From assembly GCF_003201775.1 (NCBI RefSeq), contig NZ_QJJZ01000006.1:62001-126000 (forward strand): a stretch of 64,000 nt of DNA. Reading direction: 5' to 3'. The notes beneath the pieces were generated by a model. That model was not told where the DNA came from. It did no database searches and saw only the letters and a list, made by a program, of their open reading frames with translations. Of this stretch, positions 1 through 64,000 are shown one piece after another; the stretch's first letter is position 1; every line of letters begins with the position of its first letter. The stretch comes from Arenibacter sp. ARW7G5Y1 (GTDB taxonomy: Bacteria > Bacteroidota > Bacteroidia > Flavobacteriales > Flavobacteriaceae). A program made the position numbers and the translations under genes.

Positions 1-39
1 AAATTTTTAAAGCATTTTTAACAAAAATTTGGATTCGGT

Positions 40-3000
40 ATGCGCTTTTGTTTAGGTTTTCTTCTGCTATTCTTATCCTATGTCATCTCCGCCCAAGAAG
101 AGAACAGCCTTTTATGGGAGATCTCCGGCAATAATCTACAGCAAACGTCCTATTTGTACGGTACCATGCATGTAAGTCAGAAAATAGCCTTCAGATTGGA
201 CGACGTTTTTTACGAAGCTTTGGACAAAAGTGAAATTGTGGCCTTGGAATCGGACCCGGATAGTTGGTTGGAAGACTATGGAAAAATGCGTAGTGGCGGA
301 GTTGGATATGGAACCGGCTTTATTACCAAGGGCTTTTATTTATATCCCTTTGCCATCAAAAACCCGACCAAGGAAACCGTGTCCTCTTACCTCTCCCTGG
401 ACGATCGGTTAGTGAACAATATTCTCTACCGCACCAATGAAACTTCCCAAAACTTTGAAGAGGAAACCTATTTGGACATGTTTATTTATCAGGCGGGCAG
501 AAAGTTTTCCAAACCCATAGTGGCCTTGGAAGATCTGGAAGAATCCAGCGCTTTGGTTGGTAGGGCCAATATGAATGCCATGAAACCCAAACCTGACGAA
601 TGGCTTCAGAAAAAAATGCAGACCCAGGAGGTGATGTCACTTTTGCAGGACGCCTATAGGGAACGCAACATAAATCTTATAGATTCGCTTGACCAGGCCA
701 TGTATACGGAGTATTACTTGCAAAACATGCTCTATGCCCGTAATAAAAATATGGTACTGAGATTAGATTCCTTAATGCAAACAGCAAAAGTGTTTACAGG
801 TATTGGGGCCGCACACCTCCCTGGAAAAAATGGGGTAATACAACTGCTTAGGAACAAAGGGTACCAGGTGAAACCACTTACTTCCAGATTTTCCAACAAA
901 GGACGGGCCCTAAAAGATTCCCTGGAAACCAAAATCCTGGACAATGAATATTACCTAAGAACTCCGGATGACGACCTTTTTAGTATTCTCCTACCCAATA
1001 AACTCTATCCCATAGCAGAATATACCAATACTACCTACGTATCTCCCGATTTGGCTAACGGTAGTTATCTTATGGTGAACCGCATCCCCACTTTCTCCTA
1101 TTTAAAAAAAGACTACACCTACAGCTTGGAAGATGTGGATAAACTGTTGTTCGAGAACATACCGGGCAAAATCCTTGAAAAAAGGAAAATAGAAAACGGG
1201 ATATATCCCGGATTGGATATTAAAAATCAGTTGAAAAATGGTGACTTTCAACGTTATCACATTTACATAACCCCATTGGAAATACTCATTTTCAAAATGA
1301 GCGGACACGGTGATTATGTAGTAAAACATTCCGATACCATTTTTAACAGTATACAATTCAAGTCGTTAGAAAAAAAACGAACGGTACTTTTTTCCCAATT
1401 CGATGATTTTGAAGTCGAAATGCCTCCTATATACAATTTTACCAATCGGAAGCGAAAAGGTAATAGATTTATTGAAGGTGTAGATCCCGAAACCTCCTCC
1501 TACTACTTTCTTAAAAAAGCTACTTTAAATGATTTTAATTTCATTGAAGAGGACACCTTTGAACTGAAACAAATACAAGCCCGATTTTTTGAAGACCTTA
1601 AGTTGAAACCTGAATATGGGCCTTATGACAATCAGAGTTTGACTTCTTCCGCCAACTTTAGCCCCAACGGAGCACAAAAGTTATATTTAAAGACTGTTAT
1701 TAGGAACAACCACTATTATCTCTTGGGCAGTGTTTGCAAGGATAGCACGGATGCCAAACATTTTTTCGATTCTTTTAAGGTAAGGCAACAGAAATATACC
1801 GAAGTGTTTAAAAAAATTCGGGATACTGCTTTGTTTTTTTCAACAGTCAGCCCTGTTGATCCTCCCAAATTTGTTGAAAACAGTAATAACTATTACGAAC
1901 GCCACAAAAAACCAAAACCTTACAGCGCATACACCAAGAAATCTGTTTATCAAAATAAAAATAACGAGGCTGTGCTTGTTACTGTTAATAAGGCCCATGA
2001 TTTTCTAATGTTCCCCAATATTGATTCAGTATGGAGGTTAAGGAGAAAATTGTATGCTCAAAATACGTTTAAGATTATCCGGGAGCAACGGCCAAAGTAC
2101 AACAACAAATATCACGAGATGAACATAACCCTAGCAGATACTGGTAGCACTAGGGGAATAATGATCAAAAACATTGTTAAAGGCGGTTTACTTTACGAAG
2201 TAAAGGCCCTTATAGATACTGTTCTGCCCCCAAGTAAGTTTGTCCATGAATTCTTCAAAAACTTCTCTCCCCATGATACCCTTATAGGTTCCTCAATCCT
2301 AAGCGATAAAACAGCCGGCTTTTTCAAGGCTATAAGACAGAACGATAGTATTGTCCTTGATGGCTATCCATTTGTGCAGTTTTACAAAAAACACGAGGAT
2401 TCCCTTAAGTATTACATTTCCGAATTCAACTTTAAGGACAATCAAAAATATTTGCAGGCACATTTAATCCAAAAATTGGCCCAAATGCAGGATGTGGACG
2501 CCACAAAGTTCTTTGAGGCCTACTATGCCAAATCCTACAACAACTCCAAGGCTCAAACAAAAATACTACAGGCCATTAGCAAAAGACAAAATGAAAGCTC
2601 TTTAGAACTTCTTTTACGCCTTATGTCAACCGATTTGCCTTTGGTATCCAGCAAACAGGAGATTCAAAATATATTTCAGCCCTATTTGGATAGTCTGCCC
2701 CTTGCGCGCAAATTATTTCCGGAAATCCTGGACTACAGTGCCATAGAGGAATACAAATCGCCCATTTTCTCAATGCTTGCCAAGCTCAAGGCACGTGGCT
2801 TGATAAAACCGAAAAGCTATAAGAAATACAAGAATCAGATTTTAAATGATGCCAAGATCCAGTTAAAGAGGCAGCTGGGCCTCTCCATGGATCAATTGAC
2901 AGAGGAGTCACCAAATACATCTGGCAACAATTACGACATTTTGGAGAATTATGCCATTCTACTTTATCCGTTTATTAAAGAAATAGAGGTTGCCGCATTC

Positions 3001-3570
3001 TTCAGACGTCTATCGAAGGTGGAAGACCCCGAAATACAAACGTCATATATTGCCCTAATGATTAAAAATGAAGAAAACCCTCTGAATGGTGAAAACAAAA
3101 TACCGAAAAGCCTAATAATATCACTTGCTGAAAACCCTGAAACACGCTTAACACTATTCGAGAAATTACAGCGTATTGGCAAATTGAATTATTTTCCTGC
3201 CACCTACAGAAATCAACAGGCTATAGCCGAATCCATACTCTACAATACTTTGGAATTAAATCCCGAACAATACAACATTGAATACATCAAAGATCAAAAA
3301 TTGTATTATCCCAACAACAATTACCACGGCTATTTTTTTAAAGTAAAAGATAAGGATAAGTACAGTAATAATTTAAAGATGTACTTATTAGCTTTCAAAA
3401 AAAGAAACCAAATTGAATCCAAGCCCTATTATATAAATAAAGGTTTTAACATTGCAGACATTAATACCGAGGAAGAAGTATTGGAGTTAACTACCGAGGA
3501 GTATAATTTAAAGGATAGGCCACGTGCGATAGTGAACAACCCTTCGGCCTACCCTGGCTTTTTGCATTAA
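40..3570 (+). CDS. Giant TraB/GumN family protein
   Basis: The protein has 1176 residues and starts with a signal peptide ending near SYVISAQ (residues 13-19), so it is exported. Residues about 24-290 match the TraB/GumN family: LLWEISG, the GTMH motif at residues 41-44, ALESDP near 69 and GIGAAHLPG near 253. The family is related to haem-binding and putative metalloprotease TIKI proteins, and its biochemical role in bacteria is unsettled. The roughly 880 residues after it have no domain I recognise; the last third is rich in helices and may be repeat-like. Normal TraB/GumN proteins are near 300 residues, so this is a large extension. The ATG at 40 fits the signal peptide. It appears to be a single-gene unit. 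Confidence 0.85.
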   Translation: MRFCLGFLLLFLSYVISAQEENSLLWEISGNNLQQTSYLYGTMHVSQKIAFRLDDVFYEALDKSEIVALESDPDSWLEDYGKMRSGGVGYGTGFITKGFYLYPFAIKNPTKETVSSYLSLDDRLVNNILYRTNETSQNFEEETYLDMFIYQAGRKFSKPIVALEDLEESSALVGRANMNAMKPKPDEWLQKKMQTQEVMSLLQDAYRERNINLIDSLDQAMYTEYYLQNMLYARNKNMVLRLDSLMQTAKVFTGIGAAHLPGKNGVIQLLRNKGYQVKPLTSRFSNKGRALKDSLETKILDNEYYLRTPDDDLFSILLPNKLYPIAEYTNTTYVSPDLANGSYLMVNRIPTFSYLKKDYTYSLEDVDKLLFENIPGKILEKRKIENGIYPGLDIKNQLKNGDFQRYHIYITPLEILIFKMSGHGDYVVKHSDTIFNSIQFKSLEKKRTVLFSQFDDFEVEMPPIYNFTNRKRKGNRFIEGVDPETSSYYFLKKATLNDFNFIEEDTFELKQIQARFFEDLKLKPEYGPYDNQSLTSSANFSPNGAQKLYLKTVIRNNHYYLLGSVCKDSTDAKHFFDSFKVRQQKYTEVFKKIRDTALFFSTVSPVDPPKFVENSNNYYERHKKPKPYSAYTKKSVYQNKNNEAVLVTVNKAHDFLMFPNIDSVWRLRRKLYAQNTFKIIREQRPKYNNKYHEMNITLADTGSTRGIMIKNIVKGGLLYEVKALIDTVLPPSKFVHEFFKNFSPHDTLIGSSILSDKTAGFFKAIRQNDSIVLDGYPFVQFYKKHEDSLKYYISEFNFKDNQKYLQAHLIQKLAQMQDVDATKFFEAYYAKSYNNSKAQTKILQAISKRQNESSLELLLRLMSTDLPLVSSKQEIQNIFQPYLDSLPLARKLFPEILDYSAIEEYKSPIFSMLAKLKARGLIKPKSYKKYKNQILNDAKIQLKRQLGLSMDQLTEESPNTSGNNYDILENYAILLYPFIKEIEVAAFFRRLSKVEDPEIQTSYIALMIKNEENPLNGENKIPKSLIISLAENPETRLTLFEKLQRIGKLNYFPATYRNQQAIAESILYNTLELNPEQYNIEYIKDQKLYYPNNNYHGYFFKVKDKDKYSNNLKMYLLAFKKRNQIESKPYYINKGFNIADINTEEEVLELTTEEYNLKDRPRAIVNNPSAYPGFLH

Positions 3571-3870
3571 TACTATACTTTTTGGCATTAATACAAGGAT
3601 ATATGCCTCTAACCCAAACTAGAGTGATTGGGATAAATAAAAGAATCTTTAATAATAAGTAGCCATTTTTGAATGGTTGCCCCAAATAATTATTTATATG
3701 TATATATTAAACAAGTTTAATCTGTCCGTTACCAGGTTTTTATGCCTCTAAAGTTGGACTCGCCCTCCTGATACCGAAATGCACATACCAATAAGTATTA
3801 AAAAATTATAATTCATTTATATATAACAATATATAAACTTTTAAATAAACTATAAATTCATATTAATTCG
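3571..3870. other. Gap between TraB/GumN and DUF1460 genes
   Basis: This AT-rich 300-base gap contains no convincing ORF. A short dyad (AGCCATT...AATGGTT, about 3661-3677) could end transcription of the upstream gene, but it lacks a T tail. Nothing else is recognised. Confidence 0.4.
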
Positions 3871-4713
3871 ATGAAACATATACTCTGCTTTCTAATATTA
3901 ATTGGTTACAATCTCCCTGGAGCTGCCCAAAAACTAATTTGCTCAACACAGGACAGGGAAGCCTTTAACACCAAAATAATGGCAATTTCCAATATTAATG
4001 CTCAAGATATTGGCCCTACAATGGTTGCGGTGGGCAAAACCTTTATTGGAATTCCCTATGTGGCCAAAACTTTGGAGATAGGAGAAACCGAATCCCTGGT
4101 CATAAACTTTCAGGGGTTGGACTGTACTACTTTTGTTGAGAATGTTTTGGCTTTTAGCCTCATGCTTCAAAACAAACAAAAGGAATTTAACCGCTTTATC
4201 GACCACCTCGAAACCATTCGGTATAAAGACGGAAAACTCAATGGTTACGCCTCACGGCTGCATTATTTTTCAGAATGGATCGCCAACAATGAGCAAAAAG
4301 GCCTATTGCAGGATATAACCTCCCAAATTGGAGGTGTGGAAAGCAGTAAGCCCATTAATTTTATGAGTACACATCGGGAACTGTACCCTTTTCTCAAGGA
4401 TGCGGATAACTACAGGAAAATACAGGCTTCAGAGGAATTTCTTAAATCGCAGTCCATCTGCATACTACCACAGGAGCAGGTAAAGACACAGGAGCACCTA
4501 ATCCAATCCGGGGACATTATTGCCCTGACCACCTCAATAAAAGGACTGGACATTACCCACACTGGAATAGCGACCAGGGAAGCAGATGGAAGAATACATT
4601 TATTGCATGCTTCCACGGGATCCATGGAGGTAGAGGTCTCCAAATTACCATTGGCCGATTACCTAAAGGGCATAAAAGGAAATACGGGAATTATGGTAGC
4701 ACGCCCCTTATAG
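3871..4713 (+). CDS. DUF1460 N-acetylmuramoyl-L-alanine amidase-like protein
   Basis: The 280-residue protein has an N-terminal signal peptide (MKHILCFLILIGYNLPGAAQ). It has the NlpC/P60-like layout of the DUF1460 family: a catalytic cysteine in GLDCTTFVENV near residue 85 and a histidine in DITHTGIATR near residue 230. Known members are periplasmic amidases that trim peptidoglycan peptides, so a cell-wall turnover role is inferred. Length is normal for the family. It stands alone, about 300 bases after the TraB/GumN gene and convergent with the SGNH gene downstream. Confidence 0.88.
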   Translation: MKHILCFLILIGYNLPGAAQKLICSTQDREAFNTKIMAISNINAQDIGPTMVAVGKTFIGIPYVAKTLEIGETESLVINFQGLDCTTFVENVLAFSLMLQNKQKEFNRFIDHLETIRYKDGKLNGYASRLHYFSEWIANNEQKGLLQDITSQIGGVESSKPINFMSTHRELYPFLKDADNYRKIQASEEFLKSQSICILPQEQVKTQEHLIQSGDIIALTTSIKGLDITHTGIATREADGRIHLLHASTGSMEVEVSKLPLADYLKGIKGNTGIMVARPL

Positions 4714-4893
4714 CCCCATGAATCATTGTTCTTAAATTGGACTTTCTCAAATGATATGCCCTAATCCCAATTTAGGATAAAATAAACGTAATTGCAGAAG
4801 GCTTATAAAAGTTGTTCCATAGGCCCACAGGCGAATTTCGAATTATGTGACAGTACTCCCAAAGGCCGGCGCAACACAATTTTATAGGCTTCT

Positions 4894-6681
4894 CTATTTT
4901 GCACCCTCTTGAAGGGCTGTCTTTAAAATCTTTCCCACTTTTCGGTAACCTTTTGCGTTGGGGTGCAGGCCATCCGAAAAAAGACTGGCATCAATTTTCT
5001 GGTCCTTGCCCAATAACACTCCCCCGATATCTGCATAATCCACATTTTTAGAGGTCGCCAATGCAGCTATTCCAGTGTTTAAATTACGCATACGCTCCTC
5101 CTTGCCTACCCTTGGAAACAACCCCAGCACTAACAGTCTTGCTTTTGGCTGTCTTTCTTTTATGGCATTGATCACCATTTCCAATCCACCGAGAATCTCC
5201 TTATCCGTATTGAGGTGTTCATTGTTGGTGCCGATCATAAGCACAATTTGCTCAGCTTCAAAGCCATCCAATTCATCGTGATAGATGCGCCATAATACAT
5301 TTTCTACCCTATCCCAACCAAAACCAAAATTCCGTACCTCCAATTCGGCCAAATTGGATTTCCACGAATCTGCCCCGCTGCTTAAAATTGCTTTTGGAGA
5401 ACCGCCCCAATAATGGGTGATACTGTTTCCGAAAAAACATATTTTGGGAGCACTTTCCCGATTCATTTTCAATAACTCCTGATGACGGCCCTCCCAAGGG
5501 TACATTTCGGGCTCCCTGGCCTGGGTTACCGGAATTGTCGTGGAAATGATTCCAATCGGCTCCTTCAATATCTCGCGTAAGGCCTTTTCATAGGCAAGGG
5601 CATACTCCATCATTCCCAAATCCGTTGGGTGGGTACCATCCACAAAACTCTCCATAGACAGATTCAATTCTTCCCGGGTCAACAAATGTATATCCCTTAG
5701 CCCGTCTGACTTTAATTGAGCAAATGCCTCCTTGGCAATTCTATTCAAATCGGTATAGGTCTGAAAACGATCAGCATCTACGGCCCCATCGGAATATCCG
5801 TCGTGCTCCACCACTAAAATTGGGGTTGTGGGACGTTTTTTCTTTATTTGTTGCACTGCCGAAATAATTAGCTGCCGTACCTCATCCAGTGAACGGTCCT
5901 TGGTTGCACTCAAATTGGGCAAACAATCCAGCACAAAGATTTTAGCATCAATTTCCGTAATATAATTGAGCACCTCTTCTTCAAGTCGCCCATTTCCTGA
6001 AAAGGCCAAATTTATCAGGGGTCTATCCAATTTTCTCCCCAGTATAGAGGACCAAGCCATTCCTGGGCGGGAGGCACAGCCACCTTGTGCAATGGAAGTG
6101 CCATAAACCACAACAGGTTTCTCTCCTCTTAAGGGCAAAGCTTCCAAAACAGCATCCACTGGCACTCCTATTTCCAACCATTCTACCTCATTATACAATG
6201 GCAGGTACAATTGGTACTCCCTTCCCTTGGTATGATATTTCTCATTTGGGTCTATGTTGGAGTAACGATATTGTATGGTATCGGCAAAGGAATATTTTCC
6301 TCTATACCATCTCCAATCCCCATCAGCGGTCTTGGCATATAGATCCACCCCGCTAACCCCGGTTGCCGGCATGTGGGGCATGGCATGGTTCCCTTTTACC
6401 TTGTATCGCACCGTTATAGATTCGGCATCACTTATAAATCTAATGGAGAGACCGGCTGAATGTTTGGACAAGTTCCAGACCGCTTCGCGGACAACTCCCT
6501 CGGCCTGTTTTGGCAATCTGTGATATCTTGTAGCCACCTGATCAGGCCATGCCTGGCCTTCAACCACCAACGAATTGGATTCTGCAGGATTATACCAAGA
6601 AATAGCTGTATCCTCTTGGGCAATTGAAAATTGAAATAGCAAAATTATTGCCCATAAAACTAAAAGCGACTTTTTTTCCAT
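4894..6681 (-). CDS. Exported double-SGNH/GDSL hydrolase
   Basis: The protein has 595 residues with a signal peptide (ending SIAQ near residue 22). Residues about 25-180 resemble the non-catalytic SGNH N-terminal domain, including GVSGVDLYAK. A first SGNH hydrolase domain begins with VVYGTSIAQGG near residue 190 and ends with DGTHPTDLG. A second begins with FFGNSITHYWGG near residue 413, has MIGTNNEH, and ends with DGLHPNAKG. Both keep the Ser of block I and the Asp-His pair of block V. SGNH enzymes deacetylate or de-esterify sugars and lipids, so a carbohydrate esterase role is likely but the substrate is unknown. The gene follows the GyrI-like gene after only 6 bases, suggesting one operon. 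Confidence 0.88.
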   Translation of the reverse strand: MEKKSLLVLWAIILLFQFSIAQEDTAISWYNPAESNSLVVEGQAWPDQVATRYHRLPKQAEGVVREAVWNLSKHSAGLSIRFISDAESITVRYKVKGNHAMPHMPATGVSGVDLYAKTADGDWRWYRGKYSFADTIQYRYSNIDPNEKYHTKGREYQLYLPLYNEVEWLEIGVPVDAVLEALPLRGEKPVVVYGTSIAQGGCASRPGMAWSSILGRKLDRPLINLAFSGNGRLEEEVLNYITEIDAKIFVLDCLPNLSATKDRSLDEVRQLIISAVQQIKKKRPTTPILVVEHDGYSDGAVDADRFQTYTDLNRIAKEAFAQLKSDGLRDIHLLTREELNLSMESFVDGTHPTDLGMMEYALAYEKALREILKEPIGIISTTIPVTQAREPEMYPWEGRHQELLKMNRESAPKICFFGNSITHYWGGSPKAILSSGADSWKSNLAELEVRNFGFGWDRVENVLWRIYHDELDGFEAEQIVLMIGTNNEHLNTDKEILGGLEMVINAIKERQPKARLLVLGLFPRVGKEERMRNLNTGIAALATSKNVDYADIGGVLLGKDQKIDASLFSDGLHPNAKGYRKVGKILKTALQEGAK

Positions 6682-6687
6682 ATATAC

Positions 6688-7179
6688 TTATTCTTTTATT
6701 TTTCTTTTAATTGGCACCCAGACCTCTTCTTCCGAATTTGAGTTGTTGTTGCTGTATTTATCGCCCATAATCTCGAAATGTTCCCTATGATCCAATTGAT
6801 AGTCGGATTTTGGCAACCATTCCCCAAAAATATACTGAGCCGTTCGGGGAAAATCACTGGGCAAACCCTTATGAATAAAAACGGCGTACAATCCTCCCAA
6901 CAAGGTATAGGACTCCAAACCTTGTGGCAAAAACTCAAAATCTTCCACCTCAACAACCGCCCATTTTTCAAATGGAATACTGTCATTAAATTCCGGAAAA
7001 CTCAGCTGCCTATCATATATTTGCATACTGATTAAATGGGCGCCGATTAAATTCCCAATTTCCTTTCTTCTCTTCATAAATCCCTGCCACAGTTCCCTGG
7101 TCCTATCCCGAGCCATAGACATTACCAATCGTTGTCCGATCAATTTTTTTTCAGATACTACTTCTATTCGAGGTTCCAT
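6688..7179 (-). CDS. GyrI-like / AraC effector-binding domain protein
   Basis: This 163-residue cytosolic protein starts RIEVVSEKKLIGQRLVMS, the opening of the GyrI-like small-molecule-binding fold, and ends with the typical DHREHFEIMGDKY and EEEVWVPIKRK block. It has no DNA-binding domain, so it is the stand-alone form. Such proteins bind small amphipathic ligands, and some are hydrolases or DNA-gyrase inhibitors; the role here is unknown. It lies 6 bases upstream of the double-SGNH hydrolase, and the pair is probably co-transcribed. Confidence 0.8.
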   Translation of the reverse strand: MEPRIEVVSEKKLIGQRLVMSMARDRTRELWQGFMKRRKEIGNLIGAHLISMQIYDRQLSFPEFNDSIPFEKWAVVEVEDFEFLPQGLESYTLLGGLYAVFIHKGLPSDFPRTAQYIFGEWLPKSDYQLDHREHFEIMGDKYSNNNSNSEEEVWVPIKRKIKE

Positions 7180-7651
7180 TTAAAATACTACACTGATATA
7201 AAAATATATCTATTGATTTCTTCATATTAAGTCCTTCCAAACTAAATTGCCAGCGCTTTTTAAAGAGAATTCAATAGCTAAATATAAGCACTTGATTACA
7301 AAGATTTGGACTTTCAAAAAACCTTTCTGTCATCGAGCTGGCAATCATCGCATTTTTCCTACTTCAAATAATATTTGAACCAGACAAGTACACCTTTGAA
7401 ACAATGGAAAAATGAAATTAAACCTCTATAAAAATTCATTGTAACGCTTCAATTACATACCCATTGGTTGGTCTAATATCACAATATGCCGCTTTTAGCA
7501 CCATGACTGGCATTTGGTCGGGGAATTATGCACAAAATCTACCCATTGTACCATTTTTCTAAATGGATTAAACACAAAAACCAACCTTCCGGTTGGTTTA
7601 TATAGGTATTCCCACAATAAGGCATTAGCCAAAGGGTAAATTAAGTGCCTT
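7180..7651. other. Gene-free gap upstream of GyrI-like gene
   Basis: This 470-base AT-rich stretch should hold the promoter of the GyrI-like/SGNH pair near its left end and the terminator of the FKBP gene near its right end (listed separately). A short open stretch on the plus strand near 7310-7415 encodes a hydrophobic peptide but has no start codon, and I do not call it a gene. Confidence 0.4.
7572..7598 (-). terminator. Rho-independent terminator of the FKBP gene
   Basis: The arms AACCAACC (7579-7586) and GGTTGGTT (7591-7598) are perfect complements around TTCC. On the minus strand the hairpin is followed by TTTTTGTGTTT. It lies about 54 bases past the stop codon of the FKBP-type lipoprotein gene. 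Confidence 0.65.
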
Positions 7652-8113
7652 TTAATTTACAGATAGCAAAGTAACTTCAAAAATAAGTACAGAGCCCCCA
7701 GGGATTCCATTATAATCCCTGCTACCGTATCCCAAGTGGGCAGGTACCAAGAGTATACCACTTCCCCCTTCCTTAAAATAGGCAATCCCCTCTGTCCAAC
7801 CGGCAATAACTTGGTTTAAACCAATAGTAATACCCTCTGCATCACTTTGATCGAAAACCGATCCATTAAGAAAATATCCCTTATAGGCCACCGTTACATT
7901 GGAACTGGCCGTGGCCTGTGTTCCCGTACCTTCTTCTTCTATTACATAATAAAGCCCCGAGTTACTTCTTTCGGCGGTTAAATTGTTCTCCTCAACATAG
8001 GCCTGGATTTCCGCCTCGTTCTTGGCAACATAATCAATATTCTCCTCCGTTTTCTTATCGATATCACAGGAAATAAAAAGTATTAAGGCCAAAGCAAATA
8101 GTGTCCTCCTCAT
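7652..8113 (-). CDS. FKBP-type peptidyl-prolyl isomerase lipoprotein
   Basis: The 153-residue protein begins with a lipoprotein signal (ALALILFISCD), which would leave a lipidated Cys at residue 16. After a short linker the FKBP domain occupies about residues 60-152: VTVAYKGYFLNGSVFDQS, then VIAGWTEGIAYFKEGG, LVPAHLGYGSRD and VLIFEVTLLSV. These carry the usual active-site aromatic residues (Y, F, D, W, Y). It probably assists folding of periplasmic or outer-membrane proteins at proline bonds. It is a monocistronic gene with its own terminator. Confidence 0.92.
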   Translation of the reverse strand: MRRTLFALALILFISCDIDKKTEENIDYVAKNEAEIQAYVEENNLTAERSNSGLYYVIEEEGTGTQATASSNVTVAYKGYFLNGSVFDQSDAEGITIGLNQVIAGWTEGIAYFKEGGSGILLVPAHLGYGSRDYNGIPGGSVLIFEVTLLSVN

Positions 8114-8203
8114 AGTTATTCTTTTTTAAGGGCCAAATATAGTAAAATAGCTAAAGCCACCTAGGCCGGTAGTCTTATTTAGGTGTGTAAATTTTAGTTA
8201 ATT

Positions 8204-8254
8204 ATAAAAAACAAAACACCCTTAAAAACTTTTTTGGAAGCCTTTAAGGGTGTT
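8204..8254 (-). terminator. Terminator of the Gfo/Idh/MocA gene
   Basis: Arms ACACCCTTAAA (8216-8226) and TTTAAGGGTGT (8243-8253) form an 11-bp perfect stem. On the minus strand it is followed by TTTTGTTTTTT, a good T tail. It sits just after the stop of the oxidoreductase gene (8277). Confidence 0.8.
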
Positions 8255-8276
8255 CAATTTTCCACTCTATTTATTA

Positions 8277-9743
8277 TTATACCGCAAAGCCAGGCCGGTA
8301 ATTTCTGGTTACAAACTGATTTGCTTCCTCAAGATTGGTAATACGCATATTTTCCCCATCCCAAAGCAATTTCTTACGTGCAAAAAACTCCATCTTCCCC
8401 TTCTCATTTTCCCTTTGCAACAAATAGCTACGTATGGCAAGGTTCCCCATTAGGACTGTCTCTGTCATAGGCCCTGCATAATCAAAGGACGAGGTAAGCC
8501 CAAGATGCTCCTTACTGCCAAAACCAGCCTTACAGGCTTCTATCCACAAGCGTTGATGTCCGTATTCAGGTTCATCATTTGGCTCCACTTCCGGACCAAA
8601 ATCCGTTGAACCATCGTTCATATATAATTTAGGCATTAAAGGGGAACTATCGTTAATATTGGTAGAGATAATTCCCTTTTCACCAATGATCAATACCCCG
8701 TTCTGACTCCCTTTACCTCCAATATCATCATCCGCTGGAATAATCTCTGGGTGTGCAGGGCGTATACCTCCATCGCTCCAAGTCATTTCTATGGGAGACT
8801 GACTTTTTTCCGTAGCCCCAAAGTGCAATGTTATAAATGAAGAAGCCGGACATCCTTCTGGATGATAATCGGCATTCCACATATTGGTATAAACAGCACC
8901 CACGCTACATTCTGCATCCGTTGGATATTTAAGCCCCAAAGTCCTAAAGGGAATATCGATCAAATGACACCCTACATCTCCCAGAGCCCCTGTACCGTAC
9001 TCCCACCATCCTCTCCAGCCAAAAGGATGTAAATTAGGTGTGTAAGGCTTAAATTCCGATGGCCCCAGCCATAGATCCCAATTAAGGTCCTTTGGCTTTG
9101 CACTTGGATCCGGCTTGGGAAAAGCTCCTCCCTGTGGCCAAACAGGTCTATTGGTCCATACCTGTACCTTTGATATCTTACCAAGTTCCCCTGAATCCAC
9201 CCATTTTTGAACCATGCCCAATAATGGGTTGGAACCACCTTGATTCCCCATTTGAGTTACTATTTTTTTACTTCTGGCCATCTCGGTCAGCATTCTTGCC
9301 TCCCGTATATTGTGAGTCATTGGCTTTTGCACATACACATGTACCCCTCGCTCCATGGCATAGGATGCTGCAGGTCCGTGTACGTGATCCGGGGTGGAAA
9401 TGGTAACGGCATCGATGCCTTTTTCCTTGTCCAACATCTCCCTAAAATCTGCATACAGTTTTGCTTTCGGGAAGAGTTCAACAGATTTCTTTGCCGATCC
9501 TGAGAAATCCACGTCACATAAGGCAACCACTTTTTCCCTGCCTCCTACGGAAGCATTGCGAATATCACTGGCACCCTTTCCGCCCGCACCAATGGCCGCA
9601 ATGTTCAATCGGTCACTGGGAGCAGTATACCCAACGCCTCCAAGTACATGCCTAGGTACAAAAAATATAGAGGATGCCATAGCGCCCTTTTTGATAAAGG
9701 ATCTACGCGAGTCCACAGATTTTTTAGATTTTTTTTTCTTCAT
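8277..9743 (-). CDS. TAT-exported Gfo/Idh/MocA family oxidoreductase
   Basis: The protein has 488 residues. The N-terminus SRRSFIKKGAMASSIFFVP is a twin-arginine signal, so the folded, cofactor-loaded enzyme is probably exported. The Rossmann fold begins with LNIAAIGAGGKG near residue 47, and VHVYVQKPMTHN holds the conserved EKP-like (here QKP) catalytic lysine near residue 140. The family oxidises or epimerises sugars and inositols with NAD(P); exported members are often glycosidases or dehydrogenases in glycan use. A paralogue of nearly equal length (485 residues), also with a TAT signal, lies at 47336-48793. The substrate cannot be told from sequence. Confidence 0.9.
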   Translation of the reverse strand: MKKKKSKKSVDSRRSFIKKGAMASSIFFVPRHVLGGVGYTAPSDRLNIAAIGAGGKGASDIRNASVGGREKVVALCDVDFSGSAKKSVELFPKAKLYADFREMLDKEKGIDAVTISTPDHVHGPAASYAMERGVHVYVQKPMTHNIREARMLTEMARSKKIVTQMGNQGGSNPLLGMVQKWVDSGELGKISKVQVWTNRPVWPQGGAFPKPDPSAKPKDLNWDLWLGPSEFKPYTPNLHPFGWRGWWEYGTGALGDVGCHLIDIPFRTLGLKYPTDAECSVGAVYTNMWNADYHPEGCPASSFITLHFGATEKSQSPIEMTWSDGGIRPAHPEIIPADDDIGGKGSQNGVLIIGEKGIISTNINDSSPLMPKLYMNDGSTDFGPEVEPNDEPEYGHQRLWIEACKAGFGSKEHLGLTSSFDYAGPMTETVLMGNLAIRSYLLQRENEKGKMEFFARKKLLWDGENMRITNLEEANQFVTRNYRPGFAV

Positions 9744-10341
9744 AATTAATGATTATTAGATTTTTATATTGACCATATTATCCACATAAGTCCTCCCAAA
9801 GCCGGAGATACCGCAACAACATTGCCATACACCTAAGCATATCAAACATAGGGATATAGCAATATAGAACATATCCGCAAACATAATCTCTAAGATTTTC
9901 TCAAATACTACTACAATTTTAACCCTAATTGCAAACCCTGACCTCTTGAAAATGAAAAGTTTATAAAATGTGTGATAAAATCCCTCAAAGTTGATTTCCG
10001 CCTACACTGGGAAATTTGCCCGTCCAATTCCACCATCCCGTCCCAATTTTAATGGATAATAAAATTCCAGAATTCCATACCAAATGCAAGGAATCCGTTG
10101 CAAGGGGGAGGATACTTCCCTTGCCAAGCAATAAAATATCATACATCTGTAAAAAAATCTTCCTAAGGACGCCAATACAACAACGCAGCCGTATCTTTTA
10201 AACTTATTCCTGTAATTATCACCAACCTCCACCGTCTATTCATGTATGCCGGCAGATTGAAATTAGCATTCCTTACGAACATTTTATGTAACCCTTATTT
10301 TGGGCCAATTCAATTATTCCAATACCATTAAGAGATTATTT
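9744..10341. other. Intergenic region upstream of the PiT gene
   Basis: About 600 bases separate two divergent genes and should hold both promoters. No believable gene is seen. A hairpin GCAAGGG (10100-10106) with CCCTTGC (10118-10124) is present. TATTTTGG near 10295 is a possible -7 box for the phosphate transporter. Confidence 0.35.
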
Positions 10342-11469
10342 ATGATTTTTGTACTTCTTTTTGTAGTGGCTTGTTTTCTCGCATATAGCAATGGGGCCAA
10401 TGATAACTTTAAAGGTGTGGCCACCCTCTTTGGCAGCGGGACCACAAATTACAACCGGGCCATAAATTGGGCTACGTTGACTACATTTCTTGGTTCAGTA
10501 ACCGCTATTTTTTTAGCCAGTTCACTGGTCAAAAACTTCTCGGGCAAGGGCTTGGTCCCGGATGTATTGATACAGGCCCCTGAATTTGCCACATCCATAG
10601 CCCTAGGAGCAGGGATAACAGTATTCCTGGCCACAAAAATAGGGATGCCTATTTCAACTACCCATAGTTTGGTAGGTGGTCTTTTCGGAAGTGGTATTGT
10701 AGCTGTGGGAAGTGCATTTAATTTTAATCTGCTCGGCAATACATTCATAATGCCCCTAATTCTGAGTCCACTGATGGCTGCCGGGGCCAGTATAATCATC
10801 TATCTCCTTTTTAGACGATTACGTAATTTGTTTGGGGTCTCCAAACAAATGTGTATTTGCATTGGCCAAGAATATGTACCTGTTTTTGACAATTTGAACA
10901 AGACGAATCCTGCGGTTGATGCCATTGGCCCTTACAAATCAATTAAGATAGATGAGGAACAAAAATGCATTGAAAGGTACCAGGGAGCCTTTTTGGGTTT
11001 AAACGCCCAAAAACTACTGGATGTTGCCCATTTTTTAAGTGCAGGGGTGGTTAGTTTTGCCAGAGGTTTAAACGACACCCCTAAATTGGTAGGCCTGCTC
11101 ATTGTAATAAACAACCTATCCATAGAATGGGGCATGATTGCCCTTGCCGTTGCAATGGCTATTGGAGGATTATTAAACGCAAAAAAAGTAGGCGAAACTG
11201 TAAGTAAAAAGATAACCCCAATGAATCATGGGCAAGGGTTTACGGCCAACCTCATCACTGGTCTTTTGGTAACCACAGCAAGTATACATGGACTGCCCGT
11301 TTCTACAACCCATGTCTCCGTAGGCTCAATTTTTGGAATTGGGACCGTAACCAAAAAATCGGATTTAAAAGTAGTACGCAATATTGTTCTTTCTTGGATA
11401 CTAACATTACCTATAGCAGCCCTTATAAGCGCAATGGTCTATTATTTGTTGTCCAATATAGTTCGTTAG
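10342..11469 (+). CDS. PiT family inorganic phosphate transporter
   Basis: The product has 375 residues from the ATG at 10342; an upstream in-frame TTG at 10300 is possible but less likely, since the ATG gives the usual membrane start (MIFVLLFVVACFLAYS). It is a multi-pass permease with the inverted-repeat signatures of the PiT family: SNGANDNFKGVATLFG near residue 16 and ARGLNDTPKLVGLLIV in the second half, plus two GxPxSTTH motifs (GMPISTTHSLVGG and GLPVSTTHVSVGS). These signatures mark Na+/H+-coupled phosphate uptake across the inner membrane. Its stop codon overlaps the stop of the convergent GNAT gene by 4 bases. Confidence 0.93.
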   Translation: MIFVLLFVVACFLAYSNGANDNFKGVATLFGSGTTNYNRAINWATLTTFLGSVTAIFLASSLVKNFSGKGLVPDVLIQAPEFATSIALGAGITVFLATKIGMPISTTHSLVGGLFGSGIVAVGSAFNFNLLGNTFIMPLILSPLMAAGASIIIYLLFRRLRNLFGVSKQMCICIGQEYVPVFDNLNKTNPAVDAIGPYKSIKIDEEQKCIERYQGAFLGLNAQKLLDVAHFLSAGVVSFARGLNDTPKLVGLLIVINNLSIEWGMIALAVAMAIGGLLNAKKVGETVSKKITPMNHGQGFTANLITGLLVTTASIHGLPVSTTHVSVGSIFGIGTVTKKSDLKVVRNIVLSWILTLPIAALISAMVYYLLSNIVR

Positions 11470-11912
11470 CCCTTCTTAATCAATGCCTCGGTTTTAAGAA
11501 CGTAAATACGGCTTTCCTTTTCCTTAAAGCCCAAACTTTTATAGAGATTAATGGCTTCGATTCTCTTGTCTGCGCTAAAAAGAAGGATTTCGGTAAGACC
11601 ATTTTGCTTTCCCAACTCCACCAATTTCTCCATCAGCTTCCTGCCAATTCCCTGGCCCCTGTGCTCCACATCTACGACCACATCCTCTACCCAGCCCTTA
11701 ATGCCAGATATTACTGTATAAGTACACATTAAGGCCATTCCCAATACCTTATTGTCATCAATGCAATACACCAAACTTATAGGGTTCTCAGGATCCAGTA
11801 CCTGCTTCAGGTCTACCTGTTTTATATCGGCATTCAATTGGCGGAACAATCCGGCCAGTTGCTCCTCCATTTCCGAATTTATATCGGATTCTTGTAATAA
11901 TGCTATTTTCAT
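11466..11912 (-). CDS. GNAT family N-acetyltransferase
   Basis: This 148-residue single-domain GNAT has the acetyl-CoA pyrophosphate loop in VEHRGQGIGRKLMEKLV near residue 90 and the downstream LYKSLGFKEKE block. Such enzymes transfer acetyl groups to amines of small molecules or proteins; the substrate is unknown. It is convergent with the phosphate transporter, with a 4-base overlap of the stop codons. Confidence 0.88.
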   Translation of the reverse strand: MKIALLQESDINSEMEEQLAGLFRQLNADIKQVDLKQVLDPENPISLVYCIDDNKVLGMALMCTYTVISGIKGWVEDVVVDVEHRGQGIGRKLMEKLVELGKQNGLTEILLFSADKRIEAINLYKSLGFKEKESRIYVLKTEALIKKG

Positions 11913-11986
11913 GGGCTCTCTTTAGACTTAAGCTCTAAAATTTGAAAATTTTTATAGTTGCAAATTTAGTCAATCTTCTTTTAGTG

Positions 11987-12769
11987 TCAATAGCCATTTT
12001 TCTTTTGGTAAACCTTAACATAGTCCACCATAAAAACATCTGGAAAAATTGTTTTTAATATCTCCTCCTTTTTGCCAGGATATTCCATACTTAAAATTAT
12101 ATATTCCTCTATATTGGAGATACCCTCCTTTACCTCATAATACTTATACCCATCCACATAAAAAATATACTTGTCCGGGAACCATTCCATGCCAAAGGTA
12201 TGAAACCCCAAGCTTACCCCCCGGCGATAGCTCTGCATACCTTTGGTAGATTGCTGGTTGGGTCCGTAGGACCAATGTACATTATGCGACACGATATCGG
12301 TTCCCAATTTTTTAAAAAACTCCATTATATCTATTTCAGCTCCAAATTTGGACGGGTCTTCCCCCTTGCTTATCTGGGGAGACTGTAACCAAAAAGCCGC
12401 CCAAACCCCCTCTGACTTCTGTAACTTGGCCCTGCATTCATAATAGCCATATTTGGACATAAACTTCCCCTGGGTACCCACTGCGGAGCCCAACAAGGTG
12501 TCCCCCTTTTTAAGGGCATACAACTTCAGATATCCCTTTTCCACTTTTACCGCTTCTTCGGAAACATAGGCAATAGCCCTAGGGCCAATACCTCTTACGG
12601 CCCATTTGGTGGTATCCAAAGCTTTTCCCTTAAACTGATCTTCCCATACCAATTTATAACCCATTTTTTCAGGATTAAAGCGTTTTTTGGACATAGGCCC
12701 CTGTGCTGGCCGTTGCGCAAAGGCAAATCCACTAATAAACACAAATAAAAAGACAGTGGTCAATTTCAT
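11987..12769 (-). CDS. Secreted glycoside hydrolase family 16
   Basis: The product has 260 residues from the ATG at 12769, chosen because it opens a clean signal peptide (MKLTTVFLFVFISGFAFAQ); a longer form from 12805 is open. The GH16 fold shows YKLVWEDQFKG at the start and the catalytic ExDxxE signature in AEIDIMEFF, with the nucleophile and acid/base glutamates intact. Substrate-side blocks include GVWAAFWLQSP and HTFGMEWFPDKYIFYVDG. GH16 enzymes cut beta-1,3/1,4-glucans, agars, porphyrans or carrageenans, so algal polysaccharide use is plausible; the exact specificity cannot be read here. No PUL-type SusC/SusD pair is nearby. Confidence 0.9.
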   Translation of the reverse strand: MKLTTVFLFVFISGFAFAQRPAQGPMSKKRFNPEKMGYKLVWEDQFKGKALDTTKWAVRGIGPRAIAYVSEEAVKVEKGYLKLYALKKGDTLLGSAVGTQGKFMSKYGYYECRAKLQKSEGVWAAFWLQSPQISKGEDPSKFGAEIDIMEFFKKLGTDIVSHNVHWSYGPNQQSTKGMQSYRRGVSLGFHTFGMEWFPDKYIFYVDGYKYYEVKEGISNIEEYIILSMEYPGKKEEILKTIFPDVFMVDYVKVYQKKNGY

Positions 12770-13678
12770 TCTAAAGGATTTGTAACCATCAATGGCTGTA
12801 TACAAAAAAATTTCAGGATATATATCTTTTCAGACCCAAATTGATTTTATGAATTATTACCAATGTAAAAATACAACACATAACCAACAGTTTGAGCCAA
12901 CAGCAAGATAACACACCTGAGACAACATTATCTGGCAGATTCTATCAAAAACTGTTGTAATTTTAACCATTGGGCGAATTTTTTGGGTGTGTCCCTAATG
13001 GGCCGGGCTATCCGCTACAAGTCCTCGGTTTTCAACCTGCGGGCTTTTCACTCCTATCCCTCACACTCAGAACGGTAACACAAGGCAAATCCGACCCATT
13101 GGTTGGTTCTTATTAACTCCGGACAGCCAAAACGGCCCTATTACTTCGATATAAAACGCAATATAGTCCATGAAATACCAATACCTTTCCCCTTAGGCGC
13201 CAAAAAACAGACCAAACCGACCATACAGTCTATTTGGAAAGTCATGAACGACCCAGATAATTGGGATTTCATTGCTTTTATCATCTAATTCGAGCCGGAA
13301 ATAAAAGGCAGTTTCCACTTCTTAGGAATTCTATTGGAAAAATATTCTTAAACCCTACCCCTGTACAAAATCCTCATTAAAAAGGCTTCAGCCGATTAGC
13401 TTTTAGGACACTTGCAAAAATTATTGAAATCTTTTGACTCCAAACTGAACGGGCAGGCCAGTACTCCATTACCAGGTAGGCGCTAGCGCATTCAAATTCC
13501 ACATAGGGAGTAAGAACTACATAAAAAAAAGTCCTGCGAGGTTGTTACCGACACACTAAAATGAATTTTAGGTTGGTTGATCCGGTGACAATAGAACCTT
13601 GCAGGACTACAGTAAAGGTTGGTGGTTATTAAAATTACAAAGTATTGGTATCAACTTTGTTCTGTAAATACCCGAGAG
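12770..13678. other. Long gene-poor region with repeat-like elements
   Basis: About 900 bases hold no convincing gene; a 61-codon open frame at 13103-13288 lacks any gene-like feature. A GC-richer block near 12985-13075 (with GGGCCGGGCTATCCGC and CCTCACACTC) stands out from its AT-rich setting and resembles intergenic repeats I have seen in Flavobacteria. A REP-like inverted repeat lies at 13530-13607 (listed separately). Confidence 0.4.
13530..13607. repeat. REP-like imperfect inverted repeat
   Basis: The left arm AGTCCTGCGAGGTT (13530-13543) is matched by AACCTTGCAGGACT (13594-13607) on the right, with one mismatch. Inside, TTGTTACCG and CGGTGACAA extend the pairing. The arm core CCTGCAAGG and the CCGxTGACAA segment also occur in the repeats that flank the RAYT gene at 20.7-21.6 kb, so this looks like a distant member of the same family. 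Confidence 0.6.
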
Positions 13679-14488
13679 TTAATCCCTCTTCAGGCAATAT
13701 TCGATACCGCCGACCAAATGTTGACGGAAATTAAGATCATCAAAAGCTTCCTCGGTATGTCCCAAACCAGTATAGAAAGCACGCCCTCCATCATACTCAT
13801 GGTACCAAGCAATAGGGTGGTTATCACCATTCTTACCTCCCTCATAAGAGCTTTCATCCAGTTTCATGAGCACATGGACTGCCGGATTTATATTTTTATA
13901 ATTGTACCATTCATCAAAATGGGTCCAGATATCGGCCAAATGTTTGGTAGCAGGATGGTTGTGGTCTACCACGTTTATCCTGGCTGTTTGTTGTTTCGGA
14001 TGACTTAAAAAATAGGCCCCAACCAATTTGTTATACCAAGGCCATTCATATTCCGTATCGGCCGCAGCATGGACTCCCATAAAACTTCCGCCATCCTGTA
14101 TATATTTCTCAAAGGCCGATTGTTCCTCCTCTCCCAATACATCCATAGTAGTACTTAAAAAAACCACCAATTTAAACTTCTTTAGATTTTCAATATTAAA
14201 TTGAAGCGAATCCTCGGTATGGGATACTGCAAAATTATTGGCTACGCCCAATTTTACAAATGTGGCCACCCCCTTTTCTATGGATTTATGGCGAAAACCA
14301 TTGGTTTTGGAAAATATCAAAACCCTATCTTTCGCCAATGTGTTGGCCGAAATTATTCTTTCCGGAATCTGTACAGGAGTATTATGAAGGTTTGGATTTA
14401 AGGTCACCTCTTCCTGTATCTTGGTGCTACCACATCCAATCATAACTACTAGCGCAATTAAAGCAATAGCAAATCTATATAAGCGCAT
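13679..14488 (-). CDS. ThuA-like domain lipoprotein
   Basis: The 269-residue protein has a lipoprotein signal (IALIALVVMIGCGST, Cys near residue 19). The rest is a ThuA-like, class I glutamine-amidotransferase-related fold: DRVLIFSKTNGFRHKSI near residue 55, FLSTTMDVLGEEEQ, GVHAAADTEYEWPWY and the C-terminal RAFYTGLGHTEEAF. ThuA relatives are tied to trehalose and other sugar use in rhizobia and are very common beside Gfo/Idh oxidoreductases in Bacteroidota; the reaction is not settled. It faces away from any clear operon partner. Confidence 0.88.
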   Translation of the reverse strand: MRLYRFAIALIALVVMIGCGSTKIQEEVTLNPNLHNTPVQIPERIISANTLAKDRVLIFSKTNGFRHKSIEKGVATFVKLGVANNFAVSHTEDSLQFNIENLKKFKLVVFLSTTMDVLGEEEQSAFEKYIQDGGSFMGVHAAADTEYEWPWYNKLVGAYFLSHPKQQTARINVVDHNHPATKHLADIWTHFDEWYNYKNINPAVHVLMKLDESSYEGGKNGDNHPIAWYHEYDGGRAFYTGLGHTEEAFDDLNFRQHLVGGIEYCLKRD

Positions 14489-14705
14489 AAAAATTCTCGA
14501 TTATCTATTTGAAGTTCTAAATATCTAAAATTTAACGCAACAAAACACAAAATTTATCATTATTTCCAAAATTTACTGGAGTTCTCACAATAATAGCGCT
14601 ACTTGTTAGGAATAAAAACCACTATCCATTTTGCAGAAAATGGAACATTGCCAACCCCAAAACCAAAAAAATAGGGATAAATACAACCCTAATAACAAAA
14701 CCAAC

Positions 14706-15596
14706 CTATCCGTTGGCGAGGGACATGAGGTATTTTTTTGGAGTGGTACTATATTTCTTCTTAAAGGCAGCTATAAAGTGACTGGAAGTACTATACCCCA
14801 CCTTAAGCCCTACCTCATTGACGTTGTGCTTACCGGATTCCAACATTTTACGGGCATATTCCATTTTGTAGTCGAATAAAAAACTATATACAGAGTCACC
14901 ATAGATTTGCTTAAAGCCTTCTTTCAATTTTTTTAGACTAAGTCCTATTTCTTCGGAGAGATCCTGTAAACTAGGTGGTTCGGCCATTCTAGAAATAATT
15001 ATTTCCTTGGCATTCCTAATTCGCTTTACGTTGTCCTCATCCACTAAAAAGGGACATTGTTCTACATCGGCATCCTGACTTTTATTAAAATAAAGTGAAA
15101 TTAACTCGTACACTTTTCCTTTTATATACAACTCTTTAATGGACCGATGAAGGTTATAATTCATTACCTGGCTCAGAACAACCGCTATGGCTGGGGACAC
15201 AGCTTCCTGTGAATAATATTTTTTGTCCTTGTTATCGGCGCTTAAAAAAGGAATATAATCGGCCTCCTTGGAAAACAAGGAATGGAATTTTCGGATAGTC
15301 ATAATGATGGAGACCATCCACGAGTTGGCATTTAAAACCAGATTAAGAGGCAGGTCTACCTGAGTATTATACAAAAGGAGTGAACTATCTTCATTGACCT
15401 CCAAGGCATACCTGCCTTCATTAAATACAAACTTGGCACCCCCCTTTAAACAGAAATGGAACTGAATAAAGGAACTATCAATTTCACGGGTAACCGTCTG
15501 GTTATGAATACCATCATTTTGAATTTTCAACACATAGAAGCCATCTTCAATAAACACTTCCTCGAAAGACCCTTGAGCGATATTTTCTAGCTCCAT
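14706..15596 (-). CDS. AraC family regulator divergent from hemA
   Basis: The product has 296 residues. Residues about 1-190 form a cupin-like sensor (SFIQFHFCLKGGAKFVF). The C-terminal 100 residues carry the two helix-turn-helix units of AraC/XylS: SLQDLSEEIGLSLKKLKEGF and VNEVGLKVGYSTSSHFIAAF, ending KKKYSTTPKKY. The overall look is that of the PchR group, whose studied members answer to iron or siderophores. It starts about 200 bases from hemA on the opposite strand, so control of the haem cluster and of itself is a reasonable inference, not shown directly. Confidence 0.88.
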   Translation of the reverse strand: MELENIAQGSFEEVFIEDGFYVLKIQNDGIHNQTVTREIDSSFIQFHFCLKGGAKFVFNEGRYALEVNEDSSLLLYNTQVDLPLNLVLNANSWMVSIIMTIRKFHSLFSKEADYIPFLSADNKDKKYYSQEAVSPAIAVVLSQVMNYNLHRSIKELYIKGKVYELISLYFNKSQDADVEQCPFLVDEDNVKRIRNAKEIIISRMAEPPSLQDLSEEIGLSLKKLKEGFKQIYGDSVYSFLFDYKMEYARKMLESGKHNVNEVGLKVGYSTSSHFIAAFKKKYSTTPKKYLMSLANG

Positions 15597-15734
15597 CTCA
15601 ACCTTATATTAAATTTATCTATTTAGAAACATTCTAAATTATCATTGGCTAGAATTCCCTAAACACTGCTAAAATATACTATTTCAAGGGTTTTGGCACC
15701 TAAAACAACGTTAAAAAACCACAAACGATATTAA

Positions 15735-15765
15735 TTGTTCCTCCAGCGTTACTTTTATAAGTTTG
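15735..15765 (+). promoter_or_regulatory. Candidate hem operon promoter
   Basis: TAAGTTTG at 15758-15765 fits the Bacteroidota -7 consensus TAnnTTTG. TTG at 15735-15737 lies 20 bases upstream, the expected -33 spacing. The ATG of hemA is 35 bases downstream. The divergent AraC gene starts at 15596, leaving room for its operator between them. Confidence 0.6.
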
Positions 15766-15800
15766 ATGCACTTATTTTTGTGGCGCTCTCAAGAGTACCT

Positions 15801-17057
15801 ATGAAAGATTACCATATTTCCAAACATAATTCATTATACTCCATTGGTCTTAACTACAAAAAGGCGGATGCCGAAGTACGTGGTAAATTTAGTTTGGATG
15901 AGAATGCCATAAATCGCATACTGGAGCAAGCCAAAATAATTGGCCTGGATGGTCTCTTGGTAACCTCTACCTGTAACCGTACCGAATTACATGGGTTTGC
16001 ACAACATCCTTATCAATTGATAAAATTATTGTGCGACAATACGCATGGCACCGTGGAGGAATTCCAAGAAGTAGCCTATGTGTACAAAAATAACGACGCC
16101 ATAAACCATCTTTTCAGGATGGGCACAGGCTTGGACAGCCAAATTTTAGGAGATTTTGAAATTATTAGTCAATTAAGACAAAGTTTCAATCGTTCAAAAA
16201 AGCAGCATATTGCCAACCCATTTTTGGAACGCTTGTGCAATTCCGTAATCCAAGCCAGTAAAAGAATAAAGAACGAAACCAATATTTCTTCGGGTGCCAC
16301 CTCGGTTGCCTTTGCCTCGGTACAATACATTATAAATACCATCCCCAACATATCGGAAAAGAACATTCTGTTGTTCGGAACCGGGAAAATAGGCAGAAAT
16401 ACTTGTGAAAATTTGATTAAGCATACCAAAAATTCACATATCACCCTTATTAACCGCACCAAAGACAAGGCAGAGCGTATAGCCGGGAAATTTAATTTGA
16501 TAGTAAAAAACTACGGGGACCTGCAGACCGAGATCCGAAACACCGATGTGCTAATAGTAGCCACGGGGGCACAATCGCCCACCATTTCAAAAGAATTGAT
16601 CTACACCAAGAAGCCTCTATTGATCTTGGACCTATCCATTCCAAAAAATGTATCGGACAATGTAACGGAATTGGAGAATGTAACTGTAATACATTTAGAT
16701 CATCTTTCGCAAATGACAGATGATACCTTGGAGAAAAGAAAAGAATCGATACCTCAGGCCGAGGCAATTATTGAAGAAGTAAAGGACGAATTTATAAAAT
16801 GGTTGGAAACTCGAAAGTTTGCGCCAGTCATCAAGGCTTTAAAGAAAAAATTAAAGACCATGAAGGATGAGGAATTGGATTTCCAAAGCAAAAAGATTTC
16901 CGATTTCAATTCAGTACAAGCCGATATTATCTCGGAACGCATCATACAGAAAATCACCAAGCAATTTGCCAATCACCTCAAGGACACCGAAATAGATTCA
17001 GACACCAGTTTAGAGCTTATTCAACGCGTTTTTCAACTTGAATTGGAGTCTAAATGA
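15801..17057 (+). CDS. hemA: Glutamyl-tRNA reductase
   Basis: HemA reduces glutamyl-tRNA to glutamate-1-semialdehyde with NADPH, the committed step of C5 haem synthesis. The 418-residue form from the ATG at 15801 is preferred to an upstream TTG (15735) that falls inside the promoter. The catalytic cysteine is in VTSTCNRTEL near residue 57, the NADPH fold starts NILLFGTGKIGRNTCENL near residue 193, and the C-terminal dimerisation domain is helical. It is the first gene of the haem run and overlaps hemC by 4 bases (ATGA), which implies coupled translation. Confidence 0.96.
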   Translation: MKDYHISKHNSLYSIGLNYKKADAEVRGKFSLDENAINRILEQAKIIGLDGLLVTSTCNRTELHGFAQHPYQLIKLLCDNTHGTVEEFQEVAYVYKNNDAINHLFRMGTGLDSQILGDFEIISQLRQSFNRSKKQHIANPFLERLCNSVIQASKRIKNETNISSGATSVAFASVQYIINTIPNISEKNILLFGTGKIGRNTCENLIKHTKNSHITLINRTKDKAERIAGKFNLIVKNYGDLQTEIRNTDVLIVATGAQSPTISKELIYTKKPLLILDLSIPKNVSDNVTELENVTVIHLDHLSQMTDDTLEKRKESIPQAEAIIEEVKDEFIKWLETRKFAPVIKALKKKLKTMKDEELDFQSKKISDFNSVQADIISERIIQKITKQFANHLKDTEIDSDTSLELIQRVFQLELESK

Positions 17058-17965
17058 GTAAAACAATACGCATTGGCACCCGTGATAGCCAGTTAGCACT
17101 CTGGCAGGCCCATACCGTACAGGACCAATTGGAAGCCCTAGGCTTTAAAACGGAAATCATTTCCGTAAAATCTACCGGGGATCTCCTTTTGAACAAGCCA
17201 TTGTACGAACTTGGGATTACGGGAATATTTACCAAAACCTTGGATATCGCAATGATCAATGGTTCCGTGGACATTGCCGTGCACTCCATGAAAGATGTTC
17301 CTACCCGACTTCCCAAGGGAATTGTACAGAGCGCGGTACTCCCAAGAGCAAATACCCAAGATATCTTGGTCTACAAAGACTTGGATTTTTTGGAATCCAA
17401 CGGCACTATAGCTACTGGAAGCTTACGAAGACAGGCGCAATGGCTACATAAATACCCCTCACACAAGGTTGTAGATATACGGGGAAACGTAAATACCCGA
17501 CTTCAAAAACTTCAGGACAATCCGTGGAACGGGGCTATTTTCGCAAAGGCTGGTTTGGAGCGCATAGAAGTACTGCCCCACAACCATATAGATTTGGATT
17601 GGATGGTTCCTGCACCGGCCCAGGGGGCCATGGTAGTTGTTAGTATGGAAAATGACACCTTCTCAACAACAGCAGTACGCAAGCTGAACGACTCGGCAAC
17701 GGATATATGTACCCATGTGGAAAGGCAGTTTCTACAAGTTTTGGAAGGGGGCTGTACGGCACCCATAGGAGCTTTGGCCAGTATAGAAGAGGATAGCCTC
17801 CATTTTGAAGGAGTACTACTTTCCTTGGATGGCAAACAAAAATTAAGGGTAAAGAAATCTATTTCCGCCCATGACCATTCCCACTTTGGCAAATTGTGTG
17901 CCCAAGAAATTTTGGACAATGGCGGCAAGGAATTGATGGTAGGAATAAAAAAGGAATTGTCATAA
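17054..17965 (+). CDS. hemC: Hydroxymethylbilane synthase (porphobilinogen deaminase)
   Basis: HemC joins four porphobilinogen units into hydroxymethylbilane. The 303-residue protein has the family N-terminus IRIGTRDSQLALWQA, the HSMKDVPTRLP loop near residue 78, GSLRRQAQW and VDIRGNVNTRL. The dipyrromethane cofactor cysteine is in EGGCTAPIGA near residue 236. Length is standard. Its start codon overlaps the hemA stop, and hemD follows within about 35 bases. Confidence 0.97.
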   Translation: MSKTIRIGTRDSQLALWQAHTVQDQLEALGFKTEIISVKSTGDLLLNKPLYELGITGIFTKTLDIAMINGSVDIAVHSMKDVPTRLPKGIVQSAVLPRANTQDILVYKDLDFLESNGTIATGSLRRQAQWLHKYPSHKVVDIRGNVNTRLQKLQDNPWNGAIFAKAGLERIEVLPHNHIDLDWMVPAPAQGAMVVVSMENDTFSTTAVRKLNDSATDICTHVERQFLQVLEGGCTAPIGALASIEEDSLHFEGVLLSLDGKQKLRVKKSISAHDHSHFGKLCAQEILDNGGKELMVGIKKELS

Positions 17966-17998
17966 CCCCCCGGTTTGGAAATTACAAATCACAGTAAC

Positions 17999-18676
17999 AT
18001 GAGCATGACCGTTCTTTCTACAAAAATCCTGACAGCCTCCCAAAAGGCAATGCTGACCAATGCCAATATTCAAGTAGTAGAGTACAATGCTATCCATATT
18101 GAATACCTAAGTCCGGAGATAGATCCAAATTTTAAAAATATCATATTTACCAGCCAAAATACCGTAAAGGCCTTTCTAAAGACCATAAATCCCCAGTATC
18201 TCAAAAACAATTCCTATTCCGCCTTTTGCGTGGGTGAAAAAACAAGGTCGATTTTAGAGAAAAACGGTATAAATGTGATGGAAATGACTGATTATGGAGC
18301 AGAATTGGCCAAAATTTTGGCCGATAAGCACTCAAATAAAACTTTTCTGTTTTTGTGTGGCGATAAGCGTCGCAATGAAATTCCCTCCTATCTCACAAAA
18401 CACAAAGTAGCATTTAAGGAACAGACCCTGTATCAAAATACCCCAAATCAACTTACCTTTGACCCCGATTTTGACGGGATTCTATTTTTTAGCCCCAGTG
18501 GTATCCAAAGCTTTATGACCAAAAATAATTTTAGGAACTTTGTTGCCTTTTGTATTGGTACCACCACGGCCGCTGAAGCCAAAAAATACGTCAAAAAAAT
18601 TATCGTTGCCGAAAAACCAACGGTAGAACATGTCCTGGAAAAGGTAATAGGGTACAGTAAGAGAAAAATAAACTAA
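17999..18676 (+). CDS. hemD: Uroporphyrinogen-III synthase
   Basis: HemD closes and flips hydroxymethylbilane into uroporphyrinogen III. The family is weakly conserved, but the 225-residue size, two-lobed pattern (NIIFTSQNTVKAFL near residue 40, GILFFSPSGIQSFM near 160, CIGTTTAAEAKK near 180) and the position between hemC and hemE make the call firm. I take the ATG at 17999; an in-frame TTG at 17975 and a second ATG at 18005 are alternatives. The gap to hemE is about 80 bases. Confidence 0.9.
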   Translation: MSMTVLSTKILTASQKAMLTNANIQVVEYNAIHIEYLSPEIDPNFKNIIFTSQNTVKAFLKTINPQYLKNNSYSAFCVGEKTRSILEKNGINVMEMTDYGAELAKILADKHSNKTFLFLCGDKRRNEIPSYLTKHKVAFKEQTLYQNTPNQLTFDPDFDGILFFSPSGIQSFMTKNNFRNFVAFCIGTTTAAEAKKYVKKIIVAEKPTVEHVLEKVIGYSKRKIN

Positions 18677-18758
18677 ATATGGCCTATGATAGACAACCCC
18701 GAATAATGAATTGCAGGGGAATACACTAAATTGAATAGGCAATAATTGCAGCTATATT

Positions 18759-19790
18759 ATGAGCATTAAAAACGATTTATTCTTAAGAGCATTAAAAGGT
18801 GAAACTGTAGAGCGCCCACCAGTTTGGATGATGCGCCAGGCAGGAAGATATCTGCCGGAATTTATGGCAATCCGCGACAAGTACGACTTTTTTACCCGTT
18901 GCCGTACACCGGAATTGGCCAGTGAAATTACTGTACAGCCCATACGTCGCTACGGTATGGATGCCGCAATTTTGTTCAGCGATATTTTGGTAATTCCACA
19001 GGCGATGAACATAGAAGTACAGATGAAACCCAATTTTGGGCCGTATTTGCCCAATCCGGTAACGGACCAAAAAGGCGTGGACGAAGTTATTGTCCCTGAT
19101 GTGAACGTGGAATTGGATTATGTAATGCAGGCCATAAAAGCCACCAAGGAACTTTTGAACAATGATATCCCCTTGATCGGCTTTGCCGGCTCACCTTGGA
19201 CCATTTTGTGTTATGTGGTACAAGGCCAGGGCAGCAAAACCTTCGATAAGGCCAAAGAATTCTGTTTTACCAATCCAGTGGCGGCCCATCAGCTACTACA
19301 AAAAATTACCGATACTACCATTGCCTATCTAAAGGCAAAAGTCAAGGCCGGTGTAGATGCCGTACAGGTGTTCGACTCATGGGGGGGAATGTTGTCCCCT
19401 GTGGACTACCAGGAATTTTCGTTCCAATATATACAACAGATTATAGATGCCCTTAAGGACGAGGCTCCCGTAATCGTTTTTGGAAAAGGATGCTGGTTCG
19501 CCTTGGGCGATATGGCCAAATCTGGAGCAGCTGCCCTTGGAGTGGACTGGACCTGTTCCGCACGGAATGCACGTTACCTTTCAGGAGGCAATATCACCCT
19601 ACAAGGTAATTTTGATCCGGCAAGATTGCTTTCCCCTCCTGCCGTAATCAAAAAAATGGTAACCCAAATGATCAATGAATTTGGCAAGGATAAATACGTG
19701 GTCAACCTTGGTCACGGTATCCTGCCCAATGTTCCCTTGGACAACGCCAAGGCCTTTATAGAGGCGGTAAAGGAGTACCGATATAATTAA
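18759..19790 (+). CDS. hemE: Uroporphyrinogen decarboxylase
   Basis: HemE removes four carboxyl groups from uroporphyrinogen III to give coproporphyrinogen III. The 343-residue protein shows the hallmark [15 protein letters not shown] near residue 20, [10 protein letters not shown] with the catalytic aspartate near residue 70, [22 protein letters not shown], and the closing [12 protein letters not shown]. All family landmarks are present at normal length. It follows hemD on the same strand and is probably part of the same transcript. Confidence 0.97.
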
Positions 19791-19973
19791 AAGGGCGTAT
19801 CCCTTTCTTCCTCTTTTCAGGGAAAAAAGGGTCGCGCTTTCCGTTATATCTTTTATTTTTATGGAAGTATTACTTTGGGGCATCGCTTAAAATAACAGAA
19901 TTACACCCAAGACAGTTTGTCTTCCATAAAAATAAAAGGATGTCACTGCAATCGCTTACGCAAAACCACAAGT

Positions 19974-20723
19974 ATGACCAAACATATACTGAACGGTATT
20001 AAAGCCTATTTTGGCACCTTTAAAATTATTTCCCAATTGGGACTTTGGCGCTATTTTTGGATTCCAATATTGATCAGCATAGTCGTAGCCATTATTATTT
20101 TCACCTCAGCTTTTGGGCTATCCGATAATATAGGTGGATTTCTTTCGCAATGGTGGATTTGGGACTGGGGAAGGCAAACGGTGATTCTGATCAGCGAAAT
20201 TTTTGGAGGCCTTTTAATTATTGTGTTTGGCTTTATTTTGTACAAGCATATTGTCATGGCACTTTCTGCGCCTTTTATGAGCCCAGTTTCAGAAAAAATA
20301 GAGGCCCATTTATTGGGAAACACTATAAAAACCCATAGAGATACCACCTTCGGGGAACAACTTTGGCGCGGTATCCGAATCAACCTAAGAAACCTGATAA
20401 TGGAAATCTTGTTGACCCTCCCTATTTTATTAATCGGGCTAATCCCGATTATAGGATTGGTTTCAACCCTTCTCATATTTCTAGTACAGGCCTATTATGC
20501 GGGTTTTGGTAATATGGACTATACCCTGGAACGACATTTTAAATATGCCGAAAGTGTAAACTTTGTACGAAATAACAAAGGCATTGCCATAGGTAACGGA
20601 ATTGTATTTATGTTCTTTCTGTTTATTCCCGTAATTGGTGTAATTCTAGTATTGCCATTGTCGGTAACCGCTGCGACCATAAAGACGGTAGATATATTGA
20701 AAGCAGAAAAAGAAATTGGATAG
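19974..20723 (+). CDS. EI24 / CysZ-like membrane protein
   Basis: The product has 249 residues from the ATG at 19974 (an in-frame TTG at 19917 is less likely). It is an integral membrane protein with about four to five hydrophobic segments: near residues 25-45 (YFWIPILISIVVAIIIF), 75-95, 145-180 and 220-240. It matches the EI24 domain family that includes CysZ sulfate permeases. Transport of a small solute is inferred, and its place inside the hem cluster hints at a link to haem metabolism but does not prove one. Its stop is 6 bases before the first RAYT-flanking repeat. Confidence 0.8.
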   Translation: MTKHILNGIKAYFGTFKIISQLGLWRYFWIPILISIVVAIIIFTSAFGLSDNIGGFLSQWWIWDWGRQTVILISEIFGGLLIIVFGFILYKHIVMALSAPFMSPVSEKIEAHLLGNTIKTHRDTTFGEQLWRGIRINLRNLIMEILLTLPILLIGLIPIIGLVSTLLIFLVQAYYAGFGNMDYTLERHFKYAESVNFVRNNKGIAIGNGIVFMFFLFIPVIGVILVLPLSVTAATIKTVDILKAEKEIG

Positions 20724-20729
20724 CATAGG

Positions 20730-20863
20730 ACCTGCAAGGTTGAGCCGCTGACAAGACCTGCAAGGTTTCAAAAACCTTGTAGGTCTATAAACCGAAAATG
20801 AAAAAATGATTGTTCCAGGCAATGGAACAAAGCCAACAAGGTCGGGGAGACCTTGCAGGTTAG
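20730..20863. repeat. Left REP-like array flanking the RAYT gene
   Basis: This ~130-bp block has three hairpins in a row: AGACCTGCAAGGTTT paired with AACCTTGTAGGTCT (20754-20786), TGTTCCA with TGGAACA (20811-20828), and CAAGGTC with GACCTTG (20837-20855). The right copy at 21517-21648 matches it almost base for base. The structure is that of a REP/BIME cluster. Confidence 0.88.
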
Positions 20864-20905
20864 GCAAACAACTGAGCGCTAACCAAGACCTGAAATATGG
20901 CAAAG

Positions 20906-20926
20906 GTGACAAGACTTGCAAGGTTT
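20906..20926. repeat. Solo half-site of the REP-like repeat
   Basis: GTGACAAGACTTGCAAGGTT and the following T match CTGACAAGACCTGCAAGGTT at 20748-20767 (plus T) in 19 of 21 positions. It lies between the left array and the likely RAYT start codon, which argues against the upstream ATG at 20897 as the true start. Confidence 0.65.
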
Positions 20927-20947
20927 AAATTCTATAAAGCAACAAAA

Positions 20948-21517
20948 ATGAAACTAGAAAAACTTGAACAGGGTTGTTATTATCACATATACAACCGAGG
21001 AATAAACGCTGGGCATATATTTAAATCTGATGAAAACAAATGCTACTTCTTAAAACTGATCAATAAGTATTTAACAAACAAGGTTTCCATTCTTGCATAT
21101 TGTTTAATGGGCAACCATTACCACATGGCGGTTCAGGTCATTCAAGAAGAACAAAAAGTAACTCAATCATTTTCCAATCTTTTCAACGCATATGCCAAAG
21201 CTTTCAATAAAATGCACAATAGAACGGGTAGTCTTTTTGAAAAGCATTTTAAAAGAATTAGAATTCAAGATACCAAATATTTAAGGAACTTGATTATCTA
21301 TATCAATACTAATCCAGAATTACATGGAATCACCGAAGATTATAAATCATACAAATATTCGTCTTATCAGACCACTATTTCCATTCAGAACAGTACCGAT
21401 TTAGTTTCAATAGCAAAAGAAGAGGTAATAAATCTTTTTGATGATCTAGGGAATTTTGAATATTTGCATGAACAAAAAAGAAGCTTAGGTCTAGACAAAT
21501 TGAACTGGGGTCAATGA
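20948..21517 (+). CDS. REP-associated tyrosine transposase (RAYT, Y1_Tnp)
   Basis: The product has 189 residues from the ATG at 20948; a longer frame from 20897 would translate the repeat half-site. It is an IS200-like HUH single-strand transposase: opening GCYYHIYNRGINAG, the HUH histidines in YCLMGNHYHMAVQ near residue 60, and a candidate catalytic tyrosine in LIIYINTNPELHG near residue 120. RAYTs cut and join single-stranded REP hairpins and spread them. Here the gene is bounded by near-identical repeat arrays, and its stop codon TGA lies at the very edge of the right one. It sits in sense orientation between the EI24 gene and hemF. The reading frame is intact, so it may be active. Confidence 0.93.
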   Translation: MKLEKLEQGCYYHIYNRGINAGHIFKSDENKCYFLKLINKYLTNKVSILAYCLMGNHYHMAVQVIQEEQKVTQSFSNLFNAYAKAFNKMHNRTGSLFEKHFKRIRIQDTKYLRNLIIYINTNPELHGITEDYKSYKYSSYQTTISIQNSTDLVSIAKEEVINLFDDLGNFEYLHEQKRSLGLDKLNWGQ

Positions 21518-21648
21518 CCTGCATGGTTGAGCCGCTACAAGACCTGCAAGGTTTCAAAAACCTTGTAGGTCTATAAACCGAAAATGAAAAAATGATTGTT
21601 CCAGGTAATGGAACAAAGCCTACAAGGTCGGGGAGACCTTGTAGGATT
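21517..21648. repeat. Right REP-like array flanking the RAYT gene
   Basis: This block repeats the left array at 20730-20863 with only a handful of differences: one deleted base in GCCGCT(G)ACAAG and four or five substitutions before the copies diverge at the 3' end. The same three hairpins are kept. It begins within the RAYT stop codon and ends about 45 bases before hemF. Confidence 0.88.
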
Positions 21649-21692
21649 GGTAAACCTTGAAGGTCTACATCGAAAACAAGAAAACAAAAGGT

Positions 21693-22595
21693 ATGAAAGA
21701 TAAATTTTACGCTTACATTCAACAACTACAGGATACGATTACTTCCAAATTGGAAGCTGTAGACGGTATGGCCAAGTTTAGGGAAGACATTTGGGAACGA
21801 CCTGAAGGGGGCGGTGGACGATCAAGGGTCATAGAAAACGGCGCTGTTTTTGAAAAGGGCGGTGTAAACATCTCTGCCGTTCACGGCGCCTTGCCACAAA
21901 GCATGCAAGACTATTTTGGAGTAAAGGACGCCGATTTTTTTGCCTGCGGACTAAGTCTTGTCATTCACCCAAAGAATCCCATGGTTCCTACAGTACATGC
22001 CAATTGGCGCTATTTTGAAATGTATGATAGACACGGTAAATTGGTGGACCAATGGTTTGGTGGGGGACAAGATTTAACACCGTATTATCTATTTGACGAA
22101 GATGCCAAACACTTTCATACAATTTGCAAAAATGCCTGTGACAAACATAATCCGGAATTCTACAATACCTACAAAGCAAAGTGCGACAATTATTTCTGGA
22201 ATACGCACCGGAACGAGGCTCGGGGTGTTGGGGGACTGTTTTACGATTACTGTAAGGCAAATAATGCGATGTCCATGGAAGATTGGTACAATTTTGAAAC
22301 CGAAGTGGGCAATAGCTTCCTGGAGGCCTATGTGCCAATCGTTGAGAAAAGAAAGGACTTGCCCTATACCAAAGAACAGCGGAATTGGCAGGAAATCCGA
22401 CGTGGCCGTTATGTAGAATTTAACCTGGTACATGACAAGGGTACACTCTTCGGCTTAAAGACCAATGGCCGAATAGAAAGCATATTAATGAGCCTACCTC
22501 CCCATGTACAATGGGTATATGACCATCACCCAATAAAGGGAACTGAGGAAGAACGTTTGTTGAATGTTCTTGCCAAACCCAAGGAATGGGTATAG
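21693..22595 (+). CDS. hemF: Oxygen-dependent coproporphyrinogen III oxidase
   Basis: HemF converts coproporphyrinogen III to protoporphyrinogen IX using O2. The 300-residue protein from the ATG at 21693 (an upstream in-frame TTG at 21657 lies in repeat-derived DNA) has the family signatures RPEGGGGRSRVIENG and FEKGGVNISAVHG near residues 35-70, GGGQDLTPYYLFDEDA, and the closing YVEFNLVHDKGTLFGL with VYDHHP. An aerobic or facultative life is implied. It follows the right REP array, so the transposon-like unit splits it from the upstream hem genes. Confidence 0.96.
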   Translation: MKDKFYAYIQQLQDTITSKLEAVDGMAKFREDIWERPEGGGGRSRVIENGAVFEKGGVNISAVHGALPQSMQDYFGVKDADFFACGLSLVIHPKNPMVPTVHANWRYFEMYDRHGKLVDQWFGGGQDLTPYYLFDEDAKHFHTICKNACDKHNPEFYNTYKAKCDNYFWNTHRNEARGVGGLFYDYCKANNAMSMEDWYNFETEVGNSFLEAYVPIVEKRKDLPYTKEQRNWQEIRRGRYVEFNLVHDKGTLFGLKTNGRIESILMSLPPHVQWVYDHHPIKGTEEERLLNVLAKPKEWV

Positions 22596-22614
22596 TAAAC
22601 CTAAACATAGGATT

Positions 22615-22782
22615 ATGAGTAAAAAAGGTAAGGAAAAAAATACCGCCAACAAGGCAAAACACAGCAAACTCCTCAATAGAAAGAAAAACAAACTTAAAAA
22701 AGAAAAGGAAACCCGTAAAGAGCGACTTAAAGCGATTATAACACTACATCGGGAAAAGGGGAATATAGAGGATACGAATTAG
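22615..22782 (+). CDS. Small lysine-rich protein
   Basis: The product has 55 residues from the ATG at 22615 (a longer frame from 22564 overlaps the end of hemF). Lysine and arginine make up a large share (SKKGKEKNTANKAKHSK and RKKNKLKKEKETRKERLK), so it would be strongly basic and helical. I do not recognise a family; a nucleic-acid or ribosome-associated role is only a guess from composition. It lies 19 bases after hemF on the same strand, suggesting co-transcription. Confidence 0.55.
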   Translation: MSKKGKEKNTANKAKHSKLLNRKKNKLKKEKETRKERLKAIITLHREKGNIEDTN

Positions 22783-22836
22783 TCTTTAAAAGGCAGTAGA
22801 ACCATAATCACTAAAAAAACCATTATAATAAATGCC

Positions 22837-23223
22837 ATGAATTGTCCCTGTGGAACCCATAAATCCTATGTCAATTGCTGTGAATTGGCGCATAAAGACC
22901 TCAGAGCCGTTAGGACAGCGGAACAATTAATGCGTTCCCGCTATTCGGCCTTTGTTTTGGGCAATGGCAACTATTTAATGGATAGTCACCACTCCTCCAG
23001 CAGACCCATTAAAGAAAAGAAATCTATTGAAGCTTGGGCAAAATCCGTAAGCTGGATCAGATTGGAGATTTTGGATAAGGAAAAAGGAGGGATATACGAC
23101 CAAAAGGGCACCGTTACCTTTAACGCATATTTTTTTGAAAACGGCAAAGTGGAAGTGATATATGAAAAGTCGGACTTTGTAAAGGAAAACGGCCTATGGA
23201 TGTATTTAGGTCTAGCGAAATAA
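22837..23223 (+). CDS. YchJ / UPF0225 family protein
   Basis: The 128-residue protein opens with a cysteine cluster, CPCGTHKSYVNCC, of the SEC-C zinc type, followed by the YchJ core: RTAEQLMRSRYSAFVLGN, YLMDSHHSSSRP and the NTF2-like tail GTVTFNAYFFENGKVE. The molecular role of YchJ is unknown. Length is normal for the short form with one SEC-C motif. It sits between the small basic gene and hemB. Confidence 0.9.
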   Translation: MNCPCGTHKSYVNCCELAHKDLRAVRTAEQLMRSRYSAFVLGNGNYLMDSHHSSSRPIKEKKSIEAWAKSVSWIRLEILDKEKGGIYDQKGTVTFNAYFFENGKVEVIYEKSDFVKENGLWMYLGLAK

Positions 23224-23270
23224 TAAAAGGATTAACCCGTCCATTTAATACAATTTAGGACATGTTCCCC

Positions 23271-23278
23271 TATCTTTG
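23271..23278 (+). promoter_or_regulatory. -7 box of a hemB promoter
   Basis: TATCTTTG is a perfect TAnnTTTG match and would start transcription about 10-15 bases before the hemB ATG at 23300. No good -33 box is seen at the expected distance. It suggests hemB can be expressed apart from the upstream hem genes. Confidence 0.55.
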
Positions 23279-23299
23279 AATTTTAAAATTAACATAACA

Positions 23300-24274
23300 A
23301 TGTATCCACTTAAAAGAAACAGAAGACTCCGTACCAATGAGGCCATAAGGTCCTTGGTCCGTGAAACTATTATCGCTCCAAATGATTTTTTAGTACCCCT
23401 TTTTGTTGTGGAAGGAAATGGGGTCAAGGAAGAAATTGCATCCATGCCCAATTACTACAGATACAGCCTGGACTTATTGGAAAAAGAAGTAAAAGAACTT
23501 TGGGCCATGGGACTTAAATCGGTACTTCTCTTTGTGAAAGTGCCAGACCATTTAAAGGACAATAAAGGTAAGGAAGCCGTAAACCCCAAGGGGTTAATGC
23601 AAAGGGCCATTAAAACGGTTAAAAATGCTTGTCCGGAGATGTTGGTTATGACCGATGTTGCATTGGATCCCTATTCCTCCTATGGACATGATGGTATAGT
23701 GGAAAACGGACAGATCGTTAATGACGATACTGTGGAGGTTTTGGCCAATATGAGCGTGAGCCATGCCCAAGCCGGGGCCGATTTCGTTGCGCCCAGTGAT
23801 ATGATGGACGGCAGAATATTGAGCATTCGGGAGGCCTTGGAAGATGAAGGGTTTATAGATACTGGAATTATGAGCTATAGTGCCAAATATGCCAGTGCAT
23901 TTTACGGTCCCTTTAGGGATGCGTTGGATTCGGCTCCAGGCTTTGGAGATAAAAAAACCTACCAAATGGATTACGCCAATAGGTTTGAGGCCATTAAGGA
24001 AACCGAAATGGATATTGATGAAGGTGCGGATATCGTAATGGTAAAACCTGGTCTTTGCTATTTGGATATAGTAAGGGAAATTAAAAATGAGGTGGATGTT
24101 CCCGTGGCAGTATACCAGGTATCAGGGGAATATGCTATGGTTAAGGCTGCAGCCGAAAAGGGTTGGTTGGATCACGATGCCGTTATGATGGAGCAGTTGA
24201 CCGCCATAAAAAGGGCCGGTGCCAATATCATTGCCAGTTACTTTGCCAAGGATGTAGTCCGCGTATTGGGATAA
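23300..24274 (+). CDS. hemB: Porphobilinogen synthase (ALA dehydratase)
   Basis: HemB condenses two 5-aminolevulinate molecules into porphobilinogen. The product has 324 residues from the ATG at 23300; an in-frame TTG at 23276 lies in the promoter. The two active-site lysines are in MSYSAKYASAFYGPFRDA and VMVKPGLCYLDIV. The metal segment reads DVALDPYSSYGHDG: the cysteines of zinc-type enzymes are replaced by Ala and Asp, as in magnesium-dependent bacterial forms. It ends the haem run; hemL and the terminal genes such as hemH are not in this window. Confidence 0.97.
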   Translation: MYPLKRNRRLRTNEAIRSLVRETIIAPNDFLVPLFVVEGNGVKEEIASMPNYYRYSLDLLEKEVKELWAMGLKSVLLFVKVPDHLKDNKGKEAVNPKGLMQRAIKTVKNACPEMLVMTDVALDPYSSYGHDGIVENGQIVNDDTVEVLANMSVSHAQAGADFVAPSDMMDGRILSIREALEDEGFIDTGIMSYSAKYASAFYGPFRDALDSAPGFGDKKTYQMDYANRFEAIKETEMDIDEGADIVMVKPGLCYLDIVREIKNEVDVPVAVYQVSGEYAMVKAAAEKGWLDHDAVMMEQLTAIKRAGANIIASYFAKDVVRVLG

Positions 24275-24344
24275 ATAAGGTGTACCACCTTTCATCCTAG
24301 GCCTTGCCAAAAGTTATTTAGCACTAAACTTACATTATTAGCAT

Positions 24345-24857
24345 ATGAAAGATTTGCTTTTTGTACTTATTATTCTTTTTGTGGTCCCCCTACAATCCCA
24401 GGACCTTGTTATTCCCACTTTTTTGGAAAAATGGGAAAATTCCAAAACTTATCTAGTGGATATAGCAGAAGCCATGCCTGCAGAGAAATATAATTTTAAG
24501 CCTACTGAAAGACAAAAGGTTTTTAAAGATCAGTTACTGCATATAAAGGGCAATATGGATTGGTTATGCAGCACCTATTTCGGCGGACAAAAACTTGACA
24601 ATAAAACAGATATAAACTCCACACCAACAAAGGAAGAAATTATAAAATCGTTAATAGACAGTTTTGATCGGGTTGGTACTATTCTAAAAAACACCCCTTC
24701 TTCAACGCTTTCGGAAAAAGTTGAATTTTTTGCCGGTAAAAAATCCAGATTACAAATATTGAATCTTTTACAGGACCATGTAACCCATCACCGGGGTCAA
24801 TTAATTGTATATTTAAATCTCAATAATATTGAACCCCCAAAATATGTGGGTTGGTAA
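24345..24857 (+). CDS. Exported DinB-like protein
   Basis: The 170-residue protein has a signal peptide (LLFVLIILFVVPLQSQ). The rest follows the DinB/YfiT four-helix fold: FLEKWENSKTYLVDIAEAMP, then LLHIKGNMDWLCS, and the closing LLQDHVTHHRGQLIVYLN. The three metal-binding histidines of the fold appear to be in QLLHIKGN, DHVTHH and HRGQ. Family members are metal-dependent thiol transferases or stress-induced proteins; the substrate is unknown. It is followed by the serine hydrolase, with only about 10 bases between. Confidence 0.8.
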   Translation: MKDLLFVLIILFVVPLQSQDLVIPTFLEKWENSKTYLVDIAEAMPAEKYNFKPTERQKVFKDQLLHIKGNMDWLCSTYFGGQKLDNKTDINSTPTKEEIIKSLIDSFDRVGTILKNTPSSTLSEKVEFFAGKKSRLQILNLLQDHVTHHRGQLIVYLNLNNIEPPKYVGW

Positions 24858-24867
24858 TTCATCTGTT

Positions 24868-26187
24868 ATGAAAAGAAGTAATTATGGTGCCATTATTATA
24901 CTGTTAAGTATATTTATAAATATACATCTCCTAGCGGCACAAACAACTAATCTGGAGACACTTCGCTATGATCATCCGTCGGCTGTCGGAATGGATTCAT
25001 TGTTTATCCACTCCAAAGTAGATTCAATAATGACCTTTGCCATTAAGGAGGAAGCCTTCCCAGGTGCACAGGTATTGGTGGCCAAGAACAACAAAATCAT
25101 TTTTCATAAAGCCTATGGGTTTCACACCTATGACAGTTTACAGCCTGTAGGTCTAACGGATATCTACGATTTGGCATCAGTAACCAAAATAATGGGGCCA
25201 CTACCAGCCTTGATGAAATTACATGACGAGGGAAAACTGGATTTGGATGCGCCCTTCAGTACCCTATGGCCTAAATGGAGCAAAAGAAAGGATAAAAAAT
25301 CGCTGACGATAAGGGAAGTTTTTGCCCATCAGGCGGGATTGGTTCCCTATATAATTTTCCTTCAAGAGGTGATGAAAAGGAATGGTTCGGTAAAAAATCG
25401 TTTTGTAAGACACGAGCCTGGTCGTAAATTCAACACTAGAGCCTATGACAATATCTATATCAAGGATAGGTTTAAAAACAAAATATATCGCCACATCAAT
25501 CGCTCTAAGGTGTCGGAAATAAAAAAGTACAAGTATTCCGGGCTTACTTTTTTACTCTATCCCGAAATCATTTCACGACTTACCAATACGGATTATGAAG
25601 CCTATGTAACCCAAAACTTTTATGCTCCTTTGGGGGCCACTACTTTGGGGTTCAATCCCAAAACAAAAAATTACCAAAACAAAATAGTCCCTACGGAAAT
25701 CGACACCTTGTTCAGACATCAACTGACCAAAGATTGGGTCCATGACGAAAACGCAGCTTTAATGGGCGGGGTATCAGGAAACGCAGGGCTGTTCGCCTCG
25801 GCAACGGATTTGGCAAAAATGATGCAGATGTACATGAATTATGGTACTTATGGAGGTAAGCGGTATTTGTCCGAGGCCACGGTGAAGGAATTTACCAAAG
25901 TACAATATCCCGAAAATGACAATAGAAGGGGGCTAATATTCGATAAACCCGATTTGAACAATCATGAACTTACCTTAGCCGATTCCTATCCGGCCCCAAG
26001 CGCCAGTGCTGACAGTTTTGGACACAGTGGGTTTACAGGAACATTTGTTTGGGCCGATCCGAAAGCCCAATTGGTATACATATTTCTGTCCAACCGTGTA
26101 TATCCCAGTAGAACACATGGCAATATATACAAATACAATATCCGCTCCGCCGTACAGCAAGTATTTTACGACGCTATGATGGATTGA
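24868..26187 (+). CDS. Exported beta-lactamase-fold serine hydrolase
   Basis: The product has 439 residues from the ATG at 24868; an upstream in-frame TTG at 24829 overlaps the DinB-like gene. The signal peptide ends near HLLAAQ. The class C beta-lactamase / penicillin-binding fold is shown by FPGAQVLVAKNNKIIFH, the SxxK motif in LASVTKIMG near residue 104, and GHSGFTGTFVWADP as the KTG-like block. These enzymes are D-peptidases or esterases of the periplasm; many in Bacteroidota are uncharacterised. It is probably co-transcribed with the DinB-like gene. Confidence 0.9.
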   Translation: MKRSNYGAIIILLSIFINIHLLAAQTTNLETLRYDHPSAVGMDSLFIHSKVDSIMTFAIKEEAFPGAQVLVAKNNKIIFHKAYGFHTYDSLQPVGLTDIYDLASVTKIMGPLPALMKLHDEGKLDLDAPFSTLWPKWSKRKDKKSLTIREVFAHQAGLVPYIIFLQEVMKRNGSVKNRFVRHEPGRKFNTRAYDNIYIKDRFKNKIYRHINRSKVSEIKKYKYSGLTFLLYPEIISRLTNTDYEAYVTQNFYAPLGATTLGFNPKTKNYQNKIVPTEIDTLFRHQLTKDWVHDENAALMGGVSGNAGLFASATDLAKMMQMYMNYGTYGGKRYLSEATVKEFTKVQYPENDNRRGLIFDKPDLNNHELTLADSYPAPSASADSFGHSGFTGTFVWADPKAQLVYIFLSNRVYPSRTHGNIYKYNIRSAVQQVFYDAMMD

Positions 26188-26235
26188 GTTAAGAATTTCT
26201 GAATTTATTAGTACCTTAGTGTTTTATACATTTAT

Positions 26236-27357
26236 ATGGGGTTATTAATATTTTTTGCACTTATTTCCATCCTCGTATCCTTTCTATGCTCCATTTTAGA
26301 AGCAGTGCTTCTGAGTGTTCCCCAAACTTTTATCAACCTAAAGATAAAAGAGGACAAATCTTATGCACAGGATCTGGAAATCCTTAAAAAGGATGTGGAC
26401 AAGCCTCTTATAGCCATTCTCACCTTAAATACCATAGCCCATACAGTAGGGGCAATTTTAGTAGGGGTGCAGGCAAAAGTAGCTTACTCCGAACTTTACG
26501 GAAATACCGAAAAATCCATTTTAGGAATGGAATTTACCGAAGCCGCCATGGTGGGATTGGTTTCTACCATCATGACCATTTTGATCTTGGTAGCCTCCGA
26601 AATAATTCCCAAGACAATTGGTGCCACCTATTGGAAACAATTGGCGCACGCGGCCACAACTTCCCTAAAAATAATGGTGTGGGCCCTTCGTTGGACAGGA
26701 ATTCTTTGGCTATTGCAACTTTTCACAAGACTGGTCGGTAAAAAAGGCGTGCATGGCAGTGTATTTAGCAGGGAAGATTTTAGCGCCATGACCGATATTG
26801 CCCATGAGGAAGGGGTTTTTCAAGAATCGGAATCCACCATTATCAGAAACCTCCTGAACTTTGACGAAATCAAGGTAAAGGACATCATGACTCCAAGGGC
26901 CGTGGTAAAAATTGCCTCGGAATCCACCACCATTAAGGAATTTTATAATGCCAACCCCAAAATGCCATTTTCACGAATTCCCGTATACAGTAAAAAAATG
27001 GATAATATTACTGGGTTCGTTTTAAAGGACATGATTTTGGAAGAAATAATCAAAAAAAATGGCAGTGCACCACTGTCCAGTATTAAAAGGGAGATATTGG
27101 TAAGTAACCGACAAACTCCTATTCCTGAGTTATTTGAAACCTTTATTTCCAAAAGGGAGCATATAGCCCTTGTTGTGGATGAATACGGTTCAGTTAGTGG
27201 GGTAGTAACTATGGAAGACATTTTAGAGACCTTATTGGGCCTCGAAATAATGGACGAAAGCGATAGTGTGGAAAACCTACAACACCTCGCCCGAAAAAAT
27301 TGGAACGAAAGGGCCAAACGTCTCGGAATTATTCAAGGAAAGAGAAATAAGGAATAA
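26236..27357 (+). CDS. CNNM/HlyC-CorC-type transporter (DUF21 + CBS)
   Basis: The product has 373 residues. An N-terminal DUF21/CNNM membrane domain (about residues 1-190) has four hydrophobic spans, including LVSTIMTILILVASEIIPKTIG. It is followed by a CBS pair (KVKDIMTPRAVVKIASE and HIALVVDEYGSVSGVVTMED, residues about 215-340). The usual C-terminal CorC_HlyC domain is absent. Relatives move Mg2+ or Co2+. The stop codon overlaps the start of ogt by one base (TAATG), so the two genes are translationally coupled. Confidence 0.9.
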   Translation: MGLLIFFALISILVSFLCSILEAVLLSVPQTFINLKIKEDKSYAQDLEILKKDVDKPLIAILTLNTIAHTVGAILVGVQAKVAYSELYGNTEKSILGMEFTEAAMVGLVSTIMTILILVASEIIPKTIGATYWKQLAHAATTSLKIMVWALRWTGILWLLQLFTRLVGKKGVHGSVFSREDFSAMTDIAHEEGVFQESESTIIRNLLNFDEIKVKDIMTPRAVVKIASESTTIKEFYNANPKMPFSRIPVYSKKMDNITGFVLKDMILEEIIKKNGSAPLSSIKREILVSNRQTPIPELFETFISKREHIALVVDEYGSVSGVVTMEDILETLLGLEIMDESDSVENLQHLARKNWNERAKRLGIIQGKRNKE

Positions 27358-27830
27358 TGGAGGCCGTATATATAAACACGCCTTTGGGTATAGCAAAAAT
27401 TGAAGGTGATGAAAACGGATTAACTTCCATCACTGTATTCGATAGTGAAGAAAAACTATCGGATATTGTTCCTGAATTGCTCGAGGATGCGGTATACCAG
27501 CTTCGGGAATATTTTGAAGGTACAAGAAAGGAGTTTAGCTTAACACTCAACCCCGAAGGAACAGATTTTCAAAAAAAGGTTTGGCAGGCCCTACAACAAA
27601 TTCCTTATGGCAAAACTGTTTCCTATCTGGAGCTGTCCAAAACGTTGGGCGATGTTAAAGCCATAAGGGCCGTAGCTTCGGCCAATGGCCAAAATCCTTT
27701 ATGGATAGTTGTGCCCTGTCACCGGGTCATTGGCAGCGATGGTTCCTTAACGGGATATGCCGGTGGATTGCATCGTAAAAAATGGCTTTTGGAACACGAG
27801 AGTCCCGTAAAGCAACAAACTCTGTTTTAA
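27357..27830 (+). CDS. ogt: Methylated-DNA--protein-cysteine S-methyltransferase
   Basis: This enzyme repairs O6-alkylguanine by transferring the alkyl group to its own cysteine. The 157-residue protein has the helix-turn-helix region QQIPYGKTVSYLELSKTLG, the active-site PCHRVIGSDG near residue 121 and GYAGGLHRKKWLLEHE. All active-site residues are intact. It overlaps the CNNM transporter gene by one base. Confidence 0.95.
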   Translation: MEAVYINTPLGIAKIEGDENGLTSITVFDSEEKLSDIVPELLEDAVYQLREYFEGTRKEFSLTLNPEGTDFQKKVWQALQQIPYGKTVSYLELSKTLGDVKAIRAVASANGQNPLWIVVPCHRVIGSDGSLTGYAGGLHRKKWLLEHESPVKQQTLF

Positions 27831-28137
27831 TTTTTTACAGACCCTTCGGTCGGTATATCATCCTTTAGGGCCTTATTTGTATACCTTGGTAGACTTACAT
27901 CGGTATTTCTGTGTTCTTTATGGAAATATCCCAAATATGTAACGGTAACTCATAGTTGTGTACCAACCGTATGGTCGGTTAATACCTTCTTGTGCTTCCC
28001 GCCCAATATACCCTAAATTGAATCTAAACAATAGGGAAAATGCCCAAAACAACAGTTTTAAATTTGTTTGTATATTTATAATTCACCTTGTTTTATCAAA
28101 ATTATAATCGAGCCATTTAGGTAATAATAAACTTTGA
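27831..28137. other. Gap between ogt and exonuclease genes
   Basis: This 307-base AT-rich gap has no gene. A weak hairpin, ACCAACC (27962-27968) with GGTCGGT (27973-27979) and one mismatch, may be part of an ogt terminator. The exonuclease promoter should lie near the right end, but no clear -7 box was found. Confidence 0.35.
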
Positions 28138-28851
28138 ATGCTACATAAAATTAACTTGGAACACATACTCTTTTTGGACATTGAAACGGTTCCGGAAGAA
28201 GAGAATTTTAATAAGCTGGACGACACCAAAAAAGAACTTTGGGAACATAAGTCGCTCTACCAACGAAAAGACGAATATACAGCTGAAGAATACTATGACC
28301 GGGCTGGAATTTGGGCAGAGTTCGGAAAGATAGTTACAATTTCGGTTGGATACTTTAATTACAAAGGGGACAATCGGACGTTTAGGGTTACCTCATTTTA
28401 TGGGGAGGAGCCAAAGATTCTCAAAGATTTTAAGAATTTGTTGGATACTCATTTCAATCGTCCCCATCACCTACTATGCGGGCACAATGGCAAGGAATTC
28501 GATTTTCCCTATATCGCTAGACGTATGATCATCAATAAGGTTGATTTGCCCAACAAGTTGGACCTTTTTGGTAAAAAGCCATGGGAAATAGCTCATTTGG
28601 ACACTATGGAACTATGGAAGTTTGGAGACTACAAGCATTACACTTCACTTAAGCTTATGGCCAATATTCTTGGCATTCCCTCTCCTAAAGAAGATATAGA
28701 CGGCAGTATGGTAAAAGCCGTTTACTATGAGGAGAAGGATTTGGATCGCATCGTAAAATACTGTGAATTGGATGTGATCACTACAGCGCAGGTGTTTTTA
28801 CGTTTGCGGAACGATGAACTATTGGATGAAAGTGAAATTAAAAGAATATAA
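28138..28851 (+). CDS. PolB-type 3'-5' exonuclease (predicted)
   Basis: The 237-residue protein is an RNase H-like DnaQ-fold nuclease of the group related to the DNA polymerase B exonuclease domain. Motif I is ILFLDIETVPEE near residue 13, motif II is LLCGHNGKEFDFPYIARRM near residue 121, and motif III is YCELDVITTAQVFL near residue 203. The acidic metal ligands are in place. Such proteins are thought to act in DNA or RNA 3'-end processing; no partner gene is evident. Its downstream neighbour is convergent. Confidence 0.9.
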   Translation: MLHKINLEHILFLDIETVPEEENFNKLDDTKKELWEHKSLYQRKDEYTAEEYYDRAGIWAEFGKIVTISVGYFNYKGDNRTFRVTSFYGEEPKILKDFKNLLDTHFNRPHHLLCGHNGKEFDFPYIARRMIINKVDLPNKLDLFGKKPWEIAHLDTMELWKFGDYKHYTSLKLMANILGIPSPKEDIDGSMVKAVYYEEKDLDRIVKYCELDVITTAQVFLRLRNDELLDESEIKRI

Positions 28852-28876
28852 GATCTTGGCTATTGATGCTTTTAGA

Positions 28877-31081
28877 TTAGGACTTGTAGAACTTAATGGA
28901 TTTTGATCCTTCTAGGTCTGCAAGGGTTAGCACGTACAAGCCAGTGGTAAGGTCGGCAATATAAATCTGCCTATGCTCCGCCTTACCGGATTTTACAACG
29001 ATGCCGTTAAGAGAAACAATCTTGTACATGGCATCCTCCGAGACATCTCCATTAATAGTCATTGAGGTCTGCACGGGATTGGGGAAAATGGAAAACTGTA
29101 CTTCCAAAGTCAAGGTTTCATATTCCATATAATCCATAAGTTCGGTTTCGCTTCCCTTAAAGGTAAATTCGTATTCTTCACTATATTCGGAACTTATATT
29201 TTCGGAACAAAATGTCTTTACCCGAAGGCTATATTCCATTCCCTCTACTAGATTATTTAGGCTAATAAAGTTATCGAAGGTTGTTTCCACATTCCATTCG
29301 TTACTACTTTTCTTTTTATATTCAATTTGGAAAAGTGCATCTGTGTTTGCAGTCCAATCCAACCTTACCCCGGTATCATCGGAGGTGGTAAGTTCAATAT
29401 CTTCCGGGGTAACTAGAACACAATCGGTAAGGGCAATCCCCGTAACAATAAGGGAAAAATTCTGAGGCCCTTGGCTAAGGGTATTTTTATGGGTAATTGT
29501 TATGGTATATTCCCCTTTGGCATTCTGAATATCTATTCTTTCAAAGGGATCCACTCTATTGTCTCCGCTAGCGGCTGGAGCATCTGCCTTGGTTGCATTC
29601 AGTTTCCATGGTAAAAATGTCTTGCCGTCCTTAATTATCCGAATATCCAAATCGTTCACCAAGGCTGCGGACATATCGTTTAAAGTTCCGGAATTTACCG
29701 CTCCTGTAGCAGGGTCTGTCCAAGAAATTGAAGCAGATAACTGTTCTAGTCCATTGGCCATTACCGTATAGGTCTTTGTTTCACCTTCCAAAAGGGTTTC
29801 TTCCGAAATCATGGTAGAAAACCCCTTATTTGTTATTACCTCTACAGCCGATTTTGTATTAATAACTCCCCAACCCATTTTATAGTCGGGACCCGGAGCA
29901 TCAACATCGTCTGCAGTATGTAGTACCAATCCTTTTAGCGTGGCAGCCTTCATAAAACTACCTTCCATTTGTTCGTGATATTCCTGGATCAACAACATAG
30001 ATCCTGTTACTCCCGGTGTAGCCACAGATGTTCCATTAGCAGTCTCATACCTAGTGTCGTTCGCAATACCAGTAGTGTAAATATTCGTTCCATAGGCCGC
30101 AATGTCTGGCTTAATACGACCATCATCAACAGGACCAAAACTGGAATAGGAGGCCACTGAAGCTCTTACCAATTGCCCTTGATCATTGGTTTCAATATCT
30201 GCCGCAGCAACCGTGACGCCATTTTTCGAGGTTGCAAATCCCAACATCAAATCAAAACCATTGGAAGCCGAACCAAAAATAGGAGCCTCGTTATCTTTAC
30301 TTTTTTGGGAATTCCCTGCAGCGGTCACCATTAAATAATAGGGAGCATTGTACATTATTTTATCCCAATCCCTTGAAACTTGAATATAAGACCCGAAATA
30401 CCAATCTGGCACTCGGTTAGACATAATTCCGTAGGAGTGGTTGGACAATAGTAAGCCATTGGCGGCCATCTCGGCAGCTTCAATTTTATCCCTTCTCCAG
30501 TCATTGGAAACAGCCTTAGCCTTATATGCCACTCCTTTTGATTTTTTATCCAGTCCTTCTGCAACCAAAATTCCAGTGACCCTTGTGGCGTGCGAATCCA
30601 CAATATCACTCTGGTCCAAAATCTGTACCCTATTCCCAAATTCTTTGTGGTTTGCTAAAACGGCTCCTGCGTCCCATACCCCTACCAACATATTCTCTCC
30701 GTTAATACCCAAATCCAATAACCCATTATCATGTAAGGCGTTGGCTCTGGTAGCGGTATTTAATTCTGTACTGAAGGTGCTATAATAAAGAGGGGTTCCA
30801 TCATCGCCTATAGAAGTAAGCTCGCTAAAATTTCCATCTGCCAATCTTTCGGTCAATTTCCAACCATTTGTCTTCGCGGCCTGCAATAAGCTATTGTTCT
30901 CCTTGTCAAAATTCCTTTTAAGGTCATTGGTAAACACGCCCAACTTTGAGCTGCGGTATTTATCCTTAATAACATGGATCTGTTTCTCGGTTTGTGCAAA
31001 CGAGTTATAGGTAGCAAGGCAAAAGGCTAGTGGAAGTAAATACTTGCCAATCTTTAACAAAGTAGGGTTTGCGTAAGCCAT
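28877..31081 (-). CDS. Secreted S8 subtilase with T9SS sorting domain
   Basis: The product has 734 residues from the ATG at 31081, which opens a signal peptide (YLLPLAFCLATYNSFAQ); a start at 31126 is less likely. The subtilisin triad is complete: Asp in VGVWDAGAVL, His in VDSHATRVTG, Ser in ANGTSVATPGVTGSM, with the oxyanion Asn in VTAAGNSQ. A fibronectin type III-like segment (GVRLDWTANTDALFQIEYK) precedes the C-terminal type A T9SS sorting tail (FSIFPNPVQTSMTIN...FYKS). It is thus secreted through the gliding-type T9SS and acts as an extracellular protease. Confidence 0.94.
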   Translation of the reverse strand: MAYANPTLLKIGKYLLPLAFCLATYNSFAQTEKQIHVIKDKYRSSKLGVFTNDLKRNFDKENNSLLQAAKTNGWKLTERLADGNFSELTSIGDDGTPLYYSTFSTELNTATRANALHDNGLLDLGINGENMLVGVWDAGAVLANHKEFGNRVQILDQSDIVDSHATRVTGILVAEGLDKKSKGVAYKAKAVSNDWRRDKIEAAEMAANGLLLSNHSYGIMSNRVPDWYFGSYIQVSRDWDKIMYNAPYYLMVTAAGNSQKSKDNEAPIFGSASNGFDLMLGFATSKNGVTVAAADIETNDQGQLVRASVASYSSFGPVDDGRIKPDIAAYGTNIYTTGIANDTRYETANGTSVATPGVTGSMLLIQEYHEQMEGSFMKAATLKGLVLHTADDVDAPGPDYKMGWGVINTKSAVEVITNKGFSTMISEETLLEGETKTYTVMANGLEQLSASISWTDPATGAVNSGTLNDMSAALVNDLDIRIIKDGKTFLPWKLNATKADAPAASGDNRVDPFERIDIQNAKGEYTITITHKNTLSQGPQNFSLIVTGIALTDCVLVTPEDIELTTSDDTGVRLDWTANTDALFQIEYKKKSSNEWNVETTFDNFISLNNLVEGMEYSLRVKTFCSENISSEYSEEYEFTFKGSETELMDYMEYETLTLEVQFSIFPNPVQTSMTINGDVSEDAMYKIVSLNGIVVKSGKAEHRQIYIADLTTGLYVLTLADLEGSKSIKFYKS

Positions 31082-31109
31082 GATTAAGTTTATAGTAAGA
31101 TTTGGACTA

Positions 31110-31117
31110 CAAATATA
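31110..31117 (-). promoter_or_regulatory. -7 box of the subtilase promoter
   Basis: On the minus strand TATATTTG matches TAnnTTTG perfectly, about 30 bases upstream of the chosen ATG at 31081. This also argues for the shorter start, because the ATG at 31126 would lie upstream of the promoter. Confidence 0.55.
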
Positions 31118-31231
31118 CCACAACAAGCAAATATTATCGATTAACGCACCTTTTTATTCGATGAAACGCATGGTTTTGTTGTGAACAGTCAAAAAAACGA
31201 CATGAACGCTTCTCTTGAAGGAAAGAATAAT

Positions 31232-32206
31232 TTAAATATTGTACTTAAACTGTACGTAAACTGGAAAATGATCACTGAATCCACCCATATATCTCCTTCC
31301 AACATAGGTTCTACGCGGATTGCCCTTATACTTCCCTTTGAACTCGGTTAAAAAGGTCTCATCAAAAATATTGGCTTCGCAAAAACTATGGGTGCCTTTT
31401 TCGTAATTGAAAAAGTTATGGGACACTATAATTTGATCGAAAAGACTCCAAGACCTTCTATAGTTGGCACTTCCCCTGTCAGGAGATTTTAATTTCTCCA
31501 TAGGATTATGCAAGCTAGTCCTACTCATCAGGGTCTGGAGACTGGCAGATGAAGGACCGTCATTAAAATCGCCCATTACAATATAATTGGGATTTTCAAT
31601 GCGTAGCTCCAAATCCTCCATAAAATCAATAATAGTCTTGGCTGCAGCAATACGCTTATAATCGGTTTCTACCTCCCCACTCCTTCTCGAAGGCCAATGG
31701 TTTACAAAAATATGAACCTCTTCACCATTTAAAACCCCGTTTACATACAAAATATCCCTTGTGGTATCGCGTTGGCCATTATCATTATGTATTATCAAAG
31801 GAATAGCTTCGGAGTTTAATACTTCAAAATTATCCTTATTATATAGCAAGGCATTATCTATTCCCCTTTCGTCCGGGGAATCATAGTGAACATAATGATA
31901 ATTGTAATTATTTAAAGGATCTGTGGACAACAAATCCTGTACTACCTTCCCGTTTTCAACCTCGGCAACACCAACCAAGACCGGAGGAAACCCTGTAGAT
32001 TCGCGTCCAATTTCGCCAATGGTTTTGGCCAGTCTTGACAACTTATTCCGATAGCGCTTTGGGGTCCACTTTTTAGATCCATTGGGCGTAAAATCATCAT
32101 CCAGGGTTTTGAAGTCATTTTTGGCATCAAATAGGTTTTCTAGATTGTAGAATGCCACAGTGTGGAGGGTATTGATCGATTTTTTCTTAAAAAATGAAAA
32201 TTTCAT
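31232..32206 (-). CDS. Endonuclease/exonuclease/phosphatase family protein
   Basis: The 324-residue protein has the EEP fold: VAFYNLENLFDAKNDF near residue 18 (Mg-binding Asn), LVGVAEVENGKVV with the catalytic glutamate near residue 79, NHWPSRRSGE, VMGDFNDGPSS with DxN near residue 213, and FSDHFPVYVQF with the closing Asp-His. All catalytic residues are present. Members cleave phosphodiesters of DNA, RNA or lipids; with no clear signal peptide this one is probably cytosolic. It is divergent from hflX. Confidence 0.9.
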   Translation of the reverse strand: MKFSFFKKKSINTLHTVAFYNLENLFDAKNDFKTLDDDFTPNGSKKWTPKRYRNKLSRLAKTIGEIGRESTGFPPVLVGVAEVENGKVVQDLLSTDPLNNYNYHYVHYDSPDERGIDNALLYNKDNFEVLNSEAIPLIIHNDNGQRDTTRDILYVNGVLNGEEVHIFVNHWPSRRSGEVETDYKRIAAAKTIIDFMEDLELRIENPNYIVMGDFNDGPSSASLQTLMSRTSLHNPMEKLKSPDRGSANYRRSWSLFDQIIVSHNFFNYEKGTHSFCEANIFDETFLTEFKGKYKGNPRRTYVGRRYMGGFSDHFPVYVQFKYNI

Positions 32207-32259
32207 CCAAAATTTTTAATCGATTGCTAAATTACGAAAAACCCTTGGCAAGTATTGAT

Positions 32260-32267
32260 TAGATTTG
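32260..32267 (+). promoter_or_regulatory. -7 box of the hflX promoter
   Basis: TAGATTTG fits TAnnTTTG and lies 16 bases before the hflX ATG, so a short leader is expected. A -33 TTG at the usual spacing is not clear. Confidence 0.45.
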
Positions 32268-32283
32268 TACTTTAAACTGATAT

Positions 32284-33495
32284 ATGCTAGAGAAGAAGAC
32301 AATAGAATATGAAAAAGCAGTACTCATAGGGGTAATGAACAAGGACCAGAATGAGGAAAAGGTAAACGAATATTTGGATGAACTGGAATTCCTTACCTAC
32401 ACTGCCGGTGGGGAGGTTTGTAAACGCTTTGTCCAACGAATAGACTTGCCCAACCCCAAAACCTATATTGGGAGTGGTAAAATGTTGGAAGTGGAGGCCT
32501 ATGTTAAAAGCAACGACATTGGATCCGTTATTTTTGATGACGAACTTACACCAGGACAGCAGCGGAATATAGAAAGGCAACTGAAATGTAAGATCCTTGA
32601 CCGTACCAGTCTTATCCTGGATATTTTTGCCCAAAGAGCACAGACCAGCTATGCCCGTACCCAAGTAGAACTGGCCCAATATGAATATTTACTCCCAAGA
32701 CTAACCGGATTATGGACCCACTTGGAGCGACAAAAAGGGGGTATTGGGATGCGTGGACCTGGTGAAACGGAGATCGAAACCGATAGGCGTATTGTTCGTG
32801 ACCGAATTTCCCTTCTAAAGAAAAAATTGTTGAAGGTAGATAAGCAGATGGAAACCCAACGGGGCAATCGTGGTGCATTGGTGCGTGTAGCCTTGGTAGG
32901 GTATACCAATGTGGGCAAATCCACCCTGATGAACGTTATTAGCAAGAGTGATGTCTTTGCCGAAAACAAACTTTTTGCCACCTTGGATACTACGGTTAGA
33001 AAAGTAGTGATAGGTAACCTTCCCTTTTTATTGAGTGATACGGTAGGATTCATTAGAAAACTGCCCACACAATTGGTCGAAAGTTTTAAAAGTACTTTGG
33101 ATGAGGTGCGCGAAGCAGATCTATTACTACATGTAGTTGATATATCCCATCCAAATTTTGAAGAGCATATAGATTCGGTAAACCAAATTCTTGCTGAAAT
33201 AAAAAGTTCGGATAAAAAAACCATCATGGTCTTTAACAAAATAGATCAATACGAACACCAGACCATAGACGATGATGACCTGATCACCGAAAAAACGAAC
33301 AAACACTTCTCTATTGAAGAGTGGAAGAATACTTGGATGCGCCGTGTTGGCGACAGGGCCCTTTTCATTTCGGCCCTGAACAAAGAAAACCTCGAAGAAT
33401 TCAGAAAACGTGTCTATGACGAGGTCCGGGACATACACATCACCCGATTTCCGTACAACAACTTTCTATATCCAGAACATTTGGATGAATATTGA
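32284..33495 (+). CDS. hflX: GTPase HflX
   Basis: HflX is a ribosome-associated GTPase that splits stalled 70S ribosomes under stress. The 403-residue protein has the N-terminal domain with TYIGSGKMLEVEAYV and DRTSLILDIFAQRAQT, the linker GGIGMRGPGETEIETD, and the GTPase motifs: GYTNVGKST (G1), DTVGFIRKLP (G3) and FNKID (G4). Length is typical. An inverted repeat starts just after its stop codon. Confidence 0.96.
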   Translation: MLEKKTIEYEKAVLIGVMNKDQNEEKVNEYLDELEFLTYTAGGEVCKRFVQRIDLPNPKTYIGSGKMLEVEAYVKSNDIGSVIFDDELTPGQQRNIERQLKCKILDRTSLILDIFAQRAQTSYARTQVELAQYEYLLPRLTGLWTHLERQKGGIGMRGPGETEIETDRRIVRDRISLLKKKLLKVDKQMETQRGNRGALVRVALVGYTNVGKSTLMNVISKSDVFAENKLFATLDTTVRKVVIGNLPFLLSDTVGFIRKLPTQLVESFKSTLDEVREADLLLHVVDISHPNFEEHIDSVNQILAEIKSSDKKTIMVFNKIDQYEHQTIDDDDLITEKTNKHFSIEEWKNTWMRRVGDRALFISALNKENLEEFRKRVYDEVRDIHITRFPYNNFLYPEHLDEY

Positions 33496-33497
33496 AT

Positions 33498-33625
33498 TAA
33501 TGCCATACAAGGGTTTAATTGCCGATTCCCATCTTAAATACGTGAGGGTATCCCTCTGATTACGGACTTGGAGGACAATGTTCAGGGACATTAAATAGCG
33601 GATAAAAAATCCTTGTAAGGCATTA
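33498..33625. repeat. 128-bp segment bounded by 15-bp inverted repeats
   Basis: TAATGCCATACAAGG (33498-33512) and CCTTGTAAGGCATTA (33611-33625) are inverted copies with 14 of 15 matches. The left arm begins 2 bases after the hflX stop codon. There is no ORF inside. It could be a miniature mobile element or the stem of a long RNA hairpin at the hflX 3' end. Confidence 0.45.
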
Positions 33626-33770
33626 TCATCACTTATAATGAAACCAATGGGGTATAAACCTATTGCCGTTCATCGAAGAAAGGATACCGTTGATTTTTTT
33701 CACAACATTCTAGAGCGCGTTCACAACAAAAATTAAACATAACTACCTATTCCTTATATCTTTACATTGT

Positions 33771-33937
33771 ATTTAAGTGATAGTGTTTAACCCCAAATTG
33801 AATACAAAACTTAATTCGAAGTGCCTTTTCCCCAAATCGGCACTTAACCTTAAAGTAAGAGCTTTAATTAGCCAAATTTTACTAGAAATGCCTACTTAAC
33901 TAAAAAAAAATGCCCTTCTCTCGAGGGGCATTTTTTA
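33771..33937 (+). ncRNA. Candidate small RNA, ~165 nt
   Basis: A near-consensus -7 box TATCTTTA lies at 33757-33764, and a strong terminator ends the unit. Between them a hairpin AAGTGCC/GGCACTT (33819-33825, 33839-33845) is flanked by a closing stem TTAAGT/ACTTAA (33773-33778, 33894-33899), so most of the unit could fold as one long rod. No ORF of note is inside. The shape recalls the 6S-type RNA of Flavobacteria, but I cannot confirm that identity without a covariance search. Confidence 0.45.
33903..33937 (+). terminator. Strong Rho-independent terminator
   Basis: TGCCCTTC (33911-33918) pairs with GAGGGGCA (33923-33930) with one G-U, is lengthened by A-T pairs, and is followed by TTTTTT. 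An A-run on the other side makes it able to work in both directions. It is about 400 bases past hflX, so it more likely ends a separate short transcript. Confidence 0.85.
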
Positions 33938-34133
33938 TTGTGAATTATGTTCATCATCATAACTTCTAACGCTTATTTTTCAATTTTTAAAAAGGATTTG
34001 GCAATGTCTTACAAAATCATGCGCTTTTCCTATTCTGTAAGAAAATCCAAGGAATCAAGATACTAGATTGACTTCGAAATGGCTCTAAGCCATACCATTA
34101 CATACACCAATAGTTTATGGTTATTTAAAACAG

Positions 34134-34164
34134 TGTTACATATTTTGGACACTCTGTTACATAT
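34134..34164. promoter_or_regulatory. Direct repeats, possible operator
   Basis: TGTTACATAT occurs at 34134-34143 and 34155-34164, with starts 21 bases apart (two helical turns). Such spacing suits a protein dimer or tandem binding on one DNA face. The pair lies about 170 bases upstream of the small lipoprotein gene. Confidence 0.35.
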
Positions 34165-34334
34165 GTGATATGATACTCCTTTACAGTTTTATAACTTCGA
34201 TCTATTGAAGGCTTCGCTTAATATTTAGCCTTTTCTACCAAAGCAAGAATAAGATATTAAGGATTAGTTTAGACGGGAAGCCCATTCGGGTCTTTTGATA
34301 ATTAATAATTATAACCTATAAATTACCTAAAATA

Positions 34335-34724
34335 ATGAGAAGTAGAATAATTTGTATAACGGTGGTATTGTCGATTTTTATGAGTTGTGGAATAGACAAT
34401 TTGGGTGAATCGAAATGCTTTAGTGAGGCCAAAAAAGGTTTAGATGACTTAGATGAAAAGTACAAAAATGTCATCTATTTCGATGAAGAAGGTAATTTTA
34501 GGGAGAAATCGTATGAAAATTGCGTTTTTGCCCGAACAATGACAACTGGCCAAATAAACCTTTTGGAAGATAATGAAGAGGAATTAGCAGTGGATTCTAG
34601 TTGTATGTCAGAAGCAGAGTATCTGGATTTACTTGCTAGGATTGATAAAAGAAAGCGTGAATTGGAACAAGATATTGAGGATGTCTGGAATGGTTGTGAA
34701 TCGGCTTTTGGTGTAGACGACTAA
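34335..34724 (+). CDS. Small cysteine-containing lipoprotein, unknown
   Basis: The 129-residue protein has a lipoprotein signal ending IFMSCG, with the lipid-bearing Cys at residue 18. The mature chain is acidic and has four more cysteines (28, 63, 90, 121) that could form two disulfides. The C-terminal half is a charged helix (RIDKRKRELEQDIEDVW). I do not recognise a family. It stands alone between two gene-poor stretches. Confidence 0.7.
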   Translation: MRSRIICITVVLSIFMSCGIDNLGESKCFSEAKKGLDDLDEKYKNVIYFDEEGNFREKSYENCVFARTMTTGQINLLEDNEEELAVDSSCMSEAEYLDLLARIDKRKRELEQDIEDVWNGCESAFGVDD

Positions 34725-35329
34725 ACCCTGATATCTTTGGTTTTTAGAATTACATAAATAGTTGAAAATATGCGGTAGAAAGACAGGAACAACCAACAAT
34801 CAATTGATTTAATAGTCTACATTTTTTAACTTCTTTTAAATGCATATGAATCAACATTTTAAGGAGGTTTTTTCGCTGATAAGTATTACATAGTTCAAAT
34901 AAAAGGGAACTATAATTTACATTTAAAGTAGCCGAATTCTGAAAAGGGCTCCAAGATAATAATAAATATCAACTGGTATAAAATAACAGTAAGTGAGCCA
35001 CTCCGCAACCCGTATTTTACCAACAAAGAGAAAACAGGTATGCTATAGAAAACTCCGTTCACCACGGAAATATCGGTAAATAGGCGGCAATACAATACTG
35101 GCCATAGCAATCCTTAAAATGCTATGCACTTCCTGCCACTAAAATACATTTCGTAGCTAAGCCACCCCACTCTTCAATTCGCACACCACATGATGCCCTA
35201 TATTCACAACAAAAATTTAACTGCCAAATAGCTACTTGTTATATTAGCTGAACAATTAAAAGAAATACTTTTCCAATTGGAATTCAAAATATATACCGCT
35301 TAACCAAAATTGACAAATCCTACTTTGCA
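34725..35329. other. Gene-poor region
   Basis: About 600 AT-rich bases with no supported gene; a 66-codon minus frame at 34910-35110 shows no family features. A segment at 35207-35223 (TTCACAACAAAAATTTAA) resembles one at 33719-33736, which may reflect an old duplication. Nothing else was recognised. Confidence 0.35.
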
Positions 35330-35356
35330 AAAATGGCCCTCTTTGAGGGCCATTTT
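35330..35356 (-). terminator. Terminator of the DUF3078 gene
   Basis: AAAATGGCCCTC (35330-35341) and GAGGGCCATTTT (35345-35356) form a 12-bp perfect stem with a 3-base loop. It lies 29 bases past the stop of the DUF3078 gene and can work in both directions. Confidence 0.8.
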
Positions 35357-35384
35357 ATTTTATTATACCGATCAATATCGTCTT

Positions 35385-36317
35385 TTAGAACGAATAGTTT
35401 AGACCGAACAGCCAATAGGTCTGTAAATCGTTGTCGATTGACGCAAAAGTAGGGATTGGATCTCCTACATCCAGATTGCCCAAAGCATAGTTTAAAGCTT
35501 CCTGCTTGTTGTTTCTTAGGCCAAATTCGAACCCTAGACCAATACCTTTCCATAAAGTATATCCAAAAGAGTTGGTCCAAGTCCAGTTGGAATAATCTGC
35601 ACTCTTATAACTTTGAAACAGGGATAAATTGGTCTTAAAATTAACATCCCCTAATTTCTTTGTATAGTCGGCCACAATTTTAGCCCCTAAGGAGGATTCA
35701 AAAACGGTATCTCCGGAACTGAACACAAAATTGTAGTTTAGGGGGTGAATAACAACCACCAAATCGGTAATAGGGGTCCAGGTTGCACCAACTCCAATAT
35801 CCAAATAGCCTGGGTCATTAAAATTATCAATAATCGTAGTCCTATATTCCCCCAGAGTAGATATAGCGAACTTATCGCTCAATTTCCGCCCGTACAACGA
35901 GGTGATATTAAAAACATCCGTAGCGGAACGAAAACTATCATCATCGGTATCAATATCCTTATCATCTATTTTTACCCACCCAAGATTGATATTCAATGAA
36001 TTTCTCCAGAAATATTTAGGTTGATTAAGATTGGCGAAGGCATTGGTAGTAATACCTATATTCCCTGCACTGGAATTTGGAGTGCCTTTGGAATACCAAT
36101 TGTTAAATCCGGAAAGACTGGCACCAATGGTTCCAAAAGCGCCTTTTTTCCATCCGGGTATGGCATTTATTTTTCCTTGAATGGCGTCTACCCTTCCTTG
36201 TATTGCCGCAATGGAATCTTTTTTACTTGCCTTTTCCGCCTTTAACTCCTCTAAAGACTGGGCAACAGTAATATTCATAGCCAACAAAGCGACTATTGCT
36301 AGTACAATTTTCTTCAT
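35385..36317 (-). CDS. DUF3078 outer-membrane beta-barrel protein
   Basis: The 310-residue protein has a signal peptide (VLAIVALLAMNITVAQ), then a short helical stretch (LKAEKASKKDSIAAIQGRVD), then alternating beta strands ending in the aromatic LQTYWLFGLNYSF, the usual C-terminus of an outer-membrane barrel. GAFGTIGASLSGFNNWYSKG is typical of DUF3078. Its role is unknown. It lies downstream of the SUF genes but has its own promoter, so it is probably separate. Confidence 0.88.
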   Translation of the reverse strand: MKKIVLAIVALLAMNITVAQSLEELKAEKASKKDSIAAIQGRVDAIQGKINAIPGWKKGAFGTIGASLSGFNNWYSKGTPNSSAGNIGITTNAFANLNQPKYFWRNSLNINLGWVKIDDKDIDTDDDSFRSATDVFNITSLYGRKLSDKFAISTLGEYRTTIIDNFNDPGYLDIGVGATWTPITDLVVVIHPLNYNFVFSSGDTVFESSLGAKIVADYTKKLGDVNFKTNLSLFQSYKSADYSNWTWTNSFGYTLWKGIGLGFEFGLRNNKQEALNYALGNLDVGDPIPTFASIDNDLQTYWLFGLNYSF

Positions 36318-36346
36318 AACAATTAGTGTTTTATTTATAGTTAGGG

Positions 36347-36354
36347 CAAAAATA
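36347..36354 (-). promoter_or_regulatory. -7 box of the DUF3078 promoter
   Basis: On the minus strand TATTTTTG matches TAnnTTTG perfectly, 29 bases before the ATG at 36317. It separates this gene from the upstream DUF2480/SUF run. Confidence 0.5.
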
Positions 36355-36391
36355 AGGAATATTGGATAAAGAGTAAGAATGTTATCAGTCG

Positions 36392-36895
36392 TTATTTTGC
36401 CTTAAACAAAGGCACCGAAGAACAGGCTTCCCCGTACATTACGCTTTTGGCTACCGTCTGAATTTTGGTAGTGGCCCATAAATAGGCATTGGGTGGTACA
36501 GGTTTGTTGGAACAGCCTTTGATGATTACCGGTTTGTCCACAAATTCGGACACGTCCAGATCTTCCAAAATGGATTGATAAAGGGAAGATTCCAACATTT
36601 CCAAATCCCCAATAATAATTTGTTTGGAATAAGGTTGTAGTTTGGTAGCTATAAGCATATACGCCCAACCCGGAATAATGGCATCGGAAGTGCAGTTTAA
36701 TGCCACATATGCACCTTTGTACTTAGTCCAATCATGTTTCTCCAAATGAGCCCGAAATTCCTTTTCCCGAAGGATTAAGCCCTCATACAACCAATCCTTA
36801 ATGTCCATGAGTATCCTTTCCCCATTGGGGTATAAATCCTCTAAGTTAAAGGTCACCAATTTACTTTGGGAGACTCGATTTATTATTTCAGACAT
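36392..36895 (-). CDS. DUF2480 family protein
   Basis: The 167-residue soluble protein fits the DUF2480 family of Bacteroidota (NRVSQSKLVTFNLEDLYP at the start; YVALNCTSDAIIPGWAYML; IIKGCSNKPVPPNAYLWAT). Two conserved-looking cysteines lie near residues 88 and 135, and a third in GEACSSVPL. The function is unknown. It is the last gene of the SUF run, 95 bases after the DUF59 gene, and the company suggests a role near Fe-S assembly. Confidence 0.85.
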   Translation of the reverse strand: MSEIINRVSQSKLVTFNLEDLYPNGERILMDIKDWLYEGLILREKEFRAHLEKHDWTKYKGAYVALNCTSDAIIPGWAYMLIATKLQPYSKQIIIGDLEMLESSLYQSILEDLDVSEFVDKPVIIKGCSNKPVPPNAYLWATTKIQTVAKSVMYGEACSSVPLFKAK

Positions 36896-36990
36896 AAATC
36901 TTCGGTTTTAGAATATCACTTTTGATCGACAGATCCAATCCTACCAATTAATTGGGTATTTTCTTATTGCTAGATGGGATTACAGGACAG

Positions 36991-37323
36991 CTATAGCATT
37001 CCCAATTCCAATTTGGCTTCTTCACTCATTAATTCTTGGGTCCATGGGGGGTCAAAAGTAATTTCTACCTCAACATCCTTTAGCTCGTCTATAGATTTTA
37101 CCTTTTCCTCCACTTCCATTGGGAGCGACTCGGCAACAGGACAGTTCGGCGAAGTCAAGGTCATTAAAATTTTAACTTCATTGTCCTCGTTGACGAAAAC
37201 ATCATAAATTAGGCCCAATTCATAAATGTCCACAGGTATTTCGGGGTCGTAAATGGTTTTTAGTACCCTTACTATTTTTTCGCCCAATTCCTGGGTGTCC
37301 ATGGTTTCTATTTCTTCACTCAT
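36991..37323 (-). CDS. SufT-like DUF59/MIP18 protein
   Basis: The 110-residue protein belongs to the MIP18/DUF59 family: VLKTIYDPEIPVDIYELGLI near residue 15, LTSPNCPVAESLP with the conserved cysteine near residue 60, and EITFDPPWTQELMSEEAK. SufT-type members help deliver Fe-S clusters to client enzymes. It sits 59 bases after sufE in the same direction. Confidence 0.9.
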   Translation of the reverse strand: MSEEIETMDTQELGEKIVRVLKTIYDPEIPVDIYELGLIYDVFVNEDNEVKILMTLTSPNCPVAESLPMEVEEKVKSIDELKDVEVEITFDPPWTQELMSEEAKLELGML

Positions 37324-37382
37324 TGTTTTAATTATTTATGGTCCAAAAGAGGTCAGTGCATCAATTCTTATGGCAGGACCAA

Positions 37383-37805
37383 TTAATTTAATTGTGTTTG
37401 GTATGCCACGGCATACAATTTCAATTGTTTTATCATACTTACCAAGCCATTGGCCCTAGTAGGCGATAAATGTTCCTTCAATCCGATCTCGTCAATAAAA
37501 TCGGTCTCGGCCTCTATTATGTCCTTAGGCCTTTGGTTACTAAAGGCCCTTATTAAAATAGCAATGATACCTTTTGTAATAATGGCATCACTATCCGCAG
37601 TAAAAACCAATTTATCACCTTCCAGTTCAGCATGTACCCAAACCTTGCTCTGGCAGCCTTTAATAATATTATCGTCGGTCTTATACTGTTCTTTGATCAT
37701 TGGCAAGGATTTTCCAAGCTCTATCATATACTCATAGCGCTGCATCCAGTCCTCAAACATTGAGAACTCATCAACTATCTCTTCCTGAATTTCTTTTATA
37801 CCCAT
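37383..37805 (-). CDS. sufE: Cysteine desulfuration protein SufE
   Basis: SufE accepts persulfide sulfur from SufS and passes it to the SufBCD scaffold. The product has 140 residues from the ATG at 37805 (MGIKEIQEEIVDEFSMFEDW); a start at 37850 is open but longer than usual. The acceptor cysteine is in NIIKGCQSKVWVHAE near residue 50. SPTRANGLVSMIKQLK closes the fold. It lies about 107 bases downstream of sufS. Confidence 0.94.
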   Translation of the reverse strand: MGIKEIQEEIVDEFSMFEDWMQRYEYMIELGKSLPMIKEQYKTDDNIIKGCQSKVWVHAELEGDKLVFTADSDAIITKGIIAILIRAFSNQRPKDIIEAETDFIDEIGLKEHLSPTRANGLVSMIKQLKLYAVAYQTQLN

Positions 37806-37911
37806 ATCAAAATTTTGTGCCCATTGTATAATGGTAACAATTCCAAACAAAAATACAACAAGTAATTTTGCCTATCAACTATTTAAAAGATTGAAAATTA
37901 ACCAAATGAAG

Positions 37912-39138
37912 TTATAATAGCATTGTTTTTGCCCTCCGCACACTGGACACCAGTATATCTACTTCTTCCTTGGTATTGTAGAAACTAAAACTTGCCCGTA
38001 CGGTACCTGGAATTTTGTAAAAATCCATGATAGGCTGGGCACAATGATGTCCTGTTCTTACAGCAACACCTAGTTTATCCAATATACTCCCAATATCATA
38101 AGGGTGGAGTCCTTCAATATTAAAAGAAATCACGGCTGTTTTTTCCTTGGTATCCCCGTATATTTTTAATCCATCAATGGCCAGAAGTTCTTGGGTTGCA
38201 TATTCCAAAAGTTCCTGTTCGTATTGGGCAATGGCATCAAATCCAATGGCATTCATATAATCCAAGGCAGCCCCAAAGGCTATACCACCACAAATATTGG
38301 GAGTACCTGCCTCAAACTTATGGGGAAGTTCGGCATAGGTGGTTTTTTCAAAGGTTACCTCTGCAATCATTTCGCCCCCTCCTTGGTAAGGTGGCAATTT
38401 ATTTAACCATTCCTCTTTGCCATAGAGCATTCCTACTCCAGTAGGACCACACATTTTATGGGCAGAAACCACGTAAAAATCAACATCCAGTTTCTGAACA
38501 TCAGCCTTTATATGCGGAGCTGCTTGAGCCCCATCTATTAAGACGGCAGCACCTACCTTGTGGGCTGCGGCAATAATTTCCTCAATAGGATTAATGGTAC
38601 CCAAGGCATTTGAAACATGGTTACAGAATACCAGTTTGGTACGTTGGGAGAGTAATTTATGGTATTCCCCCATAACCAATTGGCCCTCCAAATTCATTGG
38701 AATCACTTTTAAAACAGCACCGGTGCGTTCACAAAGCATTTGCCATGGCACAATATTGGAATGGTGTTCCAATGCGGAAACTATAATTTCATCACCTTTT
38801 TCCAATAAAGAGGTAAAACCATTGGCTACTAAGTTTATACCATGGGTAGTTCCAGACGTAAAAATAATTTCCTGTGGCCTAGCGGCATTAAAATGCCTTT
38901 GTATTTTCTGCCTCGCCTGTTCATAGACGTCCGTTGCTTCTTGGGACAGTGAGTGTACCCCTCTATGGATATTGGCATTGTAATTACTGTAGTAATCCAC
39001 AATGGTATCTATAACCTTTTTAGGGGTCTGGGACGTAGCGGCATTGTCCAGATATACCAAAGGATAGCCGTTTACTTTCCTATTTAGGATAGGAAAGTCC
39101 TTACGTATGCTCAATATATCGAAAACAGTTTGTATCAT
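37912..39138 (-). CDS. sufS: Cysteine desulfurase SufS
   Basis: SufS takes sulfur from L-cysteine using pyridoxal phosphate. The 408-residue protein starts FPILNRKVNGYPLVYLDNA. The PLP lysine is in VSAHKMCGPTGVGMLYG near residue 226, and the persulfide cysteine in RTGHHCAQPIMDFY near residue 365, a class II arrangement. TSGTTHGINLVAN and IEEIIAAAHKVGAAVLIDG are also typical. It follows sufD after 42 bases. Confidence 0.96.
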   Translation of the reverse strand: MIQTVFDILSIRKDFPILNRKVNGYPLVYLDNAATSQTPKKVIDTIVDYYSNYNANIHRGVHSLSQEATDVYEQARQKIQRHFNAARPQEIIFTSGTTHGINLVANGFTSLLEKGDEIIVSALEHHSNIVPWQMLCERTGAVLKVIPMNLEGQLVMGEYHKLLSQRTKLVFCNHVSNALGTINPIEEIIAAAHKVGAAVLIDGAQAAPHIKADVQKLDVDFYVVSAHKMCGPTGVGMLYGKEEWLNKLPPYQGGGEMIAEVTFEKTTYAELPHKFEAGTPNICGGIAFGAALDYMNAIGFDAIAQYEQELLEYATQELLAIDGLKIYGDTKEKTAVISFNIEGLHPYDIGSILDKLGVAVRTGHHCAQPIMDFYKIPGTVRASFSFYNTKEEVDILVSSVRRAKTMLL

Positions 39139-39180
39139 GTTAAAAATTCAATGCTGGAAATTACGTTGAATAGAAACTTT

Positions 39181-40497
39181 CTATAGGTCAAACCCTAAAC
39201 GAACTCCCAATTTGTTGGCAATTAATTTGTTGATCCTAACCTTTAATTCAGGAATTCGCACACTTTCCAAAACGTTATTGGCAAAGGCGTACATAAGCAA
39301 TGCCCGTGCTTCTTTTTTTGGAATTCCCCGAGACTGTAGATAAAATAATGCCTCCTCATCCAATTGCCCTATGGTACAACCATGTGAACATTTCACATCG
39401 TCTGCAAAAATCTCCAACTGGGGTTTCGTATTAATGGTAGCCTTGTCACTAACCAAAATATTGTTATTCTGCTGAAAGGCGTTAGTCTTTTGGGCAATTT
39501 TGTCCACTATAATCTTACCGTTGAAAACACCTGTGGCATTTTCCCCATATATCCCTTTATAATCCTGATGACTTTCACAGTTGGGCTGAATATGGTGCAC
39601 CAGGGTATGGTGATCCACATGTTGCTTTTCCTCAATTATGGTAACCCCTTTCATGGTAGAATCTATACGCTCCCCATTTTGATAGAAGTTAAGGTTGTTC
39701 CGCGTTAATTTTCCTCCAAAGGAGAAGGTATGGACGTTTACTACACTACCATCTTTCTGGTCAATATAAGTATTGTCTATCAATGAGGCGGTTGTTAAAT
39801 CGTTCTGGACCTTATAGTAATCTACATGAGCGTTCTTGGCAGCAAAAATTTCTGTTACCGAATTGGTAAACACTTCATTGGCCGTTAAACTCTGATGCCG
39901 TTCTATTATCTGCATTTCCGCATTTTCCTCTGCAATGATCAAATTTCTTGGCTGCAACAATAACGCTGCTTCATTCCCTGTTGAAAAATGAACAATTTCA
40001 ATCGGTTTTTTGGGAATCTTGTTTTTGGGAATATAGATATAGGCTCCCTCCCGGCTAAAAGCGGTGTTCAAGGTAGTCAACGAATCGTCCTTGGAGGCTA
40101 TTTTATTAAAATAAACATCTATTATCTGCTGGTACATAGGCTTGTTCAAAGCCGAACTCATTAAACACACATCAACTCCATCATGGGTTGTCTCCGACAA
40201 AAAAGAACTATATACCCCATCTACAAATACAATTTTAAAGGTGTCTATTTCATGTAGAAAGTATTTTTTCACATCCCTGTATTCCAACATGCTTTCCTTT
40301 TTAGGAAAGATGCTGAAATCTATTTTCTGTAGTGTATTTAAGGAAGTATATTTCCAAGCCTCCTCCTTTTTGGTAGGAAACCCCTTTGTCTCAAAATTCT
40401 TGATGGCCTCTGAGCGTATATCGTGTACCGGATGATCTACATCCACACCATTTTCAAAAGCCAAGAATGAGGAAACTAATTTTTCTTTTAAATCCAT
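39181..40497 (-). CDS. sufD: Fe-S cluster assembly protein SufD
   Basis: SufD is the partner of SufB in the SufBC2D scaffold. The 438-residue protein has the beta-helix core, ending with CSHGCTIGQLDEEALFYLQ and SRGIPKKEARALLMYAF, where the histidine of HG in the first block is the conserved site facing SufB. Length is normal. It is separated from sufC by a broken four-helix-bundle gene (40530-40912) and about 470 bases in total. Confidence 0.95.
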   Translation of the reverse strand: MDLKEKLVSSFLAFENGVDVDHPVHDIRSEAIKNFETKGFPTKKEEAWKYTSLNTLQKIDFSIFPKKESMLEYRDVKKYFLHEIDTFKIVFVDGVYSSFLSETTHDGVDVCLMSSALNKPMYQQIIDVYFNKIASKDDSLTTLNTAFSREGAYIYIPKNKIPKKPIEIVHFSTGNEAALLLQPRNLIIAEENAEMQIIERHQSLTANEVFTNSVTEIFAAKNAHVDYYKVQNDLTTASLIDNTYIDQKDGSVVNVHTFSFGGKLTRNNLNFYQNGERIDSTMKGVTIIEEKQHVDHHTLVHHIQPNCESHQDYKGIYGENATGVFNGKIIVDKIAQKTNAFQQNNNILVSDKATINTKPQLEIFADDVKCSHGCTIGQLDEEALFYLQSRGIPKKEARALLMYAFANNVLESVRIPELKVRINKLIANKLGVRLGFDL

Positions 40498-40503
40498 TTT
40501 TAC

Positions 40504-40526
40504 AAGTTGTAATGTCTAAATGTTAA
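40504..40526. repeat. Outer arm of degenerate inverted repeat (sufD side)
   Basis: AAATGTTAAACGTTATAAAG (starting about 40518) resembles the minus-strand CAATGTTGAAAGTTTGAAAG at about 40940-40960 in 15 of 20 positions, in inverted orientation. The pair brackets the broken four-helix-bundle gene. Confidence 0.4.
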
Positions 40527-40529
40527 ACG

Positions 40530-40912
40530 TTATAAAGTGCCTTGTCTACTTATCCAATTCTTTATAAATCCACTTAACATTATAGATATGTTTTCAATTT
40601 TTTCCTTTAATAAAATAAACTGCTTCTCCTCCAAATGCCCCAAATCCAATGCTAAATACAACTGTGATCCAACCTCTCCCGCAGAGGCTTTTGAAATGTA
40701 AGAAAGTGGATAAATTCCTTATTCGTATTTCTTTCAAACCCTTCTGCAATATTAGAACTTATTGATACTGAAGCTCTCCTAATCTGTCTCTTTAAATCAA
40801 AATATTTTTCAAATTCACCCTTAATCGTCAAATCATAAATTACCTTGTTGAAATCTATACTCTCTTTCCAAGCATTTATTTCCCCAAACAAATTTATTTT
40901 GGCCATTTCCAA
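40530..40912 (-). pseudogene. Frameshifted four-helix-bundle (23S-IVP) gene
   Basis: The first frame gives INAWKESIDFNKVIYDL and SISSNIAEGFERNTNKEFI, the hallmark of the four-helix-bundle / 23S rRNA intervening-sequence protein family. After ...FLTFQ (near 40690) the match continues in another frame (ASAEVGSQLYLALDLG, then EEKQFILLKEKI) to a stop at 40530. Adding one A in the A-run at 40689-40692 would join the two into about 127 residues. So it is a recent pseudogene or a sequencing error. It sits in the sense direction between sufC and sufD. Its function as an intact family member is unknown. Confidence 0.85.
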
Positions 40913-40971
40913 TCCATAATTAGATTAGAACGCCATTTTGACTTTCAAACTTTCAACATTGAACCTTATAA

Positions 40972-41724
40972 CTATATCACAGTTTCCTGTTTCAACCAGT
41001 CATATCCTTTTTCTTCCAATTCCAAAGCAAGGTCCTTAGTACCGGATTTAACGATCTTTCCGTTGTGCAAAACGTGCACAAAATCAGGGACAATGTATTC
41101 CAACAAACGTTGGTAGTGGGTAATAACTATTACAGCGTTATCCTTACTCTTTAATTTATTTACCCCATTGGCAACAATACGCAGGGCATCGATATCCAAA
41201 CCGGAATCCGTTTCATCCAAAATGGCCAATTTAGGTTCCAACATCGCCATTTGAAAAATCTCGTTACGCTTTTTCTCCCCACCTGAAAAGCCTTCATTAA
41301 GGGAGCGCGACAAAAATTTTCTATCGATCTCCAACAATTCCGATTTCTCACGGATCAATTTCAACATATCCTTGGCAGGCATATCTTCCAAACCTTTTGC
41401 CTTTCTAGACTCATTGATCGCTGTTTTCATGAAGTTGGTAACGGAAACACCTGGAATTTCAACAGGATACTGAAAGGAAAGAAATATTCCCTTATGTGCC
41501 CTATCTTCTGGTGAGGTGTCCTCTAAATTTTCACCTTCCAAAAATACCTCTCCTTTGGTAATTTCAAATTCTTCCTTCCCGGCAATTACGGCAGCCAAGG
41601 TACTTTTCCCAGAACCGTTAGGCCCCATAATAGCATGTACTTCCCCTGCATTTACCGTTAAGTTTATTCCTTTTAGTATCTCCTTATCCTCTACTCTAGC
41701 GTGTAAGTTGTTAATTTTCAGCAT
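40972..41724 (-). CDS. sufC: Fe-S assembly ATPase SufC
   Basis: SufC powers the SufBCD scaffold. The 250-residue ABC-type ATPase has Walker A GPNGSGKST near residue 35, the signature LNEGFSGGEKKRNEI near residue 144, Walker B LAILDETDSGLD and the switch histidine in VIVITHYQRLL. There is no membrane domain, as expected. It lies between sufB (143-base gap) and the inserted four-helix-bundle pseudogene. Confidence 0.97.
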   Translation of the reverse strand: MLKINNLHARVEDKEILKGINLTVNAGEVHAIMGPNGSGKSTLAAVIAGKEEFEITKGEVFLEGENLEDTSPEDRAHKGIFLSFQYPVEIPGVSVTNFMKTAINESRKAKGLEDMPAKDMLKLIREKSELLEIDRKFLSRSLNEGFSGGEKKRNEIFQMAMLEPKLAILDETDSGLDIDALRIVANGVNKLKSKDNAVIVITHYQRLLEYIVPDFVHVLHNGKIVKSGTKDLALELEEKGYDWLKQETVI

Positions 41725-41867
41725 TGTTCTTAATTCTAATTATTTTAAATAATTGGGCGCCTTCGGCATTTTATTAAATCTTCTCTATATGTTTAAAGAA
41801 AGGGGCATTTATATAATTTCTTAAGGGCCCCTGCCCCAACGAAACAGGACTCTAGGAATTTTTTCCT

Positions 41868-43313
41868 CTATCCTACAGATCCTTCTAAACTTATTTCCAA
41901 TAATTTTTGGGCTTCCACTGCAAATTCCATTGGTAATTTATTCAGTACTTCCTTACTGAAACCGTTTACGATCAAGGCAATTGCCTTTTCCGTATTGATA
42001 CCCCTCTGGTTACAATAGAATATCTGATCTTCCCCGATCTTACTGGTGGTGGCCTCATGTTCTATCTGTGCCGACTTGTTCTTGACTTCTATATAGGGAA
42101 AAGTGTGTGCCCCACATTCGTTCCCCATAAGCAAGGAATCGCATTGGGAAAAGTTTCTGGCATTTTCCGCCCTACTGTTTACCTGTACCAAACCACGGTA
42201 ACTGTTTTGGCTCTTCCCTGCCGATATACCCTTGGAAATAATAGTACTCCTGGTATTTTTCCCCAAGTGGATCATTTTGGTACCGGTATCAGCCTGTTGA
42301 TAATTATTGGTTACGGCAATGGAATAGAATTCCCCAATGGAATTATCCCCTTTAAGAATACAGGATGGATATTTCCAAGTGACTGCCGAACCCGTTTCGA
42401 CCTGTGTCCAAGAAATTTTTGCATTCTTTTCGCACAACCCCCTTTTGGTTACAAAGTTGAAAACACCCCCTTGACCTTCTTTATTTCCTGGGAACCAGTT
42501 CTGCACTGTTGAATACTTTATTTCGGCATCATCCAAAGCAATCAATTCTACCACTGCGGCATGCAATTGGTTTTCATCACGCGACGGTGCGGTACATCCT
42601 TCCAAATAACTCACATAACTGCCCTCATCGGCTATAACGAGAGTTCTTTCGAACTGTCCGGTTCCGGCCTGATTGATTCTAAAATAAGTGGATAGCTCCA
42701 TAGGGCATCGGACGCCTTTTGGAATATAACAGAAAGACCCATCAGAGAAAACCGCCGAATTTAGGGCTGCATAAAAATTGTCCTTTTGCGGAACTACCGA
42801 ACCTATATATTTTTTTACCAGCTCAGGGTGCTCTTTTATGGCCTCTGAAATGGAACAAAATATGATTCCTTTTTCGGCAAGTGTCTTTTTAAAAGTGGTA
42901 GCGACCGATACCGAGTCCATAACGATATCGACGGCCACCCCTGCCAATTTCTTTTGTTCGTCCAAAGAAATACCCAACTTTTTGAAGGTGTCCAGTAATT
43001 CTGGATCTACCTCGTCCAAACTTTCGTATTTGGGTTTTTTGTTAGGTGCGGAATAATAGGAAATGGCCTGAAAATCAGGTTTTTTATATTTAACATTTGC
43101 CCACTCGGGCTCCACCATATCCTTCCAAATTTTAAAGGACTGCAATCGCCATAAGGTCATCCATTCGGGTTCTTCCTTCTTTTTGGAAATAGCGATAACA
43201 ATTTCCTCGTTTAAACCGTTTGGAAACGTATCCGATTCTATATCTGTGTAGAAACCATATTCATACTCCTTGGTTTCCAGTTCCTTCTTTAATTCTTCCT
43301 CTGTATATGCCAT
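41868..43313 (-). CDS. sufB: Fe-S cluster assembly protein SufB
   Basis: SufB is the cluster-building scaffold subunit. The product has 481 residues from the ATG at 43313; the longer frame from 43346 would read through the palindrome upstream. It has [40 protein letters not shown], the cysteine-bearing [20 protein letters not shown], and [15 protein letters not shown] with [17 protein letters not shown]. These are all standard SufB blocks. It follows the IscA-like gene after about 100 bases. Confidence 0.96.
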
Positions 43314-43327
43314 TCTTCCTAATTTAA

Positions 43328-43349
43328 CAATTGTTCCATGGAACAATTG
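43328..43349. promoter_or_regulatory. 22-bp perfect palindrome before sufB
   Basis: CAATTGTTCCATGGAACAATTG reads the same on both strands over 22 bp; its halves are CAATTGTTCCA and TGGAACAATTG. TTAA flanks it on both sides with a one-base offset. It lies 14 bases upstream of the sufB ATG inside the operon, so it may be a protein operator or an RNA hairpin that shapes sufB translation. Confidence 0.6.
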
Positions 43350-43412
43350 GTTAATTACTTATCATCTCTAATGCACCCAATGGCACATTTATTCTTGTAC
43401 ATCTTTGCTTTT

Positions 43413-43742
43413 TTAAAGAGAGAAACTCTCTCCACATCCGCAAGTCCTTTGGGCATTGGGGTTGTTAAATACAAAACCTTTGCCATTAAGCCCCCCGGAA
43501 TATTCCAGTACCGTTCCAACCAGATAAAGAAAACTTTTTTTATCCACTACAATACGCACTGCATTATCCTCAAAAATTTTATCGGTTTCCGTGGTCTTTT
43601 TATCAAAATTAAGCTCATAGGACAATCCGCTGCAACCTCCACTTTTAACACCTACCCGCACATAATCCTTGTTGGCATCAAAGCCTCCTTCGGCCATTAG
43701 GGCCATCACCCTCTGCTTAGCTGTTTCAGATACTTTAATCAT
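43413..43742 (-). CDS. IscA/SufA-type Fe-S assembly protein
   Basis: The 109-residue A-type carrier has the three conserved cysteines: one in GGCSGLSYEL near residue 36 and two in the C-terminal TCGCGESFSL. A-type proteins hold and pass on Fe-S clusters. It is the first gene of the SUF operon, with a good promoter upstream. Confidence 0.93.
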   Translation of the reverse strand: MIKVSETAKQRVMALMAEGGFDANKDYVRVGVKSGGCSGLSYELNFDKKTTETDKIFEDNAVRIVVDKKSFLYLVGTVLEYSGGLNGKGFVFNNPNAQRTCGCGESFSL

Positions 43743-44092
43743 ACTTAATTGGATTTAATCTAAATAGTTTACAAATATACTACATAAGTAGGGTTTTACC
43801 ATATTTCCTAACATTAATATAACGAATAGCCAAATCAAAATTTCTTATGGCCGTTAGGAGCATTAAAATGGATTTTTTTTCGAATGGATCTTTCGTGGAA
43901 ACCTAGCCAAGACTTTTTATTTAAACAACGTTCGGAAACCCCATAGCATAGCCTATATCCAATGGTCTCCCATTAAAAAAATTATCAGATACAAGCAATA
44001 ATAAACACGCTAAATATCCAGGCCGTTTGTACTATTGACCAACAGTCTAGTTCTTGAACACAATTTAACTCTAGGATTTAAGGGTTTTTATT
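43743..44092. other. Gap upstream of the SUF operon
   Basis: This 350-base AT-rich gap carries the SUF promoter near its left end (43772-43779). No gene is seen; the rest is the 3' side of the cytochrome c lipoprotein gene, for which no clear terminator was found. Confidence 0.4.
43772..43779 (-). promoter_or_regulatory. -7 box of the SUF operon promoter
   Basis: On the minus strand TATATTTG fits TAnnTTTG perfectly, 29 bases before the ATG of the IscA-like gene. The -33 region has no clear TTG, which would fit a promoter that needs an activator. Confidence 0.55.
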
Positions 44093-47011
44093 TCAAGGGC
44101 TGCCCCCAGGTTTTTTGGTCATGGTATACCAAGTTTCCGTTGACCATAGTGATTGGTCATTTTCACTTCTTAAAGGCTTTGCAATATGTATGTAAACCAC
44201 CCTGTTTTCTTGGATACCAGGTATCTCCAAAAATACTTTTTTCCTATCTGCTGAAAGGTTCACCGATTTGATCTTAAGCGACTCCTCTCCCAATTTTGGT
44301 CCTCCGTAGTCCTCGGTGGCTTCATAATAAAATTGTTGCACCTCAAAACCATCGGCAGTCATTATTTCACCTGCAGCTATCGGCTCGGTAAATTCAATTT
44401 CCATTCCATGACTTTTCGCACGGACCGCCAACATTTCAAAGGTGGATTTTTCATTGTATTCAAATCGATGAAGGGCATACCATAATCGGCCCTCATGCCT
44501 CCAGTTCCCACCAGAGCCCACGCCACCGGCATATAGGTTACCATCGGGTCCCCAGACCGTCCGATTGATCCCTGCGTCCAATCCCTGAATAAAACGAAAA
44601 ACAGCGCCCTGTTTTACACCGTCAACCTCATCAATAAACACCCTTTTAATGCCACCGTGGGTAACATCCCCATGAATCATTTGATCCTTATACGGTCCAA
44701 TATTCAAAATTGCAGGTTGGCTAGGGGAATTGCTAATTTCGCCATGTGGTAGCCAAACCAGCGGAGGATCCTCATCATAATCCTTTACCCGCTCCCAATC
44801 CGCATGTTTAAATCCGTAAAACTTTCCCTTTTCAACCCGTACAATCTTACTAGTGGGTATCCAATTTCCCTGATTATCCGCAACATATAAAGCACCATCC
44901 GGTCCCTCTGCAATGCCATTGGGAGTTCTAAAGCCTTCGGCTATAATCTCAACCTCACTACCATCCTTGCTAATTCTCACCACCTTACCCCTGTCCTTTA
45001 CCTCTTTAAATTCTGAACCCAGGTCCGTTGCCAAGGTGGCATAAAAACTTCCTTCCTTGTAAACAAGACCAAAGGCAAACTCGTGATAATGTGAAGTAAC
45101 GTTCCAAGAATCACAAACCTTTTTGTACTCGTCAATGATACCATCCCCATCGGTATCGATCAGTTTGGTGAGTTCCTGTTTTTGCAACACATACAGTTCC
45201 CCATCCACCATTTTAATCCCTAAAGGCTCGGCCAATCCCTTAGCTATTTGTTTTACTTCTATAGATTCCGGGTCTTCGGTATTATAGTTTTTCAAAATAT
45301 ATACGGAGCCAGTGGCATCCCAAGTACAGATGACCATTTTATCCCTGTCTATAAAGTCGATACCCCCTATCCTAGGATGAAATTCCGAGGGTTTGGCCTG
45401 AAACATGTCAAATGATGGGTGTACTGCATTCAAGGGCATTTGGTCTCCAGGAACTGTACTTGCCTTTCTTGAAACATACGGCAATAATTTTCGAAACGCA
45501 CTGGTATCGTGATAAAATACGGAATCCGGGACCACCGTAAATTGTTCCCCATCATCCGACCATTGAAGTGAAAGGCCATACCCTCCACCACCTTGTTGAA
45601 ATTGTAACAAGAATTCGTTCCATCCCTTTTCCAAAACTGCCAAGGCGTTTACGGCTTCAGCACCGTGATCTCCCCTATTATCTATTATTTCGGAACCGTT
45701 GAGTTTCAATACAGAACCGTCATCACTAATTAGCCTAAAGGTTTTGTTTACCCTTTCATCAGATTTTATAAATCCTTTAAACTCCATATAGAAATGTTCA
45801 TTGATCTCCCCCAACACCCCTGAAGTTGGTAAATGAATTGCAGGTGCAATTCCGCTTAATATTGGGAGGGTACTTTTGGTAAGATCTTCATACAGATCAC
45901 CACTATCATTGACCAAATAAAAACTTACGGCCACCCCTGCCTGTTTTTCAGTGTTATCGCCACCCCTTCGGTCAACATTGTCCATGGCAAAAGTGATGTC
46001 CGCTGTATTCAACGCAATATCCACTACCCTTTTCTCGGGTTCGGGCTCGGCATCCAAAGACAAAATATAATAGGCCATATTCTGTGCTTCGGACCTTGAA
46101 ATATCAGGATGGGGGGTCATGGCGATAGTACCCCAGTTCCCAGTTCCGCCCAGTCTAATTTTGTCCGCCAAGGCATCAACAGTGGCCCAATCAAAAGGGT
46201 ATCTCTTCGCTATGGAATCATATGCAGGGCCAACCAAGTTTTCGTTTGGTAGATGACAGGCACTACAATCATTACCTTCAACCATTTTTCTGCCAATGAC
46301 CTTCATTCCGGTATCCTCTGAAATAGGTTCTTTCCAGTCTGCCGGAACAGGATTAAAATACGTCTCAACCACAGTATTTTTTGCAAGCTCCAAGCCATTG
46401 TTATTACCCCGCCGTTTCCCCCCTTTCAGGATTTCCTTGTATATCAATTTATGGTCCGTACCATAATTCAATACCGCTACCAAATCATTGGACGAGCCTT
46501 CAAGAATAGTAAAATTCCTAACCAATCCTGAACGGCCTTCCTCAAGAACGTACTCCGGAATTTCACGAACCTTGACCGAATTTCCAGTTTTTGAAATCAA
46601 TTCAAGGTTGATTCCTACTTGACCATTTATCATTGAATACCCCAAGTAATTGATTTTAGGAATTTCAAGACCCTCATGACTTTTTATCCTCCATTGTGTT
46701 TCTTGGGAATCATCCTGTATATAAGCAAAACCAAAACTCGAGGGCTGAATACCATGTGCTGTGGTATAAACGGCCCCCTCATAATTAACCCCGCCCTTCC
46801 ATACTTTGTATAAATTTCCGGATTGTAAATTGTAACAAGTATACAAATCCTTATTCAAGGCCACGGTCAACATTCGAGGCTGTTTGTCCATGACAGATCT
46901 AAAGACCCAGGTATCTATTGGTCTATCATATTTTACTTTATGATCACATGAGAAATTAAGACCTATTAAAAACAGGATAATGGGCAAACTGGAGAACTCA
47001 AAATATTTCAT
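44093..47011 (-). CDS. Cytochrome c / PA14 / propeller dehydrogenase lipoprotein
   Basis: The 972-residue protein has a lipoprotein signal (ILFLIGLNFSCDH, Cys near residue 22). A class I cytochrome c domain (about 235-325) has the haem site DCSACHLPNENLVGPAY and an axial-Met candidate in IAMTPHPDIS. A PA14-like domain (about 385-490; FRLISDDGSVLKLNG) follows. Then comes a six-bladed, sorbosone/PQQ-type sugar dehydrogenase propeller (about 520-870; GFRTPNGIAEGPDGALYVAD and TVWGPDGNLYAGG) and a short C-terminal beta domain. This suggests extracytoplasmic oxidation of a sugar with electrons passed to haem c. It is divergent from a TAT-exported Gfo/Idh gene. Confidence 0.88.
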   Translation of the reverse strand: MKYFEFSSLPIILFLIGLNFSCDHKVKYDRPIDTWVFRSVMDKQPRMLTVALNKDLYTCYNLQSGNLYKVWKGGVNYEGAVYTTAHGIQPSSFGFAYIQDDSQETQWRIKSHEGLEIPKINYLGYSMINGQVGINLELISKTGNSVKVREIPEYVLEEGRSGLVRNFTILEGSSNDLVAVLNYGTDHKLIYKEILKGGKRRGNNNGLELAKNTVVETYFNPVPADWKEPISEDTGMKVIGRKMVEGNDCSACHLPNENLVGPAYDSIAKRYPFDWATVDALADKIRLGGTGNWGTIAMTPHPDISRSEAQNMAYYILSLDAEPEPEKRVVDIALNTADITFAMDNVDRRGGDNTEKQAGVAVSFYLVNDSGDLYEDLTKSTLPILSGIAPAIHLPTSGVLGEINEHFYMEFKGFIKSDERVNKTFRLISDDGSVLKLNGSEIIDNRGDHGAEAVNALAVLEKGWNEFLLQFQQGGGGYGLSLQWSDDGEQFTVVPDSVFYHDTSAFRKLLPYVSRKASTVPGDQMPLNAVHPSFDMFQAKPSEFHPRIGGIDFIDRDKMVICTWDATGSVYILKNYNTEDPESIEVKQIAKGLAEPLGIKMVDGELYVLQKQELTKLIDTDGDGIIDEYKKVCDSWNVTSHYHEFAFGLVYKEGSFYATLATDLGSEFKEVKDRGKVVRISKDGSEVEIIAEGFRTPNGIAEGPDGALYVADNQGNWIPTSKIVRVEKGKFYGFKHADWERVKDYDEDPPLVWLPHGEISNSPSQPAILNIGPYKDQMIHGDVTHGGIKRVFIDEVDGVKQGAVFRFIQGLDAGINRTVWGPDGNLYAGGVGSGGNWRHEGRLWYALHRFEYNEKSTFEMLAVRAKSHGMEIEFTEPIAAGEIMTADGFEVQQFYYEATEDYGGPKLGEESLKIKSVNLSADRKKVFLEIPGIQENRVVYIHIAKPLRSENDQSLWSTETWYTMTKKPGGSP

Positions 47012-47335
47012 TTCTTAACTAGTTAAAGCCTTTATGTAAAATTAAGTTTGCAAGTTATGACAAGTATACAAATACAGTAGTATTTGCTTAAACGATTAAA
47101 GTTGTAAAATACAATTATATATTAAAGTGCCTCCGATCCTCATATTATTGGATTAAACCACTAATTATCAATACATAAAATCCATGTAAAGCCCACGACC
47201 CAAATTATAGTTCCAAGGCCACAACGGATAAATTAACAAAATATATAGAAATTAATTAAAACATCCTTATGCAGATTACAAAAAATTAAATTAAATTCAA
47301 ATCCATTTTAAAAAATAGAAAAACTTTCAAAAATT
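47012..47335. other. Divergent promoter region
   Basis: This very AT-rich 324-base region separates the cytochrome c lipoprotein and the Gfo/Idh gene and should hold both promoters. A perfect dyad CAAATAC (47069-47075) and GTATTTG (47080-47086) may be an operator or a pair of back-to-back -7 boxes. TAAGTTTG near 47043 is another -7-like site. Confidence 0.45.
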
Positions 47336-48793
47336 ATGTCCAAAAAAAAGACCGCATTTAGTAACAATTCGCGAAGAGATTTTATTAAAGGTACCGGCTT
47401 GGCAACTGCCGGATTTATGATTGTCCCAAGACACGTATTGGGAGGTCCGGGTTATGTTGCCCCAAGTGACAAATTAAATATTGCCGGTATTGGTGCGGGT
47501 GGTAAAGGTAGAAGTGATATTGCATCTTTCGCAGAAAGTCCCAATGTTAATATAGTTGGGCTTTGTGATGTTGATGACAGACAGGCCGTTGAGTCCAGGA
47601 AATCGTTCCCTAAGGCTAAATATTATGCCGATTTTAGGAAAATGTTGGAAAAGGAAAAGGACAATATTGATGCCGTATCGGTATCGACTCCGGATCACAA
47701 TCATGCCGTTGCAGCCTATATGGCCATGCAAATGGGCAAACACGTCTACGTTCAAAAGCCCCTAACCCATGATATCTGGGAAGCCAGAATGCTTACCGAA
47801 GCTGCAAAAAAATTCAAAGTAGTTACCCAAATGGGCAACCAAGGTGGTTCCGGTGATGGAGTACGGAGAATGAAGGAACTTTATGACACAGGTATCATAG
47901 GTGATGTTCACACCGTAAAATGTTGGACCAACAGGGCCATTTGGCCACAGGCCTTACAAACTCCAACCAAAAAAGACAAAATACCTAAAGGCTTAAATTG
48001 GGATCTGTGGTTGGGAACTGCTGAAATGCGCGATTATAACGATGCCTATCTTCCTTTTGATTGGAGAGGCTGGTCCGATTTTGGAACAGGGGCACTAGGT
48101 GACATGGCCTGCCACATAATGGATCCTGTTTACAGAATTCTACCTATTCTCTATCCAAACCAAGTGGAATGTAGCGTTTCCGATTCCTTTAAAGGGAAAT
48201 TTGAAACAGCTGATTATCCTAAGAGTTTCCCCAATTCCAGTAAAATACACCTAAGCTATCCAAGAACCGATGGCAAAGGCACAGTAAAAGTTACATGGAT
48301 GGATGGTGGACTACTGCCAGAAAGACCAGATGAAATGGGTGATGACGAAGCACTGGGCAACTGGGATGGAGGAGTACTATTTATTGGTACCAAAGGTAAA
48401 TTATTGGCTGATTGTTATGGTGCCAACCCAAGATTGCTACCATTATCATTAAATGAACAGTTCGATGTTCCGGAAACTATCGCCAGAGTGCCGGAAGGTC
48501 ACTACCTACAATGGGTAAATGCCTGTATGGCCGGTTATGGCAATGCCGAAACCAGTTCTTCCTTCGATTATGCCGGTCCGTTTACCGAAAGTATCCTAAT
48601 AGGTAACTTGGCGTTAAAAGCCTATTTTGAAGTTGACCCCAATGCAGAAAGCAAAGGATTCTGGAGCGGTGGTTCACAGTACTATGGTAGAAAACGTTTG
48701 TTATGGGATGCAGAGAATATGAAGGTTACCAACTTTGAACCTGCCAACAAGTATGTAAAACGTAATTATAGAGCAGGATATTCTTTGGGATAG
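47336..48793 (+). CDS. TAT-exported Gfo/Idh/MocA oxidoreductase (paralogue)
   Basis: The 485-residue protein is a close relative of the product of 8277-9743. A twin-arginine signal (NSRRDFIKGTGLATAGFM) and the shared VPRHVLGGPGYVAPSDKL precede the Rossmann fold (LNIAGIGAGGKG). HVYVQKPLTHDIWEARML holds the catalytic-lysine region. FDWRGWSDFGTGALGDM is typical of the exported subgroup. It likely acts on a sugar in the periplasm, possibly in concert with the divergent cytochrome c/propeller lipoprotein. A terminator follows. Confidence 0.92.
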   Translation: MSKKKTAFSNNSRRDFIKGTGLATAGFMIVPRHVLGGPGYVAPSDKLNIAGIGAGGKGRSDIASFAESPNVNIVGLCDVDDRQAVESRKSFPKAKYYADFRKMLEKEKDNIDAVSVSTPDHNHAVAAYMAMQMGKHVYVQKPLTHDIWEARMLTEAAKKFKVVTQMGNQGGSGDGVRRMKELYDTGIIGDVHTVKCWTNRAIWPQALQTPTKKDKIPKGLNWDLWLGTAEMRDYNDAYLPFDWRGWSDFGTGALGDMACHIMDPVYRILPILYPNQVECSVSDSFKGKFETADYPKSFPNSSKIHLSYPRTDGKGTVKVTWMDGGLLPERPDEMGDDEALGNWDGGVLFIGTKGKLLADCYGANPRLLPLSLNEQFDVPETIARVPEGHYLQWVNACMAGYGNAETSSSFDYAGPFTESILIGNLALKAYFEVDPNAESKGFWSGGSQYYGRKRLLWDAENMKVTNFEPANKYVKRNYRAGYSLG

Positions 48794-48822
48794 ACCACTT
48801 ATTAAAATTTGATTTAAAAATG

Positions 48823-48870
48823 CCGGACTTTTAAGTATGTTTGGAATACTTATATAGGTCCGGTTTTTTT
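48823..48870 (+). terminator. Terminator of the Gfo/Idh gene
   Basis: CCGGAC (48823-48828) pairs with GTCCGG (48858-48863), and an inner AAGTAT/ATACTT stem strengthens the hairpin. It is followed by seven T residues. Confidence 0.8.
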
Positions 48871-49080
48871 AATGCATAATTCTCAAAATAAACGAGTATG
48901 CTGCAACGACATATATTGGGGCCATCCGCTTATAGTAACATTTAACCCATCTCATGCGGAACGACCCAAAATAGCAGTTTCCACCCTGCCTATCAACAGG
49001 CAGGCCCTACAAAAAGTTAGGAGAACCCCAAGATTGTTTACTTATAGATTCTTTCTTAAGGATATAATGGATTTACTCCT

Positions 49081-49088
49081 TATTTTTG
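49081..49088 (+). promoter_or_regulatory. -7 box next to the thiL start codon
   Basis: TATTTTTG fits TAnnTTTG perfectly but ends only 4 bases before the thiL ATG at 49093. Transcription would start at or near the start codon, giving a leaderless or nearly leaderless mRNA. Confidence 0.45.
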
Positions 49089-49092
49089 CAGC

Positions 49093-50136
49093 ATGATAGA
49101 AGACAAGAATCAAGAAAAGACCGGACTGGATCAATTGGGAGAGTTTGGATTGATAAAACATCTTACCAAAAATTTCACCTTACAACATAGCTCCACCTTA
49201 AAAGGCATAGGCGATGATGCTGCCGTATTGGATTTTAAAGACAAAAAAGCCGTTATATCTACGGATCTTTTGATAGAAGGTGTGCATTTCGACCTCAGCT
49301 ATATGCCCCTAAAACACTTGGGCTATAAGTCGGTTATGGTAAATTTATCCGATATCTATGCCATGAATGCCACAGCCACACAAATAACTGTTTCCATTGC
49401 GGTTTCCAATAGATTTCCTTTGGAAGCCTTGGAAGAATTTTACAGCGGGGTTGCCTTGGCCTGTGAAATCTACAAGGTAGATCTTGTGGGAGGGGATACT
49501 ACTTCCTCTACCAAAGGAATGTTGGTCAGTGTTACTGCCATAGGGGAAGCCAAAGAAGGGGAAATAGCATATAGAAGTGGGGCCAAACCCAATGATCTTT
49601 TAGTGGTTTCGGGAGATTTAGGTGGTGCCTACTGTGGTTTACAGGTTTTGGAAAGGGAAAAGGAAGTTTTCAAGGTAAATCCAAACAATCAACCAGATCT
49701 ATCCCCATATACCTATATTGTTGAACGTCAATTAAAGCCCGAAGCCCGAAGGGATATAAAAGGCCTGTTGGAAATGTTGGAGGTTCTCCCTACCTCCATG
49801 ATCGATATCAGTGATGGACTTTCCTCTGAAATTTTACATTTATGCGATAAAAGTGAGGTGGGCTGTAATTTATTCGAGGATAAAATTCCGCTGGATCCAA
49901 CGGTAATTTCGGCATGTGAAGAATTTAAAATGGATAGCACACTAGTAGCCCTAAGTGGAGGTGAAGATTATGAATTATTGTTTACCATAGACCAAAAGGA
50001 CTTTCCAAAAATAAAGGGCAATCCACATCTTACGGTAGTGGGACATATGACGGATAAGAGTGAAGGCGTTCATTTGATTTCCAGGAGCAATACCAAAATT
50101 CCCATTACCGCACAGGGTTGGAATTCATTTTCATAA
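49093..50136 (+). CDS. thiL: Thiamine-phosphate kinase
   Basis: ThiL phosphorylates thiamine monophosphate to the active diphosphate cofactor. The 347-residue protein has GIGDDAAVLDF near residue 38, STDLLIEGVHFDLSYMP, LVGGDTTSSTKGMLVSVTA near residue 135, and the closing SGGEDYELLFTI near residue 295. All are landmarks of the family. It is monocistronic and followed by a palindromic element. Confidence 0.96.
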   Translation: MIEDKNQEKTGLDQLGEFGLIKHLTKNFTLQHSSTLKGIGDDAAVLDFKDKKAVISTDLLIEGVHFDLSYMPLKHLGYKSVMVNLSDIYAMNATATQITVSIAVSNRFPLEALEEFYSGVALACEIYKVDLVGGDTTSSTKGMLVSVTAIGEAKEGEIAYRSGAKPNDLLVVSGDLGGAYCGLQVLEREKEVFKVNPNNQPDLSPYTYIVERQLKPEARRDIKGLLEMLEVLPTSMIDISDGLSSEILHLCDKSEVGCNLFEDKIPLDPTVISACEEFKMDSTLVALSGGEDYELLFTIDQKDFPKIKGNPHLTVVGHMTDKSEGVHLISRSNTKIPITAQGWNSFS

Positions 50137-50171
50137 TGTGATAAAGATTTGATAGGATAATTTTAAAAAAA

Positions 50172-50268
50172 GAATTCCCGAAAATACAGGACGTTCCTTA
50201 CTTAACTGTCGTGGGGCGCAGGACAGTCAAGGAATATGGGCGTTCTTCTAATTTACGGGAATAACTTC
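50172..50268. repeat. ~97-bp palindromic element after thiL
   Basis: The outer arms ATTCCCGAAAAT and ATTTACGGGAAT pair with one mismatch. Inside, TTCCTT...ACTGTC pairs with GACAGT...AAGGAA around the GC-rich loop GTGGGGCGCAG. There is no T tail, so a simple terminator is unlikely. It may be a structured RNA or a small palindromic repeat unit. Confidence 0.55.
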
Positions 50269-50316
50269 AAAAACTCCGATACCGCTTAAGGCCGGAATTA
50301 AGTTGCCAAGCATAAT

Positions 50317-50568
50317 TTAGGCTACCTGTTGGGTAGCCCTATGTCTTTTCTGATAAATATCTTGTAAAGTATTGTTAATGTCCTGCAATTCCGGAGTTAA
50401 GTTGGACAGATTTCCACTTACATCGGTAGTCACTTCTTTATTACAATGTACACATTTATATTCCTTGATGTGTAGGGTAACCTTTTTGGAAACAATGTAG
50501 TGGTGTCCAAAAATACTGCAGCAAATGGCGCTGAGTTTTGTTCCATAGTCTGTAATAACTTTCTTCAT
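50317..50568 (-). CDS. Small CxxC protein, unknown function
   Basis: The product has 83 residues from the ATG at 50568 (an upstream start at 50592 gives 8 more). KCVHCNKEVTT near residue 43 is a CxxC pair as in zinc ribbons, with a second Cys-Cys and His-His in ICCSIFGHHYIVS near residue 15. The C-terminal part is helical. I do not recognise a family; a small zinc-binding regulator is possible. Confidence 0.6.
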   Translation of the reverse strand: MKKVITDYGTKLSAICCSIFGHHYIVSKKVTLHIKEYKCVHCNKEVTTDVSGNLSNLTPELQDINNTLQDIYQKRHRATQQVA

Positions 50569-50834
50569 AATACAGGTTTTTTTAGGTGGCATTGGTAAGG
50601 TTTAGGGGACCGTAAAATGCAAAAATTAAACTTTAGGTTAACTGTTGAAAGCACTTATTAAATGACTTTCAGATAATTAACGCCGGCACCCTTCCTTTTA
50701 TTGAGTGCAACCTGTTTTTTTTCCGTTTTTTTTTAGCAAAATTTGATTTTTTCGACCAACTGCACTTATAGCGCGATTATATACCCATTTAAACTAAACG
50801 GTTTTTAAACTATCTTTCGCCAAAATTGCCATTA

Positions 50835-52121
50835 ATGCCCAACACCAAGGAAACCCTAGTCACTTCATTTGCATTATTCTCCTTGTTTTTTGGGGCAGGG
50901 AATTTAATTCTTCCACCCCTACTTGGGTTTCAGTCTGGAAATTGGTGGTGGCTGGTGACCTTAGGATTTGCAATGTCTGCTGTCTTGGTACCCGTCCTGG
51001 GAATTTTGGCCCACGCCAAATTGCAGGGGACCATTTATGACTTTGGAAAAAAAGTCTCCCCAAAGTTTAGTCTTATCTATTCTTTGTTGATCTATGCTAT
51101 TTCCATAAGCTTGCCTTCACCGCGCACTGCTGCCGTAACCCATGAAATGGCAGTACAGCCCTTCTTTAACACCTCTGCCCTCCTAAGCAGTGTTGTCTAC
51201 TTTATCTTGGTTTTTATTTTCGTTGTAAATCGATCAAAACTGTTGGACATCCTGGGTAAATTTCTAACCCCTGCCATCATATTAATTTTAGTTATGCTAA
51301 TCGTTTCGAGCTTTTTTACGCTTGACTACAATTTTGGGACTACCGAAATTAGCAGTCCGTTCAGCGATGGCATTTTGGAAGGCTATCAAACCTTTGATGC
51401 CATTGGTGCCGTTGTAGTTGGGGGTGTAATCATTGTATCTATCAATATAAAGTCGGACGCATCCTTTAAGGACAAAAAAACATTGGTGCGCAATGCCGGT
51501 TGGTTGGCTGGATCAAGCCTTTTTATAATTTACGCAGGCCTTATCCTTTCGGGAGCTTTGAACCACAACAATTTTGAATTAAATAGCACCAGAATAGAAC
51601 TACTGACTGGTATAAGTAAACAAAGCCTGGGTAATAACGCCAATATATTCCTTAGTATATTGGTAAGCCTGGCCTGCTTTACCACTGCCGTAGGCATTGT
51701 TACAGGAACCGCTGATTTTATCAAGGACCGACTCCCAAAATACAAACATGCCTATCTCATAACAGCAATAATGGGCTGTCTTCTTGGGATTACAATGGGG
51801 CAGTTTGATGTTGCCTATATTATTACGGTAGCTTTTCCGGCGCTTATGTTCATTTATCCTATTACCATTATATTGATTCTGCTTAATTTAATGCCAGAGA
51901 AATGGGCCTCACCAATGGTGTTTAAGGCTGTGGTATTCACTACCGTCATTTTTAGTATCCCGGATTTTTTGAACAGCTTGGGGAATTGGGCCCCTAAAAA
52001 GGATTTTTTTTACTGGATACCCCTCAGTGAATACCGATTGGGATGGATTTTGCCGGCTCTAACTGTTTTTGTGGCTTCAAACCTTATACGTGAATACTTA
52101 TCATCCAAGAAGTCTAATTAA
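50835..52121 (+). CDS. brnQ: Branched-chain amino acid carrier BrnQ
   Basis: This is a sodium-coupled importer of leucine, isoleucine and valine (LIVCS family). The 428-residue protein from the ATG at 50835 opens with the family sequence LFSLFFGAGNLILPPLLG and has about 12 hydrophobic spans, with YAISISLPSPRTAAVTHEM as the second typical block. TATCTTTC at 50811-50818 is a near-consensus -7 box. It is convergent with the aminopeptidase P gene. Confidence 0.94.
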   Translation: MPNTKETLVTSFALFSLFFGAGNLILPPLLGFQSGNWWWLVTLGFAMSAVLVPVLGILAHAKLQGTIYDFGKKVSPKFSLIYSLLIYAISISLPSPRTAAVTHEMAVQPFFNTSALLSSVVYFILVFIFVVNRSKLLDILGKFLTPAIILILVMLIVSSFFTLDYNFGTTEISSPFSDGILEGYQTFDAIGAVVVGGVIIVSINIKSDASFKDKKTLVRNAGWLAGSSLFIIYAGLILSGALNHNNFELNSTRIELLTGISKQSLGNNANIFLSILVSLACFTTAVGIVTGTADFIKDRLPKYKHAYLITAIMGCLLGITMGQFDVAYIITVAFPALMFIYPITIILILLNLMPEKWASPMVFKAVVFTTVIFSIPDFLNSLGNWAPKKDFFYWIPLSEYRLGWILPALTVFVASNLIREYLSSKKSN

Positions 52122-52142
52122 AAAAGATCCTGAAAATAAAAA

Positions 52143-52163
52143 AGAGCTGGATCATACCAGCCC
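52143..52163. terminator. Bidirectional terminator between brnQ and aminopeptidase P
   Basis: GCTGG (52146-52150) and CCAGC (52157-52161) form a short GC stem extended by flanking bases. On the minus strand it is followed by a run of six T residues, and on the plus strand by CTTCTAT. It lies between two convergent genes. Confidence 0.6.
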
Positions 52164-52188
52164 TTCTATAATAAATTATGGTAATGCC

Positions 52189-53487
52189 TTAAATATTGGC
52201 ATTCATCAACTCTTCTATCTCCTCTACCTCAATAGGGATATTTGCCATGAGGTTAAAAGGAGCCCCTTTTTCTTGGATTACCACATCGTCTTCTAATCTA
52301 ATCCCCATTTTTTCCTCCGGAATATAGATTCCTGGCTCCACAGTATATACCATATTGGCCACCATAGGCGTTTTTAATGCGCCGTAATCGTGGGTATTTA
52401 AACCAATGTGATGACTAGTACCGTGCATAAAATATTTTTTGTAGGCGGGCCAGTCCTTATCCTCATTTTGAACATCGGCTTTATCCAGCAAGCCTAATCC
52501 CAACAACTCTGAAGTCATTAACTTGCCTACTTCCTGATGGTATTCCCCCCACATAGCACCAGGAACCAACATGGCGGTGGCATCGTTCTTTACCCGAAGA
52601 ACAGCTTCATAAACCGCTTTCTGCCTTGGGGTAAACCTCCCGTTGACGGGAATGGTACGGGTAAGATCACTGGAATAATTGGCGTATTCTGCTGCTACAT
52701 CCAACAATAACATATCCCCATCCTTACATTCACGATTATTTTCTATATAATGTAGCACATTGGCATTGTTGCCCGACGCTATAATAGGGGAATAGGCAAA
52801 GCCCTTGGACCTATTACGAATAAATTCGTGAAGCAATTCGGCTTCGATCTCGTACTCCATAACCCCCGGCTTTACAAACTGCAACAGACGCCTGAATCCC
52901 TTCTCTGTAATATTACAGGCCGTCTGCATGATCGCAATCTCCTCCGGCTCCTTCACCCCCCTAATTTCCTGTAAAATAGGACTGCTTTTGGCCCATAGAT
53001 GCGCAGGATAATCCTGTTTGCATTTTATTATAAACCTATCTTCCCTGGTTTGGGTCTCAACAGCCTGACGGTAATGCTCGTTGGTATTAAAATATACCAT
53101 TTCCACTTCGGTCATAAGATCATAAAAGATCTTATCAAAATCGGTCAACCAATAAATGGTTTCGATACCAGATACCTCGGTGGCTTTTTCTTTGGTCAAT
53201 TTTTCCCCTTCCCAGACTGCAATGTGTGCATTGGTCTCCCTCACAAACAAGACTTCCCTATGCTTTTTCTCATGAGCGTCCGGGCACAACAACAAAATGG
53301 TTTCCTCCTGATCGGCACCACTTAAATAAAACAGGTCCCGGTTCTGCTCAAAGGGCATGGTACTATCGGCCCCTATGGGATAAAGGTCATTGGAATTAAA
53401 AACAGCAATACTTTTTGGCTTCATTCTGGCCATAAATTTCTTGCGGTTCTTTATAAACAAGCTATTCTCAATTTGCTGATACTTCAT
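52189..53487 (-). CDS. Xaa-Pro aminopeptidase (aminopeptidase P family)
   Basis: This dinuclear metallopeptidase removes an N-terminal residue before proline. The product has 432 residues from the ATG at 53487; a promoter lies just upstream, ruling out the start at 53538. Metal ligands are in DVAAEYANYSSDLTRTIP (two Asp), FMHGTSHHIGLNTHD (His), VYTVEPGIYIP (Glu) and GIRLEDDVVIQE (Glu). The creatinase-like N-terminal domain is present. It is cytosolic, with no signal peptide. Confidence 0.94.
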   Translation of the reverse strand: MKYQQIENSLFIKNRKKFMARMKPKSIAVFNSNDLYPIGADSTMPFEQNRDLFYLSGADQEETILLLCPDAHEKKHREVLFVRETNAHIAVWEGEKLTKEKATEVSGIETIYWLTDFDKIFYDLMTEVEMVYFNTNEHYRQAVETQTREDRFIIKCKQDYPAHLWAKSSPILQEIRGVKEPEEIAIMQTACNITEKGFRRLLQFVKPGVMEYEIEAELLHEFIRNRSKGFAYSPIIASGNNANVLHYIENNRECKDGDMLLLDVAAEYANYSSDLTRTIPVNGRFTPRQKAVYEAVLRVKNDATAMLVPGAMWGEYHQEVGKLMTSELLGLGLLDKADVQNEDKDWPAYKKYFMHGTSHHIGLNTHDYGALKTPMVANMVYTVEPGIYIPEEKMGIRLEDDVVIQEKGAPFNLMANIPIEVEEIEELMNANI

Positions 53488-53504
53488 TCTTATAATTTTG
53501 TGAC

Positions 53505-53512
53505 CAAATTTA
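53505..53512 (-). promoter_or_regulatory. -7 box of the aminopeptidase P promoter
   Basis: On the minus strand TAAATTTG matches TAnnTTTG perfectly, 17 bases before the ATG at 53487. A TTTG lies 23 bases upstream as a -33 candidate. Confidence 0.5.
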
Positions 53513-53672
53513 AGAAATAGGAAGTGTATTATCCACAAAGCGTTAAATGAATTTTAAAAGCTCCTCTTACCGTCCTACTAAATTCCAAAATAGCATATCT
53601 TCGCTCTATCATTTTGTGATATTACAAATGGTTTGCCACGGTATGTAACAATTTTAAGTACTCTCCAATATT

Positions 53673-55394
53673 ATGAGTAAAAATCTACTCCTCCTATTTA
53701 TAAGTACCTTTAGCCTAGGCTGGAGCCAAGTAAATATTTCTGCAGTTACTACGGAGGATTATTTAAATATCCTTAGAAGTAACATCTCTGGGGATAAGGC
53801 CTATGAGACCACGGCCTTCGTGGAGCAGTTTTGGCGTGTAGTAGGCAATGGGGGATACAACAAAAGTATCCATAAAATTGCAACCGATTTAGAGACCGCA
53901 GGATATGTCTTGGAAGAAAATGCCTCCAATATGGATCGCTTCACTTACAGGATTGAAAAAAGACCTTTACAGCTACCCACCTGGGAAATTGTAGATGCGG
54001 AGATTACCCTTATAGGAGACAAGGAGCCATTGCTTTCCTATACCTCCAACAGAAACATGGTTTACCTAAATTCGACTTCTACACCAAAAAATGGAATTAC
54101 CACCGAAATAATCTATGTTAAGGACATAAATGACCTACAAAAGGAGTCCGTAAAGGGTAAAATTATTTTTACGGAATCCAATATTTTGGAAATATATAAG
54201 GAAGGTGTTTTAAAAAAGGGGGCAGTGGGCATTGTTAGTTACGATAATCCCGCCTATTTACAACCCGAAAAAAACGAAAATGCCATTCAATTTCGAAGCC
54301 TTCCCTATGATACAAAAAATACTTGGGGAATTGCGCTTTCCCATCAAGCCAAAGTAAGGTTGGTGTCGGCATTGGAAAAAGGCAAACTTATGGCCAATGT
54401 ACATATTTCCACCAAAATATATCCCTCTGAAGAATTAACCATAGTGGCCAATATAAAGGGCTCCGAAATACCGGATGAGCGCATAGTCTTCAGTGCCCAC
54501 GTGCAGGAGCCGGGCGCCAATGATAATGCCAGTGGTGTGGGTGTGCAATTGGAAATGGCAACAATTGCCGCCAAATTAATCGGGAATGAAAGTATTGATG
54601 CCCGGCGAACCATGACCTTCCTTTGGGGCGACGAAATTATATCCACCAAAAGGTATCTGCAAGAAAATGAAAAAAGGGCTGCCAAAATCAAGTGGGGCCT
54701 TAGTTTGGATATGGTTGGTGAAAATACAGCCATAACCGGAGGTTCGTTCCTAATCGAAAAAATGCCGGACCCCAGTGCCATCTGGACCAGAGGAAAAGAT
54801 AAGCATACGGAATGGGGCGGTAAGTTACTTGGCTTGGAGGATATGAAACCCCATTACCTAAACGACTTTATGATCCATAGTTTCATGAAACAAGGTAAAG
54901 TGGCCCATTGGGAAGTAAATACCAATCCTTATGAAGGTGGCAGCGACCACACTCCATTTTTGGACAACAATATTCCCGGATTGTTGTTTTGGCATTTCAC
55001 AGACCAGTTTTATCATACAGATAAAGATAGAATGGATAAGGTTTCACAAGAAACGCTTAAAAATGTGGGTATTGCATCATTGGCCAGTGCGTTGACCCTG
55101 GTAAATGGTGATTCCTATACAGCAATGGATATTGTTCAAATAGTGAAGGACGCGGCCACCAACCGTCTTGCTGAAGAGTTTTTGCTGAGTGAAAAATCTG
55201 TAAAAGGCGGGAATCCCGTGGAAAACGAGATTACTATTATAAAGGCTTGGGAAGATTGGTATATAAAAGCCATTGCATCTACAATAGACTTGGCATCCCC
55301 GGAAAACAAGGTAATTTTGGAAAAGGCTATTTTAGGGGCCCAAGCCATTATTGAAACCCAGTCAAAAGTGTTTATTGCGGAATTGGAAAAGTAG
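53673..55394 (+). CDS. Exported M28 family metallopeptidase
   Basis: The 573-residue protein has a signal peptide ending near FSLGWSQ. A PA-like insert (residues about 140-250) precedes the M28 zinc peptidase core: FSAHVQEPGANDNASGVG near residue 270, with His and Asp metal ligands, LSLDMVGENTAITGG, and the closing NPYEGGSDHTPFLDNNIPG with the last His. The catalytic glutamate may be in WGDEIIS. It probably trims peptides in the periplasm for nutrition. Confidence 0.9.
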   Translation: MSKNLLLLFISTFSLGWSQVNISAVTTEDYLNILRSNISGDKAYETTAFVEQFWRVVGNGGYNKSIHKIATDLETAGYVLEENASNMDRFTYRIEKRPLQLPTWEIVDAEITLIGDKEPLLSYTSNRNMVYLNSTSTPKNGITTEIIYVKDINDLQKESVKGKIIFTESNILEIYKEGVLKKGAVGIVSYDNPAYLQPEKNENAIQFRSLPYDTKNTWGIALSHQAKVRLVSALEKGKLMANVHISTKIYPSEELTIVANIKGSEIPDERIVFSAHVQEPGANDNASGVGVQLEMATIAAKLIGNESIDARRTMTFLWGDEIISTKRYLQENEKRAAKIKWGLSLDMVGENTAITGGSFLIEKMPDPSAIWTRGKDKHTEWGGKLLGLEDMKPHYLNDFMIHSFMKQGKVAHWEVNTNPYEGGSDHTPFLDNNIPGLLFWHFTDQFYHTDKDRMDKVSQETLKNVGIASLASALTLVNGDSYTAMDIVQIVKDAATNRLAEEFLLSEKSVKGGNPVENEITIIKAWEDWYIKAIASTIDLASPENKVILEKAILGAQAIIETQSKVFIAELEK

Positions 55395-55455
55395 GATAGA
55401 TGTGATATTTCCATATATCATGTAAAAGGCGGTAACGCCCTCCACCAATTACGGC

Positions 55456-55830
55456 TTAATTCCCCTGGGATATTTGGTCTATATGGACCATAATCCTCCA
55501 ACACCATAGCAATGCGGCCCATAACCATAATATAAGTAGGTATGCGATAATAAGTAGCATTTTGGATTGGGTTATTTTTTGAATGTAGTACCAAGCTAAC
55601 GCAGCAAACACGAATCCAAAGGACCATAACATCCCCACCATAATAACACTGGGCCACACCCAATCCCCACTCCAATCATCCAGTGAGGGATAAGATGCAA
55701 ATAAAAAAGAAACCGGGTAATACAACAAACCTCCCAAAGCGCCCATGCTTACAAGGCCCAATATTGCAGTTATAAAAAAAGCAATTAAAGAGAATTTTAT
55801 ATTAAAAGACCAGTTTTTCCAGAATACCAT
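55456..55830 (-). CDS. Four-span membrane protein, unknown
   Basis: The 124-residue protein has about four hydrophobic segments (FSLIAFFITAILGLVSMGAL, then LYYPVSFLFA, WSFGFVFAALAWYYI, and MLLIIAYLLILWLWAALLW) and no charged catalytic pattern. I do not recognise a family. It lies between the M28 peptidase (convergent) and the sdh operon. Confidence 0.55.
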   Translation of the reverse strand: MVFWKNWSFNIKFSLIAFFITAILGLVSMGALGGLLYYPVSFLFASYPSLDDWSGDWVWPSVIMVGMLWSFGFVFAALAWYYIQKITQSKMLLIIAYLLILWLWAALLWCWRIMVHIDQISQGN

Positions 55831-56218
55831 CCAATTATTCCAATTTATATTACGGTTAGTTTCTAACGCATGGAAACCAATAAAAGTATGGATGCACTAC
55901 CCTGAATTAAATAATTTAACACGAAAAAACTTTCATATAATACAGAAAATATGCTAAACATATTTTGATAGCAATACCTCTTATACCACCTTTTAATAGC
56001 GGAATTAAGCCGATTATCAGGACGCTTTGGGAATAGTGTATCAAGGAAAATATGCCGTTTCCCAACTATTATATCCACTGAACCAAGAAGATTTTCAAGT
56101 AATTTCCGATCTATTATTGTGGAATTCTTTAAATTGGTTCTAAATACTGTACATAAATTCAACAAAGTTTGTTAATAATTCGATTGTAGAGTAAATTTGC
56201 CATCAAAACAAATAAATA
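55831..56218. other. Gap upstream of the sdh operon
   Basis: This 388-base AT-rich stretch holds no supported gene. The sdh promoter is at its right end (56168-56199), and the promoter of the membrane-protein gene should lie near the left end. Confidence 0.4.
56168..56199 (+). promoter_or_regulatory. Consensus promoter of the sdh operon
   Basis: TTTG at 56168-56171 and TAAATTTG at 56192-56199 are separated by exactly 20 bases, a textbook Bacteroidota -33/-7 pair. The sdhC ATG is 20 bases downstream. Confidence 0.75.
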
Positions 56219-56896
56219 ATGAGTGGATTTTTAAACTCTTCTATAGGCAGAAAGTACACTATGGCCCTTTCCGCCTTTTTTCTAATGATTTTTATCCTTC
56301 AACATTTTGCCATTAACATCCTATCCGTGTTTAGTCCGGATACCTTTAATGAAACCTCCCATTTTATGGGCACCAATGCCTTGGTTCAATATGCCTTGCA
56401 ACCCGTACTGCTCTTTGGGGTGATCTATCACTTTGTAATGGGATTTGTGTTGGAAATAAAAAACAGGAACGCCCGTGCCATTAATTATGCCAAAAATAAC
56501 GGTGCTGCCAATTCCACTTGGATGAGTAGGAATATGATCTGGAGCGGTGGCTTTATCCTTGTTTTCTTAATTATTCATTTCTTGGATTTCTGGTTTCCAG
56601 AAATCAACACTAAATATATACAAGGAGATATGTCCGGTCTATTGGCCGATGGGGAAGGTTTTCGTTATTATGAAGAACTTACCCATAAATTTGAACCTAT
56701 ATGGAGGGTTGCCCTTTATTGCTTAGGTTTCGTTTTTCTATCATTGCACCTACTACATGGCTTTAGTTCAGCATTTCAGTCTGTTGGTGCCAACAATAAA
56801 TATGTAAAAGGGTTAAAAGGATTTGGAAAGGCATACGCTGTTTTAATTCCATTAGGATTTATTTTCATTGCACTTTTTCACCATTTTAACCATTAA
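56219..56896 (+). CDS. sdhC: Succinate dehydrogenase cytochrome b subunit
   Basis: This is the membrane anchor that binds haem b and quinone for complex II. The 225-residue protein has five hydrophobic spans, the single-subunit form typical of Bacteroidota and epsilonproteobacteria. Candidate haem-ligand histidines lie in ILQHFAIN, VIYHFVMG, LIIHFLDFW and LHLLHGFSSAF. It is the first gene of sdhCAB, and sdhA follows 12 bases later. Confidence 0.95.
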   Translation: MSGFLNSSIGRKYTMALSAFFLMIFILQHFAINILSVFSPDTFNETSHFMGTNALVQYALQPVLLFGVIYHFVMGFVLEIKNRNARAINYAKNNGAANSTWMSRNMIWSGGFILVFLIIHFLDFWFPEINTKYIQGDMSGLLADGEGFRYYEELTHKFEPIWRVALYCLGFVFLSLHLLHGFSSAFQSVGANNKYVKGLKGFGKAYAVLIPLGFIFIALFHHFNH

Positions 56897-56908
56897 TAAT
56901 ACAATTCT

Positions 56909-58924
56909 ATGTCTGTATTGGATTCTAAAATACCAAAAGGCCCATTAAAGGATAAATGGACTACCTATAAGGATAAAATAAACTTGGTAAATCCTGCCAA
57001 TAAGCGAAACATCGACGTTATTGTTGTTGGTACCGGCCTTGCAGGGGGTTCTGCCGCGGCAACCCTAGCCGAGCTAGGCTATAGGGTTAAGGCGTTCTGC
57101 TATCAAGATTCACCACGTAGAGCGCATTCCATTGCTGCCCAAGGGGGTATAAATGCCGCAAAAAACTATCAAGGGGATGGCGATTCTATCTATCGTTTGT
57201 TTTATGATACAGTAAAGGGAGGGGATTACCGTTCCCGAGAGGCCAACGTGTACCGTTTGGCAGAGGTTTCGGCCAATATAATAGATCAATGTGTGGCACA
57301 GGGTGTCCCTTTTGCAAGGGATTATGGTGGATTATTGGACAACCGTTCTTTTGGTGGAGTATTGGTATCCCGAACGTTTTATGCCAAAGGGCAAACGGGC
57401 CAACAATTATTGTTAGGAGCCTATTCTGCCATGAACCGGCAGATTGCCCGTGGTAAAATTGAAATGTATAACAGGCATGAAATGCTCGATGTTGTAAAGG
57501 TGGATGGCAAAGCACGTGGTATTATTGCCCGTAACTTGGTTACCGGTGAAATAGAACGCCATTCGGCACACGCCGTAGTAATTGCATCGGGGGGTTATGG
57601 CAACGTATACTTCCTTTCTACCAATGCCATGGGGTCCAACGCCACAGCGGCTTGGAAAATACATAAAAAGGGGGCCTTTTTTGCCAACCCATGTTATACC
57701 CAAATTCACCCAACCTGTATCCCTCGGTCCGGAGATTATCAATCCAAATTGACCTTAATGTCCGAGTCATTGCGTAACGATGGCCGTATATGGGTTCCTA
57801 AAAACATGGAAGATGTATTGGCCATTAGGGAAGGAAAATTAAAACCAACCCAATTGAGCGAGGAACAAAGGGACTACTATTTGGAAAGAAGATATCCTGC
57901 TTTTGGAAACTTGGTACCACGTGATGTGGCTTCCAGAGCTGCAAAAGAAAGGTGTGATGCCGGTTACGGCGTTAATGCCACTGGAGAAGCCGTGTATCTG
58001 GATTTTAAATCCGCCATTGAAAGGTATGGCTTGGAACAAGCCAAAATCCATGGTATACAAAATCCAACCAAAGAAAAAATTACAGCACTTGGCGAAGCAG
58101 TAGTGGAGGAGAAATATGGGAACCTGTTTCAGATGTACGAAAAAATCGTAGACGAAAATCCATACAAGACCCCAATGATGATCTATCCCGCAACCCACTA
58201 TACCATGGGGGGTGTTTGGGTAGATTACAATCTAATGACTACCGTAGAAGGCCTTTACTGTATTGGGGAAGCCAATTTTTCAGATCACGGTGCCAACCGT
58301 TTGGGAGCATCTGCCTTAATGCAAGGCTTGGCCGATGGTTATTTTGTGCTCCCGTACACTATAGGGGATTATCTTTCCCATGAAATTAGGACTGGAAAAA
58401 TTCCTACAGATACGCCGGAATTTGATCAAGCCGAAAAGGAAGTAACGGATAGGATCAACTTCTTTGTCAACAACAATGGAACCCATTCAGTTGATTATTT
58501 CCATAAACGCTTGGGCAAAGTTATGTGGGACAAATGTGGTATGTCCCGTAACGCTGAAGGCCTAAAAGAAGCCATGTCAGAAATTAAGGCGATACGTGAA
58601 GAATTTTATAAGGAAGTAAAGGTTCCTGGATCAGCCAATGAAATGAATCCGGAATTGGAGAAAGCAGGACGCGTGGCGGATTTCTTGGAATTGGGCGAAT
58701 TGTTTGCCAAGGATGCCTTAATGCGGGAGGAATCGTGTGGAGGACATTTCCGTGAAGAATCCGTGGAAATTGATGGAGAGCAAAAAGGAGAAGCAAAACG
58801 TAACGATAAAGATTATGCTTTTGTAGCTGCTTGGGAATTCAAAGGAGAACCTTCAGAGGCCGTTTTGCACAAGGAACAATTGGAATTTAAGGATATAGAA
58901 TTAAAACAAAGAAGTTATAAATAG
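56909..58924 (+). CDS. sdhA: Succinate dehydrogenase flavoprotein subunit
   Basis: SdhA holds the covalent FAD and oxidises succinate to fumarate. The 671-residue protein has the FAD fold [20 protein letters not shown] near residue 33, the flavin-histidine block [18 protein letters not shown] near residue 70, [12 protein letters not shown] and [12 protein letters not shown], and [17 protein letters not shown]. Length fits the longer Bacteroidota form. Its TAG stop directly touches the inverted repeat of the inserted four-helix-bundle element. Confidence 0.96.
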
Positions 58925-58945
58925 GCAAAAGACAATAGGCATTAG
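58925..58945. repeat. Left terminal inverted repeat of the inserted element
   Basis: The 21-base arm running GCAAAAGACAATAGG...CATTAG matches the reverse complement of 59334-59354 in 19 of 21 positions. It begins right after the sdhA stop codon. Confidence 0.75.
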
Positions 58946-58970
58946 CCAAAAATAAATGGAGGTTGCCCAT

Positions 58971-59333
58971 ATGAATGAAGTAAGAACGTATAAAGACTTG
59001 CTGATCTGGCAAAAAGGAATAGATATCGTTAAGGAAATTTATTTATTATGCCAATAAATCCCAAATGACGAGTTATTCGGTTTACAAAGTCAAATTAAAC
59101 GTTCCTCTATATCAATACCTTCAAATATTGCCGAAGGATGGGGTCGGAATTACACTGAGAATTATATTCAATTCTTAAAAATTTCAAGAGGATCTTTATT
59201 CGAATTGGAAACCCAATTAATAATTGCTAAAGAATTAAACTTTATTTCAACCGATAGTTATAATAGAATACAAGTTTTAATAACCGAAGAAAGTAAAATG
59301 TTAAACGCCTTCATTAAATCGATAGACAAGTAA
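58971..59333 (+). pseudogene. Four-helix-bundle (23S-IVP) gene with in-frame stop
   Basis: Reading from the ATG at 58971, codon 29 (59055-59057) is TAA; the frame then runs on intact to TAA at 59331-59333, 121 codons in all. The protein reads YKDLLIWQKGIDIVKEIYLL, stop, then SQIKRSSISIPSNIAEGWGR and YIQFLKISRGSLFELETQL, the signature of the four-helix-bundle / 23S-IVP family. One base change at the stop (for example from AAA) would restore it. It lies in sense orientation between sdhA and sdhB, and its stop codon abuts the right inverted repeat. Confidence 0.9.
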
Positions 59334-59354
59334 CTAATGCCTATTGGCTTTTGG
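59334..59354. repeat. Right terminal inverted repeat of the inserted element
   Basis: This 21-base arm is the inverted copy of 58925-58945 with two mismatches. It follows the stop codon of the four-helix-bundle pseudogene at once and ends 16 bases before sdhB. Confidence 0.75.
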
Positions 59355-59370
59355 CTAATAAACTATAAGA

Positions 59371-60117
59371 ATGAATCTTACATTAAAAATTTGGAGACAG
59401 AAAGGACCACAGGACAAAGGTAAAATGGTCGAATATAAGGTGACCGAGATTTCAGAACATATGTCATTCCTTGAGATGATGGATGTTTTGAACGAACAGC
59501 TCACCAACAAAGGCGAAGAACCTGTTGCTTTTGACCATGACTGTCGCGAAGGTATTTGCGGTATGTGCTCCATGTACATCAACGGGGAAGCCCATGGTCC
59601 GGATAGAGGGGTTACTACCTGCCAATTACATATGCGAATGTTCAAGGATGGCGACACCATTACTATTGAGCCGTTTAGGGCAAAAGCCTTTCCGGTAATC
59701 AAGGATTTGGTGGTAGACCGTAGTTCCTTTGATCGGATTCAACAGGCCGGTGGTTTTATTTCCGTCAACACCTCTGGAAATACCCAGGATGCCAATGCCA
59801 TTCCAATTGATAAGCACGCAGCGGATACGGCCATGGATGCCGCTACCTGTATTGGTTGTGGCGCCTGTGTAGCAAGTTGTAAAAATTCCTCGGCCATGTT
59901 GTTTGTTGGGGCAAAGGTATCCCAATATGCCCTACTCCCACAAGGACGTATTGAAGCTACGGACCGAGTGAAGAATATGGTCGCGCAAATGGATTTGGAA
60001 GGATTTGGAAACTGTACCAATACAGGGGCTTGTGAAGTAGAATGTCCTAAAGGAATATCCTTGGAAAACATTGCCCGTATGAACAGGGAGTTCTTTGCCG
60101 CAAGCATAAAAGGATAG
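59371..60117 (+). CDS. sdhB: Succinate dehydrogenase iron-sulfur subunit
   Basis: SdhB passes electrons from FAD to quinone through three clusters. The 248-residue protein has the 2Fe-2S cysteines in [16 protein letters not shown] and VTTCQLHM, and the ferredoxin-like part with [15 protein letters not shown] and [15 protein letters not shown] for the 4Fe-4S and 3Fe-4S clusters. All cluster cysteines are present. It is 446 bases from sdhA because of the inserted element, so its expression must cross that insert. Confidence 0.96.
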
Positions 60118-60153
60118 TAGTATTAAAATATAATTTATATTCTACAGAAACAG

Positions 60154-60187
60154 ACCCCATCCCTTTTCAGGAATGGGGTTTTTCTTT
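60154..60187 (+). terminator. Terminator of the sdh operon
   Basis: ACCCCAT (60154-60160) pairs with ATGGGGT (60173-60179), with an inner CC/GG extension, followed by a T-rich tail. It lies 36 bases past the sdhB stop. Confidence 0.8.
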
Positions 60188-60219
60188 ATCCAGTTCTGGA
60201 AAATCCAGTATCTTTAAAT

Positions 60220-60693
60220 ATGCCAAAAAAATATAAGGAAGAAAGGATAATCGTTCCGCGTTTTAATGAGGAGTCCGGTTTTTATACCACCCCTGAGCGT
60301 TCTAAGATCATGGGAAAAATTAGAGGTAAAAACACCATTCCCGAACTCAAATTTAGAAAAGCCCTATGGGCGGCAGGATATAGATATAGGGTAGATTACA
60401 AGAAATTGATTGGCAAACCGGACATTGTCCTAAATAAATATAAAACCGCCATCTTCATTGATGGCGAATATTGGCACGGGTATAATTGGGAGGAGCGGAA
60501 ACAAAGGATTAAAACAAACAAAGAGTTCTGGATTCCAAAAATTGAACGCAATATTCAACGCGATAGGGAAGTAAACCAAGAATTACAACAAATGGGCTAT
60601 ACCGTATTCCGTTTTTGGGAACGGGAGATTAAGAAAGAATTGGATCTATGTCTAAATCAGGTAATTCAACATTTACAATCACAGCAAAACTAA
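60220..60693 (+). CDS. Vsr-like mismatch endonuclease (orphan)
   Basis: The 157-residue protein matches the very-short-patch repair nuclease family: MGKIRGKNTIPELKFRKALW near residue 30, the catalytic Asp in KLIGKPDIVLNKYK near residue 69, and FIDGEYWHGYN and FWIPKIERNIQRDREVNQEL later. Vsr nicks T:G mismatches made by deamination of methylcytosine. Where classical members have CFWHGHDC-like zinc-site residues, this one has EYWHGYNWEE, lacking the cysteines. No cytosine methyltransferase is adjacent, so it is an orphan. TATCTTTA at 60209-60216 is a likely -7 box. Confidence 0.85.
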   Translation: MPKKYKEERIIVPRFNEESGFYTTPERSKIMGKIRGKNTIPELKFRKALWAAGYRYRVDYKKLIGKPDIVLNKYKTAIFIDGEYWHGYNWEERKQRIKTNKEFWIPKIERNIQRDREVNQELQQMGYTVFRFWEREIKKELDLCLNQVIQHLQSQQN

Positions 60694-60723
60694 TTTGCCA
60701 ATTACAAATTCAAACGCGCTCCA

Positions 60724-61881
60724 ATGCCCAAATACAATCACAAAATATTCTCTAAGCTTCCTAATGTAAGAACTACGATTTTTACTACAATGGGGCAATT
60801 GGCTCAGAAACACGAGGCAATAAATCTTTCACAAGGGTTCCCCAATTTTGAGCCCGATCCTACCCTAATAGACTTGGTATCCCAAGCCATGAAACAAGGA
60901 TACAATCAATATGCCCCTATGGCAGGGGTAATGGAACTTAGGGAAGGGATTTCAAAGAAGTTGGAGCAATTATATGGCCGGCGCTATAACCCAGATAATG
61001 AAATAACAGTAACCATCGGAGCCACACAGGCCATTTTTACCATTATCACAGCGTTTATTGGCCATGGTGATGAGGTTATGGTCATTAAACCGGCATACGA
61101 CTGTTATGAGCCCGCCATTGAGGTCAATGGGGGCATTCCTGTATTTGTTCAACTAAGCAATACGGATTTTAAGGTAGATTGGCAGGAATTCCGTTCCAAG
61201 ATTACCTCCAAAACCAAAATGGTCATCATCAACACTCCTCACAATCCAAGCGGTACAATCTTCTCCAAGGAAGATATGCTTCAATTACAGCAGAGCCTTG
61301 ACAAAACAGATATAATCGTCATTAGTGATGAAGTCTACGAGCATATTATCTTTGATGGCCTTGTTCATGAAAGTGCCTCAAAATTTGACGGACTTGCCTC
61401 CCGTACTTTTGTATGTGGTTCCTTTGGAAAAACATTCCATATAACCGGATGGAAAATGGGATATTGCGCAGGCCCGGCCGAACTAATGCACGAATTTCGT
61501 AAAACCCACCAGTTTAATGTGTTTAGTGCGGATCATGCCGTTCAAAAAGCCTTAGCCTCTTATTTAAAAGAACCCCAACATTATTTAGGCCTCAACCAAT
61601 TTTATCAAGAAAAGCGAAATCTATTCCTAGAAGGACTATCTTCTTCAAGGTTTAAAATAAAACCTTCCCAAGGAACCTATTTCCAATTAGTGGATTATAG
61701 TGGTATTAGCCAAGAACCTGACGAAGTCTTTGCCGAACGCCTGGTTACAGAACATCGTATAGCCAGTATTCCCATTTCAGGCTTTAATACCAAGGGAATT
61801 GACAAACATCTAGTACGATTCTGTTTCGCCAAGACCAACGAAACTTTGGAAAAGGCCACCGAAATACTATGTAAGCTGTAG
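60724..61881 (+). CDS. PLP aminotransferase (methionine/kynurenine type)
   Basis: The 385-residue class I aminotransferase has INLSQGFPNFEPD near residue 38, INTPHNPSGTIFSKEDM near residue 172, and the PLP lysine in CGSFGKTFHITGWKMGYC near residue 239. RFCFAKTNETLEKA closes it. The pattern fits the YbdL/kynurenine aminotransferase subgroup that prefers methionine. It is 30 bases after the Vsr-like gene, and the two may be co-transcribed. Confidence 0.93.
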   Translation: MPKYNHKIFSKLPNVRTTIFTTMGQLAQKHEAINLSQGFPNFEPDPTLIDLVSQAMKQGYNQYAPMAGVMELREGISKKLEQLYGRRYNPDNEITVTIGATQAIFTIITAFIGHGDEVMVIKPAYDCYEPAIEVNGGIPVFVQLSNTDFKVDWQEFRSKITSKTKMVIINTPHNPSGTIFSKEDMLQLQQSLDKTDIIVISDEVYEHIIFDGLVHESASKFDGLASRTFVCGSFGKTFHITGWKMGYCAGPAELMHEFRKTHQFNVFSADHAVQKALASYLKEPQHYLGLNQFYQEKRNLFLEGLSSSRFKIKPSQGTYFQLVDYSGISQEPDEVFAERLVTEHRIASIPISGFNTKGIDKHLVRFCFAKTNETLEKATEILCKL

Positions 61882-61891
61882 TATATGGAAT

Positions 61892-62425
61892 CTATATAGA
61901 CACTCCCTCCTGTAGGTCCAATCGCATTAACCAATCCGTTTGCCCATCATTGCCAATAAAATAAGGATGACTACCAAACTTATAGAACCCCATTCTTTGA
62001 TAAAATTTAATAGCTTTAGGATTGTCCTCCCAAACACCAAGCCACACATACAACCTATTTTTGGCTTTTGCAATGGACAATACCTGCCGTACTATCCACT
62101 CCCCAATTCCTTGGCCTTGAAATTCGGCCAGCACGTAGATCCGTTCCAACTCCATGGAACAACTATCCCTAATATCCGTTTGGGATTCATTTTCATTTAA
62201 TTTTATATATCCCACCAAGCTGGAATCCTTATAAATAAAATAAAAGGAAGAATTAATATCCCGTAACTGCTTTAGAAGCGTATCCTCTCCAAAAGAAGTT
62301 TTAAGATATTCCTTAAAATCCTGCGGCTTATTGTCCTTTTCAAAAGCCTCTATAAAAGTCCTTCTGCCTAGTTTAGCCAAAACTTCCAAATCGCTGATGG
62401 AGCACGGCCTCAAATGTAGTTTCAT
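61892..62425 (-). CDS. GNAT family N-acetyltransferase
   Basis: The 177-residue GNAT opens with LHLRPCSISDLEVLAKLG, has the acetyl-CoA loop in LAEFQGQGIGEWIVRQVL near residue 97 and the closing FYQRMGFYKFGSHPYFIG. The size suits members that acetylate spermine-like or amino-acid substrates, but the substrate is not evident. It is convergent with the aminotransferase gene; their stop codons are about 10 bases apart. Confidence 0.9.
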   Translation of the reverse strand: MKLHLRPCSISDLEVLAKLGRRTFIEAFEKDNKPQDFKEYLKTSFGEDTLLKQLRDINSSFYFIYKDSSLVGYIKLNENESQTDIRDSCSMELERIYVLAEFQGQGIGEWIVRQVLSIAKAKNRLYVWLGVWEDNPKAIKFYQRMGFYKFGSHPYFIGNDGQTDWLMRLDLQEGVSI

Positions 62426-62469
62426 TGCTTTGCTTTTCTTCCTAAAATACGACTTTTCACTAGGATGAA

Positions 62470-62515
62470 AACAAAAAAAGGAGCACTCCTCTAAAGAAGT
62501 GCTCCTTTTATAAGC
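62470..62515 (-). terminator. Terminator of the small ORF at 62529-62636
   Basis: AAGGAGCACT and AGTGCTCCTT (about 62478-62509) form a 10-bp perfect stem around CCTCTAAAGA, with A/T runs on both sides so it can act in both directions. It lies about 20 bases past the stop of the 35-codon ORF. Confidence 0.8.
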
Positions 62516-62528
62516 TATTGATTTATGC

Positions 62529-62636
62529 CTACAGCATAAATAATTTTTTGGTCAATCGTACAATGCCTGTAAAAAAGTCATTGCGATAAACTTGAATTTC
62601 CTTTTGTGTACGGGTGTGGTTAATTTGGGCTTCCAT
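62529..62636 (-). CDS. Small ORF, 35 residues, unknown
   Basis: On the minus strand an ATG at 62636 opens 35 codons ending TAG. The peptide contains NHTRTQKEIQVYRNDFFTG and then RLTKKLFML, so it is basic with a hydrophobic end. A strong terminator follows about 20 bases later, and a T/A-rich leader of more than 100 bases precedes it, so it looks like a complete short transcript. I do not recognise a family. The true product could be the RNA instead. Confidence 0.5.
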   Translation of the reverse strand: MEAQINHTRTQKEIQVYRNDFFTGIVRLTKKLFML

Positions 62637-62976
62637 AATAATTTAGGTTTAGTAGTTGTTAAATTTGGGGTTTAACTTCTGTTAATGATTGCAATATAAA
62701 TCAGATTAACGCAACATTTAAAAAATTGTTGTGAAATATACAGTAATTGTTGTATGCGTATAAAAATAGTTAATTAGATCGATAAATAACCCTCTCCAAA
62801 ATGTTAAATAGCGACTTTTCATTTTAGCGTATGATAAAATTCAATATAAGGTATTGTAACTAGATCCCGCCGAAAAATGCGGGATAGTGTCAACTTGCAA
62901 TTTTAAGTGCGTATTACTGACTTCTCAAAATTGAGTTTCACTAATAAAATAGGAGATACTTAATTGAACAGACCCG
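62637..62976. other. Gap upstream of the small ORF
   Basis: A 340-base AT-rich gap that should hold the promoter and leader of the small ORF and the 3' end of the CoA-transferase transcript. TATATTTC on the minus strand near 62735 is a near-consensus -7 box. No other gene is seen. Confidence 0.4.
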
Positions 62977-63630
62977 TTAAATATCCATCACTGGGATATC
63001 GCCTTCTACAATTAAATTCCCTTCAGTAGCTTTCACTATCTCATCGACGCTAACACCAGGTGCCCTTTCCAACAATTTAAATCCGTCGGGAGTTACATCC
63101 AGTACGGCCAAATTGGTCACAATTTTTTTTACACACCCAACTCCGGTTAATGGCAAAGTGCATTTCTTTAACAACTTGGATTCACCAGCCCTATTGGTAT
63201 GCATCATGGCAACAATGATGTTCTCTGCAGAAGCCACCAGGTCCATAGCCCCGCCCATTCCCTTGACCATTTTTCCCGGAATTTTCCAATTGGCAATATC
63301 CCCATTCCCAGAAACCTCCATGGCTCCCAAAATGGTGAGATCTACATGTTGACCCCGAATCATCCCAAAGCTCGTTACAGAGTCGAAAAACGAGGCTCCT
63401 GGCAGGGTTGTGATGGTCTGTTTGCCTGCATTGATAATGTCGGCATCCTCTTCCCCTTCATACGGAAACGGCCCCATACCCAACACCCCGTTTTCACTTT
63501 GAAATTCCACACTTATATCGTCCCTTACAAAATTGGCCACCAAGGTAGGTATCCCGATTCCTAGGTTTACATAATATCCGTCCTTCACTTCCTTTGCAAT
63601 GCGTTTTGCTATTCCGTTTTTGTCCAACAT
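62977..63630 (-). CDS. scoB: 3-oxoacid CoA-transferase subunit B
   Basis: The B subunit carries the catalytic glutamate that exchanges CoA between succinyl-CoA and acetoacetate. The 217-residue protein has [18 protein letters not shown] near residue 18, the glutamate in [18 protein letters not shown] near residue 46, [19 protein letters not shown] and [20 protein letters not shown]. The A subunit is not inside the window and is expected upstream, beyond the right edge. A four-helix-bundle gene lies about 105 bases upstream on the same strand. Confidence 0.94.
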
Positions 63631-63653
63631 AATTAATGTTATAATTTACCAAT

Positions 63654-63682
63654 GAATCAATGTGTCAATGTGTCAATGTATT
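63654..63682. repeat. Short tandem repeat before scoB
   Basis: TCAATGTG occurs twice in a row and then as TCAATGTA. Similar short repeats around CATTGA occur beside the other four-helix-bundle copies (CAACATTGAA beside the suf copy). Confidence 0.5.
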
Positions 63683-63735
63683 AATTCAACCATCTCACAA
63701 TTAACCCTAGTAACTAATATACCGTTCTTAGGTTA

Positions 63736-63999
63736 CTATCTTGAATTCCTCTTACTTGTACTTATTATTTTATACAAAATTAACCCCAACTCGTCAATAC
63801 TATTTTTTAAATCGATATCAAAAGGATATGAATTAGACCGTTCGCATAAAACAAGCCAATATTTGGCTTCCTCCAGCTCCTTGACAGCAATTTTCATTTT
63901 ATGTATAAAGTCGGCTCTACTTTCAGCGTTTTGTGCTTCATGAATATTAGCACCAATGCTAGTACCTGCCTTTAATAACTGTGTTGCAATGACGTACTT
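63736..63999 (-). CDS. Four-helix-bundle (23S-IVP) protein, partial
   Basis: The 3' 87 codons of a gene run off the right edge. The translation has LLKAGTSIGANIHEAQNAES and FIHKMKIAVKELEEAKYWL, the conserved helices of the four-helix-bundle / 23S-IVP family, and ends in TAG at 63736. The visible frame has no stop or shift, in contrast to the two broken copies at suf and sdh. It is in sense orientation upstream of scoB. Confidence 0.85.
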   Translation of the reverse strand, partial: KYVIATQLLKAGTSIGANIHEAQNAESRADFIHKMKIAVKELEEAKYWLVLCERSNSYPFDIDLKNSIDELGLILYKIISTSKRNSR

Positions 64000-64000
64000 T

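Follow-up and report, generated by a model that had tools for sequence, protein, structure and literature searches.

A broken intervening-sequence protein gene between sdhA and sdhB of Arenibacter is one of a family bounded by mirrored heptad arms

In the 64,000-nucleotide stretch of Arenibacter sp. ARW7G5Y1 analysed here (contig NZ_QJJZ01000006.1; hereafter the window), the genes that we take to be sdhA and sdhB are separated by a broken gene for a 23S rRNA intervening-sequence protein (IVP; PF05635), lying between two mirror-image arrays of seven-nucleotide units. An original prediction, made from the letters of the window, had seen a small mobile unit with 21-bp ends. The segment is a broken member of a family of IVP elements with mirrored heptad arms and no transposon with 21-bp ends, and the find is larger than that prediction supposed. 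Our preferred, still tentative reading is that it may represent a widespread group of operon-borne intervening elements acting at the RNA level, siblings of the rRNA intervening sequences (IVS), in which a ring of IVP would read the heptad arms.

Results

The original prediction of a four-helix-bundle gene with a premature TAA at codon 29 between sdhA and sdhB is borne out, the gene being a PF05635 member of 120 codons (Table 1). A search of positions 58800-59500 found one pair of inverted repeats, somewhat longer than the 21 bases (19/21 matched) first reported: the arms are 24 nt long, 92% complementary (22/24) and 388 nt apart. They abut stop codons as had been described, the left arm overlapping the TAG of sdhA and the right arm starting directly after the IVP stop. 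Read by eye, AG recurs in the left arm at 58923, 58930, 58937 and 58944, and CT in the right arm at 59334, 59341, 59348 and 59355, both in exact 7-nt register. Joined by a short linker, the two arms give a predicted stem of -27.9 kcal/mol, and the minimum-energy fold of the 440-nt element is closed by the same arms. The arm score of this copy is 19.0, which is reached by 1 of its 83 mismatched left/right pairs from the genus (mean 7.3, p 0.024), a null that includes orthologues with a similar right arm.

Table 1. Features in the window (positions numbered from its first nucleotide; the names sdhA and sdhB are presumed)
Feature	Position	Strand	Remarks
sdhA, upstream host gene	56909-58924	+	671 aa; TAG stop (58922-58924) holds the first AG of the left array
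Left arm, four AG-heptads	58922-58950	+	inverted-repeat part 58922-58945
IVP gene (PF05635)	58971-59333	+	TAA codon 29 at 59055-59057; stop at 59331-59333
Right arm, four CT-heptads	59334-59357	+	reverse complement of left arm, 22/24
sdhB, downstream host gene	59371-60117	+	248 aa
Second IVP element	40505-40973	-	frame broken in two pieces (40697-40879, 40569-40700); arms 40941-40973 (5' in sense) and 40505-40538, GTTCAA type
Third IVP element	63775-64000	-	runs past the window end

Against a Pfam cut-off of 33.8 bits, the part of the gene after the premature stop scores 104.6 bits for PF05635, the frame read through the stop 130 and an intact orthologue 132.8. The AlphaFold model of an orthologue (pLDDT 90.8) has four helices and in Foldseek matches 2gsc, an entry of five chains, with a TM score of 0.83-0.89; it also matches 2rld and the DGR Avd protein in reverse transcriptase (RT) ribonucleoprotein entries. 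The copy in the window has lost its protein and is probably decaying. Downstream of sdhB lies a small ORF (60220-60693, + strand), the product of which we take to resemble a very-short-patch repair (Vsr-type) endonuclease.

The genome carries six IVP genes, three of which are within the window; it has eight profile matches because two of the copies are split and each contributes a further piece. The second window element is presumably flanked by suf-type genes and the third presumably lies between two CoA transferase subunit genes; the lineage of the third has units of 8 nt (TCAATGTG) rather than 7, as do the copies at the site we call scoAB. Long perfect arrays occur in some copies. At a site that we take to be ruvC-hemW, an intact IVP gene of the same genome adjoins eleven consecutive CAGTGGT-type units (L368, 16973-17050), likely a fast-changing repeat locus.

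IVP profile matches were obtained in all 18 Arenibacter genomes searched, yielding 85 distinct copies, 67 intact and 18 not. Among the 84 copies with both neighbours in the locus, 83 are co-directional with both; these 84 fall at 14 sites, with 74 of them at six. On the best tree of the 66 intact genus copies, at least two changes of site label occur at five of the six main sites, and one at scoAB. Well-supported branches alone force two label changes at three sites, presumably ruvC-hemW, ffh-folD and sufCD (the name scoAB is likewise our assumption).

Relatives lacking the insert, to which the original prediction had looked for comparison, are found within the genus. Across the 18 Arenibacter genomes, the sdhA-sdhB gap contains an orthologue of the window gene in six (five intact: G004, G005, G006, G012 and G015), another IVP lineage in three and no gene in eight, with G013 unassigned. 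The eight gene-less gaps are 65-79 nt long, and seven that were folded gave shuffle z values of -1.5 to -6.8 (four at -2.2 or lower, three at -1.5 to -1.8); the clearest reads AGTATTG AGATATT AGAAGTG ... CTCATTA CTCAATA CTT. At 13 loci of other genera the gap is gene-less and 5-48 nt long in ten, forms a 72-nt hairpin (z -3.8) in one and is occupied by other IVP genes in two (L065, L066), so the junction seems to take insertions repeatedly. Array length at sdhA-sdhB also shifts by 7 nt between sister species. Among 73 distinct named relatives, a biased sample of those nearest to the window lineage, 65 adjoin sdhA and/or sdhB across several Bacteroidota families, suggesting that the lineage is loyal to its site.

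Surveys returned IVP genes in 113 of 149 Flavobacteriaceae, 116 of 148 Bacteroidota and 45 of 121 Chloroflexota genomes. These surveys are non-random, made up of the top-scoring loci from each search and of lower rows chosen by hand, and the search for named relatives used the best 80 of 218 hits. We pooled 301 distinct IVP genes from six sets (genus, Flavobacteriaceae, named relatives, Bacteroidota, non-Bacteroidota and Chloroflexota), the non-Bacteroidota set comprising six genomes of named records; 16 repeated ORFs were excluded and 1 of 318 loci had no profile match. Arm tests omit elements with flanks under 15-18 nt.

Strand polarity was counted over 101 protein clusters with less than 60% identity between them, 69 from Bacteroidota and 32 from elsewhere. 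In the 5' flanks AG at 7-nt spacing (AG/7) was counted 239 times and CT/7 27 times, and in the 3' flanks CT/7 195 times and AG/7 23 times, whereas 173 co-directional gaps of the same loci, with more than three times the sequence, gave 90 vs 92. Counting a maximum of three per flank preserved the bias (160 vs 26 on the 5' side, 143 vs 23 on the 3' side), and so did scoring each element once (64 vs 4, with 33 tied, on the 5' side; 60 vs 6, with 35 tied, on the 3' side). The left-flank polarity was 143 vs 17 in the Bacteroidota clusters and 96 vs 10 in the others. Runs of at least three units flank the gene on both sides in 35 of the 101 clusters, the mirror order being seen in 1 of 101; at least one side carries such a run in 54 (9 in the mirror control), and by the strict count neither side does in 47. 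Self-identity of the flanks peaks at lag 7 (0.35-0.51 in the six sets) and at lag 14, compared with 0.28-0.31 after shuffling and 0.32 in control gaps. We also considered a heptad of four conserved and three variable bases and rejected it, since the rotated profile was the same as the profile of permuted phases; the AG/CT polarity alone stands. Run lengths spread over 3-6, and are at most a hint of five units for five subunits.

DGR Avd loci served as a further control (16 of 30 loci used, 3 of them without an ORF). Their flanks did not show the polarity, with AG/7 2 and CT/7 10 on the left and CT/7 2 and AG/7 7 on the right at the 13 usable loci, and none of 12 inverted-repeat scores reached 12.

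The arrays lie close to the neighbouring cistrons. Among elements with a run of three, 25 of 36 have an array beginning -2 to 7 nt from the stop codon of the gene before it, and 16 of 29 have one finishing no more than 8 nt from the start codon that follows. The upstream stop is TAG in 26 of 62 elements vs 78 of 334 controls, an excess explained by the stop often being drawn into the array. Flavobacteriaceae copies are placed in sense between co-directional genes in 68 of 70 cases, and more weakly elsewhere (22/26, 11/14 and 18/23); the sole baseline is a 400-kb part of the same genome as the window, where the figure is 53% of genes.

The left and right arms of the same element score at least 12 in 29/80, 32/60, 40/69, 15/28, 5/12 and 18/27 cases in six sets, vs 3.7, 5.3, 17.6, 2.0, 4.5 and 3.4% of mismatched pairs in the same order, the high third value reflecting a set that is nearly one lineage. 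For an element's own arms in direct orientation the figure is 5-25%. When two elements were compared, own arm pairs came to win over crossed pairs with growing divergence, from 10 vs 12 above 90% identity through 64 vs 38 and 208 vs 106 to 524 vs 187 at 60-70%, in element pairs that are non-independent; the two arms thus co-evolve. At unrelated sites similar arms are seen in 5% of pairs whose proteins are less than 45% identical, in 36% of those at 60-70% and in 2 of 3 pairs above this; the rise with protein identity suggests that the arms track the gene more closely than the site. Same-site pairs below 40% protein identity have similar arms in 9-22% of cases.

In ten genus lineages, two of which are represented by one pair each, median dN/dS is 0.05-0.10, which indicates strong purifying selection on the IVP protein. 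Its mean net charge is about +2, modest for a nucleic-acid binder.

The view of the segment as a small mobile unit stands in one respect: gene and arms behave as a discrete unit, patchy at the junction and with a tree in conflict with that of its neighbours. The other part, in which all copies would share the same inverted repeats and be moved by a transposase in trans, fell away because the arm letters are specific to the copy or lineage, and the six copies of this genome have none in common. Accordingly, a classical transposon with common ends was rejected, and shared terminal inverted repeats of the IS/MITE kind are not seen among these six copies. Near-identical copies at unrelated sites are likewise not seen: among 244 elements, protein identity stays below 80% in every pair that has no neighbour gene in common, and three pairs at 82-83% vanish once pairs with a common neighbour are excluded. 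This sample thus offers neither an end common to the copies on which one transposase could act nor any indication of recent scatter.

The IVP data reject the sdhA/B tree, and the sdhA/B data the IVP tree, over 60 loci (AU test, 5000 replicates; log-likelihood differences 927 and 2187). A repeat with 58 loci and 10000 replicates, dropping L201 and L209 for doubtful or partial upstream genes, had the same outcome (differences 792 and 2213; p-AU 2e-5 and 7e-61). The identities of IVP and SdhB are weakly linked (Spearman 0.27). Over 1770 pairs of sdhA-IVP-sdhB loci, IVP in general does not exceed its flanks in similarity at third positions (median difference 0.002). Two pairs are the extremes of these 1770: in L236/L239 the IVP DNA is 90% alike, with flanks at 74 and 78% and the left arm at 56%, and in L199/L201 IVP is 98% alike and identity declines over some hundred bases on each side, resembling co-conversion. 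The comparisons would fit exchange that now and then takes place at one and the same junction, whether through homing or through plain recombination.

An array scan over 400 kb of the genome, a region that contains every one of the six copies, recovered three of them, one twice. By count it was unspecific (AG..CT 7, CT..AG 5, CA..TG 15, TG..CA 13), and three extra AG..CT candidates outside IVP loci in this 400 kb were judged by eye to be chance rather than solo hairpins.

Discussion

The reading that we tentatively prefer gives the element the plan stop codon - (AGNNNNN)n - IVP gene - (NNNNNCT)n - start codon. Lying in the sense of the host operon, it would be transcribed with it, and the complementary arrays could pair in the transcript as a stem whose loop carries the IVP gene. 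An IVP ring, which in the solved relative is a pentamer (a ring of five in the available passages of PMC4990558), may then recognise its own AG-heptads, perhaps with one subunit per heptad. The stem would be cut by RNase III or another nuclease acting on double-stranded RNA, by analogy with the Coxiella rRNA insert, which according to the same passages RNase III cuts at the first repeat (PMC4990558). Such a cut would make the insert tolerable between cistrons, and its frequent closeness to the stop and start codons would be a further reason for this tolerance. Selection on the protein would maintain the unit, and exchange between species would take place mainly at the same operon junction, new junctions being rare.

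Several observations count against this proposal. By the strict count, 47 of the 101 clusters are without a run, the scoAB units are of 8 nt, and sense placement is weaker beyond the Flavobacteriaceae. The protein of the Coxiella rRNA insert is described as probably not expressed in the portion of the source available (PMC4990558), which speaks against a need for the protein in excision. The modest net charge of the protein, and the finding that IVP is in general not more similar between loci than its flanks are, also weigh against the proposal. The low dN/dS would be expected equally of a resident gene and of an element.

Such a resident gene is the most serious alternative, although we consider it unlikely: IVP would be an ordinary member of its operon, and by binding its own heptad arms in the mRNA its ring would adjust the proportion of one flanking cistron to the other. 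TRAP, which binds spaced NAG repeats, offers a comparison. The strong purifying selection in ten lineages would be expected of such a regulator, as would the several sites between subunit pairs (sdhA/B and, by presumed names, sufC/D, scoA/B and fadB/A) and the retention of one site by one lineage over several families, seen in 65 of 73 relatives in a biased sample of the nearest named ones. It is harder to reconcile with the patchy presence at sdhA-sdhB, with more than one lineage at five of the six main sites on the best tree, with 18 of the 85 genus copies not being intact, and with the conflict between the IVP and sdhA/B gene trees.

It is less probable still that IVP genes are REPtron-like DNA elements, in which the arms would be single-stranded DNA hairpins bound by IVP, a host nuclease or recombinase would do the chemistry, and gene-less hairpins would be non-autonomous forms. 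Such elements would produce the AG/CT hairpins seen in relatives where the sdhA-sdhB gap lacks a gene, and the heptad arrays that occur elsewhere with no IVP gene close by. However, the protein has no known catalytic domain (Pfam returned IVP and a sub-threshold bAvd match only), 400 kb of the genome held no solo hairpin that we judged clear, and insertions are few in the divergent and convergent gaps that a DNA element should tolerate.

Passive origin of the arms is very unlikely. Tandem-repeat slippage with strand switching in weakly constrained operon gaps could have built mirror arrays, and both the 7-nt changes in unit number between sister species at sdhA-sdhB and the long perfect arrays of some copies have that character; yet ordinary gaps and Avd flanks show no such arrays, and a single AG/CT polarity inside and outside Bacteroidota is unexpected from slippage. 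The classical insertion element of the original prediction, with terminal inverted repeats of 21-24 bp and a transposase in trans, would account for a gene bounded by inverted repeats and for presence and absence at one site, but it is less likely still, given that arm letters differ among the copies of one genome, leaving no common end for one enzyme, and that no pair among the 244 elements reaches 80% identity without a shared neighbour gene.

Returning to RNA-read elements, a broader claim can be formulated that we regard as possible and on balance doubtful. IVP genes might constitute a previously unrecognised, cross-phylum class of mobile intervening elements, in which the ring would read a heptad code of AG and bases typical of the lineage, each unit perhaps taken by one subunit. 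Arms and protein would co-evolve, homing-like exchange would keep the elements at fixed junctions, and the rRNA IVS would be no more than a branch settled in ribosomal RNA. The strand-polar heptads tied to IVP inside and outside Bacteroidota offer a testable ligand for PF05635, a family that is common in Bacteroidota (116/148 genomes) and whose function is called unknown in those parts of the literature examined. The question joins rRNA inserts, Avd-fold rings and heptamer arms, and has a bearing on the tolerance of operons for inserts between their cistrons.

Comparison with known systems

In REPtron and REP-BIME systems, a RAYT transposase gene lies between inverted palindromic repeats, and gene-less hairpins also exist. 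The IVP unit resembles them in having a gene between inverted repeats and in the gene-less hairpins. It differs in that the gene between the arms is IVP rather than RAYT, with no Y1/HUH transposase found in the unit, and in its 7-nt arrays and the lack of visible recent scatter.

TAACTGA heptamer repeats occupy intergenic gaps in Beggiatoaceae, Cyanobacteria and Bacteroidetes, and their mechanism of spread is given as not known in the available part of the report (PMC4679880). Like the IVP arms, they are 7-nt direct repeats of the CT/7 type, and in the passages available they often stand just before start codons (PMC4679880). A triple repeat is present in 12 of 296 Bacteroidota genomes. As candidates for IVP arms these repeats found no support, an IVP gene being present in the 3-kb locus at 1 of 15 distinct places (further places in G171 and G309 are outside this count). 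The Bacteroidota loci L375, L380 and L382 carry IVP-less AG/CT heptad arrays with TAACTGA units, some of them hairpin-like.

DGR Avd proteins (bAvd, PF22296) share the IVP fold and are present in RT ribonucleoprotein structures; an IVP-Avd likeness has been noted (PMC10053308, in the part available). Unlike IVP genes, DGR Avd genes are without heptad arms. The reverse transcriptase that marks a DGR was not found near the window element: PF00078 matches in this genome are on contigs C2, C3 and C15, with none on the window's contig C6. A reverse transcriptase required in trans was also discarded, as 8 of the 18 genus genomes have no PF00078 match and all 18 carry IVP, which argues against a need for it in upkeep and not against an old origin by retrotransposition.

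The titles, abstract openings and passages of the open-licence literature covered contained no description of heptad arms around IVP genes that lie in protein operons. The accessible parts of other reports place IVP genes in cas loci (PMC3936711) and in rRNA inserts of CPR bacteria (PMC11270868). An Rfam scan of seven loci, chosen for missing or odd neighbours to see whether such copies lie in rRNA, gave no match.

The closest known system is the rRNA IVS. As far as the available passages go, the 23S rRNA IVS of Coxiella is 428 nt long; its inverted repeats form a stem, and GACAGAT heptamers stand in tandem ahead of its S23p gene (PMC4990558). The operon elements share with rRNA IVS such as those of Coxiella and Leptospira, as described in the parts of the sources available, the protein family, the tandem heptamers and the stem-forming terminal inverted repeats, which in the window copy are the 22/24 arms on which the fold closes. 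Unlike the IVS, they lie between protein genes, sdhA and sdhB in the window copy, rather than within an rRNA gene, their arms are specific to the lineage, and their protein is mostly intact and under selection.
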